Below, piece after piece: positions 1 to 64,000 of a stretch of DNA of 64,000 bases. Each line of letters opens with the position of its first letter. Position 1 is the first letter of the stretch. The notes under the pieces are model-generated. The model saw only the letters and a program-made list of their open reading frames with translations, did not search any database and was not told the origin of the DNA. The position numbers and the translations under genes were made by a program. The stretch is from the NCBI GenBank assembly GCA_029940375.1, contig JAPYUX010000002.1:110349-174348 (forward strand), given 5' to 3'. The stretch is from Dehalococcoidia bacterium (GTDB lineage: Bacteria; Chloroflexota; Dehalococcoidia; Lucifugimonadales; Lucifugimonadaceae).

Positions 1-142
1 AGGAATTACCACTTATTCCTTCATCAGTTTCAACAGTTACGACTCCTAGTTGAACTGTACCTCCAAATTGTGTCCAATTGTTTGTTTTCCAAGACTCACT
101 TTCCCAATTAAACATTTCTACTTTAACATTAGTTATTTTCAT
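1..142 (-). CDS. Enolase superfamily (MR/MLE) enzyme, N-terminal fragment
   Basis: This is the first 47 codons of a gene that runs off the left window edge. The start (MKITNVKVEMFNWES...) and the following VTVETDEGISGNS stretch match the N-terminal capping domain of mandelate racemase / muconate lactonizing enzymes. These convert sugar acids by abstracting the proton next to a carboxylate. A strong Shine-Dalgarno sequence (AAGGTGGTGAG) sits just upstream of the ATG. The catalytic barrel lies outside the window, so the substrate cannot be guessed. A second family member lies at 47814-48971. Confidence 0.7.
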   Translation of the reverse strand, partial: MKITNVKVEMFNWESESWKTNNWTQFGGTVQLGVVTVETDEGISGNS

Positions 143-290
143 CTCTCACCACCTTGATTAATCTTTTTATGAAATAATAATAACAGATGCCTTATGCCAT
201 TATTTAAGAATATTTAATATGCTAATAGTAATGGTCATACTAATAAAAATGAAACCTATTATCCAACTAATTTTAGTAATCATATAATTT

Positions 291-581
291 TTAATTAATT
301 CCTTGTACTACGAAACTTTCACTTTCTGAAGCTTTCAATCTTATTTCTGCTACAGGCTTATAATCTTCAGAATCTCTAAAGTTATTCATATCTTGAATTG
401 TAGGGAATTCTAATATTACAACTCTTTTGGGTTTCCAGGAAGTTGAATCAGATAGAATTTCTCCTCCACGAACTAGATATTTCCCTCCAAATTTTTTTAT
501 TACTGATGGAACTAATTTCATATACTTTTGATATGCTTCCCAATCTTTCACATCAATACTACTTATAGAATAAACTGGCAT
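291..581 (-). CDS. DUF1330 family small protein
   Basis: The product is 96 aa and resembles DUF1330 proteins, which are small ferredoxin-like alpha/beta barrel proteins of unknown biochemical role. Supporting features are the opening PVYSISSIDVKDWEAYQKYM, a central GGKYLVRGGE, and VVILEFPTIQDMNNFRDSEDY. Length is typical for the family. An AAAGGATAG ribosome-binding site precedes the ATG. It reads in the same direction as the partial enolase-superfamily gene and as a possible 37-codon ORF just upstream. Confidence 0.75.
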   Translation of the reverse strand: MPVYSISSIDVKDWEAYQKYMKLVPSVIKKFGGKYLVRGGEILSDSTSWKPKRVVILEFPTIQDMNNFRDSEDYKPVAEIRLKASESESFVVQGIN

Positions 582-609
582 ACTATCCTTTCTGTTTTAG
601 ATTAAAGAT

Positions 610-723
610 TTATGGGACAGAGTAATCGCTCGTAAATCCACAATTATTACAAATAATTTTACAATGAGACTTCAAAATGATTCTACAAATTTCCCATATA
701 TCTGATTCTTCTACAAACTTCAT
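610..723 (-). CDS. Possible 37-aa cysteine-rich small protein
   Basis: This short ORF lies 28 nt upstream of the DUF1330 gene in the same direction. It encodes 37 aa ending in HCKIICNNCGFTSDYSVP. The C-x4-C-x2-C pattern looks like half of a zinc ribbon. Reasons for belief are the composition and the otherwise unexplained gap. Reasons against are its short length and lack of a clear Shine-Dalgarno sequence. Function is unknown. It could be the remnant of a longer zinc-ribbon gene. Confidence 0.35.
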   Translation of the reverse strand: MKFVEESDIWEICRIILKSHCKIICNNCGFTSDYSVP

Positions 724-779
724 ATTCAAATTATATACATGGTCATCTAGGATACACTCATATATGTTATTTTATTAAT

Positions 780-1013
780 ATGTTATGTAGTTATTGTGGG
801 AAAGAATTTAAACTTAAGGATTACTCATCAATAGGTAATATTTTTCATATATTTCCTTTGAATTCTCTTAGCTATAATAAATCAAAATTATGTCCTAATT
901 GCAACAAAAAAAATCAATTTTTGGATCCATTAGCCGGAGTATCAAGAATAATAAAGTTCTATCTTTTTATTATAGTTGTGATTGTAGCAATCTGGATAAT
1001 ATTTTTTATTTAA
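780..1013 (+). CDS. Small zinc-ribbon membrane protein
   Basis: The product is 77 aa. The N-terminal half has two CxxC knuckles (CSYC near residue 3 and CPNC near residue 38), the layout of a zinc ribbon. The C-terminal 20 residues form one hydrophobic transmembrane helix (FYLFIIVVIVAIWIIFFI). The topology suggests a membrane-anchored protein with a cytoplasmic metal-binding head. No specific family is recognised. It precedes the MFS gene in the same direction. Confidence 0.6.
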   Translation: MLCSYCGKEFKLKDYSSIGNIFHIFPLNSLSYNKSKLCPNCNKKNQFLDPLAGVSRIIKFYLFIIVVIVAIWIIFFI

Positions 1014-1059
1014 GAAAAAAAATATTTTTGAGTTATGTTTTCCTTTTTGAAAATTTCTT

Positions 1060-2493
1060 ATGCTAATATACAAGAGTATGAATTATAAATGGATAGCGTT
1101 TTCTGCAATAGCATTAGCCCTTTTTATAAATGTGATGAGTGCAGGCGCAATTATTATTTCACTTAAAGATATTGCACAATATTTCAATGTTTCAATTTCA
1201 CTAGTTTCTTGGTTAGTCATAGGTCAATTGTTAACTGTTACTGCGGTACTTATCCCCGCTGGAAAAATTTCCGATAGAGTGGGCAAAAAAAAATTTCATA
1301 TTGTTGGTATCATCATTTTTATGCTAGGAACATTGGGTGGATACTTTTCAACTACTTTTACTTTATTACTAATATTCAGAGTTATCATGGCAATAGGTTC
1401 TGGTATGGGACAGGCAGTTGGAGGAGCCATTGTCGCAAGTTTATTTTCTGAAAACGAAAGAGGAAAAAGTTTAGGAGCTATGAGCACAACTGTTGGATTA
1501 GGCGCAACAGCAGGTCCTGTTTTTGGTGGCTTTTTAGTACAAAGCTTTGGTTGGCAAAGTGTATATCTAGCTTTATTTATCCCAATGTTTATAGCGTTAT
1601 TTGCAGGTTATTTTTTACTCAAGGATGATTCTCCAAGTAAAAAAATCACATTTGAGAATTTTGATTATATAGGTTCCATTACAGGAATTTTGTTTGTAGT
1701 TTTAATTATTTTCGGCATTAAAAATGTTGATTTTTCTAATTTCATAAATTCATTTTCTATGTATTGTTTGTTTTTGGGATTAATTTTCGGCATTTTGTTT
1801 ATAATCAATGAAAAAATAATCTCTAACCCTTTAATAAACTTTAATTTGTTTAATAATCTCACTTTTAGTATTGCTGTTAGCACGAGATTTTTTGCTTTTT
1901 TGGCCATATCGGGGAACATGATAATGATGCCAATTTTTCTAACAGGGATTATGAATATCAATGAATCTAGTGTTGGTTTGATGTTATTGTTTCAATCTTT
2001 AGGAATGGCATTAGCAGCTAGTATAGGCGGTAGACTTTCTGATAAATTTGGAAGAAAAATATTTGTGATTTTAGGATTATCAAGTATGATCACCTCATAC
2101 TTTTTCATCAGCCAATTAAATCTTAATTCTCCCAATTCTTATATTATAATTCTTTTATTGATTACTGGATTAGGAATGGGACTATGGGGTTCACCTAACA
2201 TGGCACAAACTTATAGCACACTACAAAAAAATGAATATGGTTTTGTATCTTCTCTAATTAGCTTTTTAAGAAATATTGGTAATACATTGGGACAAACATA
2301 TGCATCGACAATATTAGCTATATTTTTATTAAGTGTAGGGTATTTAGGAGGCATAAGTGGCTTAGGATCATTAGATCAAGAAACTTATGAAGTTTATTTT
2401 AGAGCTTGGCAATTTATTTATTTCTCATCAATAGTATTTCTCTTAATAGCTCTTATTCCAAATATTTTTCTAAACGGCAAAAAAACATTATAA
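1060..2493 (+). CDS. MFS transporter, DHA2-like 14-TM drug/solute exporter
   Basis: The product is about 477 aa, with long hydrophobic segments throughout and room for 14 helices, as in the DHA2 (EmrB/QacA-type) family of proton-driven exporters. The loop between helices 2 and 3 carries the MFS motif A equivalent GKISDRVGKKK, and a second copy (GGRLSDKFGRK) follows in the C-terminal half. The repeated glycines in GSGMGQAVGGAIVASLF fit helix 4. An ATG at 1078 (MNYKWIAF) is an equally plausible start. It sits 8 nt upstream of the thioredoxin-fold gene. The substrate cannot be told from sequence. Confidence 0.85.
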   Translation: MLIYKSMNYKWIAFSAIALALFINVMSAGAIIISLKDIAQYFNVSISLVSWLVIGQLLTVTAVLIPAGKISDRVGKKKFHIVGIIIFMLGTLGGYFSTTFTLLLIFRVIMAIGSGMGQAVGGAIVASLFSENERGKSLGAMSTTVGLGATAGPVFGGFLVQSFGWQSVYLALFIPMFIALFAGYFLLKDDSPSKKITFENFDYIGSITGILFVVLIIFGIKNVDFSNFINSFSMYCLFLGLIFGILFIINEKIISNPLINFNLFNNLTFSIAVSTRFFAFLAISGNMIMMPIFLTGIMNINESSVGLMLLFQSLGMALAASIGGRLSDKFGRKIFVILGLSSMITSYFFISQLNLNSPNSYIIILLLITGLGMGLWGSPNMAQTYSTLQKNEYGFVSSLISFLRNIGNTLGQTYASTILAIFLLSVGYLGGISGLGSLDQETYEVYFRAWQFIYFSSIVFLLIALIPNIFLNGKKTL

Positions 2494-2501
2494 TTTAAAC
2501 T

Positions 2502-3143
2502 ATGTCTTATAAGAAATTTATTTTATTAATTCTATTAATTTTTTCATTTGTATATTGTGATAATCAAAATCAAAATGAAGAAGTTGCAATTAATAGAAAT
2601 ACTAAATCAGCAGAAGAAATATTAATATATAACTCTGAATTACAAAAAGAAATTCCTCAAGACGAAAAAAAACTAATAAGAAAATTTGAAAATGATTTTA
2701 GCGAATGGGAATTACCAAATGGTCAAAAAATATATAATGATTTACGTTACAATTTAGAAGGGGACTTCAAAACGTTTGGAGAATTACGTACTTCTCAATA
2801 TAGAGCTAGAGGTATAGTTACAGATTTTAACGAAGTTCAAAAAATTATAAATTCTGGGAAGCCAACTTTTGTAGAAGGTTGGAGTGAAACTTGTATCTAC
2901 TGTAAAATGGGTGAAGTTGTATTAGCTGATTTGAAAACTCAACATAAAGAAAAGATAAATTTTATAACTATAGATGTTGCTAATAGATACTTAGAAGATG
3001 TAACTCAAACTGTAAGGTTTTATAATATAGTTTCGACCCCCACATATATTATTTTTGATAAGAATGGAAAAGAAGTTTATAGATCAGTTGGGTATACTGC
3101 AAACAAAGATGTTTTATCTGATACATTATCGGATTTATACTAA
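2502..3143 (+). CDS. Secreted thioredoxin-fold protein
   Basis: The product is 213 aa. An N-terminal signal segment (KKFILLILLIFSFVYC) is followed by a polar linker. Cys19 might be lipidated, although Tyr at -1 is unusual for a lipobox. The C-terminal half is a thioredoxin fold with the redox motif CIYC at Cys131/Cys134 (VEGWSETCIYC) and the cis-proline loop VSTPTYIIFDKNG. By family (thioredoxin_7 / DsbD-gamma-like) it should be an extracytoplasmic disulfide reductase or thiol-disulfide carrier. It follows the MFS gene by 8 nt, so they are probably cotranscribed. Confidence 0.75.
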   Translation: MSYKKFILLILLIFSFVYCDNQNQNEEVAINRNTKSAEEILIYNSELQKEIPQDEKKLIRKFENDFSEWELPNGQKIYNDLRYNLEGDFKTFGELRTSQYRARGIVTDFNEVQKIINSGKPTFVEGWSETCIYCKMGEVVLADLKTQHKEKINFITIDVANRYLEDVTQTVRFYNIVSTPTYIIFDKNGKEVYRSVGYTANKDVLSDTLSDLY

Positions 3144-3158
3144 TTTTTATTTAACATT

Positions 3159-4133
3159 ATGGTAATGGAAAAATTATTATCTAAAAATAAAATTCGTTTG
3201 GCTCCAATGGCAAGTATTACTAATGCTCCCTTTAGGCAAATTTGTATCGAGTGTGGTTCAGGATACGTAACTACTGAGGAAATTGACTCAGAATCCTTGG
3301 TAAAAAATAAATCAGAAAAAACAAAAAAAATAATTGAATATTATCCTGAACAAAAGCCTATAGCAATGCAATTATTAGGTAATGATGCAAATTATTTATC
3401 TGAAGCATCTAAAATCCTTCAAGATATAGGAGCTGATATTATTGACATTAATATGGGCTGTCCTGTTCCAAAAATTACCAAAAAAGGTAAAGGCGTTGCT
3501 CTAATGAAAGATATAAACAAAACCGCAAAATTGATAAATCATATTAGAAAAAACACAATTTTACCTCTTACAGTAAAGATAAGAAGTGGATGGGATCAAA
3601 ACAACTTAAATGCTCTGGAATTTTCTAAGATGTTGGAGCAAGAAGGAGTAGACGCTATTACAATTCATCCAAGAAGTAGATTGCAGCAATTTACTGGGAT
3701 GTCAAAATGGGAAATTATTAGTGAAATTGTCAGTACAGTAAGAATCCCAGTCACAGGTAGTGGAGATGTAAAATCTCTATCATCAGCAAAATCGATGATG
3801 AAAAAAACTTTATGTAATTCAGTAATGATTGGTCGTGGATCTCTCGGGAACCCTTGGATATTTAATCAACAATATCTAAATTTAAATGACATGCAAAGAG
3901 AATCTTACAAAAAAAATATTATTAACAAACATATAGATTTAATTAGAATTTTTTTTAATGAAAATCAATTAGATATGCAGATTAAAAAACAATTATCTTT
4001 TTATGCAAAAGGATTTAAGAATGCAAGAGAATTCAGAAAAAATTTATTTAACTCCAAAGAAGAAATTGATGACTTGATTTCTTTTTTCTTTATTGAATGG
4101 GAGAAAAATTCTAAAATATTGGCTCAAATATGA
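3159..4133 (+). CDS. dus: tRNA-dihydrouridine synthase (Dus/NifR3 type)
   Basis: This is an FMN-dependent enzyme that reduces uridine to dihydrouridine in tRNA. The TIM-barrel FMN site begins with RLAPMASITNAPFR. The catalytic cysteine lies in INMGCPVPKI (Cys101). KIRSGWD, TIHPRSR, GSGDV and MIGRGSLGNPWIF give the remaining FMN and tRNA contacts in the expected order. Length (324 aa) matches the DusB class. The stop overlaps the rsmD start by 4 nt, showing translational coupling. An alternative ATG lies two codons downstream. Confidence 0.93.
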   Translation: MVMEKLLSKNKIRLAPMASITNAPFRQICIECGSGYVTTEEIDSESLVKNKSEKTKKIIEYYPEQKPIAMQLLGNDANYLSEASKILQDIGADIIDINMGCPVPKITKKGKGVALMKDINKTAKLINHIRKNTILPLTVKIRSGWDQNNLNALEFSKMLEQEGVDAITIHPRSRLQQFTGMSKWEIISEIVSTVRIPVTGSGDVKSLSSAKSMMKKTLCNSVMIGRGSLGNPWIFNQQYLNLNDMQRESYKKNIINKHIDLIRIFFNENQLDMQIKKQLSFYAKGFKNAREFRKNLFNSKEEIDDLISFFFIEWEKNSKILAQI

Positions 4134-4651
4134 TAAGAAAATATAATTCAAAAAACAAACTTAGACCAACAACTTCAAAGGTACAGTTAGCAATTTTTTC
4201 TATGATTGGGCATGATAATTTGATTGATAAAAAATTTCTAGATTTATATGCTGGCACAGGAAATATGGGAATGATGGCAATAAATTATGGAGTTAAATTA
4301 TCCTGTTTTGTAGACAGTAATCCAAGTTTTATCAGTAAAATTAAAAATAAATCTAAAGAAAAAAATTTACTTGAGAAGAGTAAATTTCTAATTGCAAATT
4401 GTGAAACACAATTACATAAATTATCAGATAAATTTGATTATGTTTTTGCAGACCCTCCATATAATGAAGAGCCTTTTGAAAAAATAATGTACCAGCTGGG
4501 AAAGAATCAACTTGTCCACAAAAAATCTAAGATATTTTTAGAACATTCAAATAAAATTAGATTAAAAGAGTATTATGAAGATAAAATGAGAATACAAATT
4601 AAGAACTATGGAGATACTGTAATATCAGTGTTTCAAAGAGCTAATAATTAA
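4130..4651 (+). CDS. rsmD: 16S rRNA m2G966 methyltransferase RsmD-like
   Basis: The product is 173 aa. The N-terminal LRPTTSKVQLAIFSMI is the RsmD signature. The SAM-binding motif I follows (FLDLYAGTGNMGMMA), and the catalytic DPPY sits at residues 108-111. Family members methylate the exocyclic amine of G966 in 16S rRNA. The start overlaps the dus stop (ATGA), and coaD begins 10 nt after the stop. The rsmD-coaD pairing is common across bacteria and supports the call. Confidence 0.9.
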   Translation: MIRKYNSKNKLRPTTSKVQLAIFSMIGHDNLIDKKFLDLYAGTGNMGMMAINYGVKLSCFVDSNPSFISKIKNKSKEKNLLEKSKFLIANCETQLHKLSDKFDYVFADPPYNEEPFEKIMYQLGKNQLVHKKSKIFLEHSNKIRLKEYYEDKMRIQIKNYGDTVISVFQRANN

Positions 4652-4661
4652 AGGTAATACA

Positions 4662-5147
4662 ATGGTAAAAAGTATATATCCTGGAACATTTGATCCAGTT
4701 ACAAATGGACATTTTGATATTATTCAAAGAGCTTCTTATTTATTTGAAGAACTCTCAGTTTGTGTTTATTCAGGATCTATAAAGAAATCTATTTTTAGTG
4801 TTGAAGAACGAGTTGAAATGATTGAAAATACAGTTTCAAATTTGAAAAATGTAAATGTAATTCAATTTGATAATTTAACTGTAGATATTGCAAAAAAACT
4901 CAATGCTAGTGTAATTATTAGGGGATTACGAATAGGTGCTGATTTTGAATATGAAAGAGAAATGGCTTTAACTAATAGAGAAATGAATTCCGAGATAGAT
5001 ACGATTTGTCTTATTTCTTCTCTTAAATTCCAATATGTTAGTTCCAGTAGAATAAAAGAAATAGCTTCATTAGGTGGCGATGTTAAATCTCTTATTCCTG
5101 AACATGTATATGAACTTTTTATGGAAAGAATAAATAAATCCGTTTAA
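4662..5147 (+). CDS. coaD: Phosphopantetheine adenylyltransferase
   Basis: The product is 161 aa, the usual length. It transfers AMP from ATP to 4'-phosphopantetheine in the penultimate step of coenzyme A synthesis. The nucleotidyltransferase signature YPGTFDPVTNGHFDII includes the TxGH-type motif with His17. IIRGLRIGADFEYEREMALTNR and FQYVSSSRIKEIA complete the substrate and ATP sites. A weak AAAGGTAAT ribosome-binding site precedes the ATG. The gene sits directly after rsmD. Confidence 0.95.
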   Translation: MVKSIYPGTFDPVTNGHFDIIQRASYLFEELSVCVYSGSIKKSIFSVEERVEMIENTVSNLKNVNVIQFDNLTVDIAKKLNASVIIRGLRIGADFEYEREMALTNREMNSEIDTICLISSLKFQYVSSSRIKEIASLGGDVKSLIPEHVYELFMERINKSV

Positions 5148-5206
5148 AAAAGTAGAGAATTATGCACCAACAATAGTTTAACATTTATTTGTCTGAGGAG
5201 GAAAAT

Positions 5207-5812
5207 ATGAATATTATGGAAGCTTTAAAGAATATAGAAAATATTATTAATGAATCAAAATCTTTACCTGGCACGTCAAAAGTAATGGTAGATAAAGAAA
5301 AAGCTATCGCAATTATTAAGGAAGTTGTAGATAATCTTCCAAATGAACTAGATGAAGCTGGAATGGTTTCAAGGCAGAAAGAAGCAATTCTTGATCAAGC
5401 TGATAAAGAGGCTGCAAGAATAAGAAATTATGCAGACGAAGAAGCTTCAACAATGCGTGAGATAGCACAAAGAGATGCTGCAGGAATCATAAAAGAGGCT
5501 GAAGAAAAAGCTTCGAATATGATTGAAGAAACCTCAATTATGGAAGGGGCAAAGCTTCGATCTGAAGAATTGATTTCTGAAGCTCAAGGAGAGTCAGAGA
5601 TAATAGTGGTTGAATCCCAACAGAAATCTAGTAAATTATTAGAAGAATCTGAAAATCTTGCCAAAGACCGAAGAGACGGTGCTGATAACTATGCTAGAGA
5701 AATTTTATTTGCTTTAGAAGAGAGAATTTCTACTATATTGGGTCAAGTAAGAAGTGGTTTAGATCTACTGGATGAAGAGTCAGAAAATATTAGTGTCGAA
5801 GAGAACAAATAA
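5207..5812 (+). CDS. DivIVA/SepIVA-like coiled-coil protein
   Basis: The product is about 201 aa and almost entirely charged coiled coil, with Ala/Glu/Lys heptads from about residue 60 to 165. The start at 5207 was chosen because GAGGAGG (5195-5201) lies just ahead of this ATG. The upstream TTG at 5189 would put that Shine-Dalgarno sequence inside the gene. A coiled-coil protein next to coaD recalls the actinobacterial DivIVA-family SepIVA neighbourhood. The inferred role is a cytoplasmic scaffold for envelope growth or division. ATP-synthase-b-like proteins share this composition, so the family is uncertain. Confidence 0.6.
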   Translation: MNIMEALKNIENIINESKSLPGTSKVMVDKEKAIAIIKEVVDNLPNELDEAGMVSRQKEAILDQADKEAARIRNYADEEASTMREIAQRDAAGIIKEAEEKASNMIEETSIMEGAKLRSEELISEAQGESEIIVVESQQKSSKLLEESENLAKDRRDGADNYAREILFALEERISTILGQVRSGLDLLDEESENISVEENK

Positions 5813-5815
5813 CGA

Positions 5816-6199
5816 TTATCTTCCGTAGTCATCTTCCAATCTAATAATGTCCTCTTCATCTATGTAGTCACCTATTTGAACTTCTATAATTTCTAGTGAG
5901 TCTATATCTGAAATATTTTCAATTCTATGTTGCATAGTTCTAGGAACTTCTGCCGATTGACCCTTACCAAGGGTTATGATTTTATCTCCTATTGTAACTT
6001 TTGCTGTTCCTTTCGCAATTACCCACTGTTCATCCCTATGTTTATGTGTCTGCAGTGAAAGTCGTTGCCCAGAATTTATAGTCAATCTTTTCGATTGGTA
6101 ACCAGGTCCTTTGCATAAAATTTCATAACTACCCCAAGGACGCTCAGTTTTGGATTGCTTAGTATTTATATTAAGGTCTAAGAATTTTTTATTTTCCAT
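5816..6199 (-). CDS. Cupin, mannose-6-phosphate isomerase type II-like
   Basis: The product is 127 aa and consists only of the C-terminal cupin domain found in bifunctional ManC/AlgA mannose-6-phosphate isomerases. It begins with RPWGSYEILCKGPGYQSKRL. The metal-site region has LQTHKHRDEQWVIAKGTA, with the cupin HxH(x)nE pattern. PRTMQHRIEN supplies the second-motif histidine. The guanylyltransferase domain is absent. Free-standing cupins of this kind may isomerise mannose-6-phosphate or only bind sugars. It converges on the coiled-coil gene with a 3-nt gap. Confidence 0.75.
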   Translation of the reverse strand: MENKKFLDLNINTKQSKTERPWGSYEILCKGPGYQSKRLTINSGQRLSLQTHKHRDEQWVIAKGTAKVTIGDKIITLGKGQSAEVPRTMQHRIENISDIDSLEIIEVQIGDYIDEEDIIRLEDDYGR

Positions 6200-6458
6200 A
6201 ATATATAGAAATTCAGAATGATTTAATGATCAAATGATATCTCAAAAAAGTACATAATTATATATTTGTTGAATTTACTTTTTGAAAAGAATAAATAATT
6301 TCTCCAATGGTAAGCCAAACTTATTTTGTATTAATAAATGAATTATCAATGTATATATTTGTAAAAAATGCTAGAATTTGAACTGATTATTCCGATGTGG
6401 TTGTATAACAAAAAGTTATAAAATTATAATTTAACAGATATAAAGAAAAGATAATTCG
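6200..6458. other. AT-rich intergenic region upstream of lysS and the cupin gene
   Basis: No ORF with a credible start is seen here. Promoters for the divergent cupin gene and lysS must lie in it. The best candidate on the plus strand is an extended -10 element, TGCTAGAAT at 6369-6377. A second is TATAAT preceded 18 nt upstream by TTGTAT in the last 60 nt before lysS. Neither was tested. Confidence 0.3.
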
Positions 6459-7952
6459 ATGGAAAATTTTTCAGAAGATAGAATAATAAAAGATCGATTA
6501 GATAAACTTAAGAGATTGAATGAACTTAATATTGATCCATATCCTAATAGATGGATTGCTAAGAGAGAAAAAATTAGTGATGTAATCTCTTCATTTATTG
6601 ATAATGAAACAAAAAAAATATCAGACTCGGAATCAATCTTGTCTGTTTCAGGTAGAATTTTAGCTATTAGAGGAATGGGAAAAGTTATATTTTTTGATCT
6701 TAAGGATCAGTCTGGCAAAATACAATTACATTTTAAAGAAGACGAAAGTGAAATATCAAAAGATTTTATTGATTTACTTGATATTGGAGATATTATTGGA
6801 GTTGAAGGTATAATTTTCCGAACTAGAAGAGGAGAAATCACATTACGCATAAAAAACATTGTTTTGTTAACTAAATCCATTCGCCCTTTACCTGATAAAT
6901 GGGCAGGATTAAAAGATAATGAAATAAGATACAGACAAAGATATCTTGATCTTATTTCTAATGAAGAATCTTTAGAAATAGCCATTAAAAGATCCAAAAT
7001 TATAACTTCTGTGAGAAATTTTATGAATAAGAGAGATTTTTTAGAAGTTGAAACTCCCGTTCTAGTTGATATTCCAGCTGGAGGAAGAGCAATTCCATTT
7101 GAAACATATCATCAATCTTTAGATAAAAAATTATTTCTAAGGATAGCCACAGAGCTCCATTTAAAAAAATTAATTGTAGGAGGAATTGAAAAAGTTTATG
7201 AAATTGGAAGACTTTTTAGAAACGAAGGAATTGATCATGACCACAATCCAGAATTTACTACTATGGAATCCTATGAATCATACGAAGATTATAATACTGT
7301 AATGAAAATGGTCGAAGATTTAGTTTCGACAGTAACAAAAGATGTAAATGGATCAACAAAAATTAAAACTAAAGATGATCAATATATAGACCTCTCACCT
7401 CCTTGGAAACGATTAGATTTAAGAGATGCAATAATAGAAAATACAGGAATAGATTTCCTTAAGTTTAAGACCAGTGAATTATTATCAGTAGAAATGACCA
7501 AAAAAGGTTATATTGCAAATTCTAAAGAGGCTTGGGGCATATTGCTTGATAGATTAATTTCTCAGGGGGTAGAAAATAAACTAATAACCCCCACATTTTT
7601 GATAGATTATCCAATTGAAATGTCGCCCTTGGCAAAGCTAAAACCTGGCTCTAAAAATATTGTAGAAAGGTTTGAGGCATTTGTCTTAGGTCATGAATTA
7701 GCTAATGCATTTACTGAATTAAATGATCCAATCGATCAAAGGAAAAGATTCATTGAACAAGAGAATCAGAGAAAAAATCTAGGAGATGAAGAAGCTGATA
7801 GATTAGATGAGGATTTTTTAATATCAATAGAACATGGTATGCCTCCAACAGGAGGATTAGGGATTGGAATTGATAGATTGGTAATGCTTATAACTGGTCA
7901 AGATCAAATAAGAGAAGTATTATTGTTTCCACAATTAAGAACAAAGAAATAA
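6459..7952 (+). CDS. lysS: Lysyl-tRNA synthetase, class II
   Basis: The product is 497 aa. The N-terminal OB-fold anticodon-binding domain (about residues 60-150, VSGRILAIRGMGKVIFFDLKD) is followed by the class II catalytic core. Class II motif 1 is represented by RNFMNKRDFLEVETPVL, motif 2 by YEIGRLFRNEGIDHDHNPEF, and motif 3 by PPTGGLGIGIDRLVMLITG. It charges tRNA-Lys with lysine in the cytoplasm. Its stop codon shares one base with the serS start (TAATG), so the two synthetases are coupled. Confidence 0.96.
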   Translation: MENFSEDRIIKDRLDKLKRLNELNIDPYPNRWIAKREKISDVISSFIDNETKKISDSESILSVSGRILAIRGMGKVIFFDLKDQSGKIQLHFKEDESEISKDFIDLLDIGDIIGVEGIIFRTRRGEITLRIKNIVLLTKSIRPLPDKWAGLKDNEIRYRQRYLDLISNEESLEIAIKRSKIITSVRNFMNKRDFLEVETPVLVDIPAGGRAIPFETYHQSLDKKLFLRIATELHLKKLIVGGIEKVYEIGRLFRNEGIDHDHNPEFTTMESYESYEDYNTVMKMVEDLVSTVTKDVNGSTKIKTKDDQYIDLSPPWKRLDLRDAIIENTGIDFLKFKTSELLSVEMTKKGYIANSKEAWGILLDRLISQGVENKLITPTFLIDYPIEMSPLAKLKPGSKNIVERFEAFVLGHELANAFTELNDPIDQRKRFIEQENQRKNLGDEEADRLDEDFLISIEHGMPPTGGLGIGIDRLVMLITGQDQIREVLLFPQLRTKK

Positions 7953-9211
7953 TGTTAGACATAAAAAAAATAATTGAAAATAAAGAATTTTTTTCCATAG
8001 GGTTATCAAATAGAGGTTATGATGTTTCCAATTTAGATACGATCATAAATTTTGATTCAAAAAGAAGAGAGTACATAAAAAAAGGCGATAAAAAAAGATC
8101 TGAAAGAAACGAAATATCTAAAAAAATAGGATTGGAAAAAAGAAAACCAACAGAAAGTGAAACTACATATATAAAAAAACTCTCAGAAGATCTTAAGTCT
8201 CTTGATAAAAATCTTTCAAAAATTAATATAAAAATCAGAGAAATTATGCTTGAAATTCCAAATATTCCTAATGAACAAGTTCCAATAGGAAAAGATGAAT
8301 CATCAAACGTAGTAAAAGATACTAAAGGATATCAGAGAAATGAAGAATTTATAAAACCTCATTGGGACATTGGTCCAGAAAAAGACATTTTAGATTTAGA
8401 GGCAGGTGCAAATATTTCTGGTGCAAGATTTTTTGTTTTGAAAGGGAAAGGTGCAAAATTGCATCGTGCCTTAATGAATTGGATGATGGATGTTCATACA
8501 AATGAATTTGGTTATACTGAAATTGATCCTCCTTACTTAGTTAAAAAAGAAACTATGATAGGATCCGGAAATTTACCCAAATTTAAAGATAATTTGTATA
8601 GAGATGATGAAACAGATTTATGGTTAATTCCTACAGCAGAAGTATCTTTAAATGGATTGCATCAAGGGAAAATCATACCTCCAAATTCACTTCCTCTTTC
8701 ATACGTTGCTATGACTCCTAGTTTTAGAAAAGAACATGCATCTGCAGGACGAGATATAAGGGGTATAAAAAGAGTTCATCAATTTTATAAGGTTGAAATG
8801 TTTAGGTTTGTATCTCCAGAAACTTCAATGGATTATTTAGAAAAAATGATAAAAAATGCAAGAGTTTTATGTGAAAGATTAGAACTGAGCTCCAAGTTAA
8901 TTCAGTTATCCACTGGAGATATTGGTTTTCAATCAGCTATAACATATGATATTGAAGTATGGGCTCCTGGATCTAAAGAATGGCTTGAAGTATCTTCAAT
9001 TTCTAATTGCATGGATTTTCAATCTAGAAGGAATAATACTCGGTTTAAAGAAAAGCAAGCTTCGAGTACAATATTTCCGCATACTTTAAATGGTTCAGGT
9101 TTGGCTTTACCAAGAATTTGGGTAGCAATATTAGAAAATGGTCAACAAGAAGATGGAACAATAAAAATTCCTGAAGTTTTGATTCCATATACTGGATTTA
9201 AGACAATATAG
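7952..9211 (+). CDS. serS: Seryl-tRNA synthetase
   Basis: The product is 419 aa. The N-terminal long coiled-coil arm (about residues 30-105, Lys/Glu-rich) binds the tRNA-Ser variable arm. The class II core follows, with IPTAEVSLNGLH, FRKEHASAGRDIRGIKRVHQF (motif 2), and motif 3 near the end in NGSGLALPRIWVAILENGQ. The start overlaps the lysS stop by one base. A tRNA-Ser gene that would be a substrate lies at 30468-30557. Confidence 0.96.
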   Translation: MLDIKKIIENKEFFSIGLSNRGYDVSNLDTIINFDSKRREYIKKGDKKRSERNEISKKIGLEKRKPTESETTYIKKLSEDLKSLDKNLSKINIKIREIMLEIPNIPNEQVPIGKDESSNVVKDTKGYQRNEEFIKPHWDIGPEKDILDLEAGANISGARFFVLKGKGAKLHRALMNWMMDVHTNEFGYTEIDPPYLVKKETMIGSGNLPKFKDNLYRDDETDLWLIPTAEVSLNGLHQGKIIPPNSLPLSYVAMTPSFRKEHASAGRDIRGIKRVHQFYKVEMFRFVSPETSMDYLEKMIKNARVLCERLELSSKLIQLSTGDIGFQSAITYDIEVWAPGSKEWLEVSSISNCMDFQSRRNNTRFKEKQASSTIFPHTLNGSGLALPRIWVAILENGQQEDGTIKIPEVLIPYTGFKTI

Positions 9212-10297
9212 TTACTCTCTGACATATTTAATTTTGTCAAAGCTTTCAAAAGATCTTTGATATTGGACAGGCCAAGCTTCGACACTTTCTTGAGAATATA
9301 AATTCCAATAGGGATTTCTAAGAAGTTCTCTACCTAAGAAAATCACGTCGGCCTCTTCTTTTTCAAGAATTTCTTCAGCGTGTTCAGTTTCTGTAATTAG
9401 ACCAACTGCACCAGTCAATATACCTGCCTCTGACTTAATTCTTTTGGCAAAAGGAACTTGATAGCCAGGAGTTAATTCCATAATTTGTTTTGAATAATTC
9501 CCTCCTGAAGAACAATCTATAAGATCAACTCCAGCTTTTTTTAACATTTTAGCCAAATTTATGGAGGATTCTATATCCCATCCATTATTATGATATTCTG
9601 TTGAAGAAATTCTTGCTAGAATGGGGATTTCTTCACCAACTTTTTCTCTTACTCGTTTAGAGATTTCTACTCCAAAAATAGTTCTGTTTTCAAAACTTCC
9701 ACCAAAATTATCTTCTCTGGTATTTGAAATAGGAGAAAAAAATTCATGTGACAAATATCCATGAGCTAAATGTAATTCTATACATTTAAATCCAGCCTCA
9801 ATAGATCTTTCTGCAGCTTTAACAAACTTACTAATTATTTCCTCGATTTCTTTTATTGTTAATTCTGAAGGTATTTGTGATTCTTGATCAAAAGAAATAG
9901 GACTTGGAGCTTTGGGGATCCATCCACCATCTTTTTTCTCAACTTTACCTCTACCTTCCCATGGTCGTTTAGTTGAAGCTTTTCGTCCTGCATGGGCAAG
10001 TTGAATTGCAGGAGTAGAATTTTGTTCTTTTATGAAATCTGTAATATTTTTAAGTGCATCTATATGTTCATCTTTCCAAATCCCTAGATCCCAAGAACTA
10101 ATCCTTCCTTCAGGCTCTACAGCTGCAGCTTCAGTCATTACTAATCCTGAACCTCCTACGGCCCTTGAACCCAAATGTACCATATGCCAATTATTTGCGA
10201 AGCCATCTTTAGAAGAATATTGACACATAGGGGAAACCCATGATCTATTTTTTATTTTTTCTCCTCTTATTTGAATAGATTTAAAAAGTTTACTCAT
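9212..10297 (-). CDS. Old yellow enzyme family NADH:flavin oxidoreductase (YqjM/NamA-like)
   Basis: The product is 361 aa. This FMN TIM-barrel ene-reductase class uses NAD(P)H to reduce activated C=C bonds. SPMCQYSS places Cys25 and Tyr27 where Bacillus YqjM has its redox-tuning Cys26 and Tyr28. HAGRKAS and ELHLAHGYLSHEFFSPISN carry the substrate-binding histidines. The gene converges on serS with no gap, and its start overlaps the pth stop by 8 nt. The physiological substrate is unknown. Confidence 0.9.
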   Translation of the reverse strand: MSKLFKSIQIRGEKIKNRSWVSPMCQYSSKDGFANNWHMVHLGSRAVGGSGLVMTEAAAVEPEGRISSWDLGIWKDEHIDALKNITDFIKEQNSTPAIQLAHAGRKASTKRPWEGRGKVEKKDGGWIPKAPSPISFDQESQIPSELTIKEIEEIISKFVKAAERSIEAGFKCIELHLAHGYLSHEFFSPISNTREDNFGGSFENRTIFGVEISKRVREKVGEEIPILARISSTEYHNNGWDIESSINLAKMLKKAGVDLIDCSSGGNYSKQIMELTPGYQVPFAKRIKSEAGILTGAVGLITETEHAEEILEKEEADVIFLGRELLRNPYWNLYSQESVEAWPVQYQRSFESFDKIKYVRE

Positions 10298-10868
10298 CTT
10301 TTACTCCGTTATATTTTTCCATTGAAATATTAAGACCTTCGTCTATAATACTAAGGCATGCCTCAGCAGCTATTTCACAATTTTTATACATTATTTTTTT
10401 ATTTTTTACTTTTGATAAAACATATTTGATTTGATCTTCATTTGATCTTGGTTTGCCAATTCCAATCTTAAGTCTTATGAAATTTTCTGATCCAATATGA
10501 TTAATAATAGAATTTAAACCATTATGCCCACCACTACTTCCTGTTCTTCTAATTCTGAGTCTTCCTTCATCAAGATTAATGTCATCAGAAATAATTATTG
10601 CCTTATCCAAACTGAATTTATTATTATTCAATAAATATTTAAAGGCTAATCCTGAATTGTTAACATAAGTTGTCGGATAAATTAAATATACATTCCAATT
10701 TTTGTGATCAAATCTATATTCAATATGATTTTTTTCATTTTTTTCATACTTTTTATATCCTGAGAGTTTGTTTGAAAGAATATCTAAAACCCACCAGGAT
10801 ATATTATGTCTGGTATTTTCAAATTTTTTACCGGGATTACCAAGGCCTAATATTATCCAATTTATCAT
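10290..10868 (-). CDS. pth: Peptidyl-tRNA hydrolase
   Basis: The product is 192 aa. It releases the peptide from prematurely dropped peptidyl-tRNA. The fold signature LGLGNPGKKFENTRHN contains the catalytic His21. TYVNNSG, ISDDINLDEGRLRIR and GSSGGHNGLNSII are the other conserved blocks, in family order. It overlaps ligA upstream by 4 nt and the OYE gene downstream by 8 nt, so ligA-pth-OYE looks like one operon. Confidence 0.95.
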   Translation of the reverse strand: MINWIILGLGNPGKKFENTRHNISWWVLDILSNKLSGYKKYEKNEKNHIEYRFDHKNWNVYLIYPTTYVNNSGLAFKYLLNNNKFSLDKAIIISDDINLDEGRLRIRRTGSSGGHNGLNSIINHIGSENFIRLKIGIGKPRSNEDQIKYVLSKVKNKKIMYKNCEIAAEACLSIIDEGLNISMEKYNGVKDE

Positions 10869-12910
10869 GAAGAATTTCTTCCTTTTGTAGAGATTATTTG
10901 AAGAAAATCCGAAAGGCTAATTATTGCAATACTATTATTTTTTGCTTCGGACAATTTTGTTCCTGGATTTTCACCTTGTAATAAATAATTTGTTTTAGAA
11001 GATACTCTATTAATTACTTTTCCGCCATTGCTTTTGATCATATTCTCTAATGTACTTCTATTGTAATCTTCAAACCTTCCTGTGATGACAAAAGTTTTAT
11101 TGTTTAGTGAATTTGATTTATTTGTTATATTTATATTTTTCGTTCCAATCCCTAGATTGATAAAATTTTCAATTAGAAAAATATTTCTTTCTTGTTTCAG
11201 CCATTCAATAATTTTGTTTGATACTATTGGGCCTATGCCTTCAATATCTATTAATAAATCCTCTAAATTGTGAAGATTTTTCTTTTTTTCATATAATATG
11301 TCTAAACTTTTGATTTTTTCAGCTATCAAATCTGCTATTTCTTCACCAACCCCTTCAATTCCAAGGGCTGTTAATAAATTATTAAATGATCTATTTTTTG
11401 AATCTTCTATATTCGCCAATAGCTTATTTACACTTGTTTCTCCAAATCCTTCTAATTCCATCAATGGTTTTCTTTTTTGTTCTAAAGTGTATATTTCATC
11501 TAAAGTATTAATAAATCCTTCCTTATATAAAATTGAGCAAATTTTTACTCCTAAACCTTCTATATCCATACATTTTTTTGAAGAAAAGTATTGTAGTAAT
11601 CTCTCAAATTTGTTTGGGCAAGATGAACTGACACATCTAACTGAAACTTCATTTTGATCTGCTAATAGTTTACTATTACAAGGGTCAGGACAATAGTCTG
11701 GAAATTCAAATTTTTTTGATTTATTATTTCTTAAATTATTATTTGAAACTTTTATTATTTGGGGAATAACTTCCCCTGCTCTTTGAAGTTCTACTAAATC
11801 GTTTTCTCTAATATCTTTTCTTTTGATTTCATCTCTATTATGAAGAGTTGCTCTGCTAATTTTTACTCCATCTATAATTACTGGTTCTAATTCTGCCCAG
11901 GGAGTCAGAACTCCTGTTCGACCAACGTTAAAATTAATTTTATTTAACTTTGTTTCTACTATTTCTGGAGGAAATTTATATGATGTTGCCCATCGAGGAT
12001 TTCTTCCTGTAGTTCCTAAATTTTTTTGTATATTTATATCATCTATTTTAATTACAATTCCATCAGTCCCATAGTCTAGTTTTGCTCTATTTTTACTCCA
12101 AAATAAAATATAATTTTCCAAATCTTCAAAATTATGTACTTGTTTAGAATTTTTTTCAATTCTAAGTCCTAAATTTTCTAATATTTTTAAAGATTTATAA
12201 TGAGAGTCCACTATTTCTTTTCCTTGATCATCAAACAAATTGTAAAAGAAAATATTAATAGGTCTCTTGGAGGTTTCGTTTGGATCTAGTTGTCTAACAG
12301 ATCCTGATGAAGCATTTCTAGGATTAGAATATGAATTTAATCCTGCAAATTCTCTGCTTTCATTATATTGATTGAACTTAGAAATAGGGAAATATATTTC
12401 ACCCCTAGCTTCGATATTTTTTGAGTCATTTATTTTTAAAGGTATTGATCTAATTGTTTTTACATTGTTAGTAATGTCCTCGCCTATTGTTCCATTTCCT
12501 CTAGTTGATGCTTGATTTAGTAGATTGTTTTGGAATTTAACAGAGACTGCTAGCCCATCAATTTTTAATTCACATACTAAGGGGAAAATATCTTTATTTG
12601 CAGTTTTAGATGTTTTGCTAATCCAATCTTTCAACTCATTTAAATCGAAAACATTGGAAAGACTCAACATTGGTGTATTATGTTCAACCGTATTGAATTC
12701 AATAGCAGGACTACTTCCAATTCTCTGGGTTGGAGATTCTTCTACTATAGAATCCGGATACTCGTTCTCTAGAGTTGAAAGTTCCTTAAATTTTTTATCG
12801 TATTCAAAATCAGTTAAAGAAGAATTTTCCTTTATATAATATTCATGATTTGCTTGGTTTAATTCTTCTCTAAGATCTTTTATTTTTTTCTGTATTTCAA
12901 TTGGAATCAT
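10865..12910 (-). CDS. ligA: NAD-dependent DNA ligase
   Basis: The product is 681 aa, full length for LigA. Domains in order are Ia, the adenylation domain with the nucleotidyl-accepting lysine in CELKIDG (Lys116), OB fold (NVGRTGVLTPWAELEPV), a four-cysteine zinc finger (CPDPCNSKLL...CVSSSCPNKF), helix-hairpin-helix repeats (LEGFGETSVNKLL, IEGIGPIVSNKII) and a C-terminal BRCT domain (FVITGRFEDYNRSTL). It seals nicks during replication and repair. It is the first gene of the ligA-pth-OYE run. Confidence 0.96.
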   Translation of the reverse strand: MIPIEIQKKIKDLREELNQANHEYYIKENSSLTDFEYDKKFKELSTLENEYPDSIVEESPTQRIGSSPAIEFNTVEHNTPMLSLSNVFDLNELKDWISKTSKTANKDIFPLVCELKIDGLAVSVKFQNNLLNQASTRGNGTIGEDITNNVKTIRSIPLKINDSKNIEARGEIYFPISKFNQYNESREFAGLNSYSNPRNASSGSVRQLDPNETSKRPINIFFYNLFDDQGKEIVDSHYKSLKILENLGLRIEKNSKQVHNFEDLENYILFWSKNRAKLDYGTDGIVIKIDDINIQKNLGTTGRNPRWATSYKFPPEIVETKLNKINFNVGRTGVLTPWAELEPVIIDGVKISRATLHNRDEIKRKDIRENDLVELQRAGEVIPQIIKVSNNNLRNNKSKKFEFPDYCPDPCNSKLLADQNEVSVRCVSSSCPNKFERLLQYFSSKKCMDIEGLGVKICSILYKEGFINTLDEIYTLEQKRKPLMELEGFGETSVNKLLANIEDSKNRSFNNLLTALGIEGVGEEIADLIAEKIKSLDILYEKKKNLHNLEDLLIDIEGIGPIVSNKIIEWLKQERNIFLIENFINLGIGTKNINITNKSNSLNNKTFVITGRFEDYNRSTLENMIKSNGGKVINRVSSKTNYLLQGENPGTKLSEAKNNSIAIISLSDFLQIISTKGRNSS

Positions 12911-13191
12911 TCTTTTATAAAAAATAAAATAATAACTTTATATTTTTTTAACAGTTGCCGACCAATGTAAATTTGATCATTAATCCGCCTGTTATATACA
13001 TTATATAATTTTCCTCATGATGAATACCATGATTTGATTTCAAGATAACTATGAACTACAGTTTTCTTATAAAAATAAATATAAATATTATTTCGAACTT
13101 AGAAAGATCAGATTAACTAAACAAAATGTAGTTATTTTTTTCTCTTTTTATATAAAATAATCAGATGGTAAAACAAATAACATAATATAAA
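12911..13191. other. Divergent intergenic region between ligA and the DUF1015 gene
   Basis: These 281 nt of AT-rich sequence separate two divergent genes, so promoters for both are expected. I see no small ORF with a ribosome-binding site, no T-tract terminator and no riboswitch fold that I recognise. Confidence 0.4.
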
Positions 13192-14475
13192 ATGGCAGAA
13201 TTACGTCCTTTTAAGGGAATTAGATATAATCAAGAAATATCTGGTGATCTTTCTAAAAATATATGCCCACCTTTCGATAGTATTACACCTATCTTGCAAA
13301 ATTATTTGTATGAGATTTCGAATTATAATACAGTGAGACTTGAATTCGGATTAAGAGGTCTCGATTCTGATCCTTATTTTTCTGCAGCAGAAACACAAAA
13401 AACATGGATGAGAGAAGGAATTCTAACCCAAGATGATTCTCCTTCAATTTACGTTACTGAAGAAGAATTTTCATACAATAATAAAACCTTTACACGAAGA
13501 GGTTTTATATGTGCTCTTAAAGTTGAAGATTATACATCAAGAATAGTTATTCCTCATGAAAAAACAAGAAATCACTGGGTTGAAGATAGATACAAGTTAA
13601 TGGAGATTGCAAAATCGAATTATAGTCCACTGTTGTGTCTTTACAAAGATGATTCAAGAGAAACTATAGCAAATTTAATCAAATCAATTTCAGGTAAAAA
13701 TCCATATATAGATATAGAACCTGAAAAATTACAAAAAATAAAAGTTTGGAGAGTCACTGACATTGGGACCATTTCTTTACTATGCGAAAAATTTAAAGAT
13801 TTGAAAATTTATATAGCTGATGGGCACCATAGATATGAAGCTGGATTGAGATATATTTCTAATACTAGATCAACTAGAGAAATAGGATTTAATGAATCCA
13901 TTAATTATAGAATGATTCAACTCATTTCAATGAGTGAACCTGGATTGATAACTAGATCGTATCATAGATATATCAAGTTAAATAAAAATGAAATAGAAAA
14001 TTATTCCCAAAAAATATTATCTGATAAAAATACTTTTAAGTATGAAGCAGATTTAAGTGTTCTAAATTATGAAAATATTGAAAAATATTATAAATTTATA
14101 TGCGATGATAATGATTTCAATTCTATTTCTTTCGGAATAATCATTAAAAAAGGAGAAAACTTAAAAACATTCATTTACTCACAAACTAATACGTCTAAAA
14201 ATAATAATGACTATACATTCTTACATGAAAAATATTTTCAGGAAAATTTAGAATTAATAAAAGAGGAAAATATTTTATTTGAAACTGATTTAAATGAGAT
14301 AATCAATCTTTTAAACAGAGAAGAGAATTTGATAATTTTATTAATGAGACCGATTCCTATGGAAAACTTTTTATCTGCAGTAGATTCTGGATACAGATTG
14401 CCACCAAAGGTTACAAACTTTCTCCCTAAACCTCCAGCTGGGTTGGTTTTTCAGACCTTAGAAGGGGATATCTAA
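13192..14475 (+). CDS. DUF1015 family protein
   Basis: The product is 427 aa and full length for DUF1015. It shows the characteristic opening (AELRPFKGIRYN, CPPFDSITP), central VIPHEKTRNHWVEDRYKLM and the highly conserved IADGHHRYEAGLRY. It ends with LMRPIPMENFLSAVDSGYRLPPKVTNFLPKPPAG-type residues. The family is widespread; annotations linking it to kinases are weak, and its reaction is unknown. It converges with the aminotransferase gene with a 4-nt overlap. Confidence 0.88.
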   Translation: MAELRPFKGIRYNQEISGDLSKNICPPFDSITPILQNYLYEISNYNTVRLEFGLRGLDSDPYFSAAETQKTWMREGILTQDDSPSIYVTEEEFSYNNKTFTRRGFICALKVEDYTSRIVIPHEKTRNHWVEDRYKLMEIAKSNYSPLLCLYKDDSRETIANLIKSISGKNPYIDIEPEKLQKIKVWRVTDIGTISLLCEKFKDLKIYIADGHHRYEAGLRYISNTRSTREIGFNESINYRMIQLISMSEPGLITRSYHRYIKLNKNEIENYSQKILSDKNTFKYEADLSVLNYENIEKYYKFICDDNDFNSISFGIIIKKGENLKTFIYSQTNTSKNNNDYTFLHEKYFQENLELIKEENILFETDLNEIINLLNREENLIILLMRPIPMENFLSAVDSGYRLPPKVTNFLPKPPAGLVFQTLEGDI

Positions 14476-15560
14476 TTTCTTTTGTCCAAGGTTTCTTTTA
14501 GGGCGTTTATAGAATCTTCAATATCTTTTTTTTCTACCCAACCCATATGTCCTATTCGAACAATTTTACCGGCTAATTTTTGCTGCCCACCTCCAAGTAC
14601 AATATTATAATTTTCCTTAATTTCATTGACCAATTTTTTACCATCTATATTTTCAGGAAGTTTAATCGCAGTAACTGTATCTGAGGCAAATTCTTCTTTA
14701 GGTAGTATTTGCAATCCTATATCATTTGCTTTTGTTCTAGTAAATTTTGCTATTTCAGAATGTTTTTCAAAGATATTTTCAATACCTTCTTCAATCATTC
14801 TATTTAGAGAATATTGAAGAGCGAACATGGTGGTTAGGGCTGGAGTAAAAGGAGGTTGCCCTATCTCTAAATAATCTTTGTATTGTTTAACATCATAATA
14901 ATATTTAGGGGAACTTGAAGATTCATATGCCTTCCATGCTTTTTCAGAAAAAGAAATCATTGCAATGCCAGGAGGCGCAATCCAAGATTTTTGAGAAGCT
15001 GTAGCTACTATATCGATTCCCCATCCATCTGTAGAAATTCTTGTACCTGCAGCAGAGGAGACTGCATCAACTAATATTAAAGCATTTGAATTATTTTTAA
15101 TAACTTCACATATTTCTCTTAAAGGATTCCTTACACCACTTGAACTTTCATTATGTGTGATTAATACAGCTTTATAATTATTATTATTTAATAATTCTTT
15201 TTTTACCTTTTCAGGATCTGCAGGTTCTCCCGATTCAAATTCTAACCTTGTTGTTTTGCATCCATAAGCATCTGAAATATCTCCAAATCTTTGCCCAAAC
15301 CAACCTATTGAAATAGATAAAATATTGTCTCCAGGGGAAGTTGTATTTACTATGGCTGATTCCATTGCACCAGTTCCTGATGCAGTAATAAAATAAACAT
15401 CGGATTTTGTCATCAAAACTGATTTTAAGTTCGAAGACATTTCTTCTAACATCATTGCATACTCAAGACCTCTATGGTTTATCATTTGCCTTGACATGAT
15501 TTCCAGAGTATCTTTAGGTAAAGGAACAGGTCCTGGGATTCTTAAATTACTATCTTCCAT
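14472..15560 (-). CDS. Class V aminotransferase, alanine-glyoxylate / serine-pyruvate type
   Basis: The product is about 362 aa. PLP-dependent fold type I features are ITASGTGAMESAIVN, LVDAVSSAAG (Asp167) and the Schiff-base lysine in ATASQKSWIAPPG (Lys193, counted from the upstream GTG). The opening LRIPGPVPLPKDTLEIM is typical of serine-glyoxylate / alanine-glyoxylate transaminases. The ATG at 15560 is preferred to the GTG at 15566 because GGGAG sits 5 nt before it. A role in glyoxylate, serine or glycine metabolism would connect with the hydroxypyruvate isomerase-like genes at 23 kb. Confidence 0.85.
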   Translation of the reverse strand: MEDSNLRIPGPVPLPKDTLEIMSRQMINHRGLEYAMMLEEMSSNLKSVLMTKSDVYFITASGTGAMESAIVNTTSPGDNILSISIGWFGQRFGDISDAYGCKTTRLEFESGEPADPEKVKKELLNNNNYKAVLITHNESSSGVRNPLREICEVIKNNSNALILVDAVSSAAGTRISTDGWGIDIVATASQKSWIAPPGIAMISFSEKAWKAYESSSSPKYYYDVKQYKDYLEIGQPPFTPALTTMFALQYSLNRMIEEGIENIFEKHSEIAKFTRTKANDIGLQILPKEEFASDTVTAIKLPENIDGKKLVNEIKENYNIVLGGGQQKLAGKIVRIGHMGWVEKKDIEDSINALKETLDKRN

Positions 15561-15587
15561 TTTCACTCCCTGTGAGTAATAAAAACT

Positions 15588-16277
15588 CTAAGTAGAGGTA
15601 TCTTCCTCTGTTACTGTATTTTCTTCACTGGAATCACCATCTTGGGCCTCTCCATCACCGTCTTCATCATCTTCTGATCCATCAGTAGTTGCAGCCATTT
15701 CTTCTTCTGTTACCTGTACTCGAGGAGGTTGAATCCATGCTATTTGTGCATCTTCATCAGAAATCAATTCTGCTCCCTCAGGTAAATTTAAATCTTTAGA
15801 GTATATGTACATTTCTAAATCTTCTAAAACTGAACAATCAGCAGTTAGCTCAGATGGAATTTCTAAAGGTTTAGCTAAAACAGTTACTTCATAAATACCT
15901 TGAGTAACCACTCCAGCTCCTCCTCTTGTTCCTGGTGCATCTTCTTGGTTAATTAAGAGAATTGGAACTTGTGCCTCAATCGGTTTATCTAAATTAACCC
16001 GAAGAAAATCAACGTGTATTACTTTATCAGTGACAGGATGAGTTGATATGTTTCTTACTAACGTATAAGTTTCTTCTTTACCACCGATAGAGATTTTCAA
16101 TGGGGTAGTATACCCTACCTCCTTCAGAGTTTTATATAGGATATCTTCATTAACTTGCAAACTGATTGAATCTCCAAGACCATACATATTGATAGGAATA
16201 ATTCCATTTTTTCTCAAAGATTTATTTTGTTTTCCAAACGTTTTTCTTGTTTCAGTTTTTAAAATTATTTCAGCCAT
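15588..16277 (-). CDS. rplY: 50S ribosomal protein L25, CTC form with acidic tail
   Basis: The product is 229 aa from the start at MAEIILKTETRKTFGKQNKSL. Further upstream codons encode an unrelated hydrophobic stretch, so they were excluded. The N-terminal L25 domain binds 5S rRNA. The TL5/CTC beta domain follows to about residue 190 (VHVDFLRVNLDKPIEAQVPI). The last 35 residues are an Asp/Glu/Ser/Thr-rich tail, as in other CTC-type L25 proteins. It lies downstream of no obvious partner and reads in the same direction as the aminotransferase. Confidence 0.93.
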   Translation of the reverse strand: MAEIILKTETRKTFGKQNKSLRKNGIIPINMYGLGDSISLQVNEDILYKTLKEVGYTTPLKISIGGKEETYTLVRNISTHPVTDKVIHVDFLRVNLDKPIEAQVPILLINQEDAPGTRGGAGVVTQGIYEVTVLAKPLEIPSELTADCSVLEDLEMYIYSKDLNLPEGAELISDEDAQIAWIQPPRVQVTEEEMAATTDGSEDDEDGDGEAQDGDSSEENTVTEEDTST

Positions 16278-16422
16278 TTTCTCATTTCTTAATAAATCAA
16301 TCAATTTATTATCTTCTGTGTATATTAACCTAAGTAAAGATAAAATTTTCAAATACCAATATACTATTGTATACTTCATGTTAAAAGAATTTTATTAGAA
16401 AACTAGGTTTTATTAAATATTT

Positions 16423-16863
16423 ATGTTAGTTCCAATGAAGATAGATTATGCCCTTAGATTCCTTGTTTATTTAACCATGAATAAAGATAAAGGCTTGATT
16501 AAGACTACTGAAATTTCAGATATTCAAAAAATCCCTCATAAATTTTTACTAAGAATATCTAACGATCTTCAAAAAGCCGGTTATGTAAAATCAACTAGAG
16601 GACCTTTAGGTGGCCATACTTTGATAAAGAATTCAAAAGAAATTATAGTATCTGAAATTATAAAACTATTGGATTATACTTTATCTCCTGTTGAATGTTT
16701 GGATGATGAAGATAAGTGTATGCATTCTGCTTCATGCAGTCAGAGAGAATTGTGGAAAGATGTAGAAAATGTTTTAATTCAACATCTAAGTAGTATTTCA
16801 GTTCATGATCTTTCAAAGAGGCAATTAGACTTGGATACAAGTAAAGTTGCTTTTGTGAAATGA
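16423..16863 (+). CDS. Rrf2 family transcriptional regulator, likely Fe-S sensor
   Basis: The product is 146 aa. The N-terminal winged helix (KIDYALRFLVYLT; recognition region IPHKFLLRISNDLQKAGYVKSTRGPLGGH) is typical Rrf2. Three cysteines, Cys92, Cys99 and Cys105, match the cluster-binding cysteines of IscR/NsrR, but the first spacing is six residues rather than five. By family it should sense iron-sulfur status, nitric oxide or redox and repress or activate nearby genes. A second ATG at 16435 is possible. The stop overlaps the methyltransferase start by 4 nt. Confidence 0.88.
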   Translation: MLVPMKIDYALRFLVYLTMNKDKGLIKTTEISDIQKIPHKFLLRISNDLQKAGYVKSTRGPLGGHTLIKNSKEIIVSEIIKLLDYTLSPVECLDDEDKCMHSASCSQRELWKDVENVLIQHLSSISVHDLSKRQLDLDTSKVAFVK

Positions 16864-17426
16864 GTTTTTTTTTATCATGGATAAAAAATTACGTTAAAAC
16901 CCCCTTAGAATTAGGAGCAATTTTACCTACTTATAAATTTGCCGCAATTTTAATGACTAAGGATATCATTTCTAATGAAAAAACCATAGTTGTTGAATTG
17001 GGTGCAGGTACTGGAGACATCACCACATCAATCATAAATAGAGGAATTCTGCAGGAAAATTTAATTTTGGTAGAGATCAATGAAGATTTTTGCAAGATAT
17101 TAAAACAAAGATTTCCAAAAGCACAAATTTTCTGTGAGGATGCAAAAACATTTTTTAACAAAACAATTTCTAATGAAAAAAAAATAAATTATATTGTCTC
17201 AGGTTTACCATTTGTAGCTATGTCCAAAGCACAAAAAATGGAAATTTGCGAACTAAGTTTTGATAGTTTATCTAAAAATGGTATTTTTTTTCAAATAACT
17301 TATTTTATCAAATGCTCTTTTCCTGTAGAAATTATAAATAAAAATAATTTAATAAAAAGATTGATTGGTTTTACTTTGTTGAATATACCACCTGCTTTTA
17401 TTTGGTCAATAGCTAGGAGAAAATAA
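16860..17426 (+). CDS. SAM-dependent methyltransferase, PmtA-like (phospholipid N-methyltransferase type)
   Basis: The product is 188 aa. The opening SFFLSWIKNYVKTPLELGAILPT resembles the rRNA-dimethylase-fold phospholipid N-methyltransferases (PmtA), where this amphipathic segment binds membrane. The SAM motif is VVELGAGTGDITTSI. The later YIVSGLPF block replaces the NPP(Y/F)-type motif. PmtA enzymes methylate phosphatidylethanolamine. Here the lipid substrate is inferred only. It is translationally coupled to the Rrf2 regulator upstream and to the mutarotase downstream. Confidence 0.7.
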   Translation: MSFFLSWIKNYVKTPLELGAILPTYKFAAILMTKDIISNEKTIVVELGAGTGDITTSIINRGILQENLILVEINEDFCKILKQRFPKAQIFCEDAKTFFNKTISNEKKINYIVSGLPFVAMSKAQKMEICELSFDSLSKNGIFFQITYFIKCSFPVEIINKNNLIKRLIGFTLLNIPPAFIWSIARRK

Positions 17427-17749
17427 TGAAACGTGTTGGATTTTTACTGAAAGTTAAAGAAAAATTTATTAATGAATATAAAGAACATCATTTAAATGTT
17501 TGGCCTGCAATGAAATCTGCTTTAACTAAACATGGTTGGAAAAATTATTCTTTATTCATGAGATCTGATGGATTAATGTTTGGATATTTTGAAGCTACAA
17601 AATCTTTTTCTGATTCTCTTAAAGGGATGTCAAACGAAAAAATAAACAAAGAATGGCAAGATTTAATGTCTACCTATTTTGAAATACCCGAAGGATCTGC
17701 GGCTGACAAATCAATGATAGAACTTGAAGAGGTCTTTCATTTAGATTGA
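17426..17749 (+). CDS. rhaM: L-rhamnose mutarotase
   Basis: The product is 107 aa, close to the 104 aa of E. coli RhaM. It interconverts alpha and beta anomers of L-rhamnose or related deoxysugars. The opening RVGFLLKVKEKFINEYKEHHLNVWPAM contains the active-site His (His21/22) and the WPAM block. NYSLFMRSDGLMFGYFE and the C-terminal WQDLMSTYFE are also family features. Its ATG overlaps the preceding stop by one base, and the amidohydrolase follows after 30 nt. Confidence 0.9.
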   Translation: MKRVGFLLKVKEKFINEYKEHHLNVWPAMKSALTKHGWKNYSLFMRSDGLMFGYFEATKSFSDSLKGMSNEKINKEWQDLMSTYFEIPEGSAADKSMIELEEVFHLD

Positions 17750-17779
17750 AAAGGAAAAATATATTGAAGTGATAACATT

Positions 17780-18643
17780 ATGAAACTAAACGAATTTTCT
17801 TTTATTGATTCTCATGTTCATTTTTATGATATGAAACATCCAACCCTGCATTATGGACATTGGCAACCGAATGAAGATTTACCTTTGAGAGAACTTGGAA
17901 ATAGAAACTATTTGGCAACTGATTTTCTTAAAGAAGCAGAACCACTTGGTATGAAAAAGGCTATTCATGTGCAAGCGGCAATCGGATCAAAAGATCCTGT
18001 TGAAGAAACTAAATGGCTTGAAGATGTTTTTATTCAAACAGGAATTCCTCACGCAATTGTTGGGCATGTGGATTTAAGAGCACCAAATGCCAGAGAAGTT
18101 ATAGAAAAACACTTAAAATATCAACACTTTAAGGGGATAAGAGATTTTTCATATGGAGACTACCTTGTAAACAAAGATTTTAGAAATGGGTTTGCTTTAC
18201 AAGAAGAATATAATTTGATTTCAAGTATTGCTGTTCGATGGGAAGAAATGGAAAAATTAGTAGATTTGGCAAATTCTTATCCAAATATAATTATTATCTT
18301 AGATCATGCTGGTAATCCTGAATTTCGTACTGAAGAATATTTTAATAATTGGAAATCTGGAATGACAAAAATTTCTAAGATGGACAATATAATATGTAAA
18401 ATTTCAGGACTTGGAATGGGTGACCATAATTGGACTATAGAGTCAATTACTCCTTATGTAGAAACATGTTTTGAACTATTTGGAATTTCTAGAACTATAT
18501 TTGCTACAAATTGGCCAGTAGATGGATTATATAGTGATTATTCGAAAGTGATAAATGCCTATAAAGAGATCACAAAATTTTTATCGTTATCTGAACAGGA
18601 AGCTTTTTTTTATAAAAATTCTGAAAATATTTATGACATTTAA
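17780..18643 (+). CDS. Amidohydrolase family 2 (lactonase-like)
   Basis: The product is 287 aa. This is a TIM-barrel metal-dependent hydrolase of the L-fuconolactonase / pyrone-dicarboxylate lactonase branch. The metal site shows IDSHVHFYD (HxH). Then come AIHVQAA, IVGHVDLRAP, FKGIRDFSY, IILDHAGNP and FATNWPVDGL, all in family order. Next to an L-rhamnose mutarotase and an SDR, a role in opening a deoxysugar lactone is reasonable, but the substrate is inferred. It converges on the SDR gene with a 3-nt gap. Confidence 0.82.
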   Translation: MKLNEFSFIDSHVHFYDMKHPTLHYGHWQPNEDLPLRELGNRNYLATDFLKEAEPLGMKKAIHVQAAIGSKDPVEETKWLEDVFIQTGIPHAIVGHVDLRAPNAREVIEKHLKYQHFKGIRDFSYGDYLVNKDFRNGFALQEEYNLISSIAVRWEEMEKLVDLANSYPNIIIILDHAGNPEFRTEEYFNNWKSGMTKISKMDNIICKISGLGMGDHNWTIESITPYVETCFELFGISRTIFATNWPVDGLYSDYSKVINAYKEITKFLSLSEQEAFFYKNSENIYDI

Positions 18644-18646
18644 AAT

Positions 18647-19501
18647 TTATGATTTTTTGTCAAAAGATCTTCCTTCAGGTCTTTCACTATCGTTTAAATC
18701 GTCCCACATTGACAGTGGTGAAGCCGCCTGAACTCCCGCATCTACAGGAAGAACTACTCCCGTTACCCACTTTGCTTCGTCACTAGCTAAATAAACAACA
18801 GCCCAACCTACATCCCAAGCTGTGCCTTCAGTTCCCAAAGGGCCAGCTTTTTTTCTTAGATCTCTCCAATTTTCTTCCATTTTTTTAAATCGATTAGGAA
18901 ATGCTCCGTAAACATGCCCAGGGGCGACACAATTAACTCTTATGTTTTGTCTTCCATGATGGACAGCCATGATCCTTGAAAGATGAGATATTGCAGCTTT
19001 AGAAATAGAATAAGGAACATTTCTTGTTGATCCTGCTTGCGTCCCATCAATTGATGAAACATTTATTATGCATCCTCCACCTGATTTTTCCATTGCAGGA
19101 ATTGCATATTTTGAACCCATTACAGCACTTTTTATATTTAAGTCTATTGATCTATGCCAATCTTCTTCCTCTATTTCTGTAACCATCCCTCCTCCTGGTC
19201 CACCCACATTATTAAAAAGAATATCTAATTTACTGAATTGTTTAATAGATTCATTAATCATTGCTTCACAGTCTTTTTCAGAAGTTACGTCTCCAATAAA
19301 AATCTTTCCTATTCCACCTTCTTTTTCTATAACATTTAATGTTTCTTCTGCTCTGTCTATATCTATATCACAAAGTAAAATCTTGGCTCCTTCTCTAGCC
19401 ATTAATATTGAAGCTGCTTGTCCCGTTCCAGCTATTTCTCCTCGAGTCCCAGCCCCGGTCACAATTGCTACTTTATCTTCCAATCTGTTTCCCAAAGCCA
19501 T
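18647..19501 (-). CDS. Short-chain dehydrogenase/reductase
   Basis: The product is 284 aa. The Rossmann fold starts at KVAIVTGAGTRGEIAGTGQAA, an extended glycine loop seen in one SDR subgroup. NNVGGPGG is the NNAG-type motif. INVSSIDGT and YSISKAA supply the catalytic Ser, Tyr and Lys. The C-terminal YLASDEAKWVTGVVLPVDAG is also standard. It oxidises or reduces a hydroxyl using NAD(P). Its position opposite the mutarotase and lactonase genes suggests a sugar dehydrogenase, which is inference. Confidence 0.88.
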   Translation of the reverse strand: MALGNRLEDKVAIVTGAGTRGEIAGTGQAASILMAREGAKILLCDIDIDRAEETLNVIEKEGGIGKIFIGDVTSEKDCEAMINESIKQFSKLDILFNNVGGPGGGMVTEIEEEDWHRSIDLNIKSAVMGSKYAIPAMEKSGGGCIINVSSIDGTQAGSTRNVPYSISKAAISHLSRIMAVHHGRQNIRVNCVAPGHVYGAFPNRFKKMEENWRDLRKKAGPLGTEGTAWDVGWAVVYLASDEAKWVTGVVLPVDAGVQAASPLSMWDDLNDSERPEGRSFDKKS

Positions 19502-19698
19502 TATTTTCTCCTAATTTTAAAGATTTACAAATAAATATAATAAATTTATATACTAGGAACAAACATAAAAGTATCCAATTAATCAATTTTTCAAATATAA
19601 TAAGTAAATAGTAAACAATAAATTTGGTAGTATTTATAAATCATGAATAATAATAAAAAATCATTTATTTGTTGTCGAACTTAGTTTCGAACTGTATT

Positions 19699-19707
19699 TG
19701 GTATAAC
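19699..19707 (+). promoter_or_regulatory. Putative extended -10 promoter element upstream of moeB
   Basis: TGGTATAAC matches the extended -10 consensus (TGn followed by TATAAT with one mismatch). No good -35 hexamer is seen 17 nt upstream, which is usual for extended -10 promoters. Inverted copies of the sequence TCGAAC flank it. Initiation would fall near 19714, only a few bases before the terminator hairpin. Confidence 0.35.
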
Positions 19708-19720
19708 ATTATTGTTCGAG

Positions 19721-19748
19721 ACCCCCCCCCAAAGAGGGGTTTTTTTTT
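19721..19748 (+). terminator. Intrinsic terminator-like hairpin in the moeB leader
   Basis: A run of nine C residues is followed by AAAGA, GGGGT and a run of T residues. This forms a 5-bp G/C-rich stem with a T tract on the plus strand. It is conspicuous in a 30% G+C genome. There is no plus-strand gene upstream that it could serve: the nearest neighbour is the divergent SDR gene. It ends 26 nt before the moeB start, so it probably acts inside the moeB leader as an attenuator or ends a very short RNA. Confidence 0.65.
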
Positions 19749-19774
19749 AGATATTTTTTTGATAGGAGAAAATA

Positions 19775-20590
19775 ATGGCAATTACTCAGCTTTCACCATC
19801 TCAGGTTGAAAGATATAGCAGGCATTTAATTATGCCGAGTGTTGGAAGCAATGGGCAAAGAGCTCTAATAAATTCTAAAGTATTAATTATAGGTGCAGGT
19901 GGATTAGGATCACCTGTAGCTCTATATTTAGCACTAGCAGGTGTTGGTAATATAGGGATTGTTGATTTTGACACCGTTGACCTTTCTAATTTGCAAAGAC
20001 AAATTCTTCATTCTGATAAAGATGTCGGAAAAAGAAAAGTAGAATCAGCTAAAGAAACACTAGAAGCTCATAATCCTGAAGTTAATGTGACACTTCATGA
20101 AGAACCAATCAATTCAAGTAATGCATTTGAAATAATGGAAAATTATGATGTGATAATAAATGGAGCTGATAATTTTGCTACAAGATATTTAGCAAATGAT
20201 GCTGCATATTTATTAAATAAACCTCTAGTTGATGGTGCAATTTTAATTTTTGATGGACAAGCTACAACTTATATTCCTGGGAAGGGATGTTATAGATGTA
20301 TTTTCCCAGAACCTCCACCTCCAGGAGAAGTTCCTAGTTGTGCTGAAGCGGGTGTTATTGGTGCATTACCAGGTTTAGTTGGATCTATACAAGCACTAGA
20401 AACTATAAAGATAATCTTAGGAATCGGAGAAACTTTATCAGGGCGCATGCTTTTAATTGAGGCATTAAATATGGAATTTAGAGAAATAAAAATAAGACAA
20501 AATCCAAACTGTAAGTTATGTGGTAATAATCCTGAAGTTACTGAATTGATTGATTATGAAATTTTTTGTGGAATTTCTGTTGGTCACTAA
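19775..20590 (+). CDS. moeB: MoeB/ThiF-type sulfur-carrier adenylyltransferase
   Basis: The product is 271 aa. This E1-like enzyme adenylates the C-terminal glycine of a ubiquitin-like sulfur carrier (MoaD, ThiS or CysO). RYSRHLIMPSVG, the ATP-binding VLIIGAGGLGSPVALYLALAG, NLQRQILH and the zinc cysteines CYRC and CKLC are all present. There is no C-terminal rhodanese domain, unlike MoeZ. A GATAGGAG ribosome-binding site precedes the ATG. cysM follows after 6 nt. The only carrier in the window is ThiS at 54551-54754. Confidence 0.9.
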   Translation: MAITQLSPSQVERYSRHLIMPSVGSNGQRALINSKVLIIGAGGLGSPVALYLALAGVGNIGIVDFDTVDLSNLQRQILHSDKDVGKRKVESAKETLEAHNPEVNVTLHEEPINSSNAFEIMENYDVIINGADNFATRYLANDAAYLLNKPLVDGAILIFDGQATTYIPGKGCYRCIFPEPPPPGEVPSCAEAGVIGALPGLVGSIQALETIKIILGIGETLSGRMLLIEALNMEFREIKIRQNPNCKLCGNNPEVTELIDYEIFCGISVGH

Positions 20591-20596
20591 ATAATT

Positions 20597-21556
20597 ATGC
20601 AAACTGAAAATGAAATAAGCAAATTTAATACAGGCATCTTAAAAGCAATTGGCAATACAAACATTGTTGATTTATCTTCATTAAGTCCTAATCCAACGGT
20701 ACAGATATTTGCAAAACTAGAGTCTGAAAATCCTACAGGATCAATTAAAGATAGAGTAGCAAGATGTCTTCTTTATGATGCACAAATTTCAGGTGCAATT
20801 TCTGAAGGACAGACTATAATCGAACCTACATCAGGAAATACTGGTATTGCTTTAGCGATGATTGCAGGTATTAAAGGATATAATATGATTTCAGTTATGC
20901 CAGATTCAGTAAGTGAAGAAAGGATTTCACTTTTAAAATCATTTGGATCTGAAATTATATTTTCAAAAGGTGCTGATGGTACAAATGGTTCTATTAAACT
21001 CGCTCAAGAAATCATAAAGAAGCATCCTGAATATTACATGCCATTTCAGTATGGAAACAAAGCTAATATTATGGCTCATTATCACACTACAGGACCAGAA
21101 ATAATCAAAGATGTTCCAGATATTACTCATTTTGTTGCAGGTCTAGGAACTGGAGGAACTCTTATGGGTGTTGGAAAAAGAATGAAAGAGTTTAATAAAG
21201 ATATTCAAATTATTGCAACAGCTCCTCATCCAGATGATGTAGTTCAAGGGTTAAGATCGATAGAACACGGTTATATTCCTCCTATACTTGACCTTGATAA
21301 GTTAGATGGAAGAATAATTATTGAAGCAGAAGAATCTTTTTATTGGACAAAAAAACTTTTGGAAGATCAAGGATTATTTGTAGGAGTGTCTTCAGGTGCG
21401 ACATTTGCAACATGTATAAAAATAGCTAAAAAATTAAATAATACGAAAATTGTAACAATTTTTGCTGATGGAGGATGGAAATATCTTTCAAGTGGTATAT
21501 ATGAAAAAAAGTTTTCAGAAATTTCTGATCAAATCAAAGGAAAAGTATGGTGGTAA
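20597..21556 (+). CDS. cysM: Cysteine synthase, CysM-like
   Basis: The product is 319 aa. The PLP lysine is in NPTGSIKDRVA (Lys51). The phosphate loop is EPTSGNTGIALAMIA, with GLGTGGTLMGVGKR downstream. It makes cysteine by beta-replacement on O-acetylserine or O-phosphoserine. The adjacent moeB recalls the mycobacterial MoeZ-CysO-CysM route, in which sulfur comes from a protein thiocarboxylate. No CysO or Mec gene is visible in the window, so the sulfur donor is undecided. The amidase gene follows after 3 nt. Confidence 0.9.
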   Translation: MQTENEISKFNTGILKAIGNTNIVDLSSLSPNPTVQIFAKLESENPTGSIKDRVARCLLYDAQISGAISEGQTIIEPTSGNTGIALAMIAGIKGYNMISVMPDSVSEERISLLKSFGSEIIFSKGADGTNGSIKLAQEIIKKHPEYYMPFQYGNKANIMAHYHTTGPEIIKDVPDITHFVAGLGTGGTLMGVGKRMKEFNKDIQIIATAPHPDDVVQGLRSIEHGYIPPILDLDKLDGRIIIEAEESFYWTKKLLEDQGLFVGVSSGATFATCIKIAKKLNNTKIVTIFADGGWKYLSSGIYEKKFSEISDQIKGKVWW

Positions 21557-21559
21557 TTA

Positions 21560-22984
21560 ATGAATTTTTCTAAAAGTGATAAACTAACGATTCTTGAAAT
21601 GAAAGTTTCAGAAATGAAAAACTTGTTAATAAAGGAAGAAATAAAGGCAGAAGAGTTGATTTCTATACATATAGATCAAGTCGAAAAGTTTAATAAAGTA
21701 ACAAATGCTATTTGTACATTTATACCAGATCAAGCAATTTCTCAAGCAAAAGAAATAGACCTTAAGAAAAATTTCGAACTTCCGCTTTCTGGAATTCCTA
21801 CATTCATAAAAGATTTAACTGCTACAAAAGGGATAAGAACAACGTATGGGTCTAGAATATATTCTGAGAACATACCAACCAAAGATGATTTGATAGTTGA
21901 AAGAATAAAGAATTCTGGAGCAATAATAATGGGGAAATCGAATACTCCTGAATTTGGTGCAGGTTCACAAACTTTTAATGATGTATTTGGTACAACACAT
22001 AATCCATATGACACTACTAAAACGTGTGGAGGTTCCAGTGGTGGTGCTGCTGTTGCATTAGCCTGTAGAATGGCACCAATAGCTCAAGGGAGTGATATGG
22101 GTGGTTCTCTTAGAAATCCTGCTGCTTGGAATAACGTCGTTGGTTTCAGAACTTCTCAAGGAAGGATACCAAATTGGCCATATGATCTACCTTACAATAG
22201 TCTTAGTGTAAATGGTCCTATGGCAAGAACTGTGGATGACACGAGTTTATTTCTTTCGGTAATGGCTGGTTATGATTCAAGATTTGCTACAAGTATCAAC
22301 GAAGATCCAAAAATATTTGAGACAATTATAAAACCATCAGATAAAAATTTAAGAGTAGCGTATACAGAAGATTTAAATAAATATCCCGTAGATAAAGACA
22401 TAAAAAAAGTATTTAATCAATCTATTTCTGTTTTATCTAAACTAGGAATAGAAATGGAAAATGCAGCACCTGATTTACCAAATGTTGATAATGTGTTCCA
22501 AATTTATAGAGCTTATTCTTTTGCTCACTCTCATAAAAATCATATAAAAAATTATAGAGATTTAATGAAAGACACATTGGTTTGGAATGTAGAAAAAGGA
22601 ATGAATTTGTCTATTCTTGATATGGCTGAAGCTGAATCACAAAGATCTTTAATAATATCTTATATGTCAGATTTTTTTAAAAAATATGATTATCTTTTAT
22701 TACCTACAACAAGTGTGTTGCCTTTTGATAACAAAATTGAATATGTTGATGAAATAGATGGAATAAAATTAAATACATATATAGATTGGATGGGCTTATG
22801 TTATGCAATTACAGTAACTGGCTATCCTAGTATAAATATACCTTGTGGTTTTAGTGATAAAGGCTTACCTGTAGGTATGCAAATTGTAGGAAAAGAAAAA
22901 AATGAGCTAGGAGTTTTACAATTTGCTAAATTATTTGAAAATAATACAAATTTTTATAAACAAAAACCAAATATAATTTTATAA
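21560..22984 (+). CDS. Amidase signature family hydrolase
   Basis: The product is 474 aa. The Ser-cisSer-Lys triad region is recognisable: the lysine in GIPTFIKDL, the glycine-serine loop CGGSSGGAAVALA, and the nucleophile block GSDMGGSLRNPAAWNNVVGFRTS. The family includes GatA and many broad amidases. No gatB or gatC is adjacent, and the C-terminal part is not GatA-like, so a catabolic amidase is more likely. It reads in one run with moeB, cysM and the isomerase-like genes. Confidence 0.87.
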   Translation: MNFSKSDKLTILEMKVSEMKNLLIKEEIKAEELISIHIDQVEKFNKVTNAICTFIPDQAISQAKEIDLKKNFELPLSGIPTFIKDLTATKGIRTTYGSRIYSENIPTKDDLIVERIKNSGAIIMGKSNTPEFGAGSQTFNDVFGTTHNPYDTTKTCGGSSGGAAVALACRMAPIAQGSDMGGSLRNPAAWNNVVGFRTSQGRIPNWPYDLPYNSLSVNGPMARTVDDTSLFLSVMAGYDSRFATSINEDPKIFETIIKPSDKNLRVAYTEDLNKYPVDKDIKKVFNQSISVLSKLGIEMENAAPDLPNVDNVFQIYRAYSFAHSHKNHIKNYRDLMKDTLVWNVEKGMNLSILDMAEAESQRSLIISYMSDFFKKYDYLLLPTTSVLPFDNKIEYVDEIDGIKLNTYIDWMGLCYAITVTGYPSINIPCGFSDKGLPVGMQIVGKEKNELGVLQFAKLFENNTNFYKQKPNIIL

Positions 22985-22996
22985 AAAGGAGTCTGT

Positions 22997-23785
22997 ATGT
23001 TAAATTTTTGTGCCAATTTGTCCATGTTATTTAATGAAGTTAAATTCATCGATAAATTCAAATTAGCATCTGAAAATGGATTCAAAGGAATAGAATATCT
23101 GTTTCCTTATGATTATTCTAAATCAGATATCAAAGATCAGCTTAATGATAATAATTTAAGTCAAATCTTATTTGATTTTCCTGCTGGCAATTTTGCTGAA
23201 GGAGAAAGAGGTATTGCTATATTTCCCGAAAGAAAAAATGAATTTCGAGAAGGAGTACATAAAGCTATTGACTATGCTACATTTTTAAATTGTGAAAGAT
23301 TAACTGTTTTAGTAGGAATTGCAGATGGAAAATATACTACAGAGCAATACAATGAAACACTCATAGAAAATTTATTATATGCAGCAGATCAAGTAAAAAA
23401 TACTAATATAACGATATTAGTGGAAGCTCTTAATACGATAGATGCTCCAAATTATTTTGTATCTTCGACTTCTCATTGTAAGGAAATCATCAAAGCTGTA
23501 AATTTACCATCTGTTAAAATTCAATATGACATCTATCATATGCAAATTATGGAAGGAGATATTATTAGAACTTTTGAAAATAACTTTGACAAAATTGGGC
23601 ATATTCAAATTGCGGATAATCCCGGGAGAAATGAACCAGGGACTGGAGAATTAAATTATAAAATGATTTTTGAATATCTAAATAATAGTGATTATGATGG
23701 TTGGATTGGGTGTGAATATGCACCTAAAAACAATACGTTAGAAAGTCTTAAATGGGTTAGAGAATATGGTGTAATAAATGCCTAA
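22997..23785 (+). CDS. Hydroxypyruvate isomerase-like TIM-barrel protein, copy 1
   Basis: The product is 262 aa. It belongs to the xylose-isomerase-like TIM-barrel group that includes hydroxypyruvate isomerase (Hyi) and related sugar epimerases. Likely metal-ligand blocks are LVEALNTIDAPNYFV, YDIYHMQIMEGD, GHIQIADNPGRNEPGTGE and WIGCEYAP. AAAGGAG precedes the ATG. The downstream copy starts within its last codons (8-nt overlap). Substrate is inferred from the family only. Confidence 0.87.
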   Translation: MLNFCANLSMLFNEVKFIDKFKLASENGFKGIEYLFPYDYSKSDIKDQLNDNNLSQILFDFPAGNFAEGERGIAIFPERKNEFREGVHKAIDYATFLNCERLTVLVGIADGKYTTEQYNETLIENLLYAADQVKNTNITILVEALNTIDAPNYFVSSTSHCKEIIKAVNLPSVKIQYDIYHMQIMEGDIIRTFENNFDKIGHIQIADNPGRNEPGTGELNYKMIFEYLNNSDYDGWIGCEYAPKNNTLESLKWVREYGVINA

Positions 23786-24572
23786 ATTTGAATCAAATTT
23801 AATGTATATGTTCAACGAATTTGATTTAATTGATCGATATGAACAAGCGTCTTTGTCAGGTTTTTCAGGAGTTGAATTACAATCACCTTATTCAATGACA
23901 ATAGATAATATACTTGATAAATTAGATAAGTTTAATCTAAAACACATCATAATTAATTTGCCAGTTATAGATCCTGATACCGGCATTGGGAATCTTGCTT
24001 TGCGTCCAGATAAAAAGGATCTATTTTTGGAAAGACTAGATTTAGGAACAAAATATGCTAAAGCTCTAGGATGCATAGGAATTAATACTGGTATAGGAAT
24101 TTACCCCTCTGGATTTGAAAATGATGAAGTTTATCAGACTTTAATCGAAAACCAGAAAATTGCATCAGAAACATTGTCTAAATGTGGGATTAAAGCTTTA
24201 ATAGAACCAATTAACACTGTTGATCAACCTGATTTTTACATTAATACATCTGTTCAGGCTGTAGATTTAATTAATCAAATTGATCATCCTAACGCTTTTT
24301 TGTTGTATGATGTTTATCATATGCAAATTATGGAAGGCAACTTATCACGCAATATTAAAAAATTAATAGATAAAATTGGACATATTCAAATTGCGGATAA
24401 TCCAGGAAGATATGAACCTGGAACTGGAGAAATCAACTACCCTTATATTTTTAATTTATTGGATGAAATAGGTTATAAAGGGTGGGTTGGATGTGAATAT
24501 AAGCCTTCTTCAACTACTATAAATTCATTGGGCTGGATTCAAGAATACTTAAATAATTATAATGAAGAATAA
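23778..24572 (+). CDS. Hydroxypyruvate isomerase-like TIM-barrel protein, copy 2
   Basis: The product is 264 aa. It is a tandem paralog of the preceding gene. YHMQIMEG and GHIQIADNPGR are identical in the two, while the N-terminal halves differ strongly. All conserved acidic and histidine blocks are kept (LIEPINTVDQPDFYI, YDVYHMQIMEG, WVGCEYKPS), so both copies look active. The two copies overlap by 8 nt, and pgpA starts inside this gene's last codons. Confidence 0.87.
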   Translation: MPKFESNLMYMFNEFDLIDRYEQASLSGFSGVELQSPYSMTIDNILDKLDKFNLKHIIINLPVIDPDTGIGNLALRPDKKDLFLERLDLGTKYAKALGCIGINTGIGIYPSGFENDEVYQTLIENQKIASETLSKCGIKALIEPINTVDQPDFYINTSVQAVDLINQIDHPNAFLLYDVYHMQIMEGNLSRNIKKLIDKIGHIQIADNPGRYEPGTGEINYPYIFNLLDEIGYKGWVGCEYKPSSTTINSLGWIQEYLNNYNEE

Positions 24573-25110
24573 TTCAGGGAAAAACTACAGAAAATATAAT
24601 TTATTTTCATCCGAATGGAATATTTATACAATGATATCTACCGTAATGGGGATTGGTTTTTTCCCTTTAAGAGGTGGAGGGAGTTGGGCTGCATTAGTTT
24701 GTGTTTTATTTTTTATCTTGTTTAAACTATTGATGATTGATTTATTCAACTTAAGTAAAGAATTGTTTTTTGGTCTGAATGTTATCTTTTTATTTTTTTT
24801 TACTTTTATAGGTTTTTTTTCCATAAAGAAAACTACTACAATTGAAGATCCAGATCCTCATCATATAGTAATTGATGAATGGGTTGGCATGTGGATTCCT
24901 CTTATGTTTATTAATTACAATTACTTGAATTTTGTTTTAATTTTGATAAGTTTTTTTCTCTTTAGATTATTTGATATTTTCAAACCTTGGCCTATTAATA
25001 AGTTTGAAAAACTGCCTCATGCATATGGAGTTTTAGGGGATGATATAATTGCAGGAATTTTCACTTTATTTTGTATGCTTATTATTATTATTTTATTGCC
25101 TCTTATTTAA
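24562..25110 (+). CDS. pgpA: Phosphatidylglycerophosphatase A-like
   Basis: The product is 182 aa with about four membrane helices. PgpA removes the phosphate from phosphatidylglycerol-phosphate in membrane lipid synthesis. The family marks are GIGFFPLRGGGSWAALV near the N-terminus, HHIVIDEWVGMWIPL in the middle, FDIFKPWPI and the C-terminal GVLGDDIIAGIF. The start overlaps the preceding gene by 11 nt. It converges with the first alpha/beta hydrolase gene with an 8-nt overlap. Confidence 0.88.
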   Translation: MKNNSGKNYRKYNLFSSEWNIYTMISTVMGIGFFPLRGGGSWAALVCVLFFILFKLLMIDLFNLSKELFFGLNVIFLFFFTFIGFFSIKKTTTIEDPDPHHIVIDEWVGMWIPLMFINYNYLNFVLILISFFLFRLFDIFKPWPINKFEKLPHAYGVLGDDIIAGIFTLFCMLIIIILLPLI

Positions 25111-25906
25111 TATTCAAAAAATTTCTCATTTCCTGAATGAATAAATCTTCTTTTTCTACATGAATATTATGACCAGTATTTGAGAAAAATAATACTGTTA
25201 AATTATTTAATATTTTTTTGATTTTTTCTACCTCTTTTTTTATTAAAACACCACCTGATTTTTGCTCATCAGCAACAATAAGTAAAATTTTTATTTTGTT
25301 AATTTTTTTTAGAATTAGATCTGGATTGAAACCTATCAATGCAGATCCATTTATAGTTTCTTCCAGTACTCTGGGATCTAAGTTAAATAAATTTTCTGAT
25401 ATATCTTTATATCTTTCTTTGTCATCCTCCTTGTTATCCTTAATTAATGCTTGAAAAATTTCATTTTTATTTATATTTTTTGACAATTCCAGTTGTGTTT
25501 TGAATCTTTCTAATATTTTTTCCCTACCTACTCTTTTAGAGTGATACAGTGGAGGATCTTCCAAAATTAAAGACCTAATATAATTGGGTTCAATTGCAGC
25601 TATCTGAGAAGCTACACATGCACCTAATGAGTGTCCTAATATTTCCACTGGTTCTTGAATAAATCGATTAATTATACTTACAATATCTTCGCTAAAATCT
25701 AACCATTTATAAGTAGAGAAATGGTCTGATTTACCGTGTCCTCTTAAATCCAATGCAATAATAGTTCTATATTTTTTCATAGTTTTAACAATGTGTTTCC
25801 AAGTGTTGGAAGAACTGGTGATTCCGTGTAGCATAATTAAAGGCTTGCCTTTACCGAATTTTTGGTAATAAAATTTTTTGTTGTTTATGTTAAAATAATT
25901 ATCCAT
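25103..25906 (-). CDS. Alpha/beta hydrolase, copy A
   Basis: The product is about 267 aa. The oxyanion block is GKPLIMLHGITSSSNTW. ALDLRGHGKSD, the nucleophile elbow GHSLGACVASQ (Ser) and the C-terminal NTGHNIHVEK (His) complete a standard serine hydrolase. The ATG at 25906 overlaps the upstream gene's stop by 8 nt and is preferred to the TTG at 25918. The substrate is unknown. Confidence 0.85.
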   Translation of the reverse strand: MDNYFNINNKKFYYQKFGKGKPLIMLHGITSSSNTWKHIVKTMKKYRTIIALDLRGHGKSDHFSTYKWLDFSEDIVSIINRFIQEPVEILGHSLGACVASQIAAIEPNYIRSLILEDPPLYHSKRVGREKILERFKTQLELSKNINKNEIFQALIKDNKEDDKERYKDISENLFNLDPRVLEETINGSALIGFNPDLILKKINKIKILLIVADEQKSGGVLIKKEVEKIKKILNNLTVLFFSNTGHNIHVEKEDLFIQEMRNFLNIK

Positions 25907-26714
25907 TACAATTTTCAATAAATTTAACTATTTCACAGGCAAATTTTTTTGGGAAATCTCTATGAATATTGTGACCAGAGCCTTCCCAGCCATTTATTTC
26001 TATCAATTTATTTAATTTTTTTATTTCTTTTATTTCATCAGCAGAGTTGATGCCTCCTAGGGAAGGATTTGAATTATTTAATATTGTCCTGCAAGGAATG
26101 TTTTTGTAAATTTCTTCTATAGAAAAATCGTCATCAAATTTTCTAGGAACCTCAAGTAAAAATTTATCTGTAAATTTCCTAGCAGTTGCAATTTCTACAG
26201 GGATATCATCCCTCCAGTCAGGCCTTAATATTTTTAATTCTTTTATTGCTTCATCTAACGATTCGGAATTATCAATGATTTCTGCTACTAATTTCCCCCT
26301 TTGAGATCTTCCTGTTTTATCAACTGGTTGAGAACCTAAAAAGGGATCCTCTAATATTACGCATGAAATTTTATTTGTTTTTGCAACCGAAGATACTATT
26401 GGTCCTCCTAATGAATGTCCAACCAACATCATTTCTTTTTTATTTAGTATGTTCACTAAATTCGATATATCTTTTGCCCAGGTGGATCTTTTATGATTAG
26501 TTAAAGTTTTACCTGATCTTCCAAAACCTCTCAAATCCACCGCAAACAAATTGTAATGTTTTGGAAGAAAATTCATTGTTTGTTCCCATGATTGCCATCT
26601 TTCAAGGAAACCATGTACAAAAAGGATATTGATAGTATTAGACTTTTTTTCATAAGATGCAACGTTTAGTGCAATATCTTGAGTATGTATATAATTTTCT
26701 TCGTAAATTTTCAT
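25899..26714 (-). CDS. Alpha/beta hydrolase, copy B
   Basis: The product is 271 aa. It carries LFVHGFLERWQSW, FAVDLRGFGRSG, the nucleophile elbow VGHSLGGPIVSS and the late histidine in GSGHNIHRDFP. It resembles copy A in layout and length, so the pair probably arose by duplication, but divergence is large. The stop overlaps the start of copy A. The substrate is unknown. Confidence 0.85.
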   Translation of the reverse strand: MKIYEENYIHTQDIALNVASYEKKSNTINILFVHGFLERWQSWEQTMNFLPKHYNLFAVDLRGFGRSGKTLTNHKRSTWAKDISNLVNILNKKEMMLVGHSLGGPIVSSVAKTNKISCVILEDPFLGSQPVDKTGRSQRGKLVAEIIDNSESLDEAIKELKILRPDWRDDIPVEIATARKFTDKFLLEVPRKFDDDFSIEEIYKNIPCRTILNNSNPSLGGINSADEIKEIKKLNKLIEINGWEGSGHNIHRDFPKKFACEIVKFIENCNG

Positions 26715-26756
26715 TAAATAATTTTGATAATGATTTTTGATTAGTATAGATTTTCT

Positions 26757-27125
26757 TTATTGCTTAAAATCGAAGTCAAAAGAAGATAATTTCCATTTAT
26801 CAGATTCTTTTTTTATACCCCAAGAAACAGGAGTGTAATTTCCCCAACCTTTGTTATCCAAACTCTCTAACCATGCTTGACCTTTACATTTTAAATTCGA
26901 ATTGCTTCTCTCTAATTCTTCTATATCTGTGATTTTGCTAACAATAGCTTTTGTATAGTTGGCTCTTACTATTATTTCTTCTTCTACAAATATTTTTGCG
27001 CCAAAGTCACAAGTGATAGTTTTCGGCTGTGTTTTAAATAAAGATAAAACATCAAAATTTAGCAAAAAAATTACTATTATAATGATTCCTAATGAAACAC
27101 CTAATATTTTCCTATAATCTTCCAT
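26757..27125 (-). CDS. Hypothetical membrane-anchored protein
   Basis: The product is 122 aa. One N-terminal transmembrane helix (ILGVSLGIIIIVIFLLNF) is followed by an extracytoplasmic domain of about 90 residues. That domain has two cysteines (CDFGAKIF and LKCKGQAWLE) that could form a disulfide. Aromatic residues are concentrated near the C-terminus. No family is recognised. It stands alone between the hydrolases and sucD. Confidence 0.6.
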   Translation of the reverse strand: MEDYRKILGVSLGIIIIVIFLLNFDVLSLFKTQPKTITCDFGAKIFVEEEIIVRANYTKAIVSKITDIEELERSNSNLKCKGQAWLESLDNKGWGNYTPVSWGIKKESDKWKLSSFDFDFKQ

Positions 27126-27226
27126 GATTTTTCCAAAACTTATATTGTTAAAATAACATAAATTAGATTTTTTATTTATCTGGTAGTTTTACTGGGTTGA
27201 AGATTTATATACACAATTCAAAAATA

Positions 27227-28096
27227 TTATAATATTTGTTTTATTGTTTCTCCAATTTTTGATAGATCTTCAGCATGATATGCTCCAACTTTTTTTAATG
27301 CTAGTATTTTTTCACTTGCTAATCCCATTTTGCCGTTTATAACGGCTCCTGCATGTCCCATTCTTTTTCCTGGTGGAGCGGTTGAACCAGCAATTGTAAA
27401 AATTACTGGTTTGGCTACATTGTTACTTATATATTCTGCTGCACTTTGTTCTTTTGTTCCTCCAATCTCACCTATTAAGACAATTGCTTTAGTTTCTGGG
27501 TCTTCTTCGAACATTTTTAAAACATCTACATAGCTTAAACCATGAATAGGATCTCCACCTATACCTACACAAGTAGATTGTCCCATTCCAATTTCACTTA
27601 TTTGAGCTATTGCTTCATAAGTTAGAGTCCCAGATCTAGAAACGACACCAATATTACCTGGATTACAAATGTTCCCAGGAATGATTCCAATTTTTAAATT
27701 TAATTTCGGTGAAATTATCCCTGGACAATTAGGCCCTATAAGCTTAGTTTTTTTATTTTTAATATAATTTTTTATCATCATCATATCATGAATTGGGATG
27801 CCCTCTGTGATACAAACGCAAACATCCAAATCTGCATCTATTTGTTCAATTATTGCATCCATAGCAAAAGGAGCAGGAACGTAGATAACACCCGCATTTG
27901 CACCTGTTTTTTCTACTGCTTCTTTTACAGATCCAAAAAATGGTATTTTTTCCTGAAAAAATTGATCTTTTCTATTTGGATGGACGCAAGAAACTACATT
28001 TGTACCATATTCTATGGATTTTATAGTCTGAAAGCTTCCATCTCTACCTACTCCCTGGACTAAGACTTTTGTATTTTTATCTAATAAAATTGTCAT
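27227..28096 (-). CDS. sucD: Succinyl-CoA synthetase alpha subunit
   Basis: The product is 289 aa. The CoA-binding Rossmann domain starts with DKNTKVLVQGVGRDGSFQ and continues with IGPNCPGIISP. The ligase domain has SRSGTLTYEA, GIGGDPIHGLSYVDVL and the active-site histidine in GKRMGHAGAVI. With SucC it interconverts succinyl-CoA and succinate with NTP formation in the TCA cycle. It overlaps sucC by 20 nt. Confidence 0.95.
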   Translation of the reverse strand: MTILLDKNTKVLVQGVGRDGSFQTIKSIEYGTNVVSCVHPNRKDQFFQEKIPFFGSVKEAVEKTGANAGVIYVPAPFAMDAIIEQIDADLDVCVCITEGIPIHDMMMIKNYIKNKKTKLIGPNCPGIISPKLNLKIGIIPGNICNPGNIGVVSRSGTLTYEAIAQISEIGMGQSTCVGIGGDPIHGLSYVDVLKMFEEDPETKAIVLIGEIGGTKEQSAAEYISNNVAKPVIFTIAGSTAPPGKRMGHAGAVINGKMGLASEKILALKKVGAYHAEDLSKIGETIKQIL

Positions 28097-29258
28097 TTTG
28101 TTTTTCTAGTTCTAGTAATAATTTTGATACAGTTCCCAAGTTGTTCGCAACATATAAATTCAGATTAGAATTCTTTAATATTTCAAAACCAGATTCAGAA
28201 TTAGTTCCTCTCATGGAAACTATAATTGGAAGTTCATTATTTAATTCATTGTTTGCTTCAACAATGCCTTCGGAGATAAGATCTGCCTTGGCTATTCCAG
28301 CAAATAAATTTATCAATATATATTTTACATCTTGATCTGAAATCAAAATTCTAAAAGCTTCTTTTATTTTCTCTTTATCTGTAGAACCTCCTACATCAAG
28401 AAAATTTGCTGGGTAACAACCTGATTTTGTAGTAATGTCCATAGTAGCCATTGCTAAACCTGCTCCATTAACCATGCAGCCAACGTTTCCTCCAGTTAAT
28501 TTGACGTAAGCTAAATCATAATCCTTGGCTCTTGTTTCCATGATATTTTCTTGATTTATATCTCTTAATTTTAGAATTTCCTCGTTTCTGAATAATGCAT
28601 CGTCATCGATAGTAATTTTACAATCTAAGGGTACAAGATTTTCATTGTCATCTATAACTAAAGGATTTATTTCTATTAAACTACAATCATTATTTATAAA
28701 AGCTTTATAAATATTGTTTAGTAAAGAGACTATTTGAGAATTGCCTTCTTTTGGTAAATTTAATTTGTCGACAAATTGCTTTAATTTATATGGTTTTATC
28801 CCCACAAGAGGATCACAATTCATTTTAACTATATTGGCTTGATTTGATTCAACTGTTTTTTCAATATCCATACCTCCATGTAAAGAGGCGATAAAAACGG
28901 GGCATTCACTATCAGGATCAATTAATAAAGAAAGATACAATTCTTTTTTAATATTAGTAATTTCTGTAACAAACATTTTTTCTACTAAATATCCTTCAGG
29001 TCCAGTTTGATTTGTAATAAGTCTAGTATTGATAATTTTTTTTGAAAATTCTTTAGCTTCACTAGGGGAATTACAAATTTTTACACCTCCAGCTTTTCCT
29101 CTCCCTCCTGAATGTATTTGAGCTTTTACCATCACCTTACCTCCAAAAGATTTTGCAATATTATAAATTTCTTTTGGAGTAGAACCTACTTTACCTTTCG
29201 GGAATTTAATATTATGTTTTTCAAGCAAATTTCTTGCTTGATATTCATGTATATTCAA
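28077..29258 (-). CDS. sucC: Succinyl-CoA synthetase beta subunit
   Basis: The product is 393 aa. The ATP-grasp domain begins with NIHEYQARNLLEKHNI and includes VMVKAQIHSGGRGKAGGVK. LIEINPLVID and the C-terminal GYPANFLDVGGSTDKEKI and INLFAGIAKAD blocks are typical. It is the first gene of the sucCD operon. It is divergent from the small membrane-protein genes to its right, with both promoters in the gap 29259-29411. Confidence 0.95.
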   Translation of the reverse strand: MNIHEYQARNLLEKHNIKFPKGKVGSTPKEIYNIAKSFGGKVMVKAQIHSGGRGKAGGVKICNSPSEAKEFSKKIINTRLITNQTGPEGYLVEKMFVTEITNIKKELYLSLLIDPDSECPVFIASLHGGMDIEKTVESNQANIVKMNCDPLVGIKPYKLKQFVDKLNLPKEGNSQIVSLLNNIYKAFINNDCSLIEINPLVIDDNENLVPLDCKITIDDDALFRNEEILKLRDINQENIMETRAKDYDLAYVKLTGGNVGCMVNGAGLAMATMDITTKSGCYPANFLDVGGSTDKEKIKEAFRILISDQDVKYILINLFAGIAKADLISEGIVEANNELNNELPIIVSMRGTNSESGFEILKNSNLNLYVANNLGTVSKLLLELEKQNDNFIR

Positions 29259-29411
29259 TGTATATTCACAACTTTTAATTTATTCACTACATCATTAAAT
29301 AGCAAAATTACGTTTTTCATAATACTTTTAATAAGAATTTATTGTTTTTTCTAACAAATTGAAAATGAAATTATATATATTTAATCGTACTATATTTATA
29401 AGGATAAGAAT

Positions 29412-29513
29412 ATGGAAGCATTTTGGGCTTTAATAATAGTTTTTGGATCCACAGCTGTATGGTTGATAATTTTACAGTTAATAAATAATTATTTAGCAAA
29501 AAAAGAAAAATAA
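29412..29513 (+). CDS. 33-aa single-pass membrane protein
   Basis: This short ORF starts at ATG 29412 after the ribosome-binding site AAGGATAAG. It encodes 33 aa: a short N-terminus, one hydrophobic helix of about 22 residues (FWALIIVFGSTAVWLIILQL) and a basic tail ending AKKEK. The stop is 6 nt before the next membrane-protein gene. Size, topology and spacing recall small accessory subunits of membrane complexes. No specific family is recognised. Confidence 0.55.
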   Translation: MEAFWALIIVFGSTAVWLIILQLINNYLAKKEK

Positions 29514-29519
29514 ATTCTA

Positions 29520-29903
29520 ATGTATAACTTTGCTTTGTTTTTGCATATAATCTCTGCTTTTCTAATTGGATATGTAGCACTTTATGGTGTTATAAATAGA
29601 GTTTTTATTCCAACATCTAATCAATTAAGAATTAATCTAATTTTGTTATCTACTTCTAGCATTCTTTCTTTATTAACATCTGCTTGGATGATTCAAATCG
29701 CTGGATTTAGCCATTCTTCTTTATGGATATCGATATCTTATGCATTATGGATATTATTAATAATTATTAATGAAGTTTTTATTCGAAGAAAATATATTAT
29801 TGCAAAAAAGGCTAAAACAAAAGAAATAAATTTATTGGTAGAATATTCAATAATGACATTGATTGTTGTTTTGTTGACATTGATGATGATATATAAGCCC
29901 TGA
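29520..29903 (+). CDS. Small multi-pass membrane protein, DUF2269/CopD-like
   Basis: The product is 127 aa with about four predicted helices. The opening FALFLHIISAFLIGYVALYG resembles the first helix of DUF2269 / CopD-like membrane proteins, where a conserved helix histidine may bind heme or metal. A later pair of helices ends at LIVVLLTLMMIY. It follows the 33-aa ORF by 6 nt, so the two are probably one transcript. Function is unknown. Confidence 0.6.
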   Translation: MYNFALFLHIISAFLIGYVALYGVINRVFIPTSNQLRINLILLSTSSILSLLTSAWMIQIAGFSHSSLWISISYALWILLIIINEVFIRRKYIIAKKAKTKEINLLVEYSIMTLIVVLLTLMMIYKP

Positions 29904-29911
29904 TTAGATTG

Positions 29912-30445
29912 TTATCTTTTTTCTTTAGTATTACCTGTATACCATATTCTATTTTCAATTATCCCTCGAATATAATTTACTTGTCCCCAATGTTGGAAAG
30001 TTCCTGTTACCATTCTCATAAGTTCATGCGCTTTAGAATTTCCAGTTTCTTTAATTTTTATATTTAAATTCTTTGATTTCTCTGAATTGAAGAAATCTAT
30101 CATTTTTTTGTTTATTGATTCATAATAATTAATTAAATCTGATACATTTGATGGCCTTATTTTTGAAATATCCTCTGTAGTATGTCCTATTCCAACATCT
30201 TTATCAGATGCAGGTAATTTATATTTTTCATACCATCTCTCTGTCATCCACACTTGTTCTATTTCATCTAGTAGAGAAATTCTTCTATCAAAACCTCTAG
30301 AGGTATGCCAAACTATCCAAGATATAGAATTAGATATCCTTGATGGTTGATAGCAAGTCTGTTCAAGGCTTAGATCTTTTAAATACTCAAGAAGTAAATC
30401 TTTAGATCTTTCCATACACATTAATATGTAATCATTTGTATCCAT
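29912..30445 (-). CDS. DinB-like four-helix metalloprotein
   Basis: The product is 177 aa. The DinB_2 / DUF664 pattern is visible: an early helix (YLKDLSLEQTCYQPS), the first metal histidine in ISWIVWHTSRGFDRR, and the second pair in GTFQHWGQVNYIRG. Family members are often bacillithiol- or mycothiol-dependent transferases. Whether that applies here is not known. It lies 22 nt downstream of the tRNA-Ser gene in the same direction. Confidence 0.8.
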   Translation of the reverse strand: MDTNDYILMCMERSKDLLLEYLKDLSLEQTCYQPSRISNSISWIVWHTSRGFDRRISLLDEIEQVWMTERWYEKYKLPASDKDVGIGHTTEDISKIRPSNVSDLINYYESINKKMIDFFNSEKSKNLNIKIKETGNSKAHELMRMVTGTFQHWGQVNYIRGIIENRIWYTGNTKEKR

Positions 30446-30467
30446 AAATAAATTATATATATCTAAA

Positions 30468-30557
30468 TGGCGGAGGGGACAGGATTCGAACCTGCGGTAC
30501 CCTTGCGGATACTCCTGTTTTCAAGACAGACGCTTTCAACCACTCAGCCACCCCTCC
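30468..30557 (-). tRNA. tRNA-Ser(UGA)
   Basis: This 90-nt gene is read from 30557 down to 30468. The acceptor stem is GGAGGGG paired with CCCCTCC, with discriminator G and an encoded CCA. The D arm is GGCTGAGTGG-like. The anticodon loop CTTGAAA gives anticodon TGA. A long variable arm (GAGTATCCGCAAGGGTAC) and T arm GGTTCGAATCC follow. The long variable arm fits tRNA-Ser and the SerS coiled-coil arm. Confidence 0.97.
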
Positions 30558-30647
30558 TTATCATAAAAGAATTAAATTATTCATTGATAACAAATTCTAC
30601 TAAAAATTAAAAACGACAATTCGATTATATAATACTAGGCTCTGAAT

Positions 30648-31424
30648 TTAATATACAAAAGGTATTTTTTTATCTATGATGGCATCTTTGCATGGATCAT
30701 GTTGTTCAGGGTGAGAGTCCTTTAACATTTGATTAAATTCTTCACTTGTTACGTGACATAATAGATAAATACTAGACTCTTCTAAAAATTTCATTACTTC
30801 ATGATGAATATCTTTTCCATTTGGATTTTTTGCTAATTCAAAGATTCCAAATGTTCCATAATAATTATCTTTTGGAGTTCGCCCTTCCGTAAAAGTTTTA
30901 TTTTTTATTTTTCTTTTGGTTAATTCTAAAACAAGATCATTCCATTCTTCTCTCTTTAATTCCTCTATGTTGTACATTAAAGAGTTTCGTATTGGGAACA
31001 TTGTTGCCATAACCTGATGAAAGGCTTTTTCATCATTACTCATGTTTACTTTAGAAGATTTTATCAATTCATCTCCATCAAAAGAAGGAGTCCCTCTAGC
31101 TTCTAATATTTTCCCTAAACTGTTTATTGCTACAGCTTCCCTTAAAGAAAACAAATAAATACCTTCTCTATCAATAATTTCATTTGATTTAGGCTTTAAT
31201 CCTGTTTGATGTGGATTCCCTGTAAAGATACAGTATCCTGATGCATTAATAATACAAGAATATCCATCTTGAGGTTTGCCACCTTTTTGTTGTATTACTG
31301 ATTTGTTTGAATCAACTGAAGTTATATGTTTTCCTTCTGATATATTGATTGGGTCATTTTTACAGCTGAAAATTATTATTAAAATTAAAACTATGAATAA
31401 ATTCTTCACCCCAAACTTCCCCAT
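30648..31424 (-). CDS. Hypothetical lipoprotein downstream of polA
   Basis: The product is up to 258 aa. A signal peptide with lipobox (KNLFIVLILIIIFSC, Cys21) precedes a soluble domain of about 235 residues containing the cysteine pair SCIINASGYC and the later blocks LFSLREAVAINSLGKIL and YYGTFGIFELAKNP. No family is recognised. The ATG at 31424 has AGGA 5 nt upstream. A GTG at 31409, overlapping the polA stop as GTGA, is an alternative start. Translational coupling to polA is likely. Confidence 0.65.
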   Translation of the reverse strand: MGKFGVKNLFIVLILIIIFSCKNDPINISEGKHITSVDSNKSVIQQKGGKPQDGYSCIINASGYCIFTGNPHQTGLKPKSNEIIDREGIYLFSLREAVAINSLGKILEARGTPSFDGDELIKSSKVNMSNDEKAFHQVMATMFPIRNSLMYNIEELKREEWNDLVLELTKRKIKNKTFTEGRTPKDNYYGTFGIFELAKNPNGKDIHHEVMKFLEESSIYLLCHVTSEEFNQMLKDSHPEQHDPCKDAIIDKKIPFVY

Positions 31425-34177
31425 GTAATTCCTGTCTTAATATCTACTAGCACTGGCACATCTAATTTAATTGCATTTGGCATGATGGAATTTATTATCA
31501 TGTTTAACTCCATTAATTCACCTGAGGCGACTTCAAAAATCAATTCATCATGAACTTGTATAAGAATTTTTGATTTCATATTATTTTTTCTTATTTCTTT
31601 GCCTAAATCAATCATTGCTACTTTAATTATTTCTGCTGCAGTCCCTTGTATGGGCATGTTGATTGCTATTCTTTCAGCAAATGCTTTTTCTCTTGCATAT
31701 GAAGAATTGATATTTTCAAGATACCTTCTACGGCCAAGTATTGTTTCAGAATATCCTTTTGATTTTGCAAATTCTATTAAATGTTGCTGATAAGTTTTGA
31801 TGCCTGGATATTTACCAAAATATAAGTCAATAAATTCTTTTCCTTGTTGTCTTGAAAGATCTGTTTGTTGTGAAACTCCGTGTGGCCCCAAGCCATATAA
31901 AACGCCAAAATTCAATATTTTTGCTATCCTTCTTTGTTCATCACTTATTTCACTAGACGAATACATCAATCTTGCAGTGGAATTATGAATATCTTCTCCA
32001 TTTATAAAAGCTTTTATTAGATTTGTATCTTTAGAAAAGTGTGCTAGAACCCTTAATTCAATTTGAGAATAATCTACTGACAACATTTGGGAATTTTTCT
32101 TTTCTTCAACTATAAATGCAGATCTCACTTCTCTACCAATTTTGCTTCTGACAGGAATGTTTTGTACATTAGGATTTTGGCTAGATAATCGACCAGTTGA
32201 AGTTCCAACTTGATTAAATGTTGTGTGTATTCTTTTAGTTTTAGAATTTACCAAATTTGGTAAAGCATCTACATACGTAGATTTGATTTTTGCTAATTCT
32301 CTATATCTCAATAATCCAGAAGAAATCTGAATAACTCTTTCATCCAAATTTTTATTTGTTGAGTATCGTTCTAGAACATCAGAATCGACTGAGATACCGG
32401 TTTTGGTTTTTTTCAGGAGAGGGGCTTTTAAATCATTGACCAAAATTTCTGATATTTGTTTTCCCGAGTTAATATTAAATTCCTTTTCAGGAAATTGTTG
32501 ATGAATTGCTTGATCTAATTCAAGTAATTCATCATTTAACATCTTAGACATCGATTCTAATTTAGATACATCCAGTAAAAATCCATTTATTTGCATTTCA
32601 ATTATTTCTTTTATTAAAGGAATTTCTAATTCATAAAATAGTTTTTCTTGATTGTATTTTTTTAAATCAGTTAAAAAAAACTCTCTTAATTTGTAAGTAA
32701 TATATGAATCAGCAGCAGCATATTTATATACATCAATAAGAGATACTTCATTTAATGTTTTTTGATTCTTTCCAGTTCCAATTAAATCAGTGATTTTAGT
32801 CATTGAAATATTCAAAATTTCTTCAGATAGATTTTTTAGACTCAAACTAGATTTAGCACATAAAGCCGCCGCAATCATGGTATCAAAATTTAGATTTACA
32901 ACATCAATACCATAATTTTTCAAAACCATAATATCGAAATTTGCGTTATGGGCCGATTTAGATATTTTTTCATTTTCAAAAAGTTCTTTTATTTTTTTAT
33001 AATGGGAATCATTGAAAATTATTTTTTCATTTTCATGCTTTAAGACAACATACCAAGATCTATTGATAGAATTACAGAATGAAATACCTATTATTTCATC
33101 CTCTAACGTGTTCAACCCTGTAGTTTCTGTATCAAAAGAAAAATGATCTGAGTTCATTAATTCTTCATACATCTTAGTAAACGATTCATTATCGTTTACT
33201 AAGATAAACTTATCATAATGCTTCTCTATGTTGGGGATTTTATTTTTCTTCTGATCAATTGGAGTTTCAAAATAGTTTATTGTATTTTTAAAGTTGTTTA
33301 GGCTTGTTTTTAATTCATAATGTTCAAAAGTTTTGGTAATTTTTTCAATGTCAAAATTTCCAAATTCACATTTATTTAAATTCCAATCGATTACAACGTC
33401 TCTAACTATATTAGTTAGACTTAAACCTTGAATTGCAATTTCTTTATTATCTACCAAAAGATTTTGCACTCTTTTGGCTCCTCTTAAATTAGTTATTTTT
33501 TCAATATTCGCTGTATTTTCAAATAAATTTTCAAAATGCCCAAAATTTAATAATAAAGTTCTAGCTGCCTTTTTCCCAATCCCTGGAACTCCAGGGATGT
33601 TATCCGAAGGATCTCCTTCAAGAGCTTTTATTTCTGCAACGAATTCTGGTCCTAACCCATCATACCTTTCTTTAACAGCTTCGTTATCATAATTTTTTAT
33701 TTCTCCAAATCCAGAATACATAAGAACATTCGTATTTGAGTTTACCAATTGTAATTGGTCAGCATCTCCAGTTAATATCAAGCATTTCAATTTATTGTTA
33801 TCAGCTATTGAACTTATAGTACCAACCAAATCATCTGCTTCAAATCCATCTTGTTCAAATACAGGTATATTCATAGATGAAAGAAGATCTTTTGTTATTG
33901 GTATTTGTTTATGAAGATTTGGATCTACGGGAGGCCTTTGCGCTTTGTATTTAGGAAAAATCTTGTCTCTGAAAGTTGGAGCTTTCGTATCAAAACACAC
34001 CGATACATGAGAAATATTGTTTTCTCTTATAGTTTTTAGTAATGTATTGATAAAACCATATGCACCTCTGGTGTCTGTTTGATTACTGTTGAGTCTCTCG
34101 GGAATCGAAAACCATGCCCTAAAAACCATTGCATGGCCATCAACAATTAATAATTTGTATTCTTCAGATTTAGACAT
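31406..34177 (-). CDS. polA: DNA polymerase I
   Basis: The product is 923 aa with three domains. The N-terminal 5'-3' exonuclease has CFDTKAPTFR and EADDLVGTIS. The 3'-5' exonuclease keeps the metal residues of FSFDTETTGL, suggesting proofreading is intact. The C-terminal polymerase has DYSQIELRVLAHFS (motif A), RIAKILNFGVLYGLG (motif B) and QVHDELIFE (motif C). It fills repair gaps and replaces RNA primers. It lies 31 nt downstream of tyrS in the same run. Confidence 0.96.
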   Translation of the reverse strand: MSKSEEYKLLIVDGHAMVFRAWFSIPERLNSNQTDTRGAYGFINTLLKTIRENNISHVSVCFDTKAPTFRDKIFPKYKAQRPPVDPNLHKQIPITKDLLSSMNIPVFEQDGFEADDLVGTISSIADNNKLKCLILTGDADQLQLVNSNTNVLMYSGFGEIKNYDNEAVKERYDGLGPEFVAEIKALEGDPSDNIPGVPGIGKKAARTLLLNFGHFENLFENTANIEKITNLRGAKRVQNLLVDNKEIAIQGLSLTNIVRDVVIDWNLNKCEFGNFDIEKITKTFEHYELKTSLNNFKNTINYFETPIDQKKNKIPNIEKHYDKFILVNDNESFTKMYEELMNSDHFSFDTETTGLNTLEDEIIGISFCNSINRSWYVVLKHENEKIIFNDSHYKKIKELFENEKISKSAHNANFDIMVLKNYGIDVVNLNFDTMIAAALCAKSSLSLKNLSEEILNISMTKITDLIGTGKNQKTLNEVSLIDVYKYAAADSYITYKLREFFLTDLKKYNQEKLFYELEIPLIKEIIEMQINGFLLDVSKLESMSKMLNDELLELDQAIHQQFPEKEFNINSGKQISEILVNDLKAPLLKKTKTGISVDSDVLERYSTNKNLDERVIQISSGLLRYRELAKIKSTYVDALPNLVNSKTKRIHTTFNQVGTSTGRLSSQNPNVQNIPVRSKIGREVRSAFIVEEKKNSQMLSVDYSQIELRVLAHFSKDTNLIKAFINGEDIHNSTARLMYSSSEISDEQRRIAKILNFGVLYGLGPHGVSQQTDLSRQQGKEFIDLYFGKYPGIKTYQQHLIEFAKSKGYSETILGRRRYLENINSSYAREKAFAERIAINMPIQGTAAEIIKVAMIDLGKEIRKNNMKSKILIQVHDELIFEVASGELMELNMIINSIMPNAIKLDVPVLVDIKTGITWGSLG

Positions 34178-34208
34178 CTTATTTAAGATACTAAACTATT
34201 TTTCAGTC

Positions 34209-35504
34209 TTATTGAACCTTAATTATTTTGTGATTTTTTTTACCTTTAGAAAGAATAATCACTTTTCCTGCTTTTAAGTCATTTATAGTAACGATTTTCT
34301 CTTCGTCACTAATCTTAATACCATTAATAGAAATTCCACCTTGTTGTATAAGCCTTTTGGATTCCCCAATTGATTTACAAATATAATAATCAACAGTTAA
34401 TTTATTTATATCAATACCTTTTTGTAATAATTTTTTGTTTATATTCGCTGTGGTATTTGAATCTTTATATAAATCATCATAATCAGAATCTATCAATATT
34501 TCCCATTCCCCAAAATTCAATCCCTGTGTTTGTCGTTTGGCATCTTCTAGTCCTTTTTCACCGTGAACCAGTTTGGTTATTTCTTCCGCAAGATATTTTT
34601 GAGAATTTCTAGCAGAAGCATTTTTATTTGCTTCTATTTCTAACTCTGTAAATTCTGAAACACTTATATTAGTAAAAATTTTAATATAATTTAGAACATC
34701 TTTATCAGATGTGTTGAAAAAATATTGATAAAGCTTATATGGGATCGTGACATTGGAATCAATTGTGATAGCTCCTTCAATACTTTTGCCAAATTTTTCT
34801 CCGTTAGAAGTTGTTAATAGCGGGTAAGTTATACCATGAGCTTTATGCTTTTGAGATGGATTTTTTTTTCTTATTAGTTCTATTCCAGATAATATGTTAC
34901 CCCACTGATCCGAACCTCCCATTTGAAAATTACAATTATAATATTCAAAAAGATACCAAAAATCATACGCTTGGAGTAATTGATAGCTAAATTCTGTAAA
35001 TGAAATTCCATCTTCTCTAGAGATTCTATTTTGAACAGAATCTTTATTTAACATGGTATTAATATTGAAAAATTTTCCAGTTTCTCTAAGAAATTCTATT
35101 AAATTTATTTTTGATAACCATTCAGAATTATTTATGATTTGAGCAGGATTTTTTTTGTTTTCAAAATCTAAAAATAATTCTAATTGTTTTCTAATTCCTA
35201 ATAAATTTTCCTGAAGTTTTTCTTTTGAAAGTAAGTTTCTTTCGTCAGATCTGCCTGAAGGATCACCAATCATCCCGGTACCACCACCAATTATGATTAT
35301 TGGTGTATGCCCAAAGTTTTGCAATCTTTTTAAGCCTAAAATGGGTATTAAGTTTCCTATGTGTAGACTTTTCGCAGTAGGATCAAAACCATTGTAACAA
35401 GTAATTTTGTCCTTAATCAAAATTTCTTTGGCACCAGGAGTATAATCTTTTAAAGAGCCTCTCCATTCCAACTCTTCTATAATATTTCTGAATTTATTAT
35501 TCAT
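34209..35504 (-). CDS. tyrS: Tyrosyl-tRNA synthetase
   Basis: The product is 431 aa. Class I signatures are the HIGH motif in SLHIGNLIPILGL and the KMSKS equivalent in GEKFGKS. GGSDQWGNILSG binds tyrosine and ATP. The C-terminal S4 domain (KSIGESKRLIQQGGISINGIKI) binds tRNA-Tyr. It overlaps ribF by 8 nt. In this run it lies two genes downstream of a Tyr/Phe-rich leader peptide, so its transcription may respond to tRNA-Tyr charging. Confidence 0.95.
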   Translation of the reverse strand: MNNKFRNIIEELEWRGSLKDYTPGAKEILIKDKITCYNGFDPTAKSLHIGNLIPILGLKRLQNFGHTPIIIIGGGTGMIGDPSGRSDERNLLSKEKLQENLLGIRKQLELFLDFENKKNPAQIINNSEWLSKINLIEFLRETGKFFNINTMLNKDSVQNRISREDGISFTEFSYQLLQAYDFWYLFEYYNCNFQMGGSDQWGNILSGIELIRKKNPSQKHKAHGITYPLLTTSNGEKFGKSIEGAITIDSNVTIPYKLYQYFFNTSDKDVLNYIKIFTNISVSEFTELEIEANKNASARNSQKYLAEEITKLVHGEKGLEDAKRQTQGLNFGEWEILIDSDYDDLYKDSNTTANINKKLLQKGIDINKLTVDYYICKSIGESKRLIQQGGISINGIKISDEEKIVTINDLKAGKVIILSKGKKNHKIIKVQ

Positions 35505-36444
35505 ATTTTTTTGATTTCAAGATTTGAAATATGTTATTAATATCAATTTTAATTTGTTTTTTTAATTTATCTAATGATTCATATCTTACTTGATCTCTAA
35601 TTTTTTTTACTATTGATATTTCAATTGATTTATCATAGATATTTTCATTGAAATCTATAATATGAACTTCAATTTTATGTTCATAATTATTTTTGAGTGT
35701 GGGTCTGTCACCTATAGATAAAGCACCAAAAAAGCTTTTATTTTCAATGTTAACGTAGCAAGCATAGACTCCATCCCCAGGAGCTAAAATTTCCGAGGAG
35801 ATTTCCAAATTCGCTGTTGGAAATCCTAATTCACTACCAATTCGATCACCTTTAATTACTTTGCCTTTAACTTTGTAGAAATCCCCTAGGTATGTATTAG
35901 CCTTCTCAATTTTCCCACTTTTAATCAATGAATTAATCGATGAAGTAGATATGATTTGTTCATTTAGTTTGTTCATTTTTACAAAAGTTAATCCAAGTTT
36001 TAAATTTTCACAAAGTTTAAACAAATCATCCCCAGATAGTTGATCGTAGCCAAGGTTTGTTTTTTCACTAACAATTAAATGAGTCATATTAGCTAACTTT
36101 TTTAAAAAATAAAGGAATTCTTTAGCAGATAAATTTTTTATTTCATTGTTAAAATCCAAAGGATAAATGTAATCTATTCCTTGTTGAGATATTTTGTTTA
36201 TTCTGAAATGCAAATCTGAAAGATACGATTGTTTTTCATTTTTATTAATGAATTCCCTTGGCCTTTTTTTGAAAACTATAGTTAAGGACTTTAAATTATT
36301 TTTGTTAGCTATGAAATTTGTTTTTTCTAATAATAGTTTATGCCCTTTATGAACTCCATCAAATGTTCCTATACATAAAGCAGTTTTGTTTTGATTTATA
36401 ATTTTTGAAAGATTATTTAACTGATCAACAGTTTTTTTTATCAT
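35497..36444 (-). CDS. ribF: Bifunctional riboflavin kinase / FAD synthetase
   Basis: The product is 315 aa. The N-terminal adenylyltransferase domain has CIGTFDGVHKGHKLLLE (GxFDGxHxGH). The C-terminal kinase domain has KGDRIGSELGFPTANLEI and GDGVYACYV. It makes FMN and then FAD from riboflavin and ATP. The start is 14 nt after the DAHP synthase stop, and the end overlaps the tyrS start by 8 nt. Confidence 0.94.
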   Translation of the reverse strand: MIKKTVDQLNNLSKIINQNKTALCIGTFDGVHKGHKLLLEKTNFIANKNNLKSLTIVFKKRPREFINKNEKQSYLSDLHFRINKISQQGIDYIYPLDFNNEIKNLSAKEFLYFLKKLANMTHLIVSEKTNLGYDQLSGDDLFKLCENLKLGLTFVKMNKLNEQIISTSSINSLIKSGKIEKANTYLGDFYKVKGKVIKGDRIGSELGFPTANLEISSEILAPGDGVYACYVNIENKSFFGALSIGDRPTLKNNYEHKIEVHIIDFNENIYDKSIEISIVKKIRDQVRYESLDKLKKQIKIDINNIFQILKSKKYE

Positions 36445-36458
36445 GCTATTACTATAGT

Positions 36459-37505
36459 TTAGGTGCCTAGTTGTTCATTTGCTTGCAAAATAATTTCTTC
36501 TGTTTTTTCCCATCCAACACATTTATCAGTTATAGATACACCATATTCTAAACTAGTTATATCTGAATTTAAACTTTGGCTCCCCGGATTTAAATTACTT
36601 TCTAACATTATGCCTATAATATTTTTATTACCAGATGTTATTTGATTTATAACGTTATCAAAAACAATAGGCTGTCGATTATGATCTTTATTAGAATTCC
36701 CATGTGAACAATCGACTACGATATTAGGCTTAAGATTATTTTTAACTAATAATTGCTGAGCATTTTTTACAGATTCTTCATCATAATTTGCTCCTGAAGC
36801 TCCTCCTCGTAAAATTATATGATTTGCCTTATTTCCATTAGTTACAACCACTGAAGTTTTTCCTTCATGATCTATACCTAAAAAAGCATGCTGCCCTTCA
36901 CAGGCAATCATACCATCTATGGCTAATTGAACTGAACCACCTGTTCCATTTTTAAAACCTATTGGCATTGATAATCCACTCGCCATTTGTCTGTGGGTTT
37001 GACTTTCTGCAGTCCTAGCTCCTATGGCTCCCCAAGAAACTAGATCTCCAATATATTGAGGAGTAAAAGGATCAAGAAATTCGGTTGCAGTCGGAAGGCC
37101 GATATCAGTGATTTCTGACAAAACTTGTCTAGCCATATTAATTCCTTTAGGAATATTAAATGTGCCATTTAAGTCTGGATCATTAATTAGACCTTTCCAA
37201 CCTATCGTTGTTCTAGGTTTTTCGAAATAAACTCTCATTACGATGAAAATATTTTCTTTTACATTTTCTGAAAGTTTTTTTAATTTTTTTGCATATTCTA
37301 TTCCAGCTTTTGTATCATGAATTGAACAAGGCCCAACTAAAAGTAATAGCCTTTCGTCTTCACCTGAAATAATTTTTTGGATACTTATCCTTGAATTTTC
37401 TACCAGCTTTGCTTGACTCTCTTTTAGAGGAATTTTTGCAAAATATGATTCTGGTGATGGAAGGGTTGTTAGTTCTTTAATATTTAGATTTTGTATTTTG
37501 TTCAA
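36459..37505 (-). CDS. aroG: DAHP synthase, class I (AroG/AroF type)
   Basis: The product is 348 aa. It condenses phosphoenolpyruvate with erythrose 4-phosphate, the first step of aromatic amino-acid synthesis. LLLVGPCSIHDTKAGIEYA, KPRTTIGWKGLINDP, GARTAESQTHRQMASGLSMPIGFKNGT (motif list, not one run to copy) and VDCSHGNSNKDH are class I alpha features, and the N-terminus aligns with E. coli AroG. The start is TTG at 37505, preceded by AAGGAG. A Tyr/Phe leader-peptide attenuator lies directly upstream. Confidence 0.95.
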   Translation of the reverse strand: MNKIQNLNIKELTTLPSPESYFAKIPLKESQAKLVENSRISIQKIISGEDERLLLLVGPCSIHDTKAGIEYAKKLKKLSENVKENIFIVMRVYFEKPRTTIGWKGLINDPDLNGTFNIPKGINMARQVLSEITDIGLPTATEFLDPFTPQYIGDLVSWGAIGARTAESQTHRQMASGLSMPIGFKNGTGGSVQLAIDGMIACEGQHAFLGIDHEGKTSVVVTNGNKANHIILRGGASGANYDEESVKNAQQLLVKNNLKPNIVVDCSHGNSNKDHNRQPIVFDNVINQITSGNKNIIGIMLESNLNPGSQSLNSDITSLEYGVSITDKCVGWEKTEEIILQANEQLGT

Positions 37506-37538
37506 TTTTTTCTCCTTAAAAATTTAATGTTAATTAAA

Positions 37539-37566
37539 TAAAAAAAAGACCCTTATCAGAGTCTTT
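37539..37566 (-). terminator. Attenuator terminator hairpin before aroG
   Basis: Read on the minus strand, AAAGACTC (37566-37559) pairs with GGGTCTTT (37552-37545) through a 6-nt TGATAA loop. The stem has eight pairs, one of them T-G. The 3' arm runs into a stretch of eight T residues. This is a standard intrinsic terminator placed between the leader peptide and the aroG ribosome-binding site. The same AAAGACTC is the 3' arm of the competing antiterminator. Confidence 0.85.
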
Positions 37567-37605
37567 AGAGTTATTTAAATCTACGAATGAATACTACAAA
37601 GACTC
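37559..37605 (-). promoter_or_regulatory. Antiterminator of the aroG attenuator
   Basis: GAGTCTTT (37605-37598) pairs perfectly over eight bases with AAAGACTC (37566-37559). The 5' arm is made by codons 16-18 of the leader peptide, just before its stop codon. A ribosome stalled on the Tyr/Phe codons would leave this arm free. A ribosome reaching the stop codon would cover it and let the terminator form. Confidence 0.8.
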
Positions 37606-37650
37606 CAATCTTTCAAAAAAATAATAATATGTATAAAATTCAGTTTTCAT
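37594..37650 (-). CDS. Tyr/Phe-rich leader peptide of the aroG attenuator
   Basis: This 18-codon ORF encodes MKTEFYTYYYFFERLESL and ends in TAG. Seven of its residues are Phe or Tyr, six of them clustered at codons 8-12 with F5 and Y6 just before. The cluster lies 18 nt ahead of the antiterminator arm, a distance suited to ribosome stalling. No strong Shine-Dalgarno sequence precedes the ATG. A TAGAAC element 17 nt upstream could be a -10 box giving a short leader. Confidence 0.8.
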   Translation of the reverse strand: MKTEFYTYYYFFERLESL

Positions 37651-37706
37651 CTTTTTTTGCTTATTTAGTTCTAGTGTAACTTAATTTTACAGAAATTTCC
37701 TACAAT

Positions 37707-38066
37707 TTATAGATCGGGTCTTAATGAAGTAGCTCCGTTAAGATATACGTGTTTTATTTGATTTTGATTTTTTATAGTATTCCAATGAATTAAAATTCTA
37801 ATGCATTTTTGTAATCCGTCAGGGTTATCTATTTCATGCATGTTTAATAATGGAACTTCATTCATGGATAATTTTTCTCTTGCGGCTACTGCTGGAAATT
37901 CTGCATTTAAATCTTTGGTTGTAGTAAAAAATATAGAAGCAATGTCTTGAATTTCGACATTATTCAAAGTTGTCATTTCCCTTAATAAACTGAATGTAGA
38001 ATCTATGATATTTTCTTTAGTATTATTTGATACAGTAGTTGCTCCTCTGATTCCTCTTACCGACAT
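37707..38066 (-). CDS. aroH: Chorismate mutase, AroH type
   Basis: The product is 119 aa, matching monofunctional AroH enzymes of the Bacillus trimeric fold. It converts chorismate to prephenate, the branch point to Phe and Tyr. The N-terminal SVRGIRGATTV carries the active-site arginine. FTTTKDLNAEFPAVAARE and the later VYLNGATSLRPDL are family blocks. It lies 25 nt after trpA, and the attenuator for aroG begins 57 nt after its stop. Confidence 0.94.
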   Translation of the reverse strand: MSVRGIRGATTVSNNTKENIIDSTFSLLREMTTLNNVEIQDIASIFFTTTKDLNAEFPAVAAREKLSMNEVPLLNMHEIDNPDGLQKCIRILIHWNTIKNQNQIKHVYLNGATSLRPDL

Positions 38067-38091
38067 TTTCCCTCTTGCTTACATAACCAAA

Positions 38092-38862
38092 CTAAAATAA
38101 TTCAGATATAAAATTACTTGCCACTTCAATTATCTTATCATTTTTTGTGTCTTTTAATTTATTTATTAATGCTGAACCTACAACTGCAGCGTCGGCAAAT
38201 TTAATTATATTGGTTATATCACTTTTAGTAGATATTCCAAATCCAACCGCCACGGGCACATTGGTATGCTTTTTTACTTGTTCTACGAGATCTTTTACTC
38301 TATCAAAAACAATGTTTCTTTCTCCTGTTACCCCCAGTACAGATACACAATATATAAAACCTGTTGCTAATTTGGTCGCTTTTTTAATGATTTCTTTAGA
38401 AGAATTTATTGAAAGAAGTGGGATAAAATCAATTGAATATTGATTAAGTATATTAACTAGAGGTTTTGATTCATTTATAGGTAAGTCTGCAACAATCAAA
38501 CCATTAACTCCTGACTCCTTTGCTTCTTTGCAAAATTTATTCATATCATATGCAAGAATATTATTATAATAACCCATTAGAACTATAGGAATTTTTAATC
38601 CTTTTTTTCTAGCTTGACGTACAGTTTTAATACATTCGTGAGTATTTACACCATTTTTGATTGCTATGTTACTAGAGTATTGAATGGTTAAGCCTTCAGC
38701 TAAAGGATCACTGTTTGGAATTCCTATTTCGATTAAGGTAGAGCCAGATTTCTCCAAAGCAAATAATAAATCAATAAAATTTTTTCTTTTTGGGAAACCA
38801 CAAGTGATAAAAGGAATAATACTGGTTTTTTTGTTATTTGTTATAGTTTCATTTATAAACAT
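38092..38862 (-). CDS. trpA: Tryptophan synthase alpha subunit
   Basis: The product is 256 aa. It cleaves indole-3-glycerol phosphate to indole and glyceraldehyde 3-phosphate. The catalytic acids are Glu45 and Asp52 in LIEIGIPNSDPLAEG. PIVLMGYYN, VADLPI, CVSVLGVTGER and VAVGFGIST form the barrel and phosphate-binding loops. No trpB is in the window, so trpA is split from at least part of its usual partners or the rest lies elsewhere. It sits between a CPBP protease gene and aroH. Confidence 0.94.
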   Translation of the reverse strand: MFINETITNNKKTSIIPFITCGFPKRKNFIDLLFALEKSGSTLIEIGIPNSDPLAEGLTIQYSSNIAIKNGVNTHECIKTVRQARKKGLKIPIVLMGYYNNILAYDMNKFCKEAKESGVNGLIVADLPINESKPLVNILNQYSIDFIPLLSINSSKEIIKKATKLATGFIYCVSVLGVTGERNIVFDRVKDLVEQVKKHTNVPVAVGFGISTKSDITNIIKFADAAVVGSALINKLKDTKNDKIIEVASNFISELF

Positions 38863-38891
38863 TATTCGATCTTAATTTTATTTTGATAATA

Positions 38892-39770
38892 TTATAACGT
38901 TTGCATTGTCACTATCAGGGCGAAAAGATTATGCAAAGAATGAATTATTGTAGAAGGGATCAAGTTATTTGTTTTAAGTCTTATAAGTGATAGAGAAATT
39001 CCTAATATCACTGCTGGAATTATTGCTGATAATTCTAAATGTATTATCCCAAAAAAAAATGAATTTAGTATAATTGCATAGAAATTATTCAATCTAATTT
39101 TTATAATTTTAAATAAATATCCTCTGAATATTATTTCTTCACATATAGGGCCCAATATTACTGCTAAGAAAAATATCAAAAAATAATTATTATTTAAGGC
39201 TTCTACAACCATCTTAGAATAATTTGAATCATTGAAATTATCGAGTTTTAAAAATTCTATAATTTTTGCCCATAAAAAAATTATTGGCCATGCCAAAAAA
39301 TAATATGTTAAAGAAATTCCTATTATCTTGGCAATTTTACTTTTAAAGATGTTTTTTATTTCTAACCAATTTGCAATATTATTATCATATTTAGAAATGA
39401 TGATTAATATAAAAATAACTACTCCAACGTTAAACATCATAAATTCAAATAAAATTTGTATACCTTCATTTGAAAAAATATTTTTTATCAAAGAAATTAG
39501 AAATATCAGAATGATAAGAAAAAGAACACTTTTTGTATTTAAATGATTTTTATGAGCAAATGATAAAAAATATTTAATAATGAAAGCTGATAATACACAG
39601 AGTAATAAAAACTTTATTAATTCTGAGAAGTTTGATTCATTTAAGCTTATTATGGTTGATAATTTTATCCCCAAAACATTCAATAAAAAAGTTTGTATTA
39701 TAAATAAAAGAATTAATAATAAATCCAAAATGAAAGAGTCATTTATTTTGAAATATTTTATTATTCCCAA
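38892..39770 (-). CDS. CPBP family intramembrane metalloprotease (CAAX-like)
   Basis: The product is 292 aa with about eight hydrophobic helices. The CPBP active-site motifs are GPICEEIIFRGYLF (EExxxR type) and FFFGIIHLE (FxxxH type), followed by HSLHNLFAL (HxxxN/D type). Members are Rce1-like intramembrane proteases or stress-protection proteins. The substrate is unknown. It overlaps the metallo-beta-lactamase-fold gene by 10 nt. Confidence 0.85.
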   Translation of the reverse strand: MGIIKYFKINDSFILDLLLILLFIIQTFLLNVLGIKLSTIISLNESNFSELIKFLLLCVLSAFIIKYFLSFAHKNHLNTKSVLFLIILIFLISLIKNIFSNEGIQILFEFMMFNVGVVIFILIIISKYDNNIANWLEIKNIFKSKIAKIIGISLTYYFLAWPIIFLWAKIIEFLKLDNFNDSNYSKMVVEALNNNYFLIFFLAVILGPICEEIIFRGYLFKIIKIRLNNFYAIILNSFFFGIIHLELSAIIPAVILGISLSLIRLKTNNLIPSTIIHSLHNLFALIVTMQTL

Positions 39771-40429
39771 GTAACATCCCCAAAAATGTGACTTTTAAGG
39801 TTAAAGTTTTTGAATTCTTTCTTAGACTGACTTATATTAGTGAATTTTCCATGACCAGGTAGTATTTTTGTATCTTCTGGTAATTTATAAAGTTTATTTT
39901 TGATTGAATTATATATACTTTCAAAATTTATAGAGCTGCTTGTTTTACCTGGACCTCCAGGGAATAATGTATCCCCAGTAAATAAAAACTTACTATCATT
40001 ATCTGGTTCAAATAGAAGGCAGATTGAGCCTTCAGTATGACCTGGTGTTATTAGGGATTTAACTGTGATGTCACCATTTATTATTGAGTCATCTTTTAGT
40101 ATTGGCAAAAGGTTTTCATTATTAGTTATATACCTAGAATCTTTTAGCCCTATTGCGATATAAATTTTTCCTATTCTATCAAGTAGTAAATCAAGCCCTT
40201 CTATATGATCATAATGCCCATGTGTAATTATTACTTTGATTTTTTCTTGATTTAATGATTTGTCTATTTTATTTCTCTGAATTTTTGATAATAAGTCTCT
40301 GGGATTTTCAGGTACATCAATTATTGTTGCATGTTTGGATTTTTTTGAAGATATTAGATAAGAATTATTTGATAGAAAGCCTGAAACAAAGTATTCGATT
40401 TTATAATTTTCATTTTCAAATATGTTCAT
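39761..40429 (-). CDS. Metallo-beta-lactamase fold hydrolase (glyoxalase II-like)
   Basis: The product is 222 aa. The binuclear zinc site is complete: THGHYDHIEG (HxHxDH), TPGHTEGS, FTGDTLF and LPGHGKFT. Length and layout fit glyoxalase II-like or persulfide-dioxygenase-like thioester hydrolases. The C-terminal substrate domain of true GloB is not obvious. It overlaps ftsH by 4 nt and the CPBP gene by 10 nt. Confidence 0.87.
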   Translation of the reverse strand: MNIFENENYKIEYFVSGFLSNNSYLISSKKSKHATIIDVPENPRDLLSKIQRNKIDKSLNQEKIKVIITHGHYDHIEGLDLLLDRIGKIYIAIGLKDSRYITNNENLLPILKDDSIINGDITVKSLITPGHTEGSICLLFEPDNDSKFLFTGDTLFPGGPGKTSSSINFESIYNSIKNKLYKLPEDTKILPGHGKFTNISQSKKEFKNFNLKSHIFGDVTWE

Positions 40430-42348
40430 GAAGATTGAGGTTCTGGGAATCCTTTTCCTTGTTTGGTTTTGGGGACCTTCTTCTTCTCTGGATTTAATTG
40501 GATTGGTTTAGGCTTTTCAATTACTGTTTTAACTTCGTTACCTTCCATAATATCTTTAAATTGATCTGCATCCAAAGTTTCATATTTCAAAAGATACTTG
40601 GCTACCAACTCAAGTTTATCTCTATTTTTTGTTAGAACCTTTTTTGCAGTTTCCTGACCAACTTTTAACAAGTTGTCAATTTCATTATCTATTTTTACGG
40701 CGGTTTCATTTGAATAATCTTGCTCTTCGTTATGCTCTTTGCCTAAAAATATAGTAGTCTGTCTTTTCCCATAGGTTCTGTAAGCGAATCCAGTAGCCAT
40801 TCCGTAGCGCATAACAACTTCTCTAGCTATTTTGGTTGCTTGTTCAAAATCATTTGCAGCACCAGTTGTCAATACACCTTCTATAAGAAATTCTGCTTCT
40901 CTTCCACCCATAGAAGAAGCTATCATGGCTTCCAGTTCGGTTTTAGTTACCAAAGATTGATCTTCTTGTTCATATCGAGTAAATCCACCTGCGTGTCCTC
41001 TTGATACTATTGTAACTTTTCCTATATTTTTTCCATCAGGTATAAAATGAGATACTACGGCATGTCCTGCTTCATGAAAAGCAACAAGTTTCTTCTCTTT
41101 ATCAGTAATCACTTTAGATTTTCTGGCTGGTCCCATTGATACTCTATCTATGGCTTCAGTAAGGTCTGAAAGAACTATAGTTTTTCCATTTCTTCTTGCA
41201 GCAAGTATGGCTGATTCATTAATTAAATTTGCTAAATCAGCCCCTGAAAATCCTGGAGTTTGTCTAGCAATCGTTCCCATCTCAACCTGTTTTTCTATAG
41301 GTTTTCCCTTAGAATGTACTACTAATATATCTGTTCTTCCTTGAAGATCTGGGTTGTCAATAGTTACTCTTCTATCAAATCTTCCTGGACGTAAAAGAGC
41401 AGGGTCTAGAATATCTGGCCTGTTAGTTGCAGCTATAACAATAACATTAGTGTTAGTATCAAATCCATCCATTTCTACTAAAATTTGATTTAATGTTTGC
41501 TCTCTTTCATCATGCCCTCCTCCGAGACCTGCACCTCTGTGTCGTCCGACAGCATCTATTTCATCAATAAAAATTATGCATGGAGAATGCCTTTTAGCTT
41601 GACTGAATAGATCTCTTACTCTTGATGCTCCAACTCCCACAAACATTTCAACAAATTCTGATCCAGAAATAGAAAAGAAAGGGACGCCTGCTTCTCCAGC
41701 AACGGCTCTAGCTAACAATGTTTTCCCTGTGCCTGGAGGTCCAACCAATAAGACTCCTGAAGGAATTTTTGCTCCAATTGCTGTGAACCTATCTGGAAAC
41801 TTCAGAAATTCAACTATTTCTTGTAATTCTTCTTTAGCTTCAGGAACACCTGCAACATCAAAGAAAGTGACGTTGGCCTTACTTCCAACAAACATTTTAG
41901 CTCTACTTTTACCAAAGTTCATAGCTTGAGAACCTGAACCTTGGGCTTGTCTCATAATAAAAAATAAAAATCCAAACATTAAAATAAACGGTAAGAGACT
42001 TAGAATGATTGATAATATTGTTCCTAGACTACTCCCAGATTTAACCTCAACTGAATATGCTGAAGAATCTATATTTGAGGCTTGCATGATATCATAAACA
42101 CTTGTACCAGGTTCCTTGGTTGCTTTGAACGTCTCATCGTTTTTAGAATATACAAGCTTGTCTCCGTTAACCTGAATTTTTACAGGACTGGCTGTACCTT
42201 CAGAACTCTTTGATATCCTTACTAAATGTCCAAGATCTTTTTCTGTAGATCCTTCAAAGGATCGATTGAGGAACAGATAAAACACAGCAATTAAAACTAA
42301 ACCCACAATTACGTATGTAACACTGTTTGAAAATAATTTTTTATTCAT
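40426..42348 (-). CDS. ftsH: ATP-dependent zinc metalloprotease FtsH
   Basis: The product is 640 aa. Two N-terminal membrane helices (about residues 10-27 and 110-132) flank an extracytoplasmic domain. The AAA domain has Walker A GPPGTGKT (203-210) and Walker B IIFIDEID. The M41 peptidase has HEAGH (425-429). It degrades misassembled membrane proteins and short-lived regulators. A proline/lysine-rich tail ends the protein. It is the first gene of the long minus-strand run that reaches the aromatic genes. Confidence 0.96.
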
Positions 42349-42551
42349 AATAAAATTTTTTATTCAATAAGTAAATAAATGGTCCTAAATAATTTTACTT
42401 TATATATTAAAAATCCTATCATATCAAACATAAAAATAGTTATTAAAACTAAAATTTTGCCTTCATTAAAAGTTATTTAGAGTTATGATAATATAGAATC
42501 TGAAAAAAATAAAAAAAAAATTGTTTATTCAAAAAGATTTAGGAGTAGAAA

Positions 42552-43103
42552 ATAGCGAAAGATTATAGAGTTAATGAAAGAATCAGAACACCTTCTGTAA
42601 GATTGGTTTCTGGTGACGATCAGTCGAACTCTAGAATATTGAAAATTTCAGAAGCATTAGAAATGGCTACACAAAATGGACTTGATCTAGTAGAAGTATC
42701 CCCTAACCAAGATCCGCCTGTATGTAGATTACTTGATTATGGAAAATTCAAATACGATATTTCTAAACGTGAGAAGAAAAATAAGAGCAAAACAGTACAA
42801 AGTCAGAGAGAAGTTAGATTAAGACCTGGAACATCTAAGCATGATATTCTATTGAAGGTAAAAAAAATAAGAGCTCTATTGGATAGCGGATCAAAGGTTA
42901 GAATAGCAGTTATGTTAAGAGGTAGAGAACTTGCCCATCCAGAGGTTGCAATGAAAGTATTGCGAACTGTAGCCGAAGGCGTAAAAGATATCGCCAAATT
43001 AGATAAGGCTCCAGCTAATGAAGGTAGAAATATAAGTTTAGTGGTTTCGCCAGGAATGCCACCTGGGACATTGAAAAAAAATGAAAAAGCGACAAATAAA
43101 TAA
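42552..43103 (+). CDS. infC: Translation initiation factor IF-3, apparent ATA start
   Basis: The product is 183 aa. The conserved IF3 N-terminus DYRVNERIRTPSVRLV lies upstream of the first ordinary start codon (TTG 42603), so the gene must start earlier. An in-frame stop at 42546 leaves only AAA and then ATA 42552 before the conserved sequence. AGGAG at 42541-42545 is 6 nt from that ATA. Non-AUG starts on infC are known in E. coli, where they allow IF3 to repress itself. RLLDYGKFKYD and VMLRGRE mark the two domains. Confidence 0.9.
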   Translation: MAKDYRVNERIRTPSVRLVSGDDQSNSRILKISEALEMATQNGLDLVEVSPNQDPPVCRLLDYGKFKYDISKREKKNKSKTVQSQREVRLRPGTSKHDILLKVKKIRALLDSGSKVRIAVMLRGRELAHPEVAMKVLRTVAEGVKDIAKLDKAPANEGRNISLVVSPGMPPGTLKKNEKATNK

Positions 43104-43112
43104 TTTGATATA

Positions 43113-43307
43113 ATGCCAAAAATTAAAACAAATAAAGCAGCGAAAAAACGTTTTCATATTACTGGGTCTGGTAAAGTCATGAGAACCAAAGGACCCAAAA
43201 GTCATCTTAGAAGAAAAAAATCCAAAAGAGTTAAAAGGCTTTTTGGAGGTAAGGTTGAATTATCTTCCTCAGTAATATCCGATAAAATAAAGAAACTAAT
43301 AAAATAA
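43113..43307 (+). CDS. rpmI: 50S ribosomal protein L35
   Basis: The product is 64 aa and highly basic. It shows the L35 pattern PKIKTNKAAKKRFHITGSGK and SHLRRKKSKRVKR. Gene order infC-rpmI-rplT is the standard bacterial arrangement. The ATG follows infC by 9 nt. Confidence 0.96.
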   Translation: MPKIKTNKAAKKRFHITGSGKVMRTKGPKSHLRRKKSKRVKRLFGGKVELSSSVISDKIKKLIK

Positions 43308-43309
43308 TT

Positions 43310-43331
43310 TTGGGAGCAATTTGGGAGCAAT
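43310..43331 (+). repeat. Tandem 11-bp repeat carrying a duplicated Shine-Dalgarno before rplT
   Basis: TTGGGAGCAAT occurs twice back to back (43310-43320 and 43321-43331), directly before the rplT ATG. Each copy contains GGGAG. Only the second is at ordinary distance from the start. It looks like a small tandem duplication. Confidence 0.85.
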
Positions 43332-43679
43332 ATGTCTAGAGTAAAAGGTGGAAAAACTACAAGAAGACGCCATAAGTCTATATTGAGCCAAGTTAAAGGT
43401 CACAGAGGAGCTCGAAGAACTAGAATAAAAGCAGCTAAAGAATCATTAACCCATGCTTTGAATTATGCAACAAAACATAGACATTTAAAGAAACGTAACA
43501 TGAGGAGTCTTTCTATTACCAGAATTAATGCTGCAACTAGGATTCATGGTTTATCCTATTCAAAATTTATAAATCTGTTAAGTATTAACAATATAGAATT
43601 AGATCGTAAGTCTATAGCTGAGCTAGCTATTAGAGAACCCGAAGGTTTTAAGACTTTGGTTGAATCAATAAAAAAATAA
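43332..43679 (+). CDS. rplT: 50S ribosomal protein L20
   Basis: The product is 115 aa. L20 binds 23S rRNA and is needed early in 50S assembly. SRVKGGKTTRRRHKSILSQ at the N-terminus and HLKKRNMRSLSITRINAA are diagnostic. It closes the infC-rpmI-rplT operon and ends 4 nt before the convergent ctaB gene. Confidence 0.96.
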   Translation: MSRVKGGKTTRRRHKSILSQVKGHRGARRTRIKAAKESLTHALNYATKHRHLKKRNMRSLSITRINAATRIHGLSYSKFINLLSINNIELDRKSIAELAIREPEGFKTLVESIKK

Positions 43680-43683
43680 TTAT

Positions 43684-44580
43684 TTAGAATTCCATAAATT
43701 TTATAGAACTGTCTATAATCACGAAACTCATTATTATAAAAAGATATAAAAGAGAAAAAACATAAGTAGATTTAGCCTCTTTTTTATTTGCTATCTTAAA
43801 TAATTTAAAAGATTTGTAAATAAATATCCCTCCAAATAACACGGAAGATATCATAAAAAGCCATCCTAAAGAATTAGCCACCACGCCAGTTAATAAAGTA
43901 ATTAGAAGTAAAATAATACTGTACAAAAAAATTTGTAAAGCAGTGTTTTTTATACCTTTAACCACTGGAAGCATTGGAATTTTTGCTTTTTCATAATCAT
44001 CTTTTATCATAATTGCGAGTGCCCAAAAATGCGGAGGAGTCCAGAAAAAAATTATCAAAAATAAATATAAAGCTTCTAAAGTTATGGAATTACTTATAGC
44101 AGCATAACCAACCAATGGAGGAATTGCACCAGCTGCTCCTCCAACAACAATATTTTGAACAGTTCTTTGTTTGATATATAAAGTGTAAAAACCTACATAC
44201 AAAAAAGAACCTAGAAGCGCCAACAAAGCTGCAAGTAAATTATTTATTGTGAATAAAACAAGGAATGAAGCCAATATAAGAATAATTCCAAACCCCAATG
44301 CATTTTTAGGTTTTATCTTCCCTTCAACTATAGGTCTATTTTTTGTTCTACCCATATTTTTATCTATATCTTTTTCGAAGTACATATTTAACGCAGATGA
44401 GCCTCCAGCTGCAAAATATCCTCCAAGTAATAATCCAGTAAAACTTATCATATTTGGGACTCCTCTCTCCGCTAAAAATGCACCACTGAAACTAGAAAAA
44501 ACAAGTAATGTTTGCACTTTTGGCTTTGTGAGCAAAAAATAATTATTGATTACTGAGAAATATTTATTTGCTAATCTCAT
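43684..44580 (-). CDS. ctaB: Protoheme IX farnesyltransferase (heme O synthase)
   Basis: The product is 298 aa with about nine membrane helices. It adds a farnesyl group to heme B to make heme O. The prenyltransferase aspartate motif is in NMYFEKDIDKNMGRTKNRPI (NxxxDxxxD). YIKQRTVQNIVVGGAAGAIPPLVGY and FFWTPPHFWALAI are family hallmarks. The ATG overlaps the ctaA stop by 4 nt. Confidence 0.95.
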   Translation of the reverse strand: MRLANKYFSVINNYFLLTKPKVQTLLVFSSFSGAFLAERGVPNMISFTGLLLGGYFAAGGSSALNMYFEKDIDKNMGRTKNRPIVEGKIKPKNALGFGIILILASFLVLFTINNLLAALLALLGSFLYVGFYTLYIKQRTVQNIVVGGAAGAIPPLVGYAAISNSITLEALYLFLIIFFWTPPHFWALAIMIKDDYEKAKIPMLPVVKGIKNTALQIFLYSIILLLITLLTGVVANSLGWLFMISSVLFGGIFIYKSFKLFKIANKKEAKSTYVFSLLYLFIIMSFVIIDSSIKFMEF

Positions 44581-45488
44581 CTTTGTATGTCTTGCTTATT
44601 TATTTTATAGTCTCTAATAGCGATTATTATAACCACTGATAGCATCCATGTAAGTGTTGCTAAAGACAAATGAAGCGTTCTTGCCCAAACGGTAAATTCT
44701 GTTAGCGGTATTAAAGCTCCGCTGAAAAATTGAGATAATCCTATAATTAAAAATAACTTTCCAATTTTACTCGCGAAAGTAGATGGAAAATACTTCATTA
44801 AATTATAGTTAATAATGATTAAATAATAAATTAGTCCAATAGAAATGATTCTGTGTACCATATGTATCCATTGGGAAGAATGCTTAGGGAGGAAATAATC
44901 AGAGCATAGAGGCCATTTATAACATACTGCCCCTGCTTGCTGCCATACCATATAAGCTCCTGACAAAATAGTAACTAATGTGAAGACAGCTGATGTGATG
45001 GCTAAAAATTTTATTTTATTCCCAAAATTAGACTCGGGCTTTATGGTTTCTAAGCTTATACCCGATGTCATGAGAGCAGCAATTATTAAAGCTCCTGCCA
45101 AATGAAGAGTTCTTATAGCAGGATCTAAATCCGATAAAACAACTATCCCGCCTATGCCTCCTACAACAACAATTAGTATTAGAGAAATGGTATAAATAAT
45201 AGTTATGTTGTTAAATTTTTTGTATATCAAAAAGGAGAAAATCAAAACAGAAATAGAGACTAGCCCAAATAATGTTCCAGAAGTTCTATGACTCCATTCT
45301 ATAATAGCATTTATATCATTTAGAGGAGGAATCCATGATCCAAAACAAGTTGGCCAATCAGGACACCCGTCTCCTGATCCCGTAACTCTGGTGAAAGCAC
45401 CACAGGTAGGTTGAAAAAAAGAAAAGAAGCAGCCTAAGGCAGCAAAAATTAAGAAAACTTTTCTTTTTTCTTTGTTTTTATTCGACAT
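44577..45488 (-). CDS. ctaA: Heme A synthase (CtaA/Cox15)
   Basis: The product is 303 aa with eight predicted helices. It oxidises the heme O methyl group to a formyl group, giving heme A. The four heme-ligand histidine regions are present: IEWSHRTSGTLFG, IRTLHLAGALI, HMVHRIISIGLIYY and ARTLHLSLATL. The cysteine pairs GDGCPDWPTC and CYKWPLC are typical of one CtaA type. Together with ctaB it implies an aa3-type terminal oxidase. Confidence 0.94.
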   Translation of the reverse strand: MSNKNKEKRKVFLIFAALGCFFSFFQPTCGAFTRVTGSGDGCPDWPTCFGSWIPPLNDINAIIEWSHRTSGTLFGLVSISVLIFSFLIYKKFNNITIIYTISLILIVVVGGIGGIVVLSDLDPAIRTLHLAGALIIAALMTSGISLETIKPESNFGNKIKFLAITSAVFTLVTILSGAYMVWQQAGAVCYKWPLCSDYFLPKHSSQWIHMVHRIISIGLIYYLIIINYNLMKYFPSTFASKIGKLFLIIGLSQFFSGALIPLTEFTVWARTLHLSLATLTWMLSVVIIIAIRDYKINKQDIQR

Positions 45489-45574
45489 ATTTTAATTACA
45501 CTAGATATTAGAAATTTAAGATATATTAAATTTACTCAATTTAATTTAATTAAGTTAATAACAGGAAAAATATT

Positions 45575-46609
45575 ATGGCAATATTAGGTATAGAAACTTC
45601 TTGCGATGAAACAGCTTGTGGCATAATCAATTTAGACGGAAAAGTTCTTAGCAATGTGGTGGCTTCTCAAATAAATACTCATGCTCCATATGGAGGCATT
45701 ATACCCGAATTAGCTTCGAGAGCACATTTAATAAATATTTATAAAGTATATAAGCAAACGCTCAAAGAATCGAAAATCTCATCAGAAGATATAAAGGCAG
45801 TTGCAGTAACTTATGGGCCAGGATTGGCAGGATCTCTATTGGTAGGTATAAATTTTGCAAAAGGATTATCAATGTCTTTAGATGTACCCTTGATAGGAGT
45901 TAACCATCTCGAGGGACATATTATGGCTGCTTTAATTAGAAATAACAAGCTTATTTTAGATCTTGATAATTCATTTTTTCCAAGTCTTTGTTTATTGATT
46001 TCTGGTGGACACACCGAACTTATTTTAATGAAATCATATGATAACTTTTCACTAATTGGTCAAACTAGAGATGATGCAGTTGGAGAAGCATATGATAAAG
46101 TATCTAGGTTGTTGGGTCTTGGATATCCAGGGGGCCCAATAATTGAAAAAATGGCAAAAAATTTTTCAAATAAAAATAGATATGTTTTACCAAGATCTTG
46201 GCTTAATGATAGTTATGAATTTAGTTTTAGTGGTCTAAAAACTGCAACAATGAATTTGGCTGACAAAGAACTTTTTTCAAATAACTTAAACAAAGTGGAA
46301 ACACGAAAGACTATTTCAGATATATCCTATGCCTTTCAAGAATCAGTATTTGATGTTTTATATTCTAAAACAACAAATGCTGCCAAAGAATTTAGTTGTA
46401 ATAACATTTTGATATCAGGAGGAGTAGCAGCAAATGGTTTTTTGAGAGAAAATTTTTCATCTCAGAGTTCATTTAAAATTATTTTCCCCGAGAAACAATT
46501 GTGTACTGATAACGGAATAATGATAGCTTCTAGAGGTTTGATAGACTATCTAAAAAATAAAAAATTAGATGAAAATTTGGAAGTTACTCCTCAATTGAAT
46601 ATTTTATGA
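45575..46609 (+). CDS. tsaD: tRNA N6-threonylcarbamoyladenosine transferase
   Basis: The product is 344 aa. It transfers threonylcarbamoyl to A37 of ANN-decoding tRNAs, with TsaB and TsaE. ILGIETSCDETACGI, TYGPGLAGSLLVGINFAKG, the metal histidines in NHLEGHIMA and LISGGHTELIL, and ISGGVAANGFLRE are all canonical. It is a single gene between divergent ctaA and the convergent hypothetical gene. Confidence 0.96.
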   Translation: MAILGIETSCDETACGIINLDGKVLSNVVASQINTHAPYGGIIPELASRAHLINIYKVYKQTLKESKISSEDIKAVAVTYGPGLAGSLLVGINFAKGLSMSLDVPLIGVNHLEGHIMAALIRNNKLILDLDNSFFPSLCLLISGGHTELILMKSYDNFSLIGQTRDDAVGEAYDKVSRLLGLGYPGGPIIEKMAKNFSNKNRYVLPRSWLNDSYEFSFSGLKTATMNLADKELFSNNLNKVETRKTISDISYAFQESVFDVLYSKTTNAAKEFSCNNILISGGVAANGFLRENFSSQSSFKIIFPEKQLCTDNGIMIASRGLIDYLKNKKLDENLEVTPQLNIL

Positions 46610-46641
46610 TTTTTTTGTTTTTACTGTTAAAAAAATAAAAA

Positions 46642-47058
46642 TTACATTTCTTTGGTTATCTCTTTTATATTCTTAATAAATTTCCTAACTATAATGATCT
46701 TATTTTTAGGGAATTCTATAGAAATCAAATCTAGATTTGATTTTATTGCTAGTTTCATGTAATTACTTTTAACAAAATAATCTAAAAGGAAAAATGTTGC
46801 GCACAAAAAAGACATTATAGATAAAAAGGTATTGAAAATATTTTCGAATAAGAAAAACCAAATTATCAAGGATAGCAGGAAGCTTAAAGAAGCCCATATT
46901 AATTTTCTATTTGCTAAATTATTTTTATCAATGTTAAAGGAGATAATTTTACTTAAATGAATTGCTTTATAAGATTCATCAAAATCTTTATATCTTAAAT
47001 AATTCCCATTAATGATAACTTTTTTTCCACCAAAAGATAAATATTTCAATGTTTTCAT
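46642..47058 (-). CDS. Hypothetical two-helix membrane protein
   Basis: The product is 138 aa. Two adjacent hydrophobic helices (LIWASLSFLLSLIIWFFLF and FLSIMSFLCATFFLLDYF) split an N-terminal basic domain from a C-terminal domain of about 40 residues. The topology resembles small PH-domain-like membrane proteins, but no family is recognised. It starts immediately after the aldolase stop, so it is probably cotranscribed with the sugar-acid genes. Confidence 0.6.
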   Translation of the reverse strand: MKTLKYLSFGGKKVIINGNYLRYKDFDESYKAIHLSKIISFNIDKNNLANRKLIWASLSFLLSLIIWFFLFENIFNTFLSIMSFLCATFFLLDYFVKSNYMKLAIKSNLDLISIEFPKNKIIIVRKFIKNIKEITKEM

Positions 47059-47790
47059 CTAGCTATTCTTTTCCACAAATGTTCGGGCATTGTCTAGCAT
47101 CAGTGTATGAATATCAGTAGTGTTTGTAATATCACTAGCTACAATTTTCTTTTGTTTTCTTGCTTTATCATCGATTTTTTTTGTCAACTGAACTCTTTCT
47201 TTATGATCAGGTTCTCCTGGCAAACCCATTGAAGCTGCAAGATCATTTGGCCCTCCAGTTATTCCTGATAAACCTTCTACAGACAATATTCCATCAAGAT
47301 TTTCCCATCCTTTGACTGACTCTATTTGACCAATTACAAGCATATTTTTGTTAGACCATTTAGCAAATTCTAGTTTCCCTCCATAAGTTTTGAGTTTTTT
47401 GTCATCATTAAACTCTGTTCCCCTACCTCCTCCCCAAGATCTTTTACCATGAGGAGGAAACAAGCAAGCATCAGCAAAACTTTGAGCTTGTTCTTTATTT
47501 TCTATATGAGGTCCAGTTATACCCTGTACTCCTCGATCAAGAAATAAATTAATCCAATAAGGAGAACAGTCTGGGACTCTGGCTGTTACTGACATCCCGT
47601 AACCATTTGCAACTCTACATATGTCATCTATTGATTCAGGAGTAAAATATCCATGTTCTCCATCACAATTTATTGCATCAAATCCTACATGATGAGCCAT
47701 TTCTACTAAATGTAAAGAGGGGAAAGTAAGCCCAAATATGTTGGCTTTTTTATCATTATTAAATTTGTTTATGATCGTATTTTCTATCAT
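47059..47790 (-). CDS. HpcH/HpaI family aldolase
   Basis: The product is 243 aa. This class II pyruvate-type aldolase family cleaves 2-keto-3-deoxy acids or 4-hydroxy-2-oxo acids. The catalytic histidine is in NCDGEHGYFTPE (His46), the arginine in VTARVPD, and the metal acid in VIGQIESVKGWENLD. GITGGPNDLAASMGLPGE is the second substrate loop. It follows an enolase-superfamily dehydratase gene, a pairing expected for a sugar-acid catabolic route. Confidence 0.88.
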   Translation of the reverse strand: MIENTIINKFNNDKKANIFGLTFPSLHLVEMAHHVGFDAINCDGEHGYFTPESIDDICRVANGYGMSVTARVPDCSPYWINLFLDRGVQGITGPHIENKEQAQSFADACLFPPHGKRSWGGGRGTEFNDDKKLKTYGGKLEFAKWSNKNMLVIGQIESVKGWENLDGILSVEGLSGITGGPNDLAASMGLPGEPDHKERVQLTKKIDDKARKQKKIVASDITNTTDIHTLMLDNARTFVEKNS

Positions 47791-47813
47791 TGTTTTTCCT
47801 TAATAATCAAATT

Positions 47814-48971
47814 TTAAATCTTTTTAGTAGCCCCACCTCTTGATAAAGGTTTATTTAAAGGAGGATGTTTTTTTATTTCATTTTCATTCATTGTTAATCC
47901 CAATCCTGGCTTGTTATTTATAGTAACATAACCATTTTTTTGACGAGGGAATCCAGTAAACACTTTAAAGTATTGAGGAGAGTAAAATTCTGCGTGATAT
48001 TCCATTATTTCAAAATTCAAAATGGATTTACTCAAGTGCATCTCAGCTATCGCTCCAACAGGAGAGCATGTATTATGAGGTGCAATCGTAACATGCTTAG
48101 ATTCAGCAAGAATGGCTATTTTTTTCAATTCTGTTATCCCTCCAGCATTTGCTATGTCAGGTTGTAATACATCGGCTGCATTCTTTTCTAGAATTTCAGA
48201 GAAAGGAAACTTTGTATATAATCTCTCACCCGTTGCTATAGGAACCTTAACTTTTTCTCTAACCTGTTTTAATTCATCTATTTTTTCCTCTGAAACGGGT
48301 TCTTCGTAAAAAAGAGGATCATATTTTTTTATCATATCTCCTATTTTTATAGCGTTCATAACATTAAATTTTGCATGAGCTTCTATTAGGATTTCTATAT
48401 TTTTCCCCACTGTTTCTCTTACTGATTTGATTCGATTTTCCGCTAAATATAATTCTTCTTTTGAAATTTTGTAAAAATTATCTTGACCAAAAGGGTCAAA
48501 TTTTAATGCTTTATAGCCCATTTGTATAACTTTTCTTGATTCATTGGCATTTTGCTCTGGTGTCCCTGGGTTGGTATACCAACCATTTGCATAAACTAAT
48601 AATTTGTCTCTTTGAGAACCTCCTAAGAGCTTATATATAGGCAAATTTAAAATTTTTCCCTTAATATCCCATAGGGCTATATCTAATCCAGAAATCGAAG
48701 TAGACGAGATCCTTCCTCCTCTTTGCATTGAGTTATTATACATATTTAACCAAAGTGCTTCGGTATTTATAGGATCTTCTTCTTTAAGAAATTTTTCAAA
48801 AAGATATTTTGTTTCTTCTATAATGATCTCATCTTCTCCTAAAGAACTAGCATCTCCTAATCCAAATATTTCAGGATCATTGGTCTTAATAATCGGAATT
48901 AACCAGTTCCTAGAAGCATTATGATGTTTAGCAGAAAACCTTCTAAACTCTAAATCAGTAATTTTATGCAT
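47814..48971 (-). CDS. Enolase superfamily sugar-acid dehydratase (mandelate racemase type)
   Basis: The product is 385 aa. N-terminal capping domain, then the barrel with GYKALKFDPFG (base), LIEAHAKFNVMNA, DPLFYEEPVSEE and ATGERLY (metal ligands) and IAPHNTCSP (histidine). The KFDPFG and EAHAKF blocks point to the galactonate/mannonate dehydratase-like branch. The ATG at 48971 with upstream AAGGA was chosen over the TTG at 48995. The HpcH aldolase is 23 nt downstream and probably acts next. Confidence 0.86.
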   Translation of the reverse strand: MHKITDLEFRRFSAKHHNASRNWLIPIIKTNDPEIFGLGDASSLGEDEIIIEETKYLFEKFLKEEDPINTEALWLNMYNNSMQRGGRISSTSISGLDIALWDIKGKILNLPIYKLLGGSQRDKLLVYANGWYTNPGTPEQNANESRKVIQMGYKALKFDPFGQDNFYKISKEELYLAENRIKSVRETVGKNIEILIEAHAKFNVMNAIKIGDMIKKYDPLFYEEPVSEEKIDELKQVREKVKVPIATGERLYTKFPFSEILEKNAADVLQPDIANAGGITELKKIAILAESKHVTIAPHNTCSPVGAIAEMHLSKSILNFEIMEYHAEFYSPQYFKVFTGFPRQKNGYVTINNKPGLGLTMNENEIKKHPPLNKPLSRGGATKKI

Positions 48972-49182
48972 TTTATAAATTCCTTCGTTTTTCAAGTAAT
49001 AAAAATCAATGTATTTATTGTTACCCTAAGAACAGTATAATGTGGAAAAATTACATCTGCTAAATAACTTTTTTAGGATAATCAATTTTATTAATGAAAT
49101 TTAATAGCATTTTACGAATAAATTACATATAAATAAGAGCAAAAACATAACTAAAAATTGGACATTAAAGCTCTTTGCAGTG

Positions 49183-49212
49183 TTGACACATAATATAGAT
49201 AAAGAGTATGCT
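49183..49212 (+). promoter_or_regulatory. Putative sigma-70-type promoter of the binding-protein gene
   Basis: A perfect -35 hexamer TTGACA (49183-49188) is followed after 18 nt by TATGCT (49207-49212, four of six matches to the -10 consensus). This would give a leader of about 130 nt before the binding-protein ATG. It is the best consensus promoter I see in the window. Confidence 0.55.
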
Positions 49213-49310
49213 CAAATGATACTGGCAGTTTGTAACAGTTACGCTTGGATTTGTTAATAAATAAGTCGAAGCGAAATAAGTTATATAACTGCTAAAACAA
49301 TAACTAAAAT

Positions 49311-49328
49311 CCGTTGGTATTCCAGCGG
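49311..49328 (+). other. Leader hairpin upstream of the binding-protein ribosome-binding site
   Basis: CCGTTGG (49311-49317) pairs over seven bases with CCAGCGG (49322-49328), one pair being T-G, around a 4-nt loop. It ends 9 nt before the GGAGG at 49338. No T tract follows, so it is not a terminator. It may stabilise the mRNA or influence translation. Confidence 0.45.
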
Positions 49329-49350
49329 AGAAGGTTTGGAGGAAATTTTT

Positions 49351-51441
49351 ATGAGTATGAATATACTACGTAAATCCGGCTTATTAGTAGGTTTACTTGT
49401 TGCTTCAATGCTTATGGTTATGGGAATTGCTTGTGGTGGTTCTGATGCGCCTGAACGGTCATCACCTGCTGCAAAATCTGCTCCCGCACCAAAAGCACCT
49501 GTAGCACCTGCACCTGCTGCCAAAGCCGCTGCCCCAGCTGCTCCAGCTAAAGCTGCTGCACCTAAAGCTGCTGCTCCAGCTAAAAAAGCTGCGAGCCCTG
49601 CAACTAAAGCTGCTGCTAAGAAAGCTGCACCAGCCAAAGCCGCCGCACCGAGTGGTCCTAGTGGGAAGCTTATAAGAGCTCACCACGAGGTAAACCCTGT
49701 CTTTGGAACACCATGGTCAGGTCCATATAAATGGTCTGCTGCTGATTTGATAGGTATTGGGGAACACCTTTTCTATTTTGATAAAGGTAATGCTATGACA
49801 CCTCAGATGGCAAAATCATGGTCTGTTGACCCTGCAGGAACGAAAGTCACTATTGAACTTAACAAAGGAATGAAGTGGCAATCTCCTAAAGGATTTGAAG
49901 ATACTGACTTTGGTGAAGCTGATGCTGATAGTCTAGTAAAATGGTTTAACACCGTTAACGGTACAGTTAACCCTGATAGTTCTTACCCAGATTCTGGTGA
50001 CTTAGGAGCTATTTTCACTAAGGCTGTAAAAACCGGTGATTACACATTCACAGTTGGATTGGTAAGTCCAGTATTTTTCTGTTTACCACTTTCTGAGTTT
50101 GGATGTTTGGGTGCTGCTCCTGTAATTGGTTCAACAGAACACGTTGACCAAATGGGTGCTGACTGGGCTAGTAAACACGCTGTTATGACAGGACCATACA
50201 TACATGGTGATTGTAACGCTGGAGACAGATGTTCAGTGTACGCTGTTGAAGACCATTGGAGAGCTACGCCAAATGTAGCCGAAATTGAAGTAATTCAGGT
50301 GCCTGAAGCTCAAACTCAGGTTGCTATGTTAAAGTCTGGTGAAGTTGATATGGCTGTAGTTGACTATAAACTACTTGCTGATGTTGTAAAAGGCTCTGAC
50401 AAATTACGATTCCTAGAGACTATGCCAGGTGGATATGTTGGACAATCAATCATATTCCCGGGAAACCTTTGGGAAGAAACTCATGCCAGAAGTGGTGAAG
50501 CATTGAATGCTTGGGATTCTCCTGCATATGACAAAGATGTCGCATGGATCGGAGACCCATGGCAAGTTGATTCATACCACGAAGGAAGTACTGACTCATC
50601 AGTTGTTAGATATACTGATACAGACAACCCAGCAGGTATGAGTGACATGGAACAAGCTAGACTAGTAAGACTAGCTCTTTCCACAGCTTTGGATAGAGCT
50701 GCCATTAATGATGTACTTCTTAATGGAATTGGAACACCTATATATTCAGAATATATGGGACCAGAATATCCAGGTTGGGATCCAACTAGAGACACTGGTG
50801 TATGGGATGCTACTGGAAACAAGACATCCGAGACCGGTGGAGTAATACACAAATTGCCTGATGGAGACGTCGTGGCTGCTGGTGCATTACTTGACCAAGC
50901 TGGTTACCCACTAGTTGATGGTAAAAGAGCAATTGATGGCTTAGTACTACAAGCTTATGCAGCTGAAGCAGGTCCTGTAGGACTTGAAGTAGCTGACACA
51001 GTTATGAGTGACTGGGCTAGATTAGGAATAGAAATCTCAGGATTAGTCGAAGACTATGGTGGAGTTATCTCTCCTAGAATGAAGAGAAGAGAACAATACT
51101 TACCTGTATTGAAAAACTGTGATGTTCATTCAAATGTATGGCCTCAAGACTGGCCAATACCTCCAGTTGACACTTCAAGAACACGACCTTCATGGGGTTG
51201 TGGATTTGAGTCAAAATTTGGAGCAAAAATGGTTAGTGACGTATTAATGGAAAAAGATGCTGCCGAGAGAAAAAGAATGCATATTGATTCAGTAGATTAC
51301 TCAATGTACTGGTTACAATACGCAGGTGTTTACCAAGTTCCTAAAGGTATCGTTGTAAACGATAAAATTAAGTCTTGGAATGCTCCTCAACAGCACTATG
51401 CTAACGTTTCTAACAATCCAGAATTGATTATTCTTAAGTAA
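49351..51441 (+). CDS. ABC transporter substrate-binding lipoprotein, family 5 (oligopeptide/solute)
   Basis: The product is 696 aa. The signal peptide ends in the lipobox GIAC (Cys28). Residues about 33-105 are an Ala/Pro/Lys low-complexity tether. From about 107 on is an SBP_bac_5 domain with MTPQMAKSWSVDPAGTKVTIEL and MLKSGEVDMAV. The ATG at 49351 follows GGAGG. The gene has markedly higher G+C and a narrower codon choice than its neighbours, consistent with high expression. Permeases follow after a terminator-like hairpin. The ligand is unknown. Confidence 0.88.
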   Translation: MSMNILRKSGLLVGLLVASMLMVMGIACGGSDAPERSSPAAKSAPAPKAPVAPAPAAKAAAPAAPAKAAAPKAAAPAKKAASPATKAAAKKAAPAKAAAPSGPSGKLIRAHHEVNPVFGTPWSGPYKWSAADLIGIGEHLFYFDKGNAMTPQMAKSWSVDPAGTKVTIELNKGMKWQSPKGFEDTDFGEADADSLVKWFNTVNGTVNPDSSYPDSGDLGAIFTKAVKTGDYTFTVGLVSPVFFCLPLSEFGCLGAAPVIGSTEHVDQMGADWASKHAVMTGPYIHGDCNAGDRCSVYAVEDHWRATPNVAEIEVIQVPEAQTQVAMLKSGEVDMAVVDYKLLADVVKGSDKLRFLETMPGGYVGQSIIFPGNLWEETHARSGEALNAWDSPAYDKDVAWIGDPWQVDSYHEGSTDSSVVRYTDTDNPAGMSDMEQARLVRLALSTALDRAAINDVLLNGIGTPIYSEYMGPEYPGWDPTRDTGVWDATGNKTSETGGVIHKLPDGDVVAAGALLDQAGYPLVDGKRAIDGLVLQAYAAEAGPVGLEVADTVMSDWARLGIEISGLVEDYGGVISPRMKRREQYLPVLKNCDVHSNVWPQDWPIPPVDTSRTRPSWGCGFESKFGAKMVSDVLMEKDAAERKRMHIDSVDYSMYWLQYAGVYQVPKGIVVNDKIKSWNAPQQHYANVSNNPELIILK

Positions 51442-51481
51442 TTAATTGATTCAAACGGATTAGTTTTAATGCTAATTGAGT

Positions 51482-51522
51482 AAAAAAGTGGGAAGAATGC
51501 TTTATTTCTTCCCACTTTTTTT
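51482..51522 (+). terminator. Hairpin terminator after the binding-protein gene
   Basis: GTGGGAAGAA pairs with TTCTTCCCAC over ten bases around a short loop, flanked by A residues upstream and seven T residues downstream. It separates the binding-protein gene from the permeases. Partial readthrough here would give the usual excess of binding protein over permease. Confidence 0.9.
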
Positions 51523-51565
51523 GTAGCATCTTTAGATAAATTATATTATTACCCAAGGAGAGTTT

Positions 51566-52519
51566 GTGCTTCGTTTTTTAATAGGAAGATTTTTTTCCTC
51601 ATTTTTATCAATAATAGGTGCAACTCTCGCTATTTTTACGTTAACAAATTTTCATAATGATCCTAGGTTACTTTTTGTTCCAGATAGTGGTAACGGAATA
51701 ACTCAAGAGCAATGGGACAGATTGGGCGAAAGGCTTGGAATGAATAAACCTTTCCACCAACGTTATCTTCAATGGATAGGGCGGACTCTAAGAGGAGATC
51801 TAGGAATGTCCTTGGCTAGAAGTATGGCAGTAACCGATATTCTTGCTGCGAAAATACCAGCTACTCTTGAACTGGCTCTGGGAGGATGGGCTTTTGCTAT
51901 TTTGCTGGGTATCCCTACTGGAGTTATAGCGGCGGTATATAGGGGTTCGATATGGGATTACATAGCTAGATTTATGGCTTTGGTAGGACAAGCTGCGCCA
52001 CCTTTCGTTACCGGTCTTATTTTGATATATATATTTAATCAATGGATAACACCAGGAGGACATCCTCTATTACCTGCAGGAGGTAGATCGCCAGAATTTG
52101 ATATTAAAGATTATATTCTTCCGTGTGTAGCTTTAGGCTGGGGTGCAGCAGCAGCACTTATGAGACTTACGAGATCTTCTATGTTAGAAATTCTGGATTC
52201 AGAATACATAAGATTGGCAAGGGCAAAAGGAGTAAGCTGGTCAACTGTTATATTCAAGCATGCCTTAAGAAATGCGTTGATAGCTCCAGTAACAAGCGCT
52301 CTGTTGATTTTTTCAGGATGGTTAAACGGTGCTTTGGTAGTCGAAATTATATTCTCATGGCCTGGAATTGGTTATGATGCTTTATACAAAGCAGTAAATG
52401 ACAATGATTTCCCTCTTTTGTTAGGTACTGTTTTTGTATTTATTCTTATTTATTTGATTTTCGCCACTCTAGCTGACATCGCTTACACAGTAATAGATCC
52501 ACGAGTCAGATTAAACTAA
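51566..52519 (+). CDS. ABC transporter permease, DppB/OppB type
   Basis: The product is 317 aa with six helices. The start is GTG at 51566 with AAGGAG 5 nt upstream. The helix 1 block MLRFLIGRFFSSFLSIIGATLAIF and the cytoplasmic EAA loop EYIRLARAKGVSWSTVIFKHALRNALIAP are typical. With the next gene it should form the membrane channel of a peptide/nickel/opine-class importer. No ATPase gene lies nearby. Confidence 0.92.
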   Translation: MLRFLIGRFFSSFLSIIGATLAIFTLTNFHNDPRLLFVPDSGNGITQEQWDRLGERLGMNKPFHQRYLQWIGRTLRGDLGMSLARSMAVTDILAAKIPATLELALGGWAFAILLGIPTGVIAAVYRGSIWDYIARFMALVGQAAPPFVTGLILIYIFNQWITPGGHPLLPAGGRSPEFDIKDYILPCVALGWGAAAALMRLTRSSMLEILDSEYIRLARAKGVSWSTVIFKHALRNALIAPVTSALLIFSGWLNGALVVEIIFSWPGIGYDALYKAVNDNDFPLLLGTVFVFILIYLIFATLADIAYTVIDPRVRLN

Positions 52520-52534
52520 AGAAAGGTTTTTTAT

Positions 52535-53821
52535 ATGAGTACAGCTTTACGAAGCTCTAAAAATATTCTTATGATATTTCCTTTTTTATGGTGGTATTTT
52601 AGAAGATATCCAATTTTTCCAGCAGTTGTATTAGTTGTGTTGGTAATAGCCGCAATAATAGGTCCCTTCGTTGCTCCTTATGAAAGAGACATTGGTGATG
52701 TAAGACTTAGGCATTCTCCTCCAGGTTATGGTGATGTAAAATTTCCCGCTAGAAATATAGATTTAAATGAAGCATATGGTGCTACTATACCTGCTGGAAC
52801 AATTTTTCCGTTAGTGGTTGAGTTGACAACTGATAATAGAATTTTTGATTTAGATTTTGATGGATCCTTTAATAACAATGTCTCATGGAATGAAGAATCA
52901 GCTAATACCCCAGACATACTTTTCAATCAAATAACAGGTGATAAAGAGTTTATTACCTTTGAAATAAAGACAAATGAAGCAATAGTTGATGGTGTAAACG
53001 ATATAGTTACTCTTGATATTCAAGTAGTCAGAATTGATACAAAAGTAAGAGACTATTGGCCAACAGGTTATCATTTTTTGGGTGCTGATCATGTAGGACG
53101 CGATGTTTTTAGTCGCCTTCTTCATGGAGCCCAAATTTCAATGATGGTTGTTGGAGTATCTTTGGTTTTAGGAATGACAATTGGTGTAACCTTGGGACTT
53201 ATAGCTGGATATTCGATGGGTAAAGGTGAACCCAATATAGGGGTTTGGATCACGTTTAGGGGAAAAAGAAAAAGGATTGTAATATTAAGTCCATGGCTTA
53301 TAGATGAATTTATTACTAGATTCGTTGATATATGGTATGCATTGCCATTCTTGATGGTTGCTTTGGTTGTTACGCTTATTTTTGGAAGAGGATTAACCGT
53401 TTTGATGGGAGTATTGGCATTGATAGCTTGGAGTGGATTTGTAAGGGTTATTAGAGCCCAAACTCTTATTATAAGAGAAATGGATTTCGTTGCTAGTGCT
53501 AAAGTAAATGGAGCTACTCCAACTAGAATATTATATAGACACATTTTTCCAGGAGTTTTAAATACTGCGGTTGTTGTTGCTACATTAAATACAAGTGCAC
53601 TTATTTTATCAGAGTCAGTATTGAGTTTCGTTGGAGCTGGAATTCAACCACCAACACCAGCGTGGGGTGTTATGACGAATGAAGGTAGAGATTATTTGGC
53701 TATTGCTCCTCACCAAGTAATGGTTCCAGGAGGAGCTATATTTTTTGTGGTTTTAGCTCTTAATTTTATAGGAGACTGGTTAAGGGATAGATTAGACCCA
53801 AGGTTAAGACAAGTAGATTAA
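52535..53821 (+). CDS. ABC transporter permease, DppC/OppC type with large insertions
   Basis: The product is 428 aa, against about 300 for typical DppC. The usual junction between helix 1 (VVLVVLVIAAIIGPFVAPYE) and the HFLGADHVGRDVFSRLLHGA block is interrupted by about 110 residues (roughly 68-176), an extracytoplasmic beta-rich-looking insertion. A second insertion of about 25 basic residues (around 225-255) lies in a cytoplasmic loop. The EAA loop (MDFVASAKVNGATPTRILYRHIFPG) is intact, so the permease should function. It follows dppB-like after 15 nt. Confidence 0.9.
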   Translation: MSTALRSSKNILMIFPFLWWYFRRYPIFPAVVLVVLVIAAIIGPFVAPYERDIGDVRLRHSPPGYGDVKFPARNIDLNEAYGATIPAGTIFPLVVELTTDNRIFDLDFDGSFNNNVSWNEESANTPDILFNQITGDKEFITFEIKTNEAIVDGVNDIVTLDIQVVRIDTKVRDYWPTGYHFLGADHVGRDVFSRLLHGAQISMMVVGVSLVLGMTIGVTLGLIAGYSMGKGEPNIGVWITFRGKRKRIVILSPWLIDEFITRFVDIWYALPFLMVALVVTLIFGRGLTVLMGVLALIAWSGFVRVIRAQTLIIREMDFVASAKVNGATPTRILYRHIFPGVLNTAVVVATLNTSALILSESVLSFVGAGIQPPTPAWGVMTNEGRDYLAIAPHQVMVPGGAIFFVVLALNFIGDWLRDRLDPRLRQVD

Positions 53822-53834
53822 AAGGGATAGATAT

Positions 53835-54545
53835 ATGTTTAATAAAAGGCTATTTATATTGTTTATTGCCATATTTCTTTTTGCTTGTGGAGGGGAACCA
53901 TATGTTTCATACACAAACATAGTACAAACAACAACTGCTCAAAACATGAATTCAAATGCAACTGCAACAGCTACTGCGGATGTTACCGAATGTACTGCTC
54001 AACAAGGGATTGTTTTTCAAAGTTTAAGTGATGCAGAAAAAAAGAAATGGGTTACTGAATGTGAAAGTTCTTTTACAGCAGCAGCTCAGGCAGTTGGAAA
54101 AGATGCGGCAATTTCAGCTCAAACCGTGGCGCTTTCTTTAACAGCTACTGCCGAAGCTGGTGGTGAAGCAGAATGTTTTGGATCTACTTGTGAAAAAGAA
54201 GAAGTAGTAATTGACATCGATATGCCTGAAGGACCTATATTAGAAGGGCCTGTTGATGTTGAAATAGGTCAAGGAGGTGTAATGGAACCTCAAACTATAA
54301 AGATCAATGTTGGAACCACAGTTAATTGGTTAAACCCTAAAGGGGCCGCTAGTTCATCATCTGCTGATGAAGGACAAGATGATATGTGGGATTCTGGTGC
54401 ATTTAACAAAGGTCCATTTGATAATAAACCTGAAGAATGGAGTTATTCCAGAGAATTTACGATTCCAGGATGTTTCCAATATAAATCTTTATTTAGTGGG
54501 GACGCTGATACAGGAAATTTTGGTATTGTTTGTGTTGTAGAGTAA
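53835..54545 (+). CDS. Lipoprotein with degenerate cupredoxin-like domain
   Basis: The product is 236 aa. Signal peptide with lipobox LFAC (Cys18), then an Ala/Thr-rich region of about 100 residues with several cysteines. The last 100 residues resemble a plastocyanin-type cupredoxin: PQTIKINVGTTVNWLNP, DDMWDSGAFNKGPF and YSREFTIPGCFQYKS. The histidine and Cys-His-Met copper ligands expected there are absent. It sits 13 nt after the permease gene and is probably part of that operon. Function is unknown. Confidence 0.65.
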   Translation: MFNKRLFILFIAIFLFACGGEPYVSYTNIVQTTTAQNMNSNATATATADVTECTAQQGIVFQSLSDAEKKKWVTECESSFTAAAQAVGKDAAISAQTVALSLTATAEAGGEAECFGSTCEKEEVVIDIDMPEGPILEGPVDVEIGQGGVMEPQTIKINVGTTVNWLNPKGAASSSSADEGQDDMWDSGAFNKGPFDNKPEEWSYSREFTIPGCFQYKSLFSGDADTGNFGIVCVVE

Positions 54546-54550
54546 TCTAA

Positions 54551-54754
54551 TTATCCTCCACCCACAGGTCTGACTATCTCTATTCTATCCTCTTCCTCAA
54601 TGATTGTTTGTTTATAATCTTGCCTTTCTATTATTGATCCATTTATTGCAACAGCAAGCATTTTTTTATCTAGATTTTCTTTAATCAGTAGTTGTTGTAC
54701 TGATAGAAGCTTATTAATTTTTATTTCTTTCCCATTTAAAATAATATTAATCAT
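54551..54754 (-). CDS. thiS: Sulfur carrier protein ThiS
   Basis: The product is 67 aa with the ubiquitin-like fold and the C-terminal Gly-Gly tail (EIVRPVGGG). Its C-terminus is adenylated and converted to a thiocarboxylate that supplies sulfur to the thiamine thiazole ring. The activating enzyme is likely the MoeB/ThiF-like protein at 19775-20590, as no thiF lies here. It overlaps thiE by 8 nt. Confidence 0.9.
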   Translation of the reverse strand: MINIILNGKEIKINKLLSVQQLLIKENLDKKMLAVAINGSIIERQDYKQTIIEEEDRIEIVRPVGGG

Positions 54755-55355
54755 AAAATGAATTTAATTTTTTTATTTTTGAATTTATATTTTTTGCATT
54801 TGCAATATCTGTAATAATTGCTGCACCCTTTGCTCCAGCTTTTATTATTAAGTTCAAATTAGTTGAATTAATCCCTCCAATAGCAATGATTGGCTTATTA
54901 GATAAATCTATCATTTTTCTTAAGTTATTTATACCTAAAATATTACCATCAGGATGGGAATTAGACTTGAATATAGTTCCTAAAACAAAAGAATCTATGT
55001 ATTTATCATTATTATATTTTAGTAATTCTTTCTTTGTATGGATTGATTTAGAAATCCAAGAAGCACCACTAAATTTCTTTGCATTTTTACCATTTAATTC
55101 AGAAAATGATGGAATATGATAACCGAAGGCATTGATTCTATTACAAATTTCGTAATCTTCATTCACAATTATTTTTAAATTTTTAGATTTTATTAAATTT
55201 GATGTTTTTAGAATAAGGTTTTTTTTTGTGGATTTATTAAATCCTTTGAATCTTAATTGCAAGTATTGCAAATTTGTTTTGCTTATTTGAAAGATATGAT
55301 CAAAGAAAATTTTCTCAGTAGAAAATTTCGATACATCAGTTACATAAATAATCAT
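54747..55355 (-). CDS. thiE: Thiamine phosphate synthase / TenI-like protein
   Basis: The product is 202 aa and adopts the ThiE/TenI barrel: LQYLQLRFKGF, GYHIPSFSEL, SFVLGTIFKSNSHPDG and PIIAIGGINSTNLNLIIKAGAKGAAIIT. Some ThiE phosphate-binding residues are altered, so it could be the TenI thiazole tautomerase rather than the synthase. The gene lies between thiG and thiS in one run. Confidence 0.78.
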   Translation of the reverse strand: MIIYVTDVSKFSTEKIFFDHIFQISKTNLQYLQLRFKGFNKSTKKNLILKTSNLIKSKNLKIIVNEDYEICNRINAFGYHIPSFSELNGKNAKKFSGASWISKSIHTKKELLKYNNDKYIDSFVLGTIFKSNSHPDGNILGINNLRKMIDLSNKPIIAIGGINSTNLNLIIKAGAKGAAIITDIANAKNINSKIKKLNSFYD

Positions 55356-55358
55356 AGA

Positions 55359-56132
55359 TCAAATTTTTGGGATATTTTCTACAGGACTACTTGCTACGGC
55401 ATTATTACTTATTGGTATCCTACCAGATAAATAGGCTTTTCTTCCAGCTTGAACACCAAGTTTAAATGCTTCTCCCATTAATTTTGGATCCTTCGCTCCT
55501 GCTATAGCTGTATTTACTAAAACAGCATCAGCTCCACTCTCCATAACTAATGAAGCCTCTGAGGGAACTCCTAAACCCGCATCTACAACTACAGGAATAT
55601 TTGATTGTTCTATTATAATGTTTATTTCTTCTAAAGCTAATACCCCTCTTCCCGAACCTATGGGGGACCCTAATGGCATAACTGTTGCACAACCAATATC
55701 TTCTAATCTTTTAGCCAAAACAGGATCAGGCGAAATATAAGGTAAAACTATAAAGCCTTCATTGACAAGAGTTTGACAAGCATCCAAGGTACCTATTGGA
55801 TCAGGTAATAAATATTTTGCATCTGGTATAACTTCAACTTTTATCCAATTGGAGGATGTAACCTCTCTAGCTAATTTAGCTGTGAAAATTGCTTCTTCAG
55901 CGGTTTTACTTCCTGCCGTGTTAGGTAGAATATTATAATTATCCCAATTTATATCATCAAGTAGATTTTTTTCTTTAGGATTATCAAAATTTATCCTTCG
56001 AATTGCTACAGTTATCATTTCAGTTCCGGAAGAAACTATTGATTCCTTAAGATCTTTGGAAGAGCGGTGCTTTCCTGTACCTGTAATTAATCTTGATTTA
56101 AACTTTTTTCCAGCAATTTCTAAGTCATCCAT
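55359..56132 (-). CDS. thiG: Thiazole synthase ThiG
   Basis: The product is 257 aa. It builds the thiazole phosphate of thiamine from deoxyxylulose phosphate, dehydroglycine and ThiS thiocarboxylate. Family blocks are SRLITGTGKHRS, NTAGSKTAEEAI, VEVIPDAKYLLPDPIGTLDA (imine-forming lysine), MPLGSPIGSGRG, PVVVDAGLGVPSEASLVMES and AVLVNTAIAGAKDP. It is first in the thiG-thiE-thiS run. Confidence 0.95.
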   Translation of the reverse strand: MDDLEIAGKKFKSRLITGTGKHRSSKDLKESIVSSGTEMITVAIRRINFDNPKEKNLLDDINWDNYNILPNTAGSKTAEEAIFTAKLAREVTSSNWIKVEVIPDAKYLLPDPIGTLDACQTLVNEGFIVLPYISPDPVLAKRLEDIGCATVMPLGSPIGSGRGVLALEEINIIIEQSNIPVVVDAGLGVPSEASLVMESGADAVLVNTAIAGAKDPKLMGEAFKLGVQAGRKAYLSGRIPISNNAVASSPVENIPKI

Positions 56133-56212
56133 GTTATTAAAGAAAGTATAATTTAATATACTATTAAATTTCTAATTATTAATTCATTTTATAATATTAT
56201 AGGATAAAAATT

Positions 56213-56989
56213 TTGATTATAAAAATAGATAAACATTTACCTTCTCCTGTAATCAAGGCAGCTTTGTTTGATTTAGATGGAACTATATTAGATGTTGAAG
56301 AAAATATTCCGTTGGATATAAGTGACAGAATTCAATTTATTTCTAATTATATTCCTGTATCTATAGTTTCAGGAAGAATCTTTTCTGAAGTTTCGAAATA
56401 TTCAACTTTACTAAAATTGAAATCCCCACAAATTTCAGAGAATGGGGCTATTATTTTTGATCCTTTGAAAGAGGATAAAATTATATATAAAAAATATATG
56501 GATCAAGATATGACTGATTCAATATTTAATGTTCTAGATAGTAACAATGTGCAATACTTTTCTAGTTCTAACGGGAAACATATTACTCATAATTCTAGAG
56601 ATAAAACAAATGAAATTAATATTATTACCTGCTTAGAATTAGATATTACAAAATTAAAGAATATTAAACCTTTTATTGAAAGTGATAAAATTTCTATTGT
56701 CTATTCTAGAGGAAGCCAAGATCAAAATTATTTAAGTTTTACTCCTAGAGGAATTAATAAAGGAATTGCCATACAAGAATATAAAAAGATATTGAATTTA
56801 AAAAGCTGTGAAATATTTGCTATTGGAGATGGTTTGAATGATATTGAAATGCTTAAATCAGTTGGTATTTCTGTAGCAATGGGGAATTCATATGAGGAAG
56901 TTTTTAAAATTTGCAATTATGTTACAAAAACATTTAATGAAGAAGGAACAATTATTGCACTTGACTGGATCATTAGAGGAATAAAATAA
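56213..56989 (+). CDS. HAD superfamily Cof-like phosphatase
   Basis: The product is 258 aa. Motif I is AALFDLDGTILDV (catalytic aspartates). Motif II lies around SIVSGR. Motif III/IV is near the C-terminus, FAIGDGLNDIEMLKSVGISVAMGN. The Cof-type C2 cap sits between them. It probably dephosphorylates sugar phosphates or nucleotides. The start is TTG at 56213 after AGGAT. It is divergent from thiG. Confidence 0.85.
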   Translation: MIIKIDKHLPSPVIKAALFDLDGTILDVEENIPLDISDRIQFISNYIPVSIVSGRIFSEVSKYSTLLKLKSPQISENGAIIFDPLKEDKIIYKKYMDQDMTDSIFNVLDSNNVQYFSSSNGKHITHNSRDKTNEINIITCLELDITKLKNIKPFIESDKISIVYSRGSQDQNYLSFTPRGINKGIAIQEYKKILNLKSCEIFAIGDGLNDIEMLKSVGISVAMGNSYEEVFKICNYVTKTFNEEGTIIALDWIIRGIK

Positions 56990-56992
56990 ACA

Positions 56993-58654
56993 CTATTTTC
57001 TTAGAGCCTTATAACTTGCTTCAAGTACTCTCCTCCAAATATTAACTTCATTTGTAACTGTTGAAATTAATTTTTCATCATAATAAGTAGGTGAAAATTT
57101 ATTTAGCCTATTTGAGATAATTTTTTTCTTATTGGTGTTATTCAAGAGAGAAAATGTTTTTATAATATATATTTTCAAAATTCGAGACATATCCTCTGGG
57201 CTTTTACTTGCACCAAAAGGAGGTTCTGGAATTACTGCATCAACAATTTTAGATGCTAAAGCCTTCTTAGCAGATATTTTTTCATTGTTAGATTTTTTTT
57301 CTACAATATCTCCTGCCCAAAAAATGGAATGTTCTAACATAAATAAATTATCTGCAACTGTGTATGGCAATGCTGCTTCCCCTCCAGCTTCTCCAATGAT
57401 AATGGAGACATGGAAATTATTAAGATTTATAAATTTATCAATTAACTTTGATATATTAGATCCAATTCCTTCAATTTCATTTTCAAATGATTTATTTATG
57501 CCTGTATTATCAATAAAAGAAATTATTGGAAGATTAAAACTATTTGCTAGTTTAATTGCTTTAATTGATTCTAATACATCTTTGTTAGACAATTTACCAT
57601 TTTGCTTTTTGTTATTCCTATTATAATTTTGTCCAATGACAATGGTGGGCTGTGAGGTAATTTTTGCTAACCCGAAGTCAATGATTCCTTTTTCTATATT
57701 TGAATTATTTAAAGACAAAAAGTCATCAAAAACATTTTTGATGTAATATGAAGAAGTTGGCCTGCTCTTTTCTTTGTATAAATTCTTTAAGTTATTTTCT
57801 ATATATCTTGGCAAAACAAGATCTATTTCTTTGGGGATTTTATTTTTGGAAGTCAGTATTTCAAGAATTCTGTACAATTCTATTTTTAATTTATTTCTTG
57901 GGACGATCCTATCTATTAAACCTTTATTATAAAAATTTTCGGCTGTAACATTTATAGAATTTTTATTTTTTGTTACATCAATTATTTCTTGAAGAGGTGA
58001 CATTCCAATGATACTTCCTGGCTCAGCTAATTTTATATTAGATCTTGAAGCAAATGAGCTGTAAACTTGACCACCAGAAGGATTTGTATACAAAGAAATA
58101 TGAGGTATATTATTTTTCAATAAACCATTACTAGCAATAACTGTTTTGACCATTTGTGAAAGAGAATGCAATCCTTCTTGTATTCTTTTCCCTCCGCTCG
58201 AAATTATCGAAACTACCGGTAATTTATTTTTAGAAGCATAAGCAAATGCTTTCGAGATTTTATCTCCAACAATAAGACCCATAGAACCTCCTAAGAAGCC
58301 AAAGTCTAGTATGATTATTAGAGAATTTATTCCTCCGATAGTGCATACACCACTAATAGCGGCTTCTTCTAAACCAGTTCTATTTCGTGTAGTCCTTACC
58401 TTTTTTTTATAGGATTTATTCAATTTTAGATCAACTGGTTTGATAATAGAAATATTTTTATTTATCTCTTTAAATGATCCTTTATCACATACTATTTCTA
58501 TTCTTTTTTCGAAATTGATAGAATAATGAAAATTGCAGAATGGACAAATTTTATAACTTTTATAAAAATCAGTATTAGAAATTTTTTCATTGCAGTTAAG
58601 ACAATTTGACAGGTCTTCACCAAGTTCTATAAAATTATTATCAACATCATTCAT
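56993..58654 (-). CDS. accDA: Acetyl-CoA carboxylase carboxyltransferase, AccD-AccA fusion
   Basis: The product is about 553 aa. The N-terminal half is AccD-like, with a four-cysteine zinc finger (CLNC and CPFC) and SGGKRIQEGLHSLSQM. The C-terminal half is AccA-like: SRPTSSYYI, FGLAKITSQPTIVIGQNYNR, FIDNTG and GEAGGEAALPYTVADNLFMLEHS. It transfers carboxyl from biotin to acetyl-CoA. ATG 58654 starts 1 nt after the ftsK stop. ATG 58696, overlapping ftsK, is an alternative. The AccA half is divergent. Confidence 0.85.
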   Translation of the reverse strand: MNDVDNNFIELGEDLSNCLNCNEKISNTDFYKSYKICPFCNFHYSINFEKRIEIVCDKGSFKEINKNISIIKPVDLKLNKSYKKKVRTTRNRTGLEEAAISGVCTIGGINSLIIILDFGFLGGSMGLIVGDKISKAFAYASKNKLPVVSIISSGGKRIQEGLHSLSQMVKTVIASNGLLKNNIPHISLYTNPSGGQVYSSFASRSNIKLAEPGSIIGMSPLQEIIDVTKNKNSINVTAENFYNKGLIDRIVPRNKLKIELYRILEILTSKNKIPKEIDLVLPRYIENNLKNLYKEKSRPTSSYYIKNVFDDFLSLNNSNIEKGIIDFGLAKITSQPTIVIGQNYNRNNKKQNGKLSNKDVLESIKAIKLANSFNLPIISFIDNTGINKSFENEIEGIGSNISKLIDKFINLNNFHVSIIIGEAGGEAALPYTVADNLFMLEHSIFWAGDIVEKKSNNEKISAKKALASKIVDAVIPEPPFGASKSPEDMSRILKIYIIKTFSLLNNTNKKKIISNRLNKFSPTYYDEKLISTVTNEVNIWRRVLEASYKALRK

Positions 58655-58655
58655 A

Positions 58656-60881
58656 TCAATATTTAAGTACTTTTCTAGGTTTCCCTGGTTCTCCATAACC
58701 AACTATACCGTTTTCTTCAAGCTCATCCATTAGTCTTGCAGCTCTTGGATATCCTATTCTCAGTCTTCTTTGCAATAAAGATGTTGAAAGGGTATTACTT
58801 TGAGTTGTCAATTCTACAGCTTGAGAATATAAAGAATCTTCTGAAGCTCCATTATTAATATGTTTTTCTTCTTCTAAAGACAATGTTTCTAATTCGTATT
58901 CATTAATGCCCGACCATTGATTAATAATCATAGATATGTCCTTTTCATTAAGAAATACACCTTGAATCCTTTTCATCTGAGGACTATCTATTGGACTAAA
59001 TAACATGTCTCCTTTACCAATGAGTTTTTCAGCACCAATACTATCTAGAACGGTTCTAGAGTCAATTTGTGACATTACAGCAAAAGATACTCTACTTGGA
59101 AAATTAGCTTTAATTAACCCTGTTACTACATCTACTGAAGGTCTTTGTGTTGCAACTACTAAATGTATCCCTGTAGCTCTACCTAATTGTGCCAATCGAA
59201 CAATCAATCTCTCAATTTCATTCCCAGCTTGAAGCATTAAATCAGCTAATTCATCAATTACGATTAAAATGTTCCACATTTTATGTGAATTATTCATTTT
59301 ATTATTAAATTCAGTAATATTTTTTACCCCGGCTTTTTCCATGATTTTAAATCTATTCATCATTTCATTAACTGTGCTTGACAATACTTTGGCAGCTTTT
59401 TCTGTGTCTACTATTACTTCATCGGTGTATAAGTGTGGTATTGATGAATAAGGAGTCAATTCTACCCTTTTAGGATCAATTAGTATCATACGAACTTCAT
59501 TTGGAGATTTATGGCTTATCAAACCAGATATTATTGAATTTATAAAAACTGATTTTCCTGACCCTGTTGCTCCTGCTACAAGTAAATGTGGCATTTTAGC
59601 TATGTCTACAACAATGGTCTCACCATTCATTCCTTTACCCATTGGGGCTGGCAATGAAAAAAGATCAAACAAATGATCAGTTTTTTTATCCTCTATAACT
59701 TCTCTGAAATCAACTATATTGGGTGTAATATTAGGAATTTCTATGCCCATTATATCCTGAATTCCATCTACGACAGGTTCAAATCTTATGTTTGGAGAGC
59801 CTAGAGCTAATGCTAAATCTTTTTCTCTTCTGAGAATTTGATCAACTTTTACCCTTTTAGTTTCTTCTCCATCAACCCACCCAGGTTTTAATTGATACAT
59901 AGTAACTGAAGGGCCAGATATATAATTTTCTATAGACGTATCTACTCCATGAGCTGATAATGTATTTTTTATTATCTTTATAGTGGTGTTGATTTCTGAC
60001 TTATTTAAATCTTTTTTTGGACTAATTGAAAGATGATTAGTTTGTATTTTTGGCCATTTATTATTTTTTGTTAAATATCTTAATAGCTCAATTTCAACTA
60101 AATTATTTTCTTCAATAATTTCTTTTTTAATAGGGATTTCATGATCAATATTGTTTATATCAATAATTTCTTTTTCTATATTTTGCTTTGAATGTTCGCT
60201 ATCAGTAATTGGAGTTAAATCTTTTGCTTCCGTAATTTCAATATGATCAATTGGTTTATCTAAAATTATCCCTTTATCTGAAGAGACTATATTTTCATTT
60301 TTTTTTAATTCTTTTTTCGTCATTAAATCTCGTAATCGATTTAGAGTGAATTTGTTTACTAATACAAAAACTTTCAGTGAATTGATAAATAATTCTAAAA
60401 TTTTTTTTGGATTGTAAATAATTAGAATAAATAACAAAGGGGTAATAATTCTAATTGTCACATCGACATAATTTATCAACCTAGCATTATATAAACTCCA
60501 ATTTGAAGGACCCTTAGCTAATTTTTCACCTATTACCCCAGATAAAGAATAATCAAATGAGAAATTTGAACTTGAGTTATATGAAATTGTCCCCAATAGG
60601 ATGAATATTGAAAAATTTAGTAACACCAACGATACTAAAAGTTTTTTTGTAATAATTTTTTTTGATTTGTTTAAGGAAAATTTGTAAAGAGTTCCTATTA
60701 GTAATATGCTTATTGCGATATTTAGCGGAAGTATTCCTAATTTTATTCTTACTTCCATGAATAACAAAGGTATAAATAAAATTATAGAAATACCAAATAA
60801 AATTAAAAGGAAGTTCTTGTTAGAAATTTGTTCTTCTATTTTTGTTAGTATTGAACTGTTGTTTGATTCAGTGATTTTCAT
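58656..60881 (-). CDS. ftsK: DNA translocase FtsK/SpoIIIE
   Basis: The product is about 741 aa. Four N-terminal membrane helices are followed by a charged linker. The motor domain has Walker A VAGATGSGKSVFINSI and the Walker B region ILIVIDELADLML. The C-terminal gamma winged helix (LLQRRLRIGYPRAARLMDELEENGIVG) reads KOPS-like sequences. It pumps chromosomal DNA across the closing septum. The ATG at 60881 is preferred to the TTG at 60893. It overlaps the accDA region only in alternative starts. Confidence 0.94.
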   Translation of the reverse strand: MKITESNNSSILTKIEEQISNKNFLLILFGISIILFIPLLFMEVRIKLGILPLNIAISILLIGTLYKFSLNKSKKIITKKLLVSLVLLNFSIFILLGTISYNSSSNFSFDYSLSGVIGEKLAKGPSNWSLYNARLINYVDVTIRIITPLLFILIIYNPKKILELFINSLKVFVLVNKFTLNRLRDLMTKKELKKNENIVSSDKGIILDKPIDHIEITEAKDLTPITDSEHSKQNIEKEIIDINNIDHEIPIKKEIIEENNLVEIELLRYLTKNNKWPKIQTNHLSISPKKDLNKSEINTTIKIIKNTLSAHGVDTSIENYISGPSVTMYQLKPGWVDGEETKRVKVDQILRREKDLALALGSPNIRFEPVVDGIQDIMGIEIPNITPNIVDFREVIEDKKTDHLFDLFSLPAPMGKGMNGETIVVDIAKMPHLLVAGATGSGKSVFINSIISGLISHKSPNEVRMILIDPKRVELTPYSSIPHLYTDEVIVDTEKAAKVLSSTVNEMMNRFKIMEKAGVKNITEFNNKMNNSHKMWNILIVIDELADLMLQAGNEIERLIVRLAQLGRATGIHLVVATQRPSVDVVTGLIKANFPSRVSFAVMSQIDSRTVLDSIGAEKLIGKGDMLFSPIDSPQMKRIQGVFLNEKDISMIINQWSGINEYELETLSLEEEKHINNGASEDSLYSQAVELTTQSNTLSTSLLQRRLRIGYPRAARLMDELEENGIVGYGEPGKPRKVLKY

Positions 60882-60902
60882 TTTTAAAACCAAGAATTAT
60901 AT

Positions 60903-62534
60903 TTATTTTTCAATTAAGATCAATTTTATACTATAATCTTTATTAAATTCTAATAATACTAATTTATATAATTTTTCGTTTAGGATCCTAGTTTTTTCTT
61001 CCCAAGATATTGTTGATTTTATTATTGATAACAGTTCTTTGTTTGACTCTAAAGAATTTGAAATAAACTTAGTAATTTGGTTCTTTCGACTTGGATTAGA
61101 AATAGATATTTGAGTTTCATATTTCTTTGAATAATCGTCTTTATCAATAAAATACAATATAGATATAATATTTTTGTTTTTGATTTTTATATTTAGATTC
61201 TCTTCTGTTTTATAGAAATTGTTATTTCTAAGTACAATTTCATCAGTCAAATTGATGGATTCAATTTTTTTAATTTTATTTTTATTTATTTCTAATTGAT
61301 CACCATTATTTAGAACATAAATGTTTTTTTCTTTTACACCTGATTTTTCAGCGATTTTTTTATGAGCATTTAACATTATGCTATTACCGTGCATAGGTAT
61401 AAGATATGTAGGATTTAATTTTTTAATTGTTTCTGATAAATCTCCACTATAAGAATGACCTGAAACATGCAGTACAGAGTTTGGGTTACTAAAATTAACA
61501 CTTGCTCCCAAAAAATGTAAATTATGAATCACATTCGCCACTACTTTTTCGTTTCCAGGTATTATAGACGAAGACATTAACACGATGTCATTATTGTTTA
61601 ATTGTAAATCTTTATATTTTTTTTGTGATAATCTGTTCAGAACTGAAAATTCTTCTCCCTGTGATCCAGTAACAAAATATATTACTTCTTTATTTGAAAT
61701 TTGTTTTGATTGTTTTAAATTGATTAGTACTGATTCCTCATTATTTAATATATTGAGTTTTTTAGATATTGATAGATTTCTGTTATATGTGCTACCAAGC
61801 ACAACGATTTTTTTGTTTAGTTTTTTTGCTACATTAATAGCTATTTGTAATCGTGAAATTTGTGAAGCAAAAGTGCATACAATTATTCTAGATGAATGAC
61901 TAAAATATTTTTCGAATCCCTTTTCGATCTCTTTTTCAGATATTTTCTTTGATTTTATTATAGAATTTGTTGAATCTGTCAATAAAACGTCACACTTATT
62001 ACCAATGGTTTTGTTAACTTTATCAAAGTTAGTATTTTCTCCAAAAACAGGAGTATTATCTATTCTGAAGTCTCCTGTATGAACTATATTAGTACTTTTA
62101 GTTTTTATAATAAGTCCACATGAATCTGGTATTGAATGAACTACTGGGAACCAACTGATTGAAAAAGAATTAAAATCATATTTTTTATTTATTTCTATTT
62201 CTTTTATTTGATTTAATTGATTTTTATTTAGTTTTTTCTTTAATATTTCTTTTGTTAGTGAATAACAAAAAATTGGAACTTTAAGAAAGTCTAATTTTGG
62301 TAATGCTCCAATATGATCCTCATGCCCATGTGTTATAAATATCCCTTTGATTTTTTCTCGTTGGGAGTATATGTATTCTAAATCTGGGAGAATTATATCT
62401 ATATCTTTATCATCTGCAGAAAATTTAATACCTGCATCTATTATGAATATTTCTTTATTGATTTCGAAAAGTAGAGTGTTTTTTCCTACTTCTCCAAAAC
62501 CTCCTATAGGAGTTATAGTAATTTTATCGTTCAT
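60903..62534 (-). CDS. rnj: Ribonuclease J
   Basis: The product is 543 aa. The beta-lactamase core has FITHGHEDHIGALPKL, HTGDFRID and HVSGHSYSGDL. The beta-CASP part has DSTNS and STYNRNLSI. It carries the C-terminal PMHGN and dimerisation region. RNase J has endo- and 5'-3' exonuclease activity and processes rRNA and mRNA. It is the usual substitute for RNase E in Firmicutes, Actinobacteria and Chloroflexi-type bacteria. ftsK follows with a 9-nt gap. Confidence 0.94.
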   Translation of the reverse strand: MNDKITITPIGGFGEVGKNTLLFEINKEIFIIDAGIKFSADDKDIDIILPDLEYIYSQREKIKGIFITHGHEDHIGALPKLDFLKVPIFCYSLTKEILKKKLNKNQLNQIKEIEINKKYDFNSFSISWFPVVHSIPDSCGLIIKTKSTNIVHTGDFRIDNTPVFGENTNFDKVNKTIGNKCDVLLTDSTNSIIKSKKISEKEIEKGFEKYFSHSSRIIVCTFASQISRLQIAINVAKKLNKKIVVLGSTYNRNLSISKKLNILNNEESVLINLKQSKQISNKEVIYFVTGSQGEEFSVLNRLSQKKYKDLQLNNNDIVLMSSSIIPGNEKVVANVIHNLHFLGASVNFSNPNSVLHVSGHSYSGDLSETIKKLNPTYLIPMHGNSIMLNAHKKIAEKSGVKEKNIYVLNNGDQLEINKNKIKKIESINLTDEIVLRNNNFYKTEENLNIKIKNKNIISILYFIDKDDYSKKYETQISISNPSRKNQITKFISNSLESNKELLSIIKSTISWEEKTRILNEKLYKLVLLEFNKDYSIKLILIEK

Positions 62535-62610
62535 TTATATCTTCTATAGTGAAATTGGCCTGCAAGGAGGATTACAATTATGGGACAAAAGTAGTAAGTA
62601 GGAAATGATT

Positions 62611-62865
62611 TTATTCAATCCCTTTTGATGTTATAAAATCTACCGCGTTTTGAACTGTTCTGATATTTTCTGCGTCTTCATCTGATATTTCTATAGTTTG
62701 ACCATCAGTGCTAAATTCTTCTTCAAGAGCCATAATCAATTCAACTACATCTAGAGAATCTGCTTCTAAGTCTTCTGTAAAAGAAGATTCAGGTTTTATA
62801 TCTTCAATATCAACACTAAGTTTTTCTGCTGTTATTTCTTGAATTTTTTCTAAAACTGACGCCAT
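62611..62865 (-). CDS. acpP: Acyl carrier protein
   Basis: The product is 84 aa. The phosphopantetheine serine is in [19 protein letters not shown] (Ser37 from this start). It carries acyl chains through fatty-acid synthesis. The ATG at 62865 was chosen because GGAGG lies just before it. The upstream TTG at 62877 would include the Shine-Dalgarno sequence. It lies near fabD and accDA, but nusB and RNase J interrupt the cluster. Confidence 0.95.
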
Positions 62866-62938
62866 TATTTCCTCCAAATTATCTTATGATATGCATTTAT
62901 GCACAAGTATTAATGTTATTTAATAATCCTACAAAAGT

Positions 62939-63406
62939 CTATCGTACCATAGAGTGTAAAACTCCGTTTATAAAGTTTTTTGACGAATCTGAACCAAAAA
63001 TGTTAGCCAATTCAACAGCTTCATTTACGACTACACCTACAGGAGCTTTTTGATTTACTTTCATTTCTGAAATTGCCATTCTTAAAATAGATAGATCAAC
63101 AATCGAAATTCTACCAAAATTTTTATCGTCAACATGTTCCAAAATTTTTTCATCAATAATATTTTCATTGTCTATGGCATACTGAAAAATTAATTTTGCC
63201 ATTGTTTTTCTTTCTTTAGAACATTTTTCATAATAGTCAGATGTTTTAATGAGATCTATATTTTTAGTTTTTGATATTTCTGATTCATAAATTGATTGAA
63301 CAACTGCGGCTCTAAGCATTCTTTGTCCATGTATTTTTATTGAATTTTGTTCTGAGATAAAACTGCCTTCAACCAATTTGTTCAGTTTATCTTCTGAATT
63401 TTTCAT
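62939..63406 (-). CDS. nusB: Transcription antitermination factor NusB
   Basis: The product is 155 aa. The all-helical NusB fold is indicated by IKIHGQRMLRAAVVQSIYE, DDKNFGRISIVDLSILRMAISEM and the C-terminal VVVNEAVELANIFGSDSSKNFINGVL. It binds boxA RNA with NusE/S10 in rRNA antitermination. It sits 5 nt downstream of fabD. Confidence 0.93.
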   Translation of the reverse strand: MKNSEDKLNKLVEGSFISEQNSIKIHGQRMLRAAVVQSIYESEISKTKNIDLIKTSDYYEKCSKERKTMAKLIFQYAIDNENIIDEKILEHVDDKNFGRISIVDLSILRMAISEMKVNQKAPVGVVVNEAVELANIFGSDSSKNFINGVLHSMVR

Positions 63407-63411
63407 TGTAT

Positions 63412-64000
63412 CTATATGCTTGATTCTAAGTAATCCAATACTGCATCATAATTTCCAATGTTCTTGACATCTATATCAGAGTTGATTCTTTTTAACATAG
63501 AAGAAAGAACATTTCCTGGACCTAATTCGTAAAATGTTTCAACTCCCTCTTTAATCATATATTCAATAGAATCGCTCCACATTACACAGTTTTGTAATTG
63601 CGTCTTTAGCTCTGATTTGAGGGTCATTTTATCAGTAATGGGTAAGGCATTAGTATTTCCAATTATTGGGATGTCTGGGTCTTCAAATTGAGTTTCATCA
63701 ATAACTTCATCCAAGTTTTTTTGTGCAGAAGACATTAATGCTGAATGAAATGCTCCACTTACTTGTAAAGGTATTGCTTTTTTGGCTCCAAATCTTGAAG
63801 CTAGGTCCATAGCATTTATAAGATTATTTTTTTCTCCAGCAATTATAATCTGATTTGTAGTGTTAACATTAGAAAGATAAGTTCCTGATTCCAAACACAC
63901 TTCCTTAACGGTGCTTTTGTCTATACCCACTATTGCAGCCATTCCTCCTGGAGCCTCCTGACATGCTTTTTCCATTAATTCTCCTCTTTTAGAAACTAAA
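63412..64000 (-). CDS. fabD: Malonyl-CoA:ACP transacylase, 3' part
   Basis: The frame is open to the window edge, so the 5' end is missing. The codons above the first internal ATG read LVSKRGELM, the conserved FabD segment, so translation does not start at that ATG. PLQVSGAFHSALMSSA holds the catalytic histidine, and ETFYELGPGNVLSSMLKRI is the C-terminal block. The GHSLGE serine motif lies outside. It loads malonyl groups onto the ACP encoded just downstream. Confidence 0.93.
   Translation of the reverse strand, partial: LVSKRGELMEKACQEAPGGMAAIVGIDKSTVKEVCLESGTYLSNVNTTNQIIIAGEKNNLINAMDLASRFGAKKAIPLQVSGAFHSALMSSAQKNLDEVIDETQFEDPDIPIIGNTNALPITDKMTLKSELKTQLQNCVMWSDSIEYMIKEGVETFYELGPGNVLSSMLKRINSDIDVKNIGNYDAVLDYLESSI

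Follow-up and report, generated by a model that had tools for sequence, protein, structure and literature searches.

Between the gene of an aroH-type chorismate mutase and aroG, the gene of a class I DAHP synthase of the aroFGH type, a 1.47-Mb Dehalococcoidia assembly, whose nearest named relatives are Chloroflexi/Dehalococcoidia MAGs, holds a gap of about 200 bases, and the question raised by this locus is what that gap does for the expression of aroG. We examined it within a stretch of 64,000 nucleotides, referred to here as the window, for which a first-pass annotation had proposed that a leader-peptide attenuator responds to aromatic supply. Our analysis makes it very probable that the gap encodes a ribosome-mediated transcription attenuator controlling aroG, ribF, and tyrS, a reading drawn from the sequence on account of its anatomy, its uniqueness in the window, its conservation within the genus, the pairing found across the order, and control codons that match the pathway.

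Anatomy of the aroG leader

The aroH–aroG gap accommodates the leader ORF and all of the segments (Table 1), and the first-pass annotation had described them correctly throughout, from the positions of the arms and the 31-nt spacing between segments 2 and 3 to the T tract. The 18-codon ORF, confirmed on the minus strand, has the seven Phe/Tyr codons claimed for it, three for Phe and four for Tyr, and its control codons are F5, Y6, Y8, Y9, Y10, F11, and F12. As had also been proposed, the shared arm AAAGACTC is able to form 8 bp with GAGTCTTT or with GGGTCTTT, and the two pairings are mutually exclusive; the 2:3 stem grows to 13 bp when the terminator loop joins in. The stop codon starts one nucleotide past segment 2, in agreement with the earlier statement that it adjoins the antiterminator arm. 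Predicted energies in the window's genome are −13.3 kcal/mol for 2:3 and −10.1 kcal/mol for 3:4, and the terminator hairpin with its T8 tract has −9.6 kcal/mol.

Since the T tract stops 34 nt before the start codon of aroG, the terminator lies within the gene's own 5' leader, and aroG expression therefore requires passing it; the space downstream of the terminator is too small for an ordinary promoter ahead of aroG. On the other side of the ORF, a TACACT element that precedes the leader ATG by 23 nt is a candidate −10 element of the promoter. The leader ATG in the window's genome has no clear Shine-Dalgarno sequence, and genus relatives show weak AGG-like ones.

Gene names were assigned from NCBIfam models. 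aroG scores 481.8 bits against TIGR00034 (cut-off 173.2) and is the sole match in the genome. Gene order, trpA-aroH-aroG-ribF-tyrS-polA, is the same throughout our genus sample, which comprised nine genomes, that of the window and eight others, all carrying aroG. Presumably, aroG, ribF, and tyrS form one co-transcribed operon under the attenuator; the place of tyrS in it is a point that the first-pass annotation did not contain.

Table 1. Features of the aroG locus, in window coordinates
Feature	Coordinates	Strand	Basis or conservation
aroH-type chorismate mutase gene, upstream gene	37707..38066	minus	TIGR01796
Candidate −10 element TACACT, inside the box TTAAGTTA[CG]ACTAG	37673..37678	minus	kept in 9/9 genus genomes, with variants in some
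Leader peptide ORF, 18 codons, MKTEFYTYYYFFERLESL (ATG at 37650, TAG at 37596-37594)	37594..37650	minus	read from sequence
Segment 2, antiterminator 5' arm GAGTCTTT, leader codons 16-18	37598..37605	minus	unchanged in 9/9 genus genomes
Segment 3, shared arm AAAGACTC	37559..37566	minus	pairs with segment 2 or segment 4
Segment 4, terminator 3' arm GGGTCTTT	37545..37552	minus	in relatives, changes in step with segment 3
T8 tract of the intrinsic terminator, overlapping the end of segment 4	37540..37547	minus	sequence; T8-T9 in 9/9 genus genomes
Shine-Dalgarno sequence of aroG, AAGGAG	37512..37517	minus	sequence
aroG, class I DAHP synthase (aroFGH type), TTG start at 37505, first regulated gene	36459..37505	minus	TIGR00034
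ribF, downstream of aroG	35497..36444	minus	NCBIfam ribF models
tyrS, tyrosyl-tRNA synthetase, overlapping the end of ribF	34209..35504	minus	TIGR00234

How readily such a combination arises in this DNA was assessed by a joint scan, which looked for an ORF no longer than 30 codons in which five or more of ten codons are Phe/Tyr, for a hairpin with a T-run within 75 nt, and for a partner near the stop codon with which the 5' arm of the hairpin could pair instead over 8 bp. On the two strands of the 64-kb window, the aroG leader alone has all of these, and when the entire window was dinucleotide-shuffled 200 times, the same scan returned no sites. A terminator scan of the 700-nt region gave the aroG-leader terminator as its only match, with 0.1 expected.

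Conservation within the genus

Comparison of the aroH–aroG gap among relatives, as proposed by the first-pass annotation, showed that the Tyr/Phe codons are kept: a leader of 13 to 18 codons with TYYY and flanking aromatic residues, as well as a terminator with eight or nine T, is present in nine of nine genus genomes. Segment 3 reads AAAGGCTC in seven of these (AAAGGTTC in one of the seven), and segment 4 reads GAGCCTTT or GGGCCTTT in the same seven; the window's genome and its closest relative have AAAGACTC as segment 3 and GGGTCTTT or GAGTCTTT as segment 4. Read from the sequences, the A-to-G change in segment 3 is met by a U-to-C change in segment 4, a co-variation of A:U to G:C in the 3:4 helix. 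Segment 2 is invariant across the genus and accommodates the change in segment 3 as U:A or U:G, with 72 of 72 cells of the 2:3 helix pairing and one side alone varying. This formal pair count covered the 2:3 helix only, on arms cut out and joined; counting on a MAFFT alignment of the whole leader was dropped because arms 3 and 4 are offset there by one column between two subgroups.

Predicted energies across the genus range from −11 to −16 kcal/mol for 2:3 and from −9 to −12.5 kcal/mol for 3:4. A feature absent from the first-pass annotation is a 1:2 pause hairpin whose 5' arm contains the Tyr codons (for instance ACACAUAUUA pairing with UAGUGUGU), which is clear in seven of the nine genomes (−8.9 to −13.8 kcal/mol) and is weak and folded differently in the window's genome and in G005, the genome closest to it. 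In the genus, 14–18 nt separate the third Tyr codon from the start of segment 2, which puts segment 2 at approximately the leading edge of a ribosome that has this codon in its A site. In static folding of the RNA that a stalled ribosome would set free, 2:3 beats 3:4 in some cases and not in all, and the model therefore requires co-transcriptional folding. In three genus genomes, aroH and the leader are set apart by about 200 additional bases in which another reading frame ends, and despite this upstream insertion these genomes retain the leader together with the TTAAGTTA[CG]ACTAG box or a variant of it.

Distribution across the order and beyond

The regions upstream of aroG were read in about 75 genomes of the family and at 40 loci that lie outside the family but within the order. 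An aromatic leader ORF with a strong, mostly GC-rich terminator occurs at 17 loci from 11 other families (f5, f6, f7, f14, f23, f30, f33, f34, f37, f39, and f41), and three named Chloroflexi/Dehalococcoidia MAG loci (L039, L046, and L047) likewise carry leader and terminator; examples of leaders beyond the genus are MNTLNGFFYYFWFTDARHREAAS, MNSVRTYYWNYYFLGLAGGGLLREQ, and MIQNYFTYYYYFKKRRANCRV. At 29 of 29 loci (nine from the genus, 17 from the 11 other families, and the three MAGs), the 5' arm of the terminator can pair with sequence at the leader stop codon or shortly before it. Against dinucleotide shuffles, this order-wide pairing has a combined p of about 1e-15, a value that ignores relatedness and the selection of leaders by eye, and single loci range from 0.005 to 0.29. 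The control codons in 30 six-codon cores comprise 96 Tyr, 42 Phe, and 6 Trp, and the enrichment of Phe and Tyr over shuffles is not significant in some single genomes. The recurrence in 11 other families, along with conservation in all nine genus genomes, supports the earlier proposal that aroG may be attenuated in response to aromatic supply.

Relatives that keep aroG and lack the leader, which the first-pass annotation had held to speak against such an element, were never found in the genus but were met in its streamlined sister genera g4, g5, and g6 of the same family, where no leader is visible upstream of aroG; the element is therefore not universal. Similarly, in families such as f9, f16, f17, f18, and f32, aroG lies close behind aroH or has no visible leader.

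Several loci at the edge of this survey deserve mention in their own right. Among Chloroflexota outside the order, two of 15 checked loci have a similar ORF and terminator before aroG, L218 (G244) with the leader MAIRGFFYFWFSYFAGGKGSLPPRGFATASA and L216 (G272) with MHTAFYYFSGGTTELLIAQ. In family f11, L167 and L168 share a conserved frame before aroG, WFSxxxxAPLYWRxxGR, which is a possible Trp/Tyr/Phe leader and at which no terminator was seen. Ahead of its DAHP synthase gene, in the stretch from about −300 to −95 nt, a MAG of the Polyangiaceae (Myxococcota; L097) has an ORF that ends in RRFFWFGYWRAETAATGSSL followed by the stop codon.

Leaders of the GC-rich relatives

Genera g2, g3, and g7–g12 of the same family, which are GC-rich, and family f19 possess a longer aromatic ORF at the equivalent place and have no T-tract terminator before aroG. 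A motif like LFTxGRxYSS frequently precedes the stop codon in these longer leaders, and the spacer contains about twice as much C as G in most of them, with G-free runs of 15–45 nt. RNAalifold on the leaders of the GC-rich genus g9 gave no convincing structure (−6.0). It is possible that these leaders act by Rho-dependent or translational attenuation.

At individual loci (L012, L023, L029, L010, L136, L176, and others), the leader ORFs span about 25–55 codons, lie between about 330 and 100 nt ahead of aroG, and end, directly before the stop codon, in motifs like GLFTYGRSYRS, HFTRGHLYRS, and PLFTSGRPYTYSG. In genus g7 (L014, L020, L029, L112, and L119), a second short ORF stands between about 150 and 60 nt ahead of aroG and ends in RRFFYPGR or similar before its stop codon; it lies between the first aromatic leader and aroG, an arrangement of tandem leader peptides.

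A model of attenuation and its alternatives

In the mechanism that we propose, RNA polymerase would transcribe the leader while a ribosome trails through the 18-codon ORF. When charged tRNA-Tyr and tRNA-Phe are ample, the ribosome would arrive at the stop codon and cover segment 2; 3:4 would then pair, and transcription would end at T8, 34 nt before the start of aroG. When charged tRNA-Tyr (chiefly) or tRNA-Phe is short, the ribosome would stall in FYTYYYFF and leave segment 2 free, upon which 2:3 would form, the terminator would be blocked, and DAHP synthase and tyrosyl-tRNA synthetase would be made. In this mechanism we infer that the ORF is translated, that the ribosome stalls, that the three genes are transcribed together, and which way the response goes.

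Could the hairpin instead be an ordinary terminator of trpA-aroH next to an ORF that arose by chance? Its location between aroH and aroG would fit, and in an AT-rich window TTT and TAT are frequent codons. However, the joint features are missing from every one of the 200 shuffles, the leader and the 2:3 pairing recur throughout the genus sample, and the layout is repeated in the 11 other families, several of which are GC-rich, so that TTT and TAT are unfavoured there; moreover, the short distance from T tract to start codon means that aroG is transcribed through the terminator. Taken together, these observations leave this explanation highly improbable. We regard as the least probable of the alternatives a riboswitch or T-box that would set the terminator and antiterminator without translation of the ORF. 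The ilvB gene of the window's genome does use a T-box, but at the aroG site there is no Rfam match at gathering score, the leader is short and has no conserved aptamer-sized fold, and what is conserved from family to family is codons for aromatic residues and a pairing close to where the ORF ends.

A further possibility is that translation of the leader acts via ribosome coupling, Rho, or translation initiation and not via the intrinsic terminator. The GC-rich sister genera, in which the leader ORF is kept without a T-tract terminator and ahead of a C-rich, G-poor spacer, would suit such a mechanism. For the genus of the window, we nevertheless judge it very unlikely, as an intrinsic terminator with co-varying arms is found in each of the nine genomes, and as far as translation initiation is concerned, the Shine-Dalgarno sequence of aroG lies outside both hairpins. 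Returning to ribosome-mediated attenuation at the intrinsic terminator, we tentatively suggest a history, possible but rather doubtful, in which a Tyr-dominant attenuator of DAHP synthase would be ancestral to the order; many families would have retained the intrinsic-terminator switch and several streamlined lineages would have lost it, and in GC-rich genera it would have become a longer leader with a conserved C-terminal motif and no intrinsic terminator, perhaps dependent on Rho.

Comparison with known systems

In the trp attenuator of E. coli, segments pair as 1:2, 2:3, and 3:4, and the stop codon adjoins segment 2. The aroG leader shares the 2:3 and 3:4 pairings and the position of the stop, and differs in that the E. 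coli element has Trp control codons and a strong 1:2 pause hairpin, whereas 1:2 is weak in the window's genome though clear in seven of the nine genus genomes. The pheA (pheL) and pheST attenuators of E. coli follow the same segment logic with aromatic control codons, and in pheST the target is an aminoacyl-tRNA synthetase operon, as with tyrS here; the genes and the phylum are different, however, and Tyr rather than Phe dominates in our leaders. The Rfam model Phe_leader (RF01859) scores 16.6 bits at the site, below its gathering score of 55, and Rfam searches over the window, at 18 further loci, and at the site with a permissive threshold yielded no fitting family.

T-box leaders likewise sense charged tRNA through transcription termination, but do so without a leader peptide. 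The T-box model RF00230 has no match in the aroG leader, though it detects the leader of an ilvB-type gene in the same genome (109.6 bits, L209:1228-1449); with the attenuator at aroG, both strategies would thus coexist in one small genome. No further leader peptides were seen upstream of matches to PF00425 (trpE/pabB type), PF00682 (leuA type), and PF02776 (ilvB type) in this genome, where the other operons were examined one by one. One gene of this genome occurs together with its upstream sequence on two contigs, C6 and C14 (L207 and L208), perhaps as a redundant stretch of the assembly. A comparative study of Actinobacteria describes attenuators for phenylalanine and T-boxes for tyrosine (PMC1262725), and a survey from 2010 added Firmicutes to the Proteobacteria and Actinobacteria, the two groups from which leader-peptide systems had been known until then (PMC2965389).

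The closest described case is aroR of Corynebacterium glutamicum, in which, as in our locus, a short aromatic leader peptide precedes a DAHP synthase gene. An attenuator was predicted for aroF of this species in PMC4046766, and according to the account of Neshat et al. (2014) contained in PMC11802643, aroR carries Phe-Tyr-Phe, ribosome stalling raises transcription of aroF, and the response is to Phe and not to Tyr. That system thus belongs to an actinobacterium and is Phe-responsive, whereas here, in Chloroflexota, Tyr codons dominate (with a YYY run) and tyrS stands in the operon; the likeness is one of layout and gene, the leaders being short and diverse. The first-pass annotation had expected a Tyr/Phe leader to be little described in Chloroflexota, and in the open-access literature on attenuation in Chloroflexi or SAR202 and on Tyr leader peptides we found no report of such an element.

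A Tyr-dominant leader attenuator before DAHP synthase in twelve families of one Chloroflexota order would provide a testable rule for the regulation of aromatic synthesis in uncultivated, often streamlined bacteria, and the approximately 30 loci offer a basis for an RNA family model. Set beside the systems above, what is in all likelihood a real attenuator works by a classical mechanism; its novelty lies in the phylum, in a specificity dominated by Tyr, in a gene cluster that includes tyrS, and in a distribution across the order.
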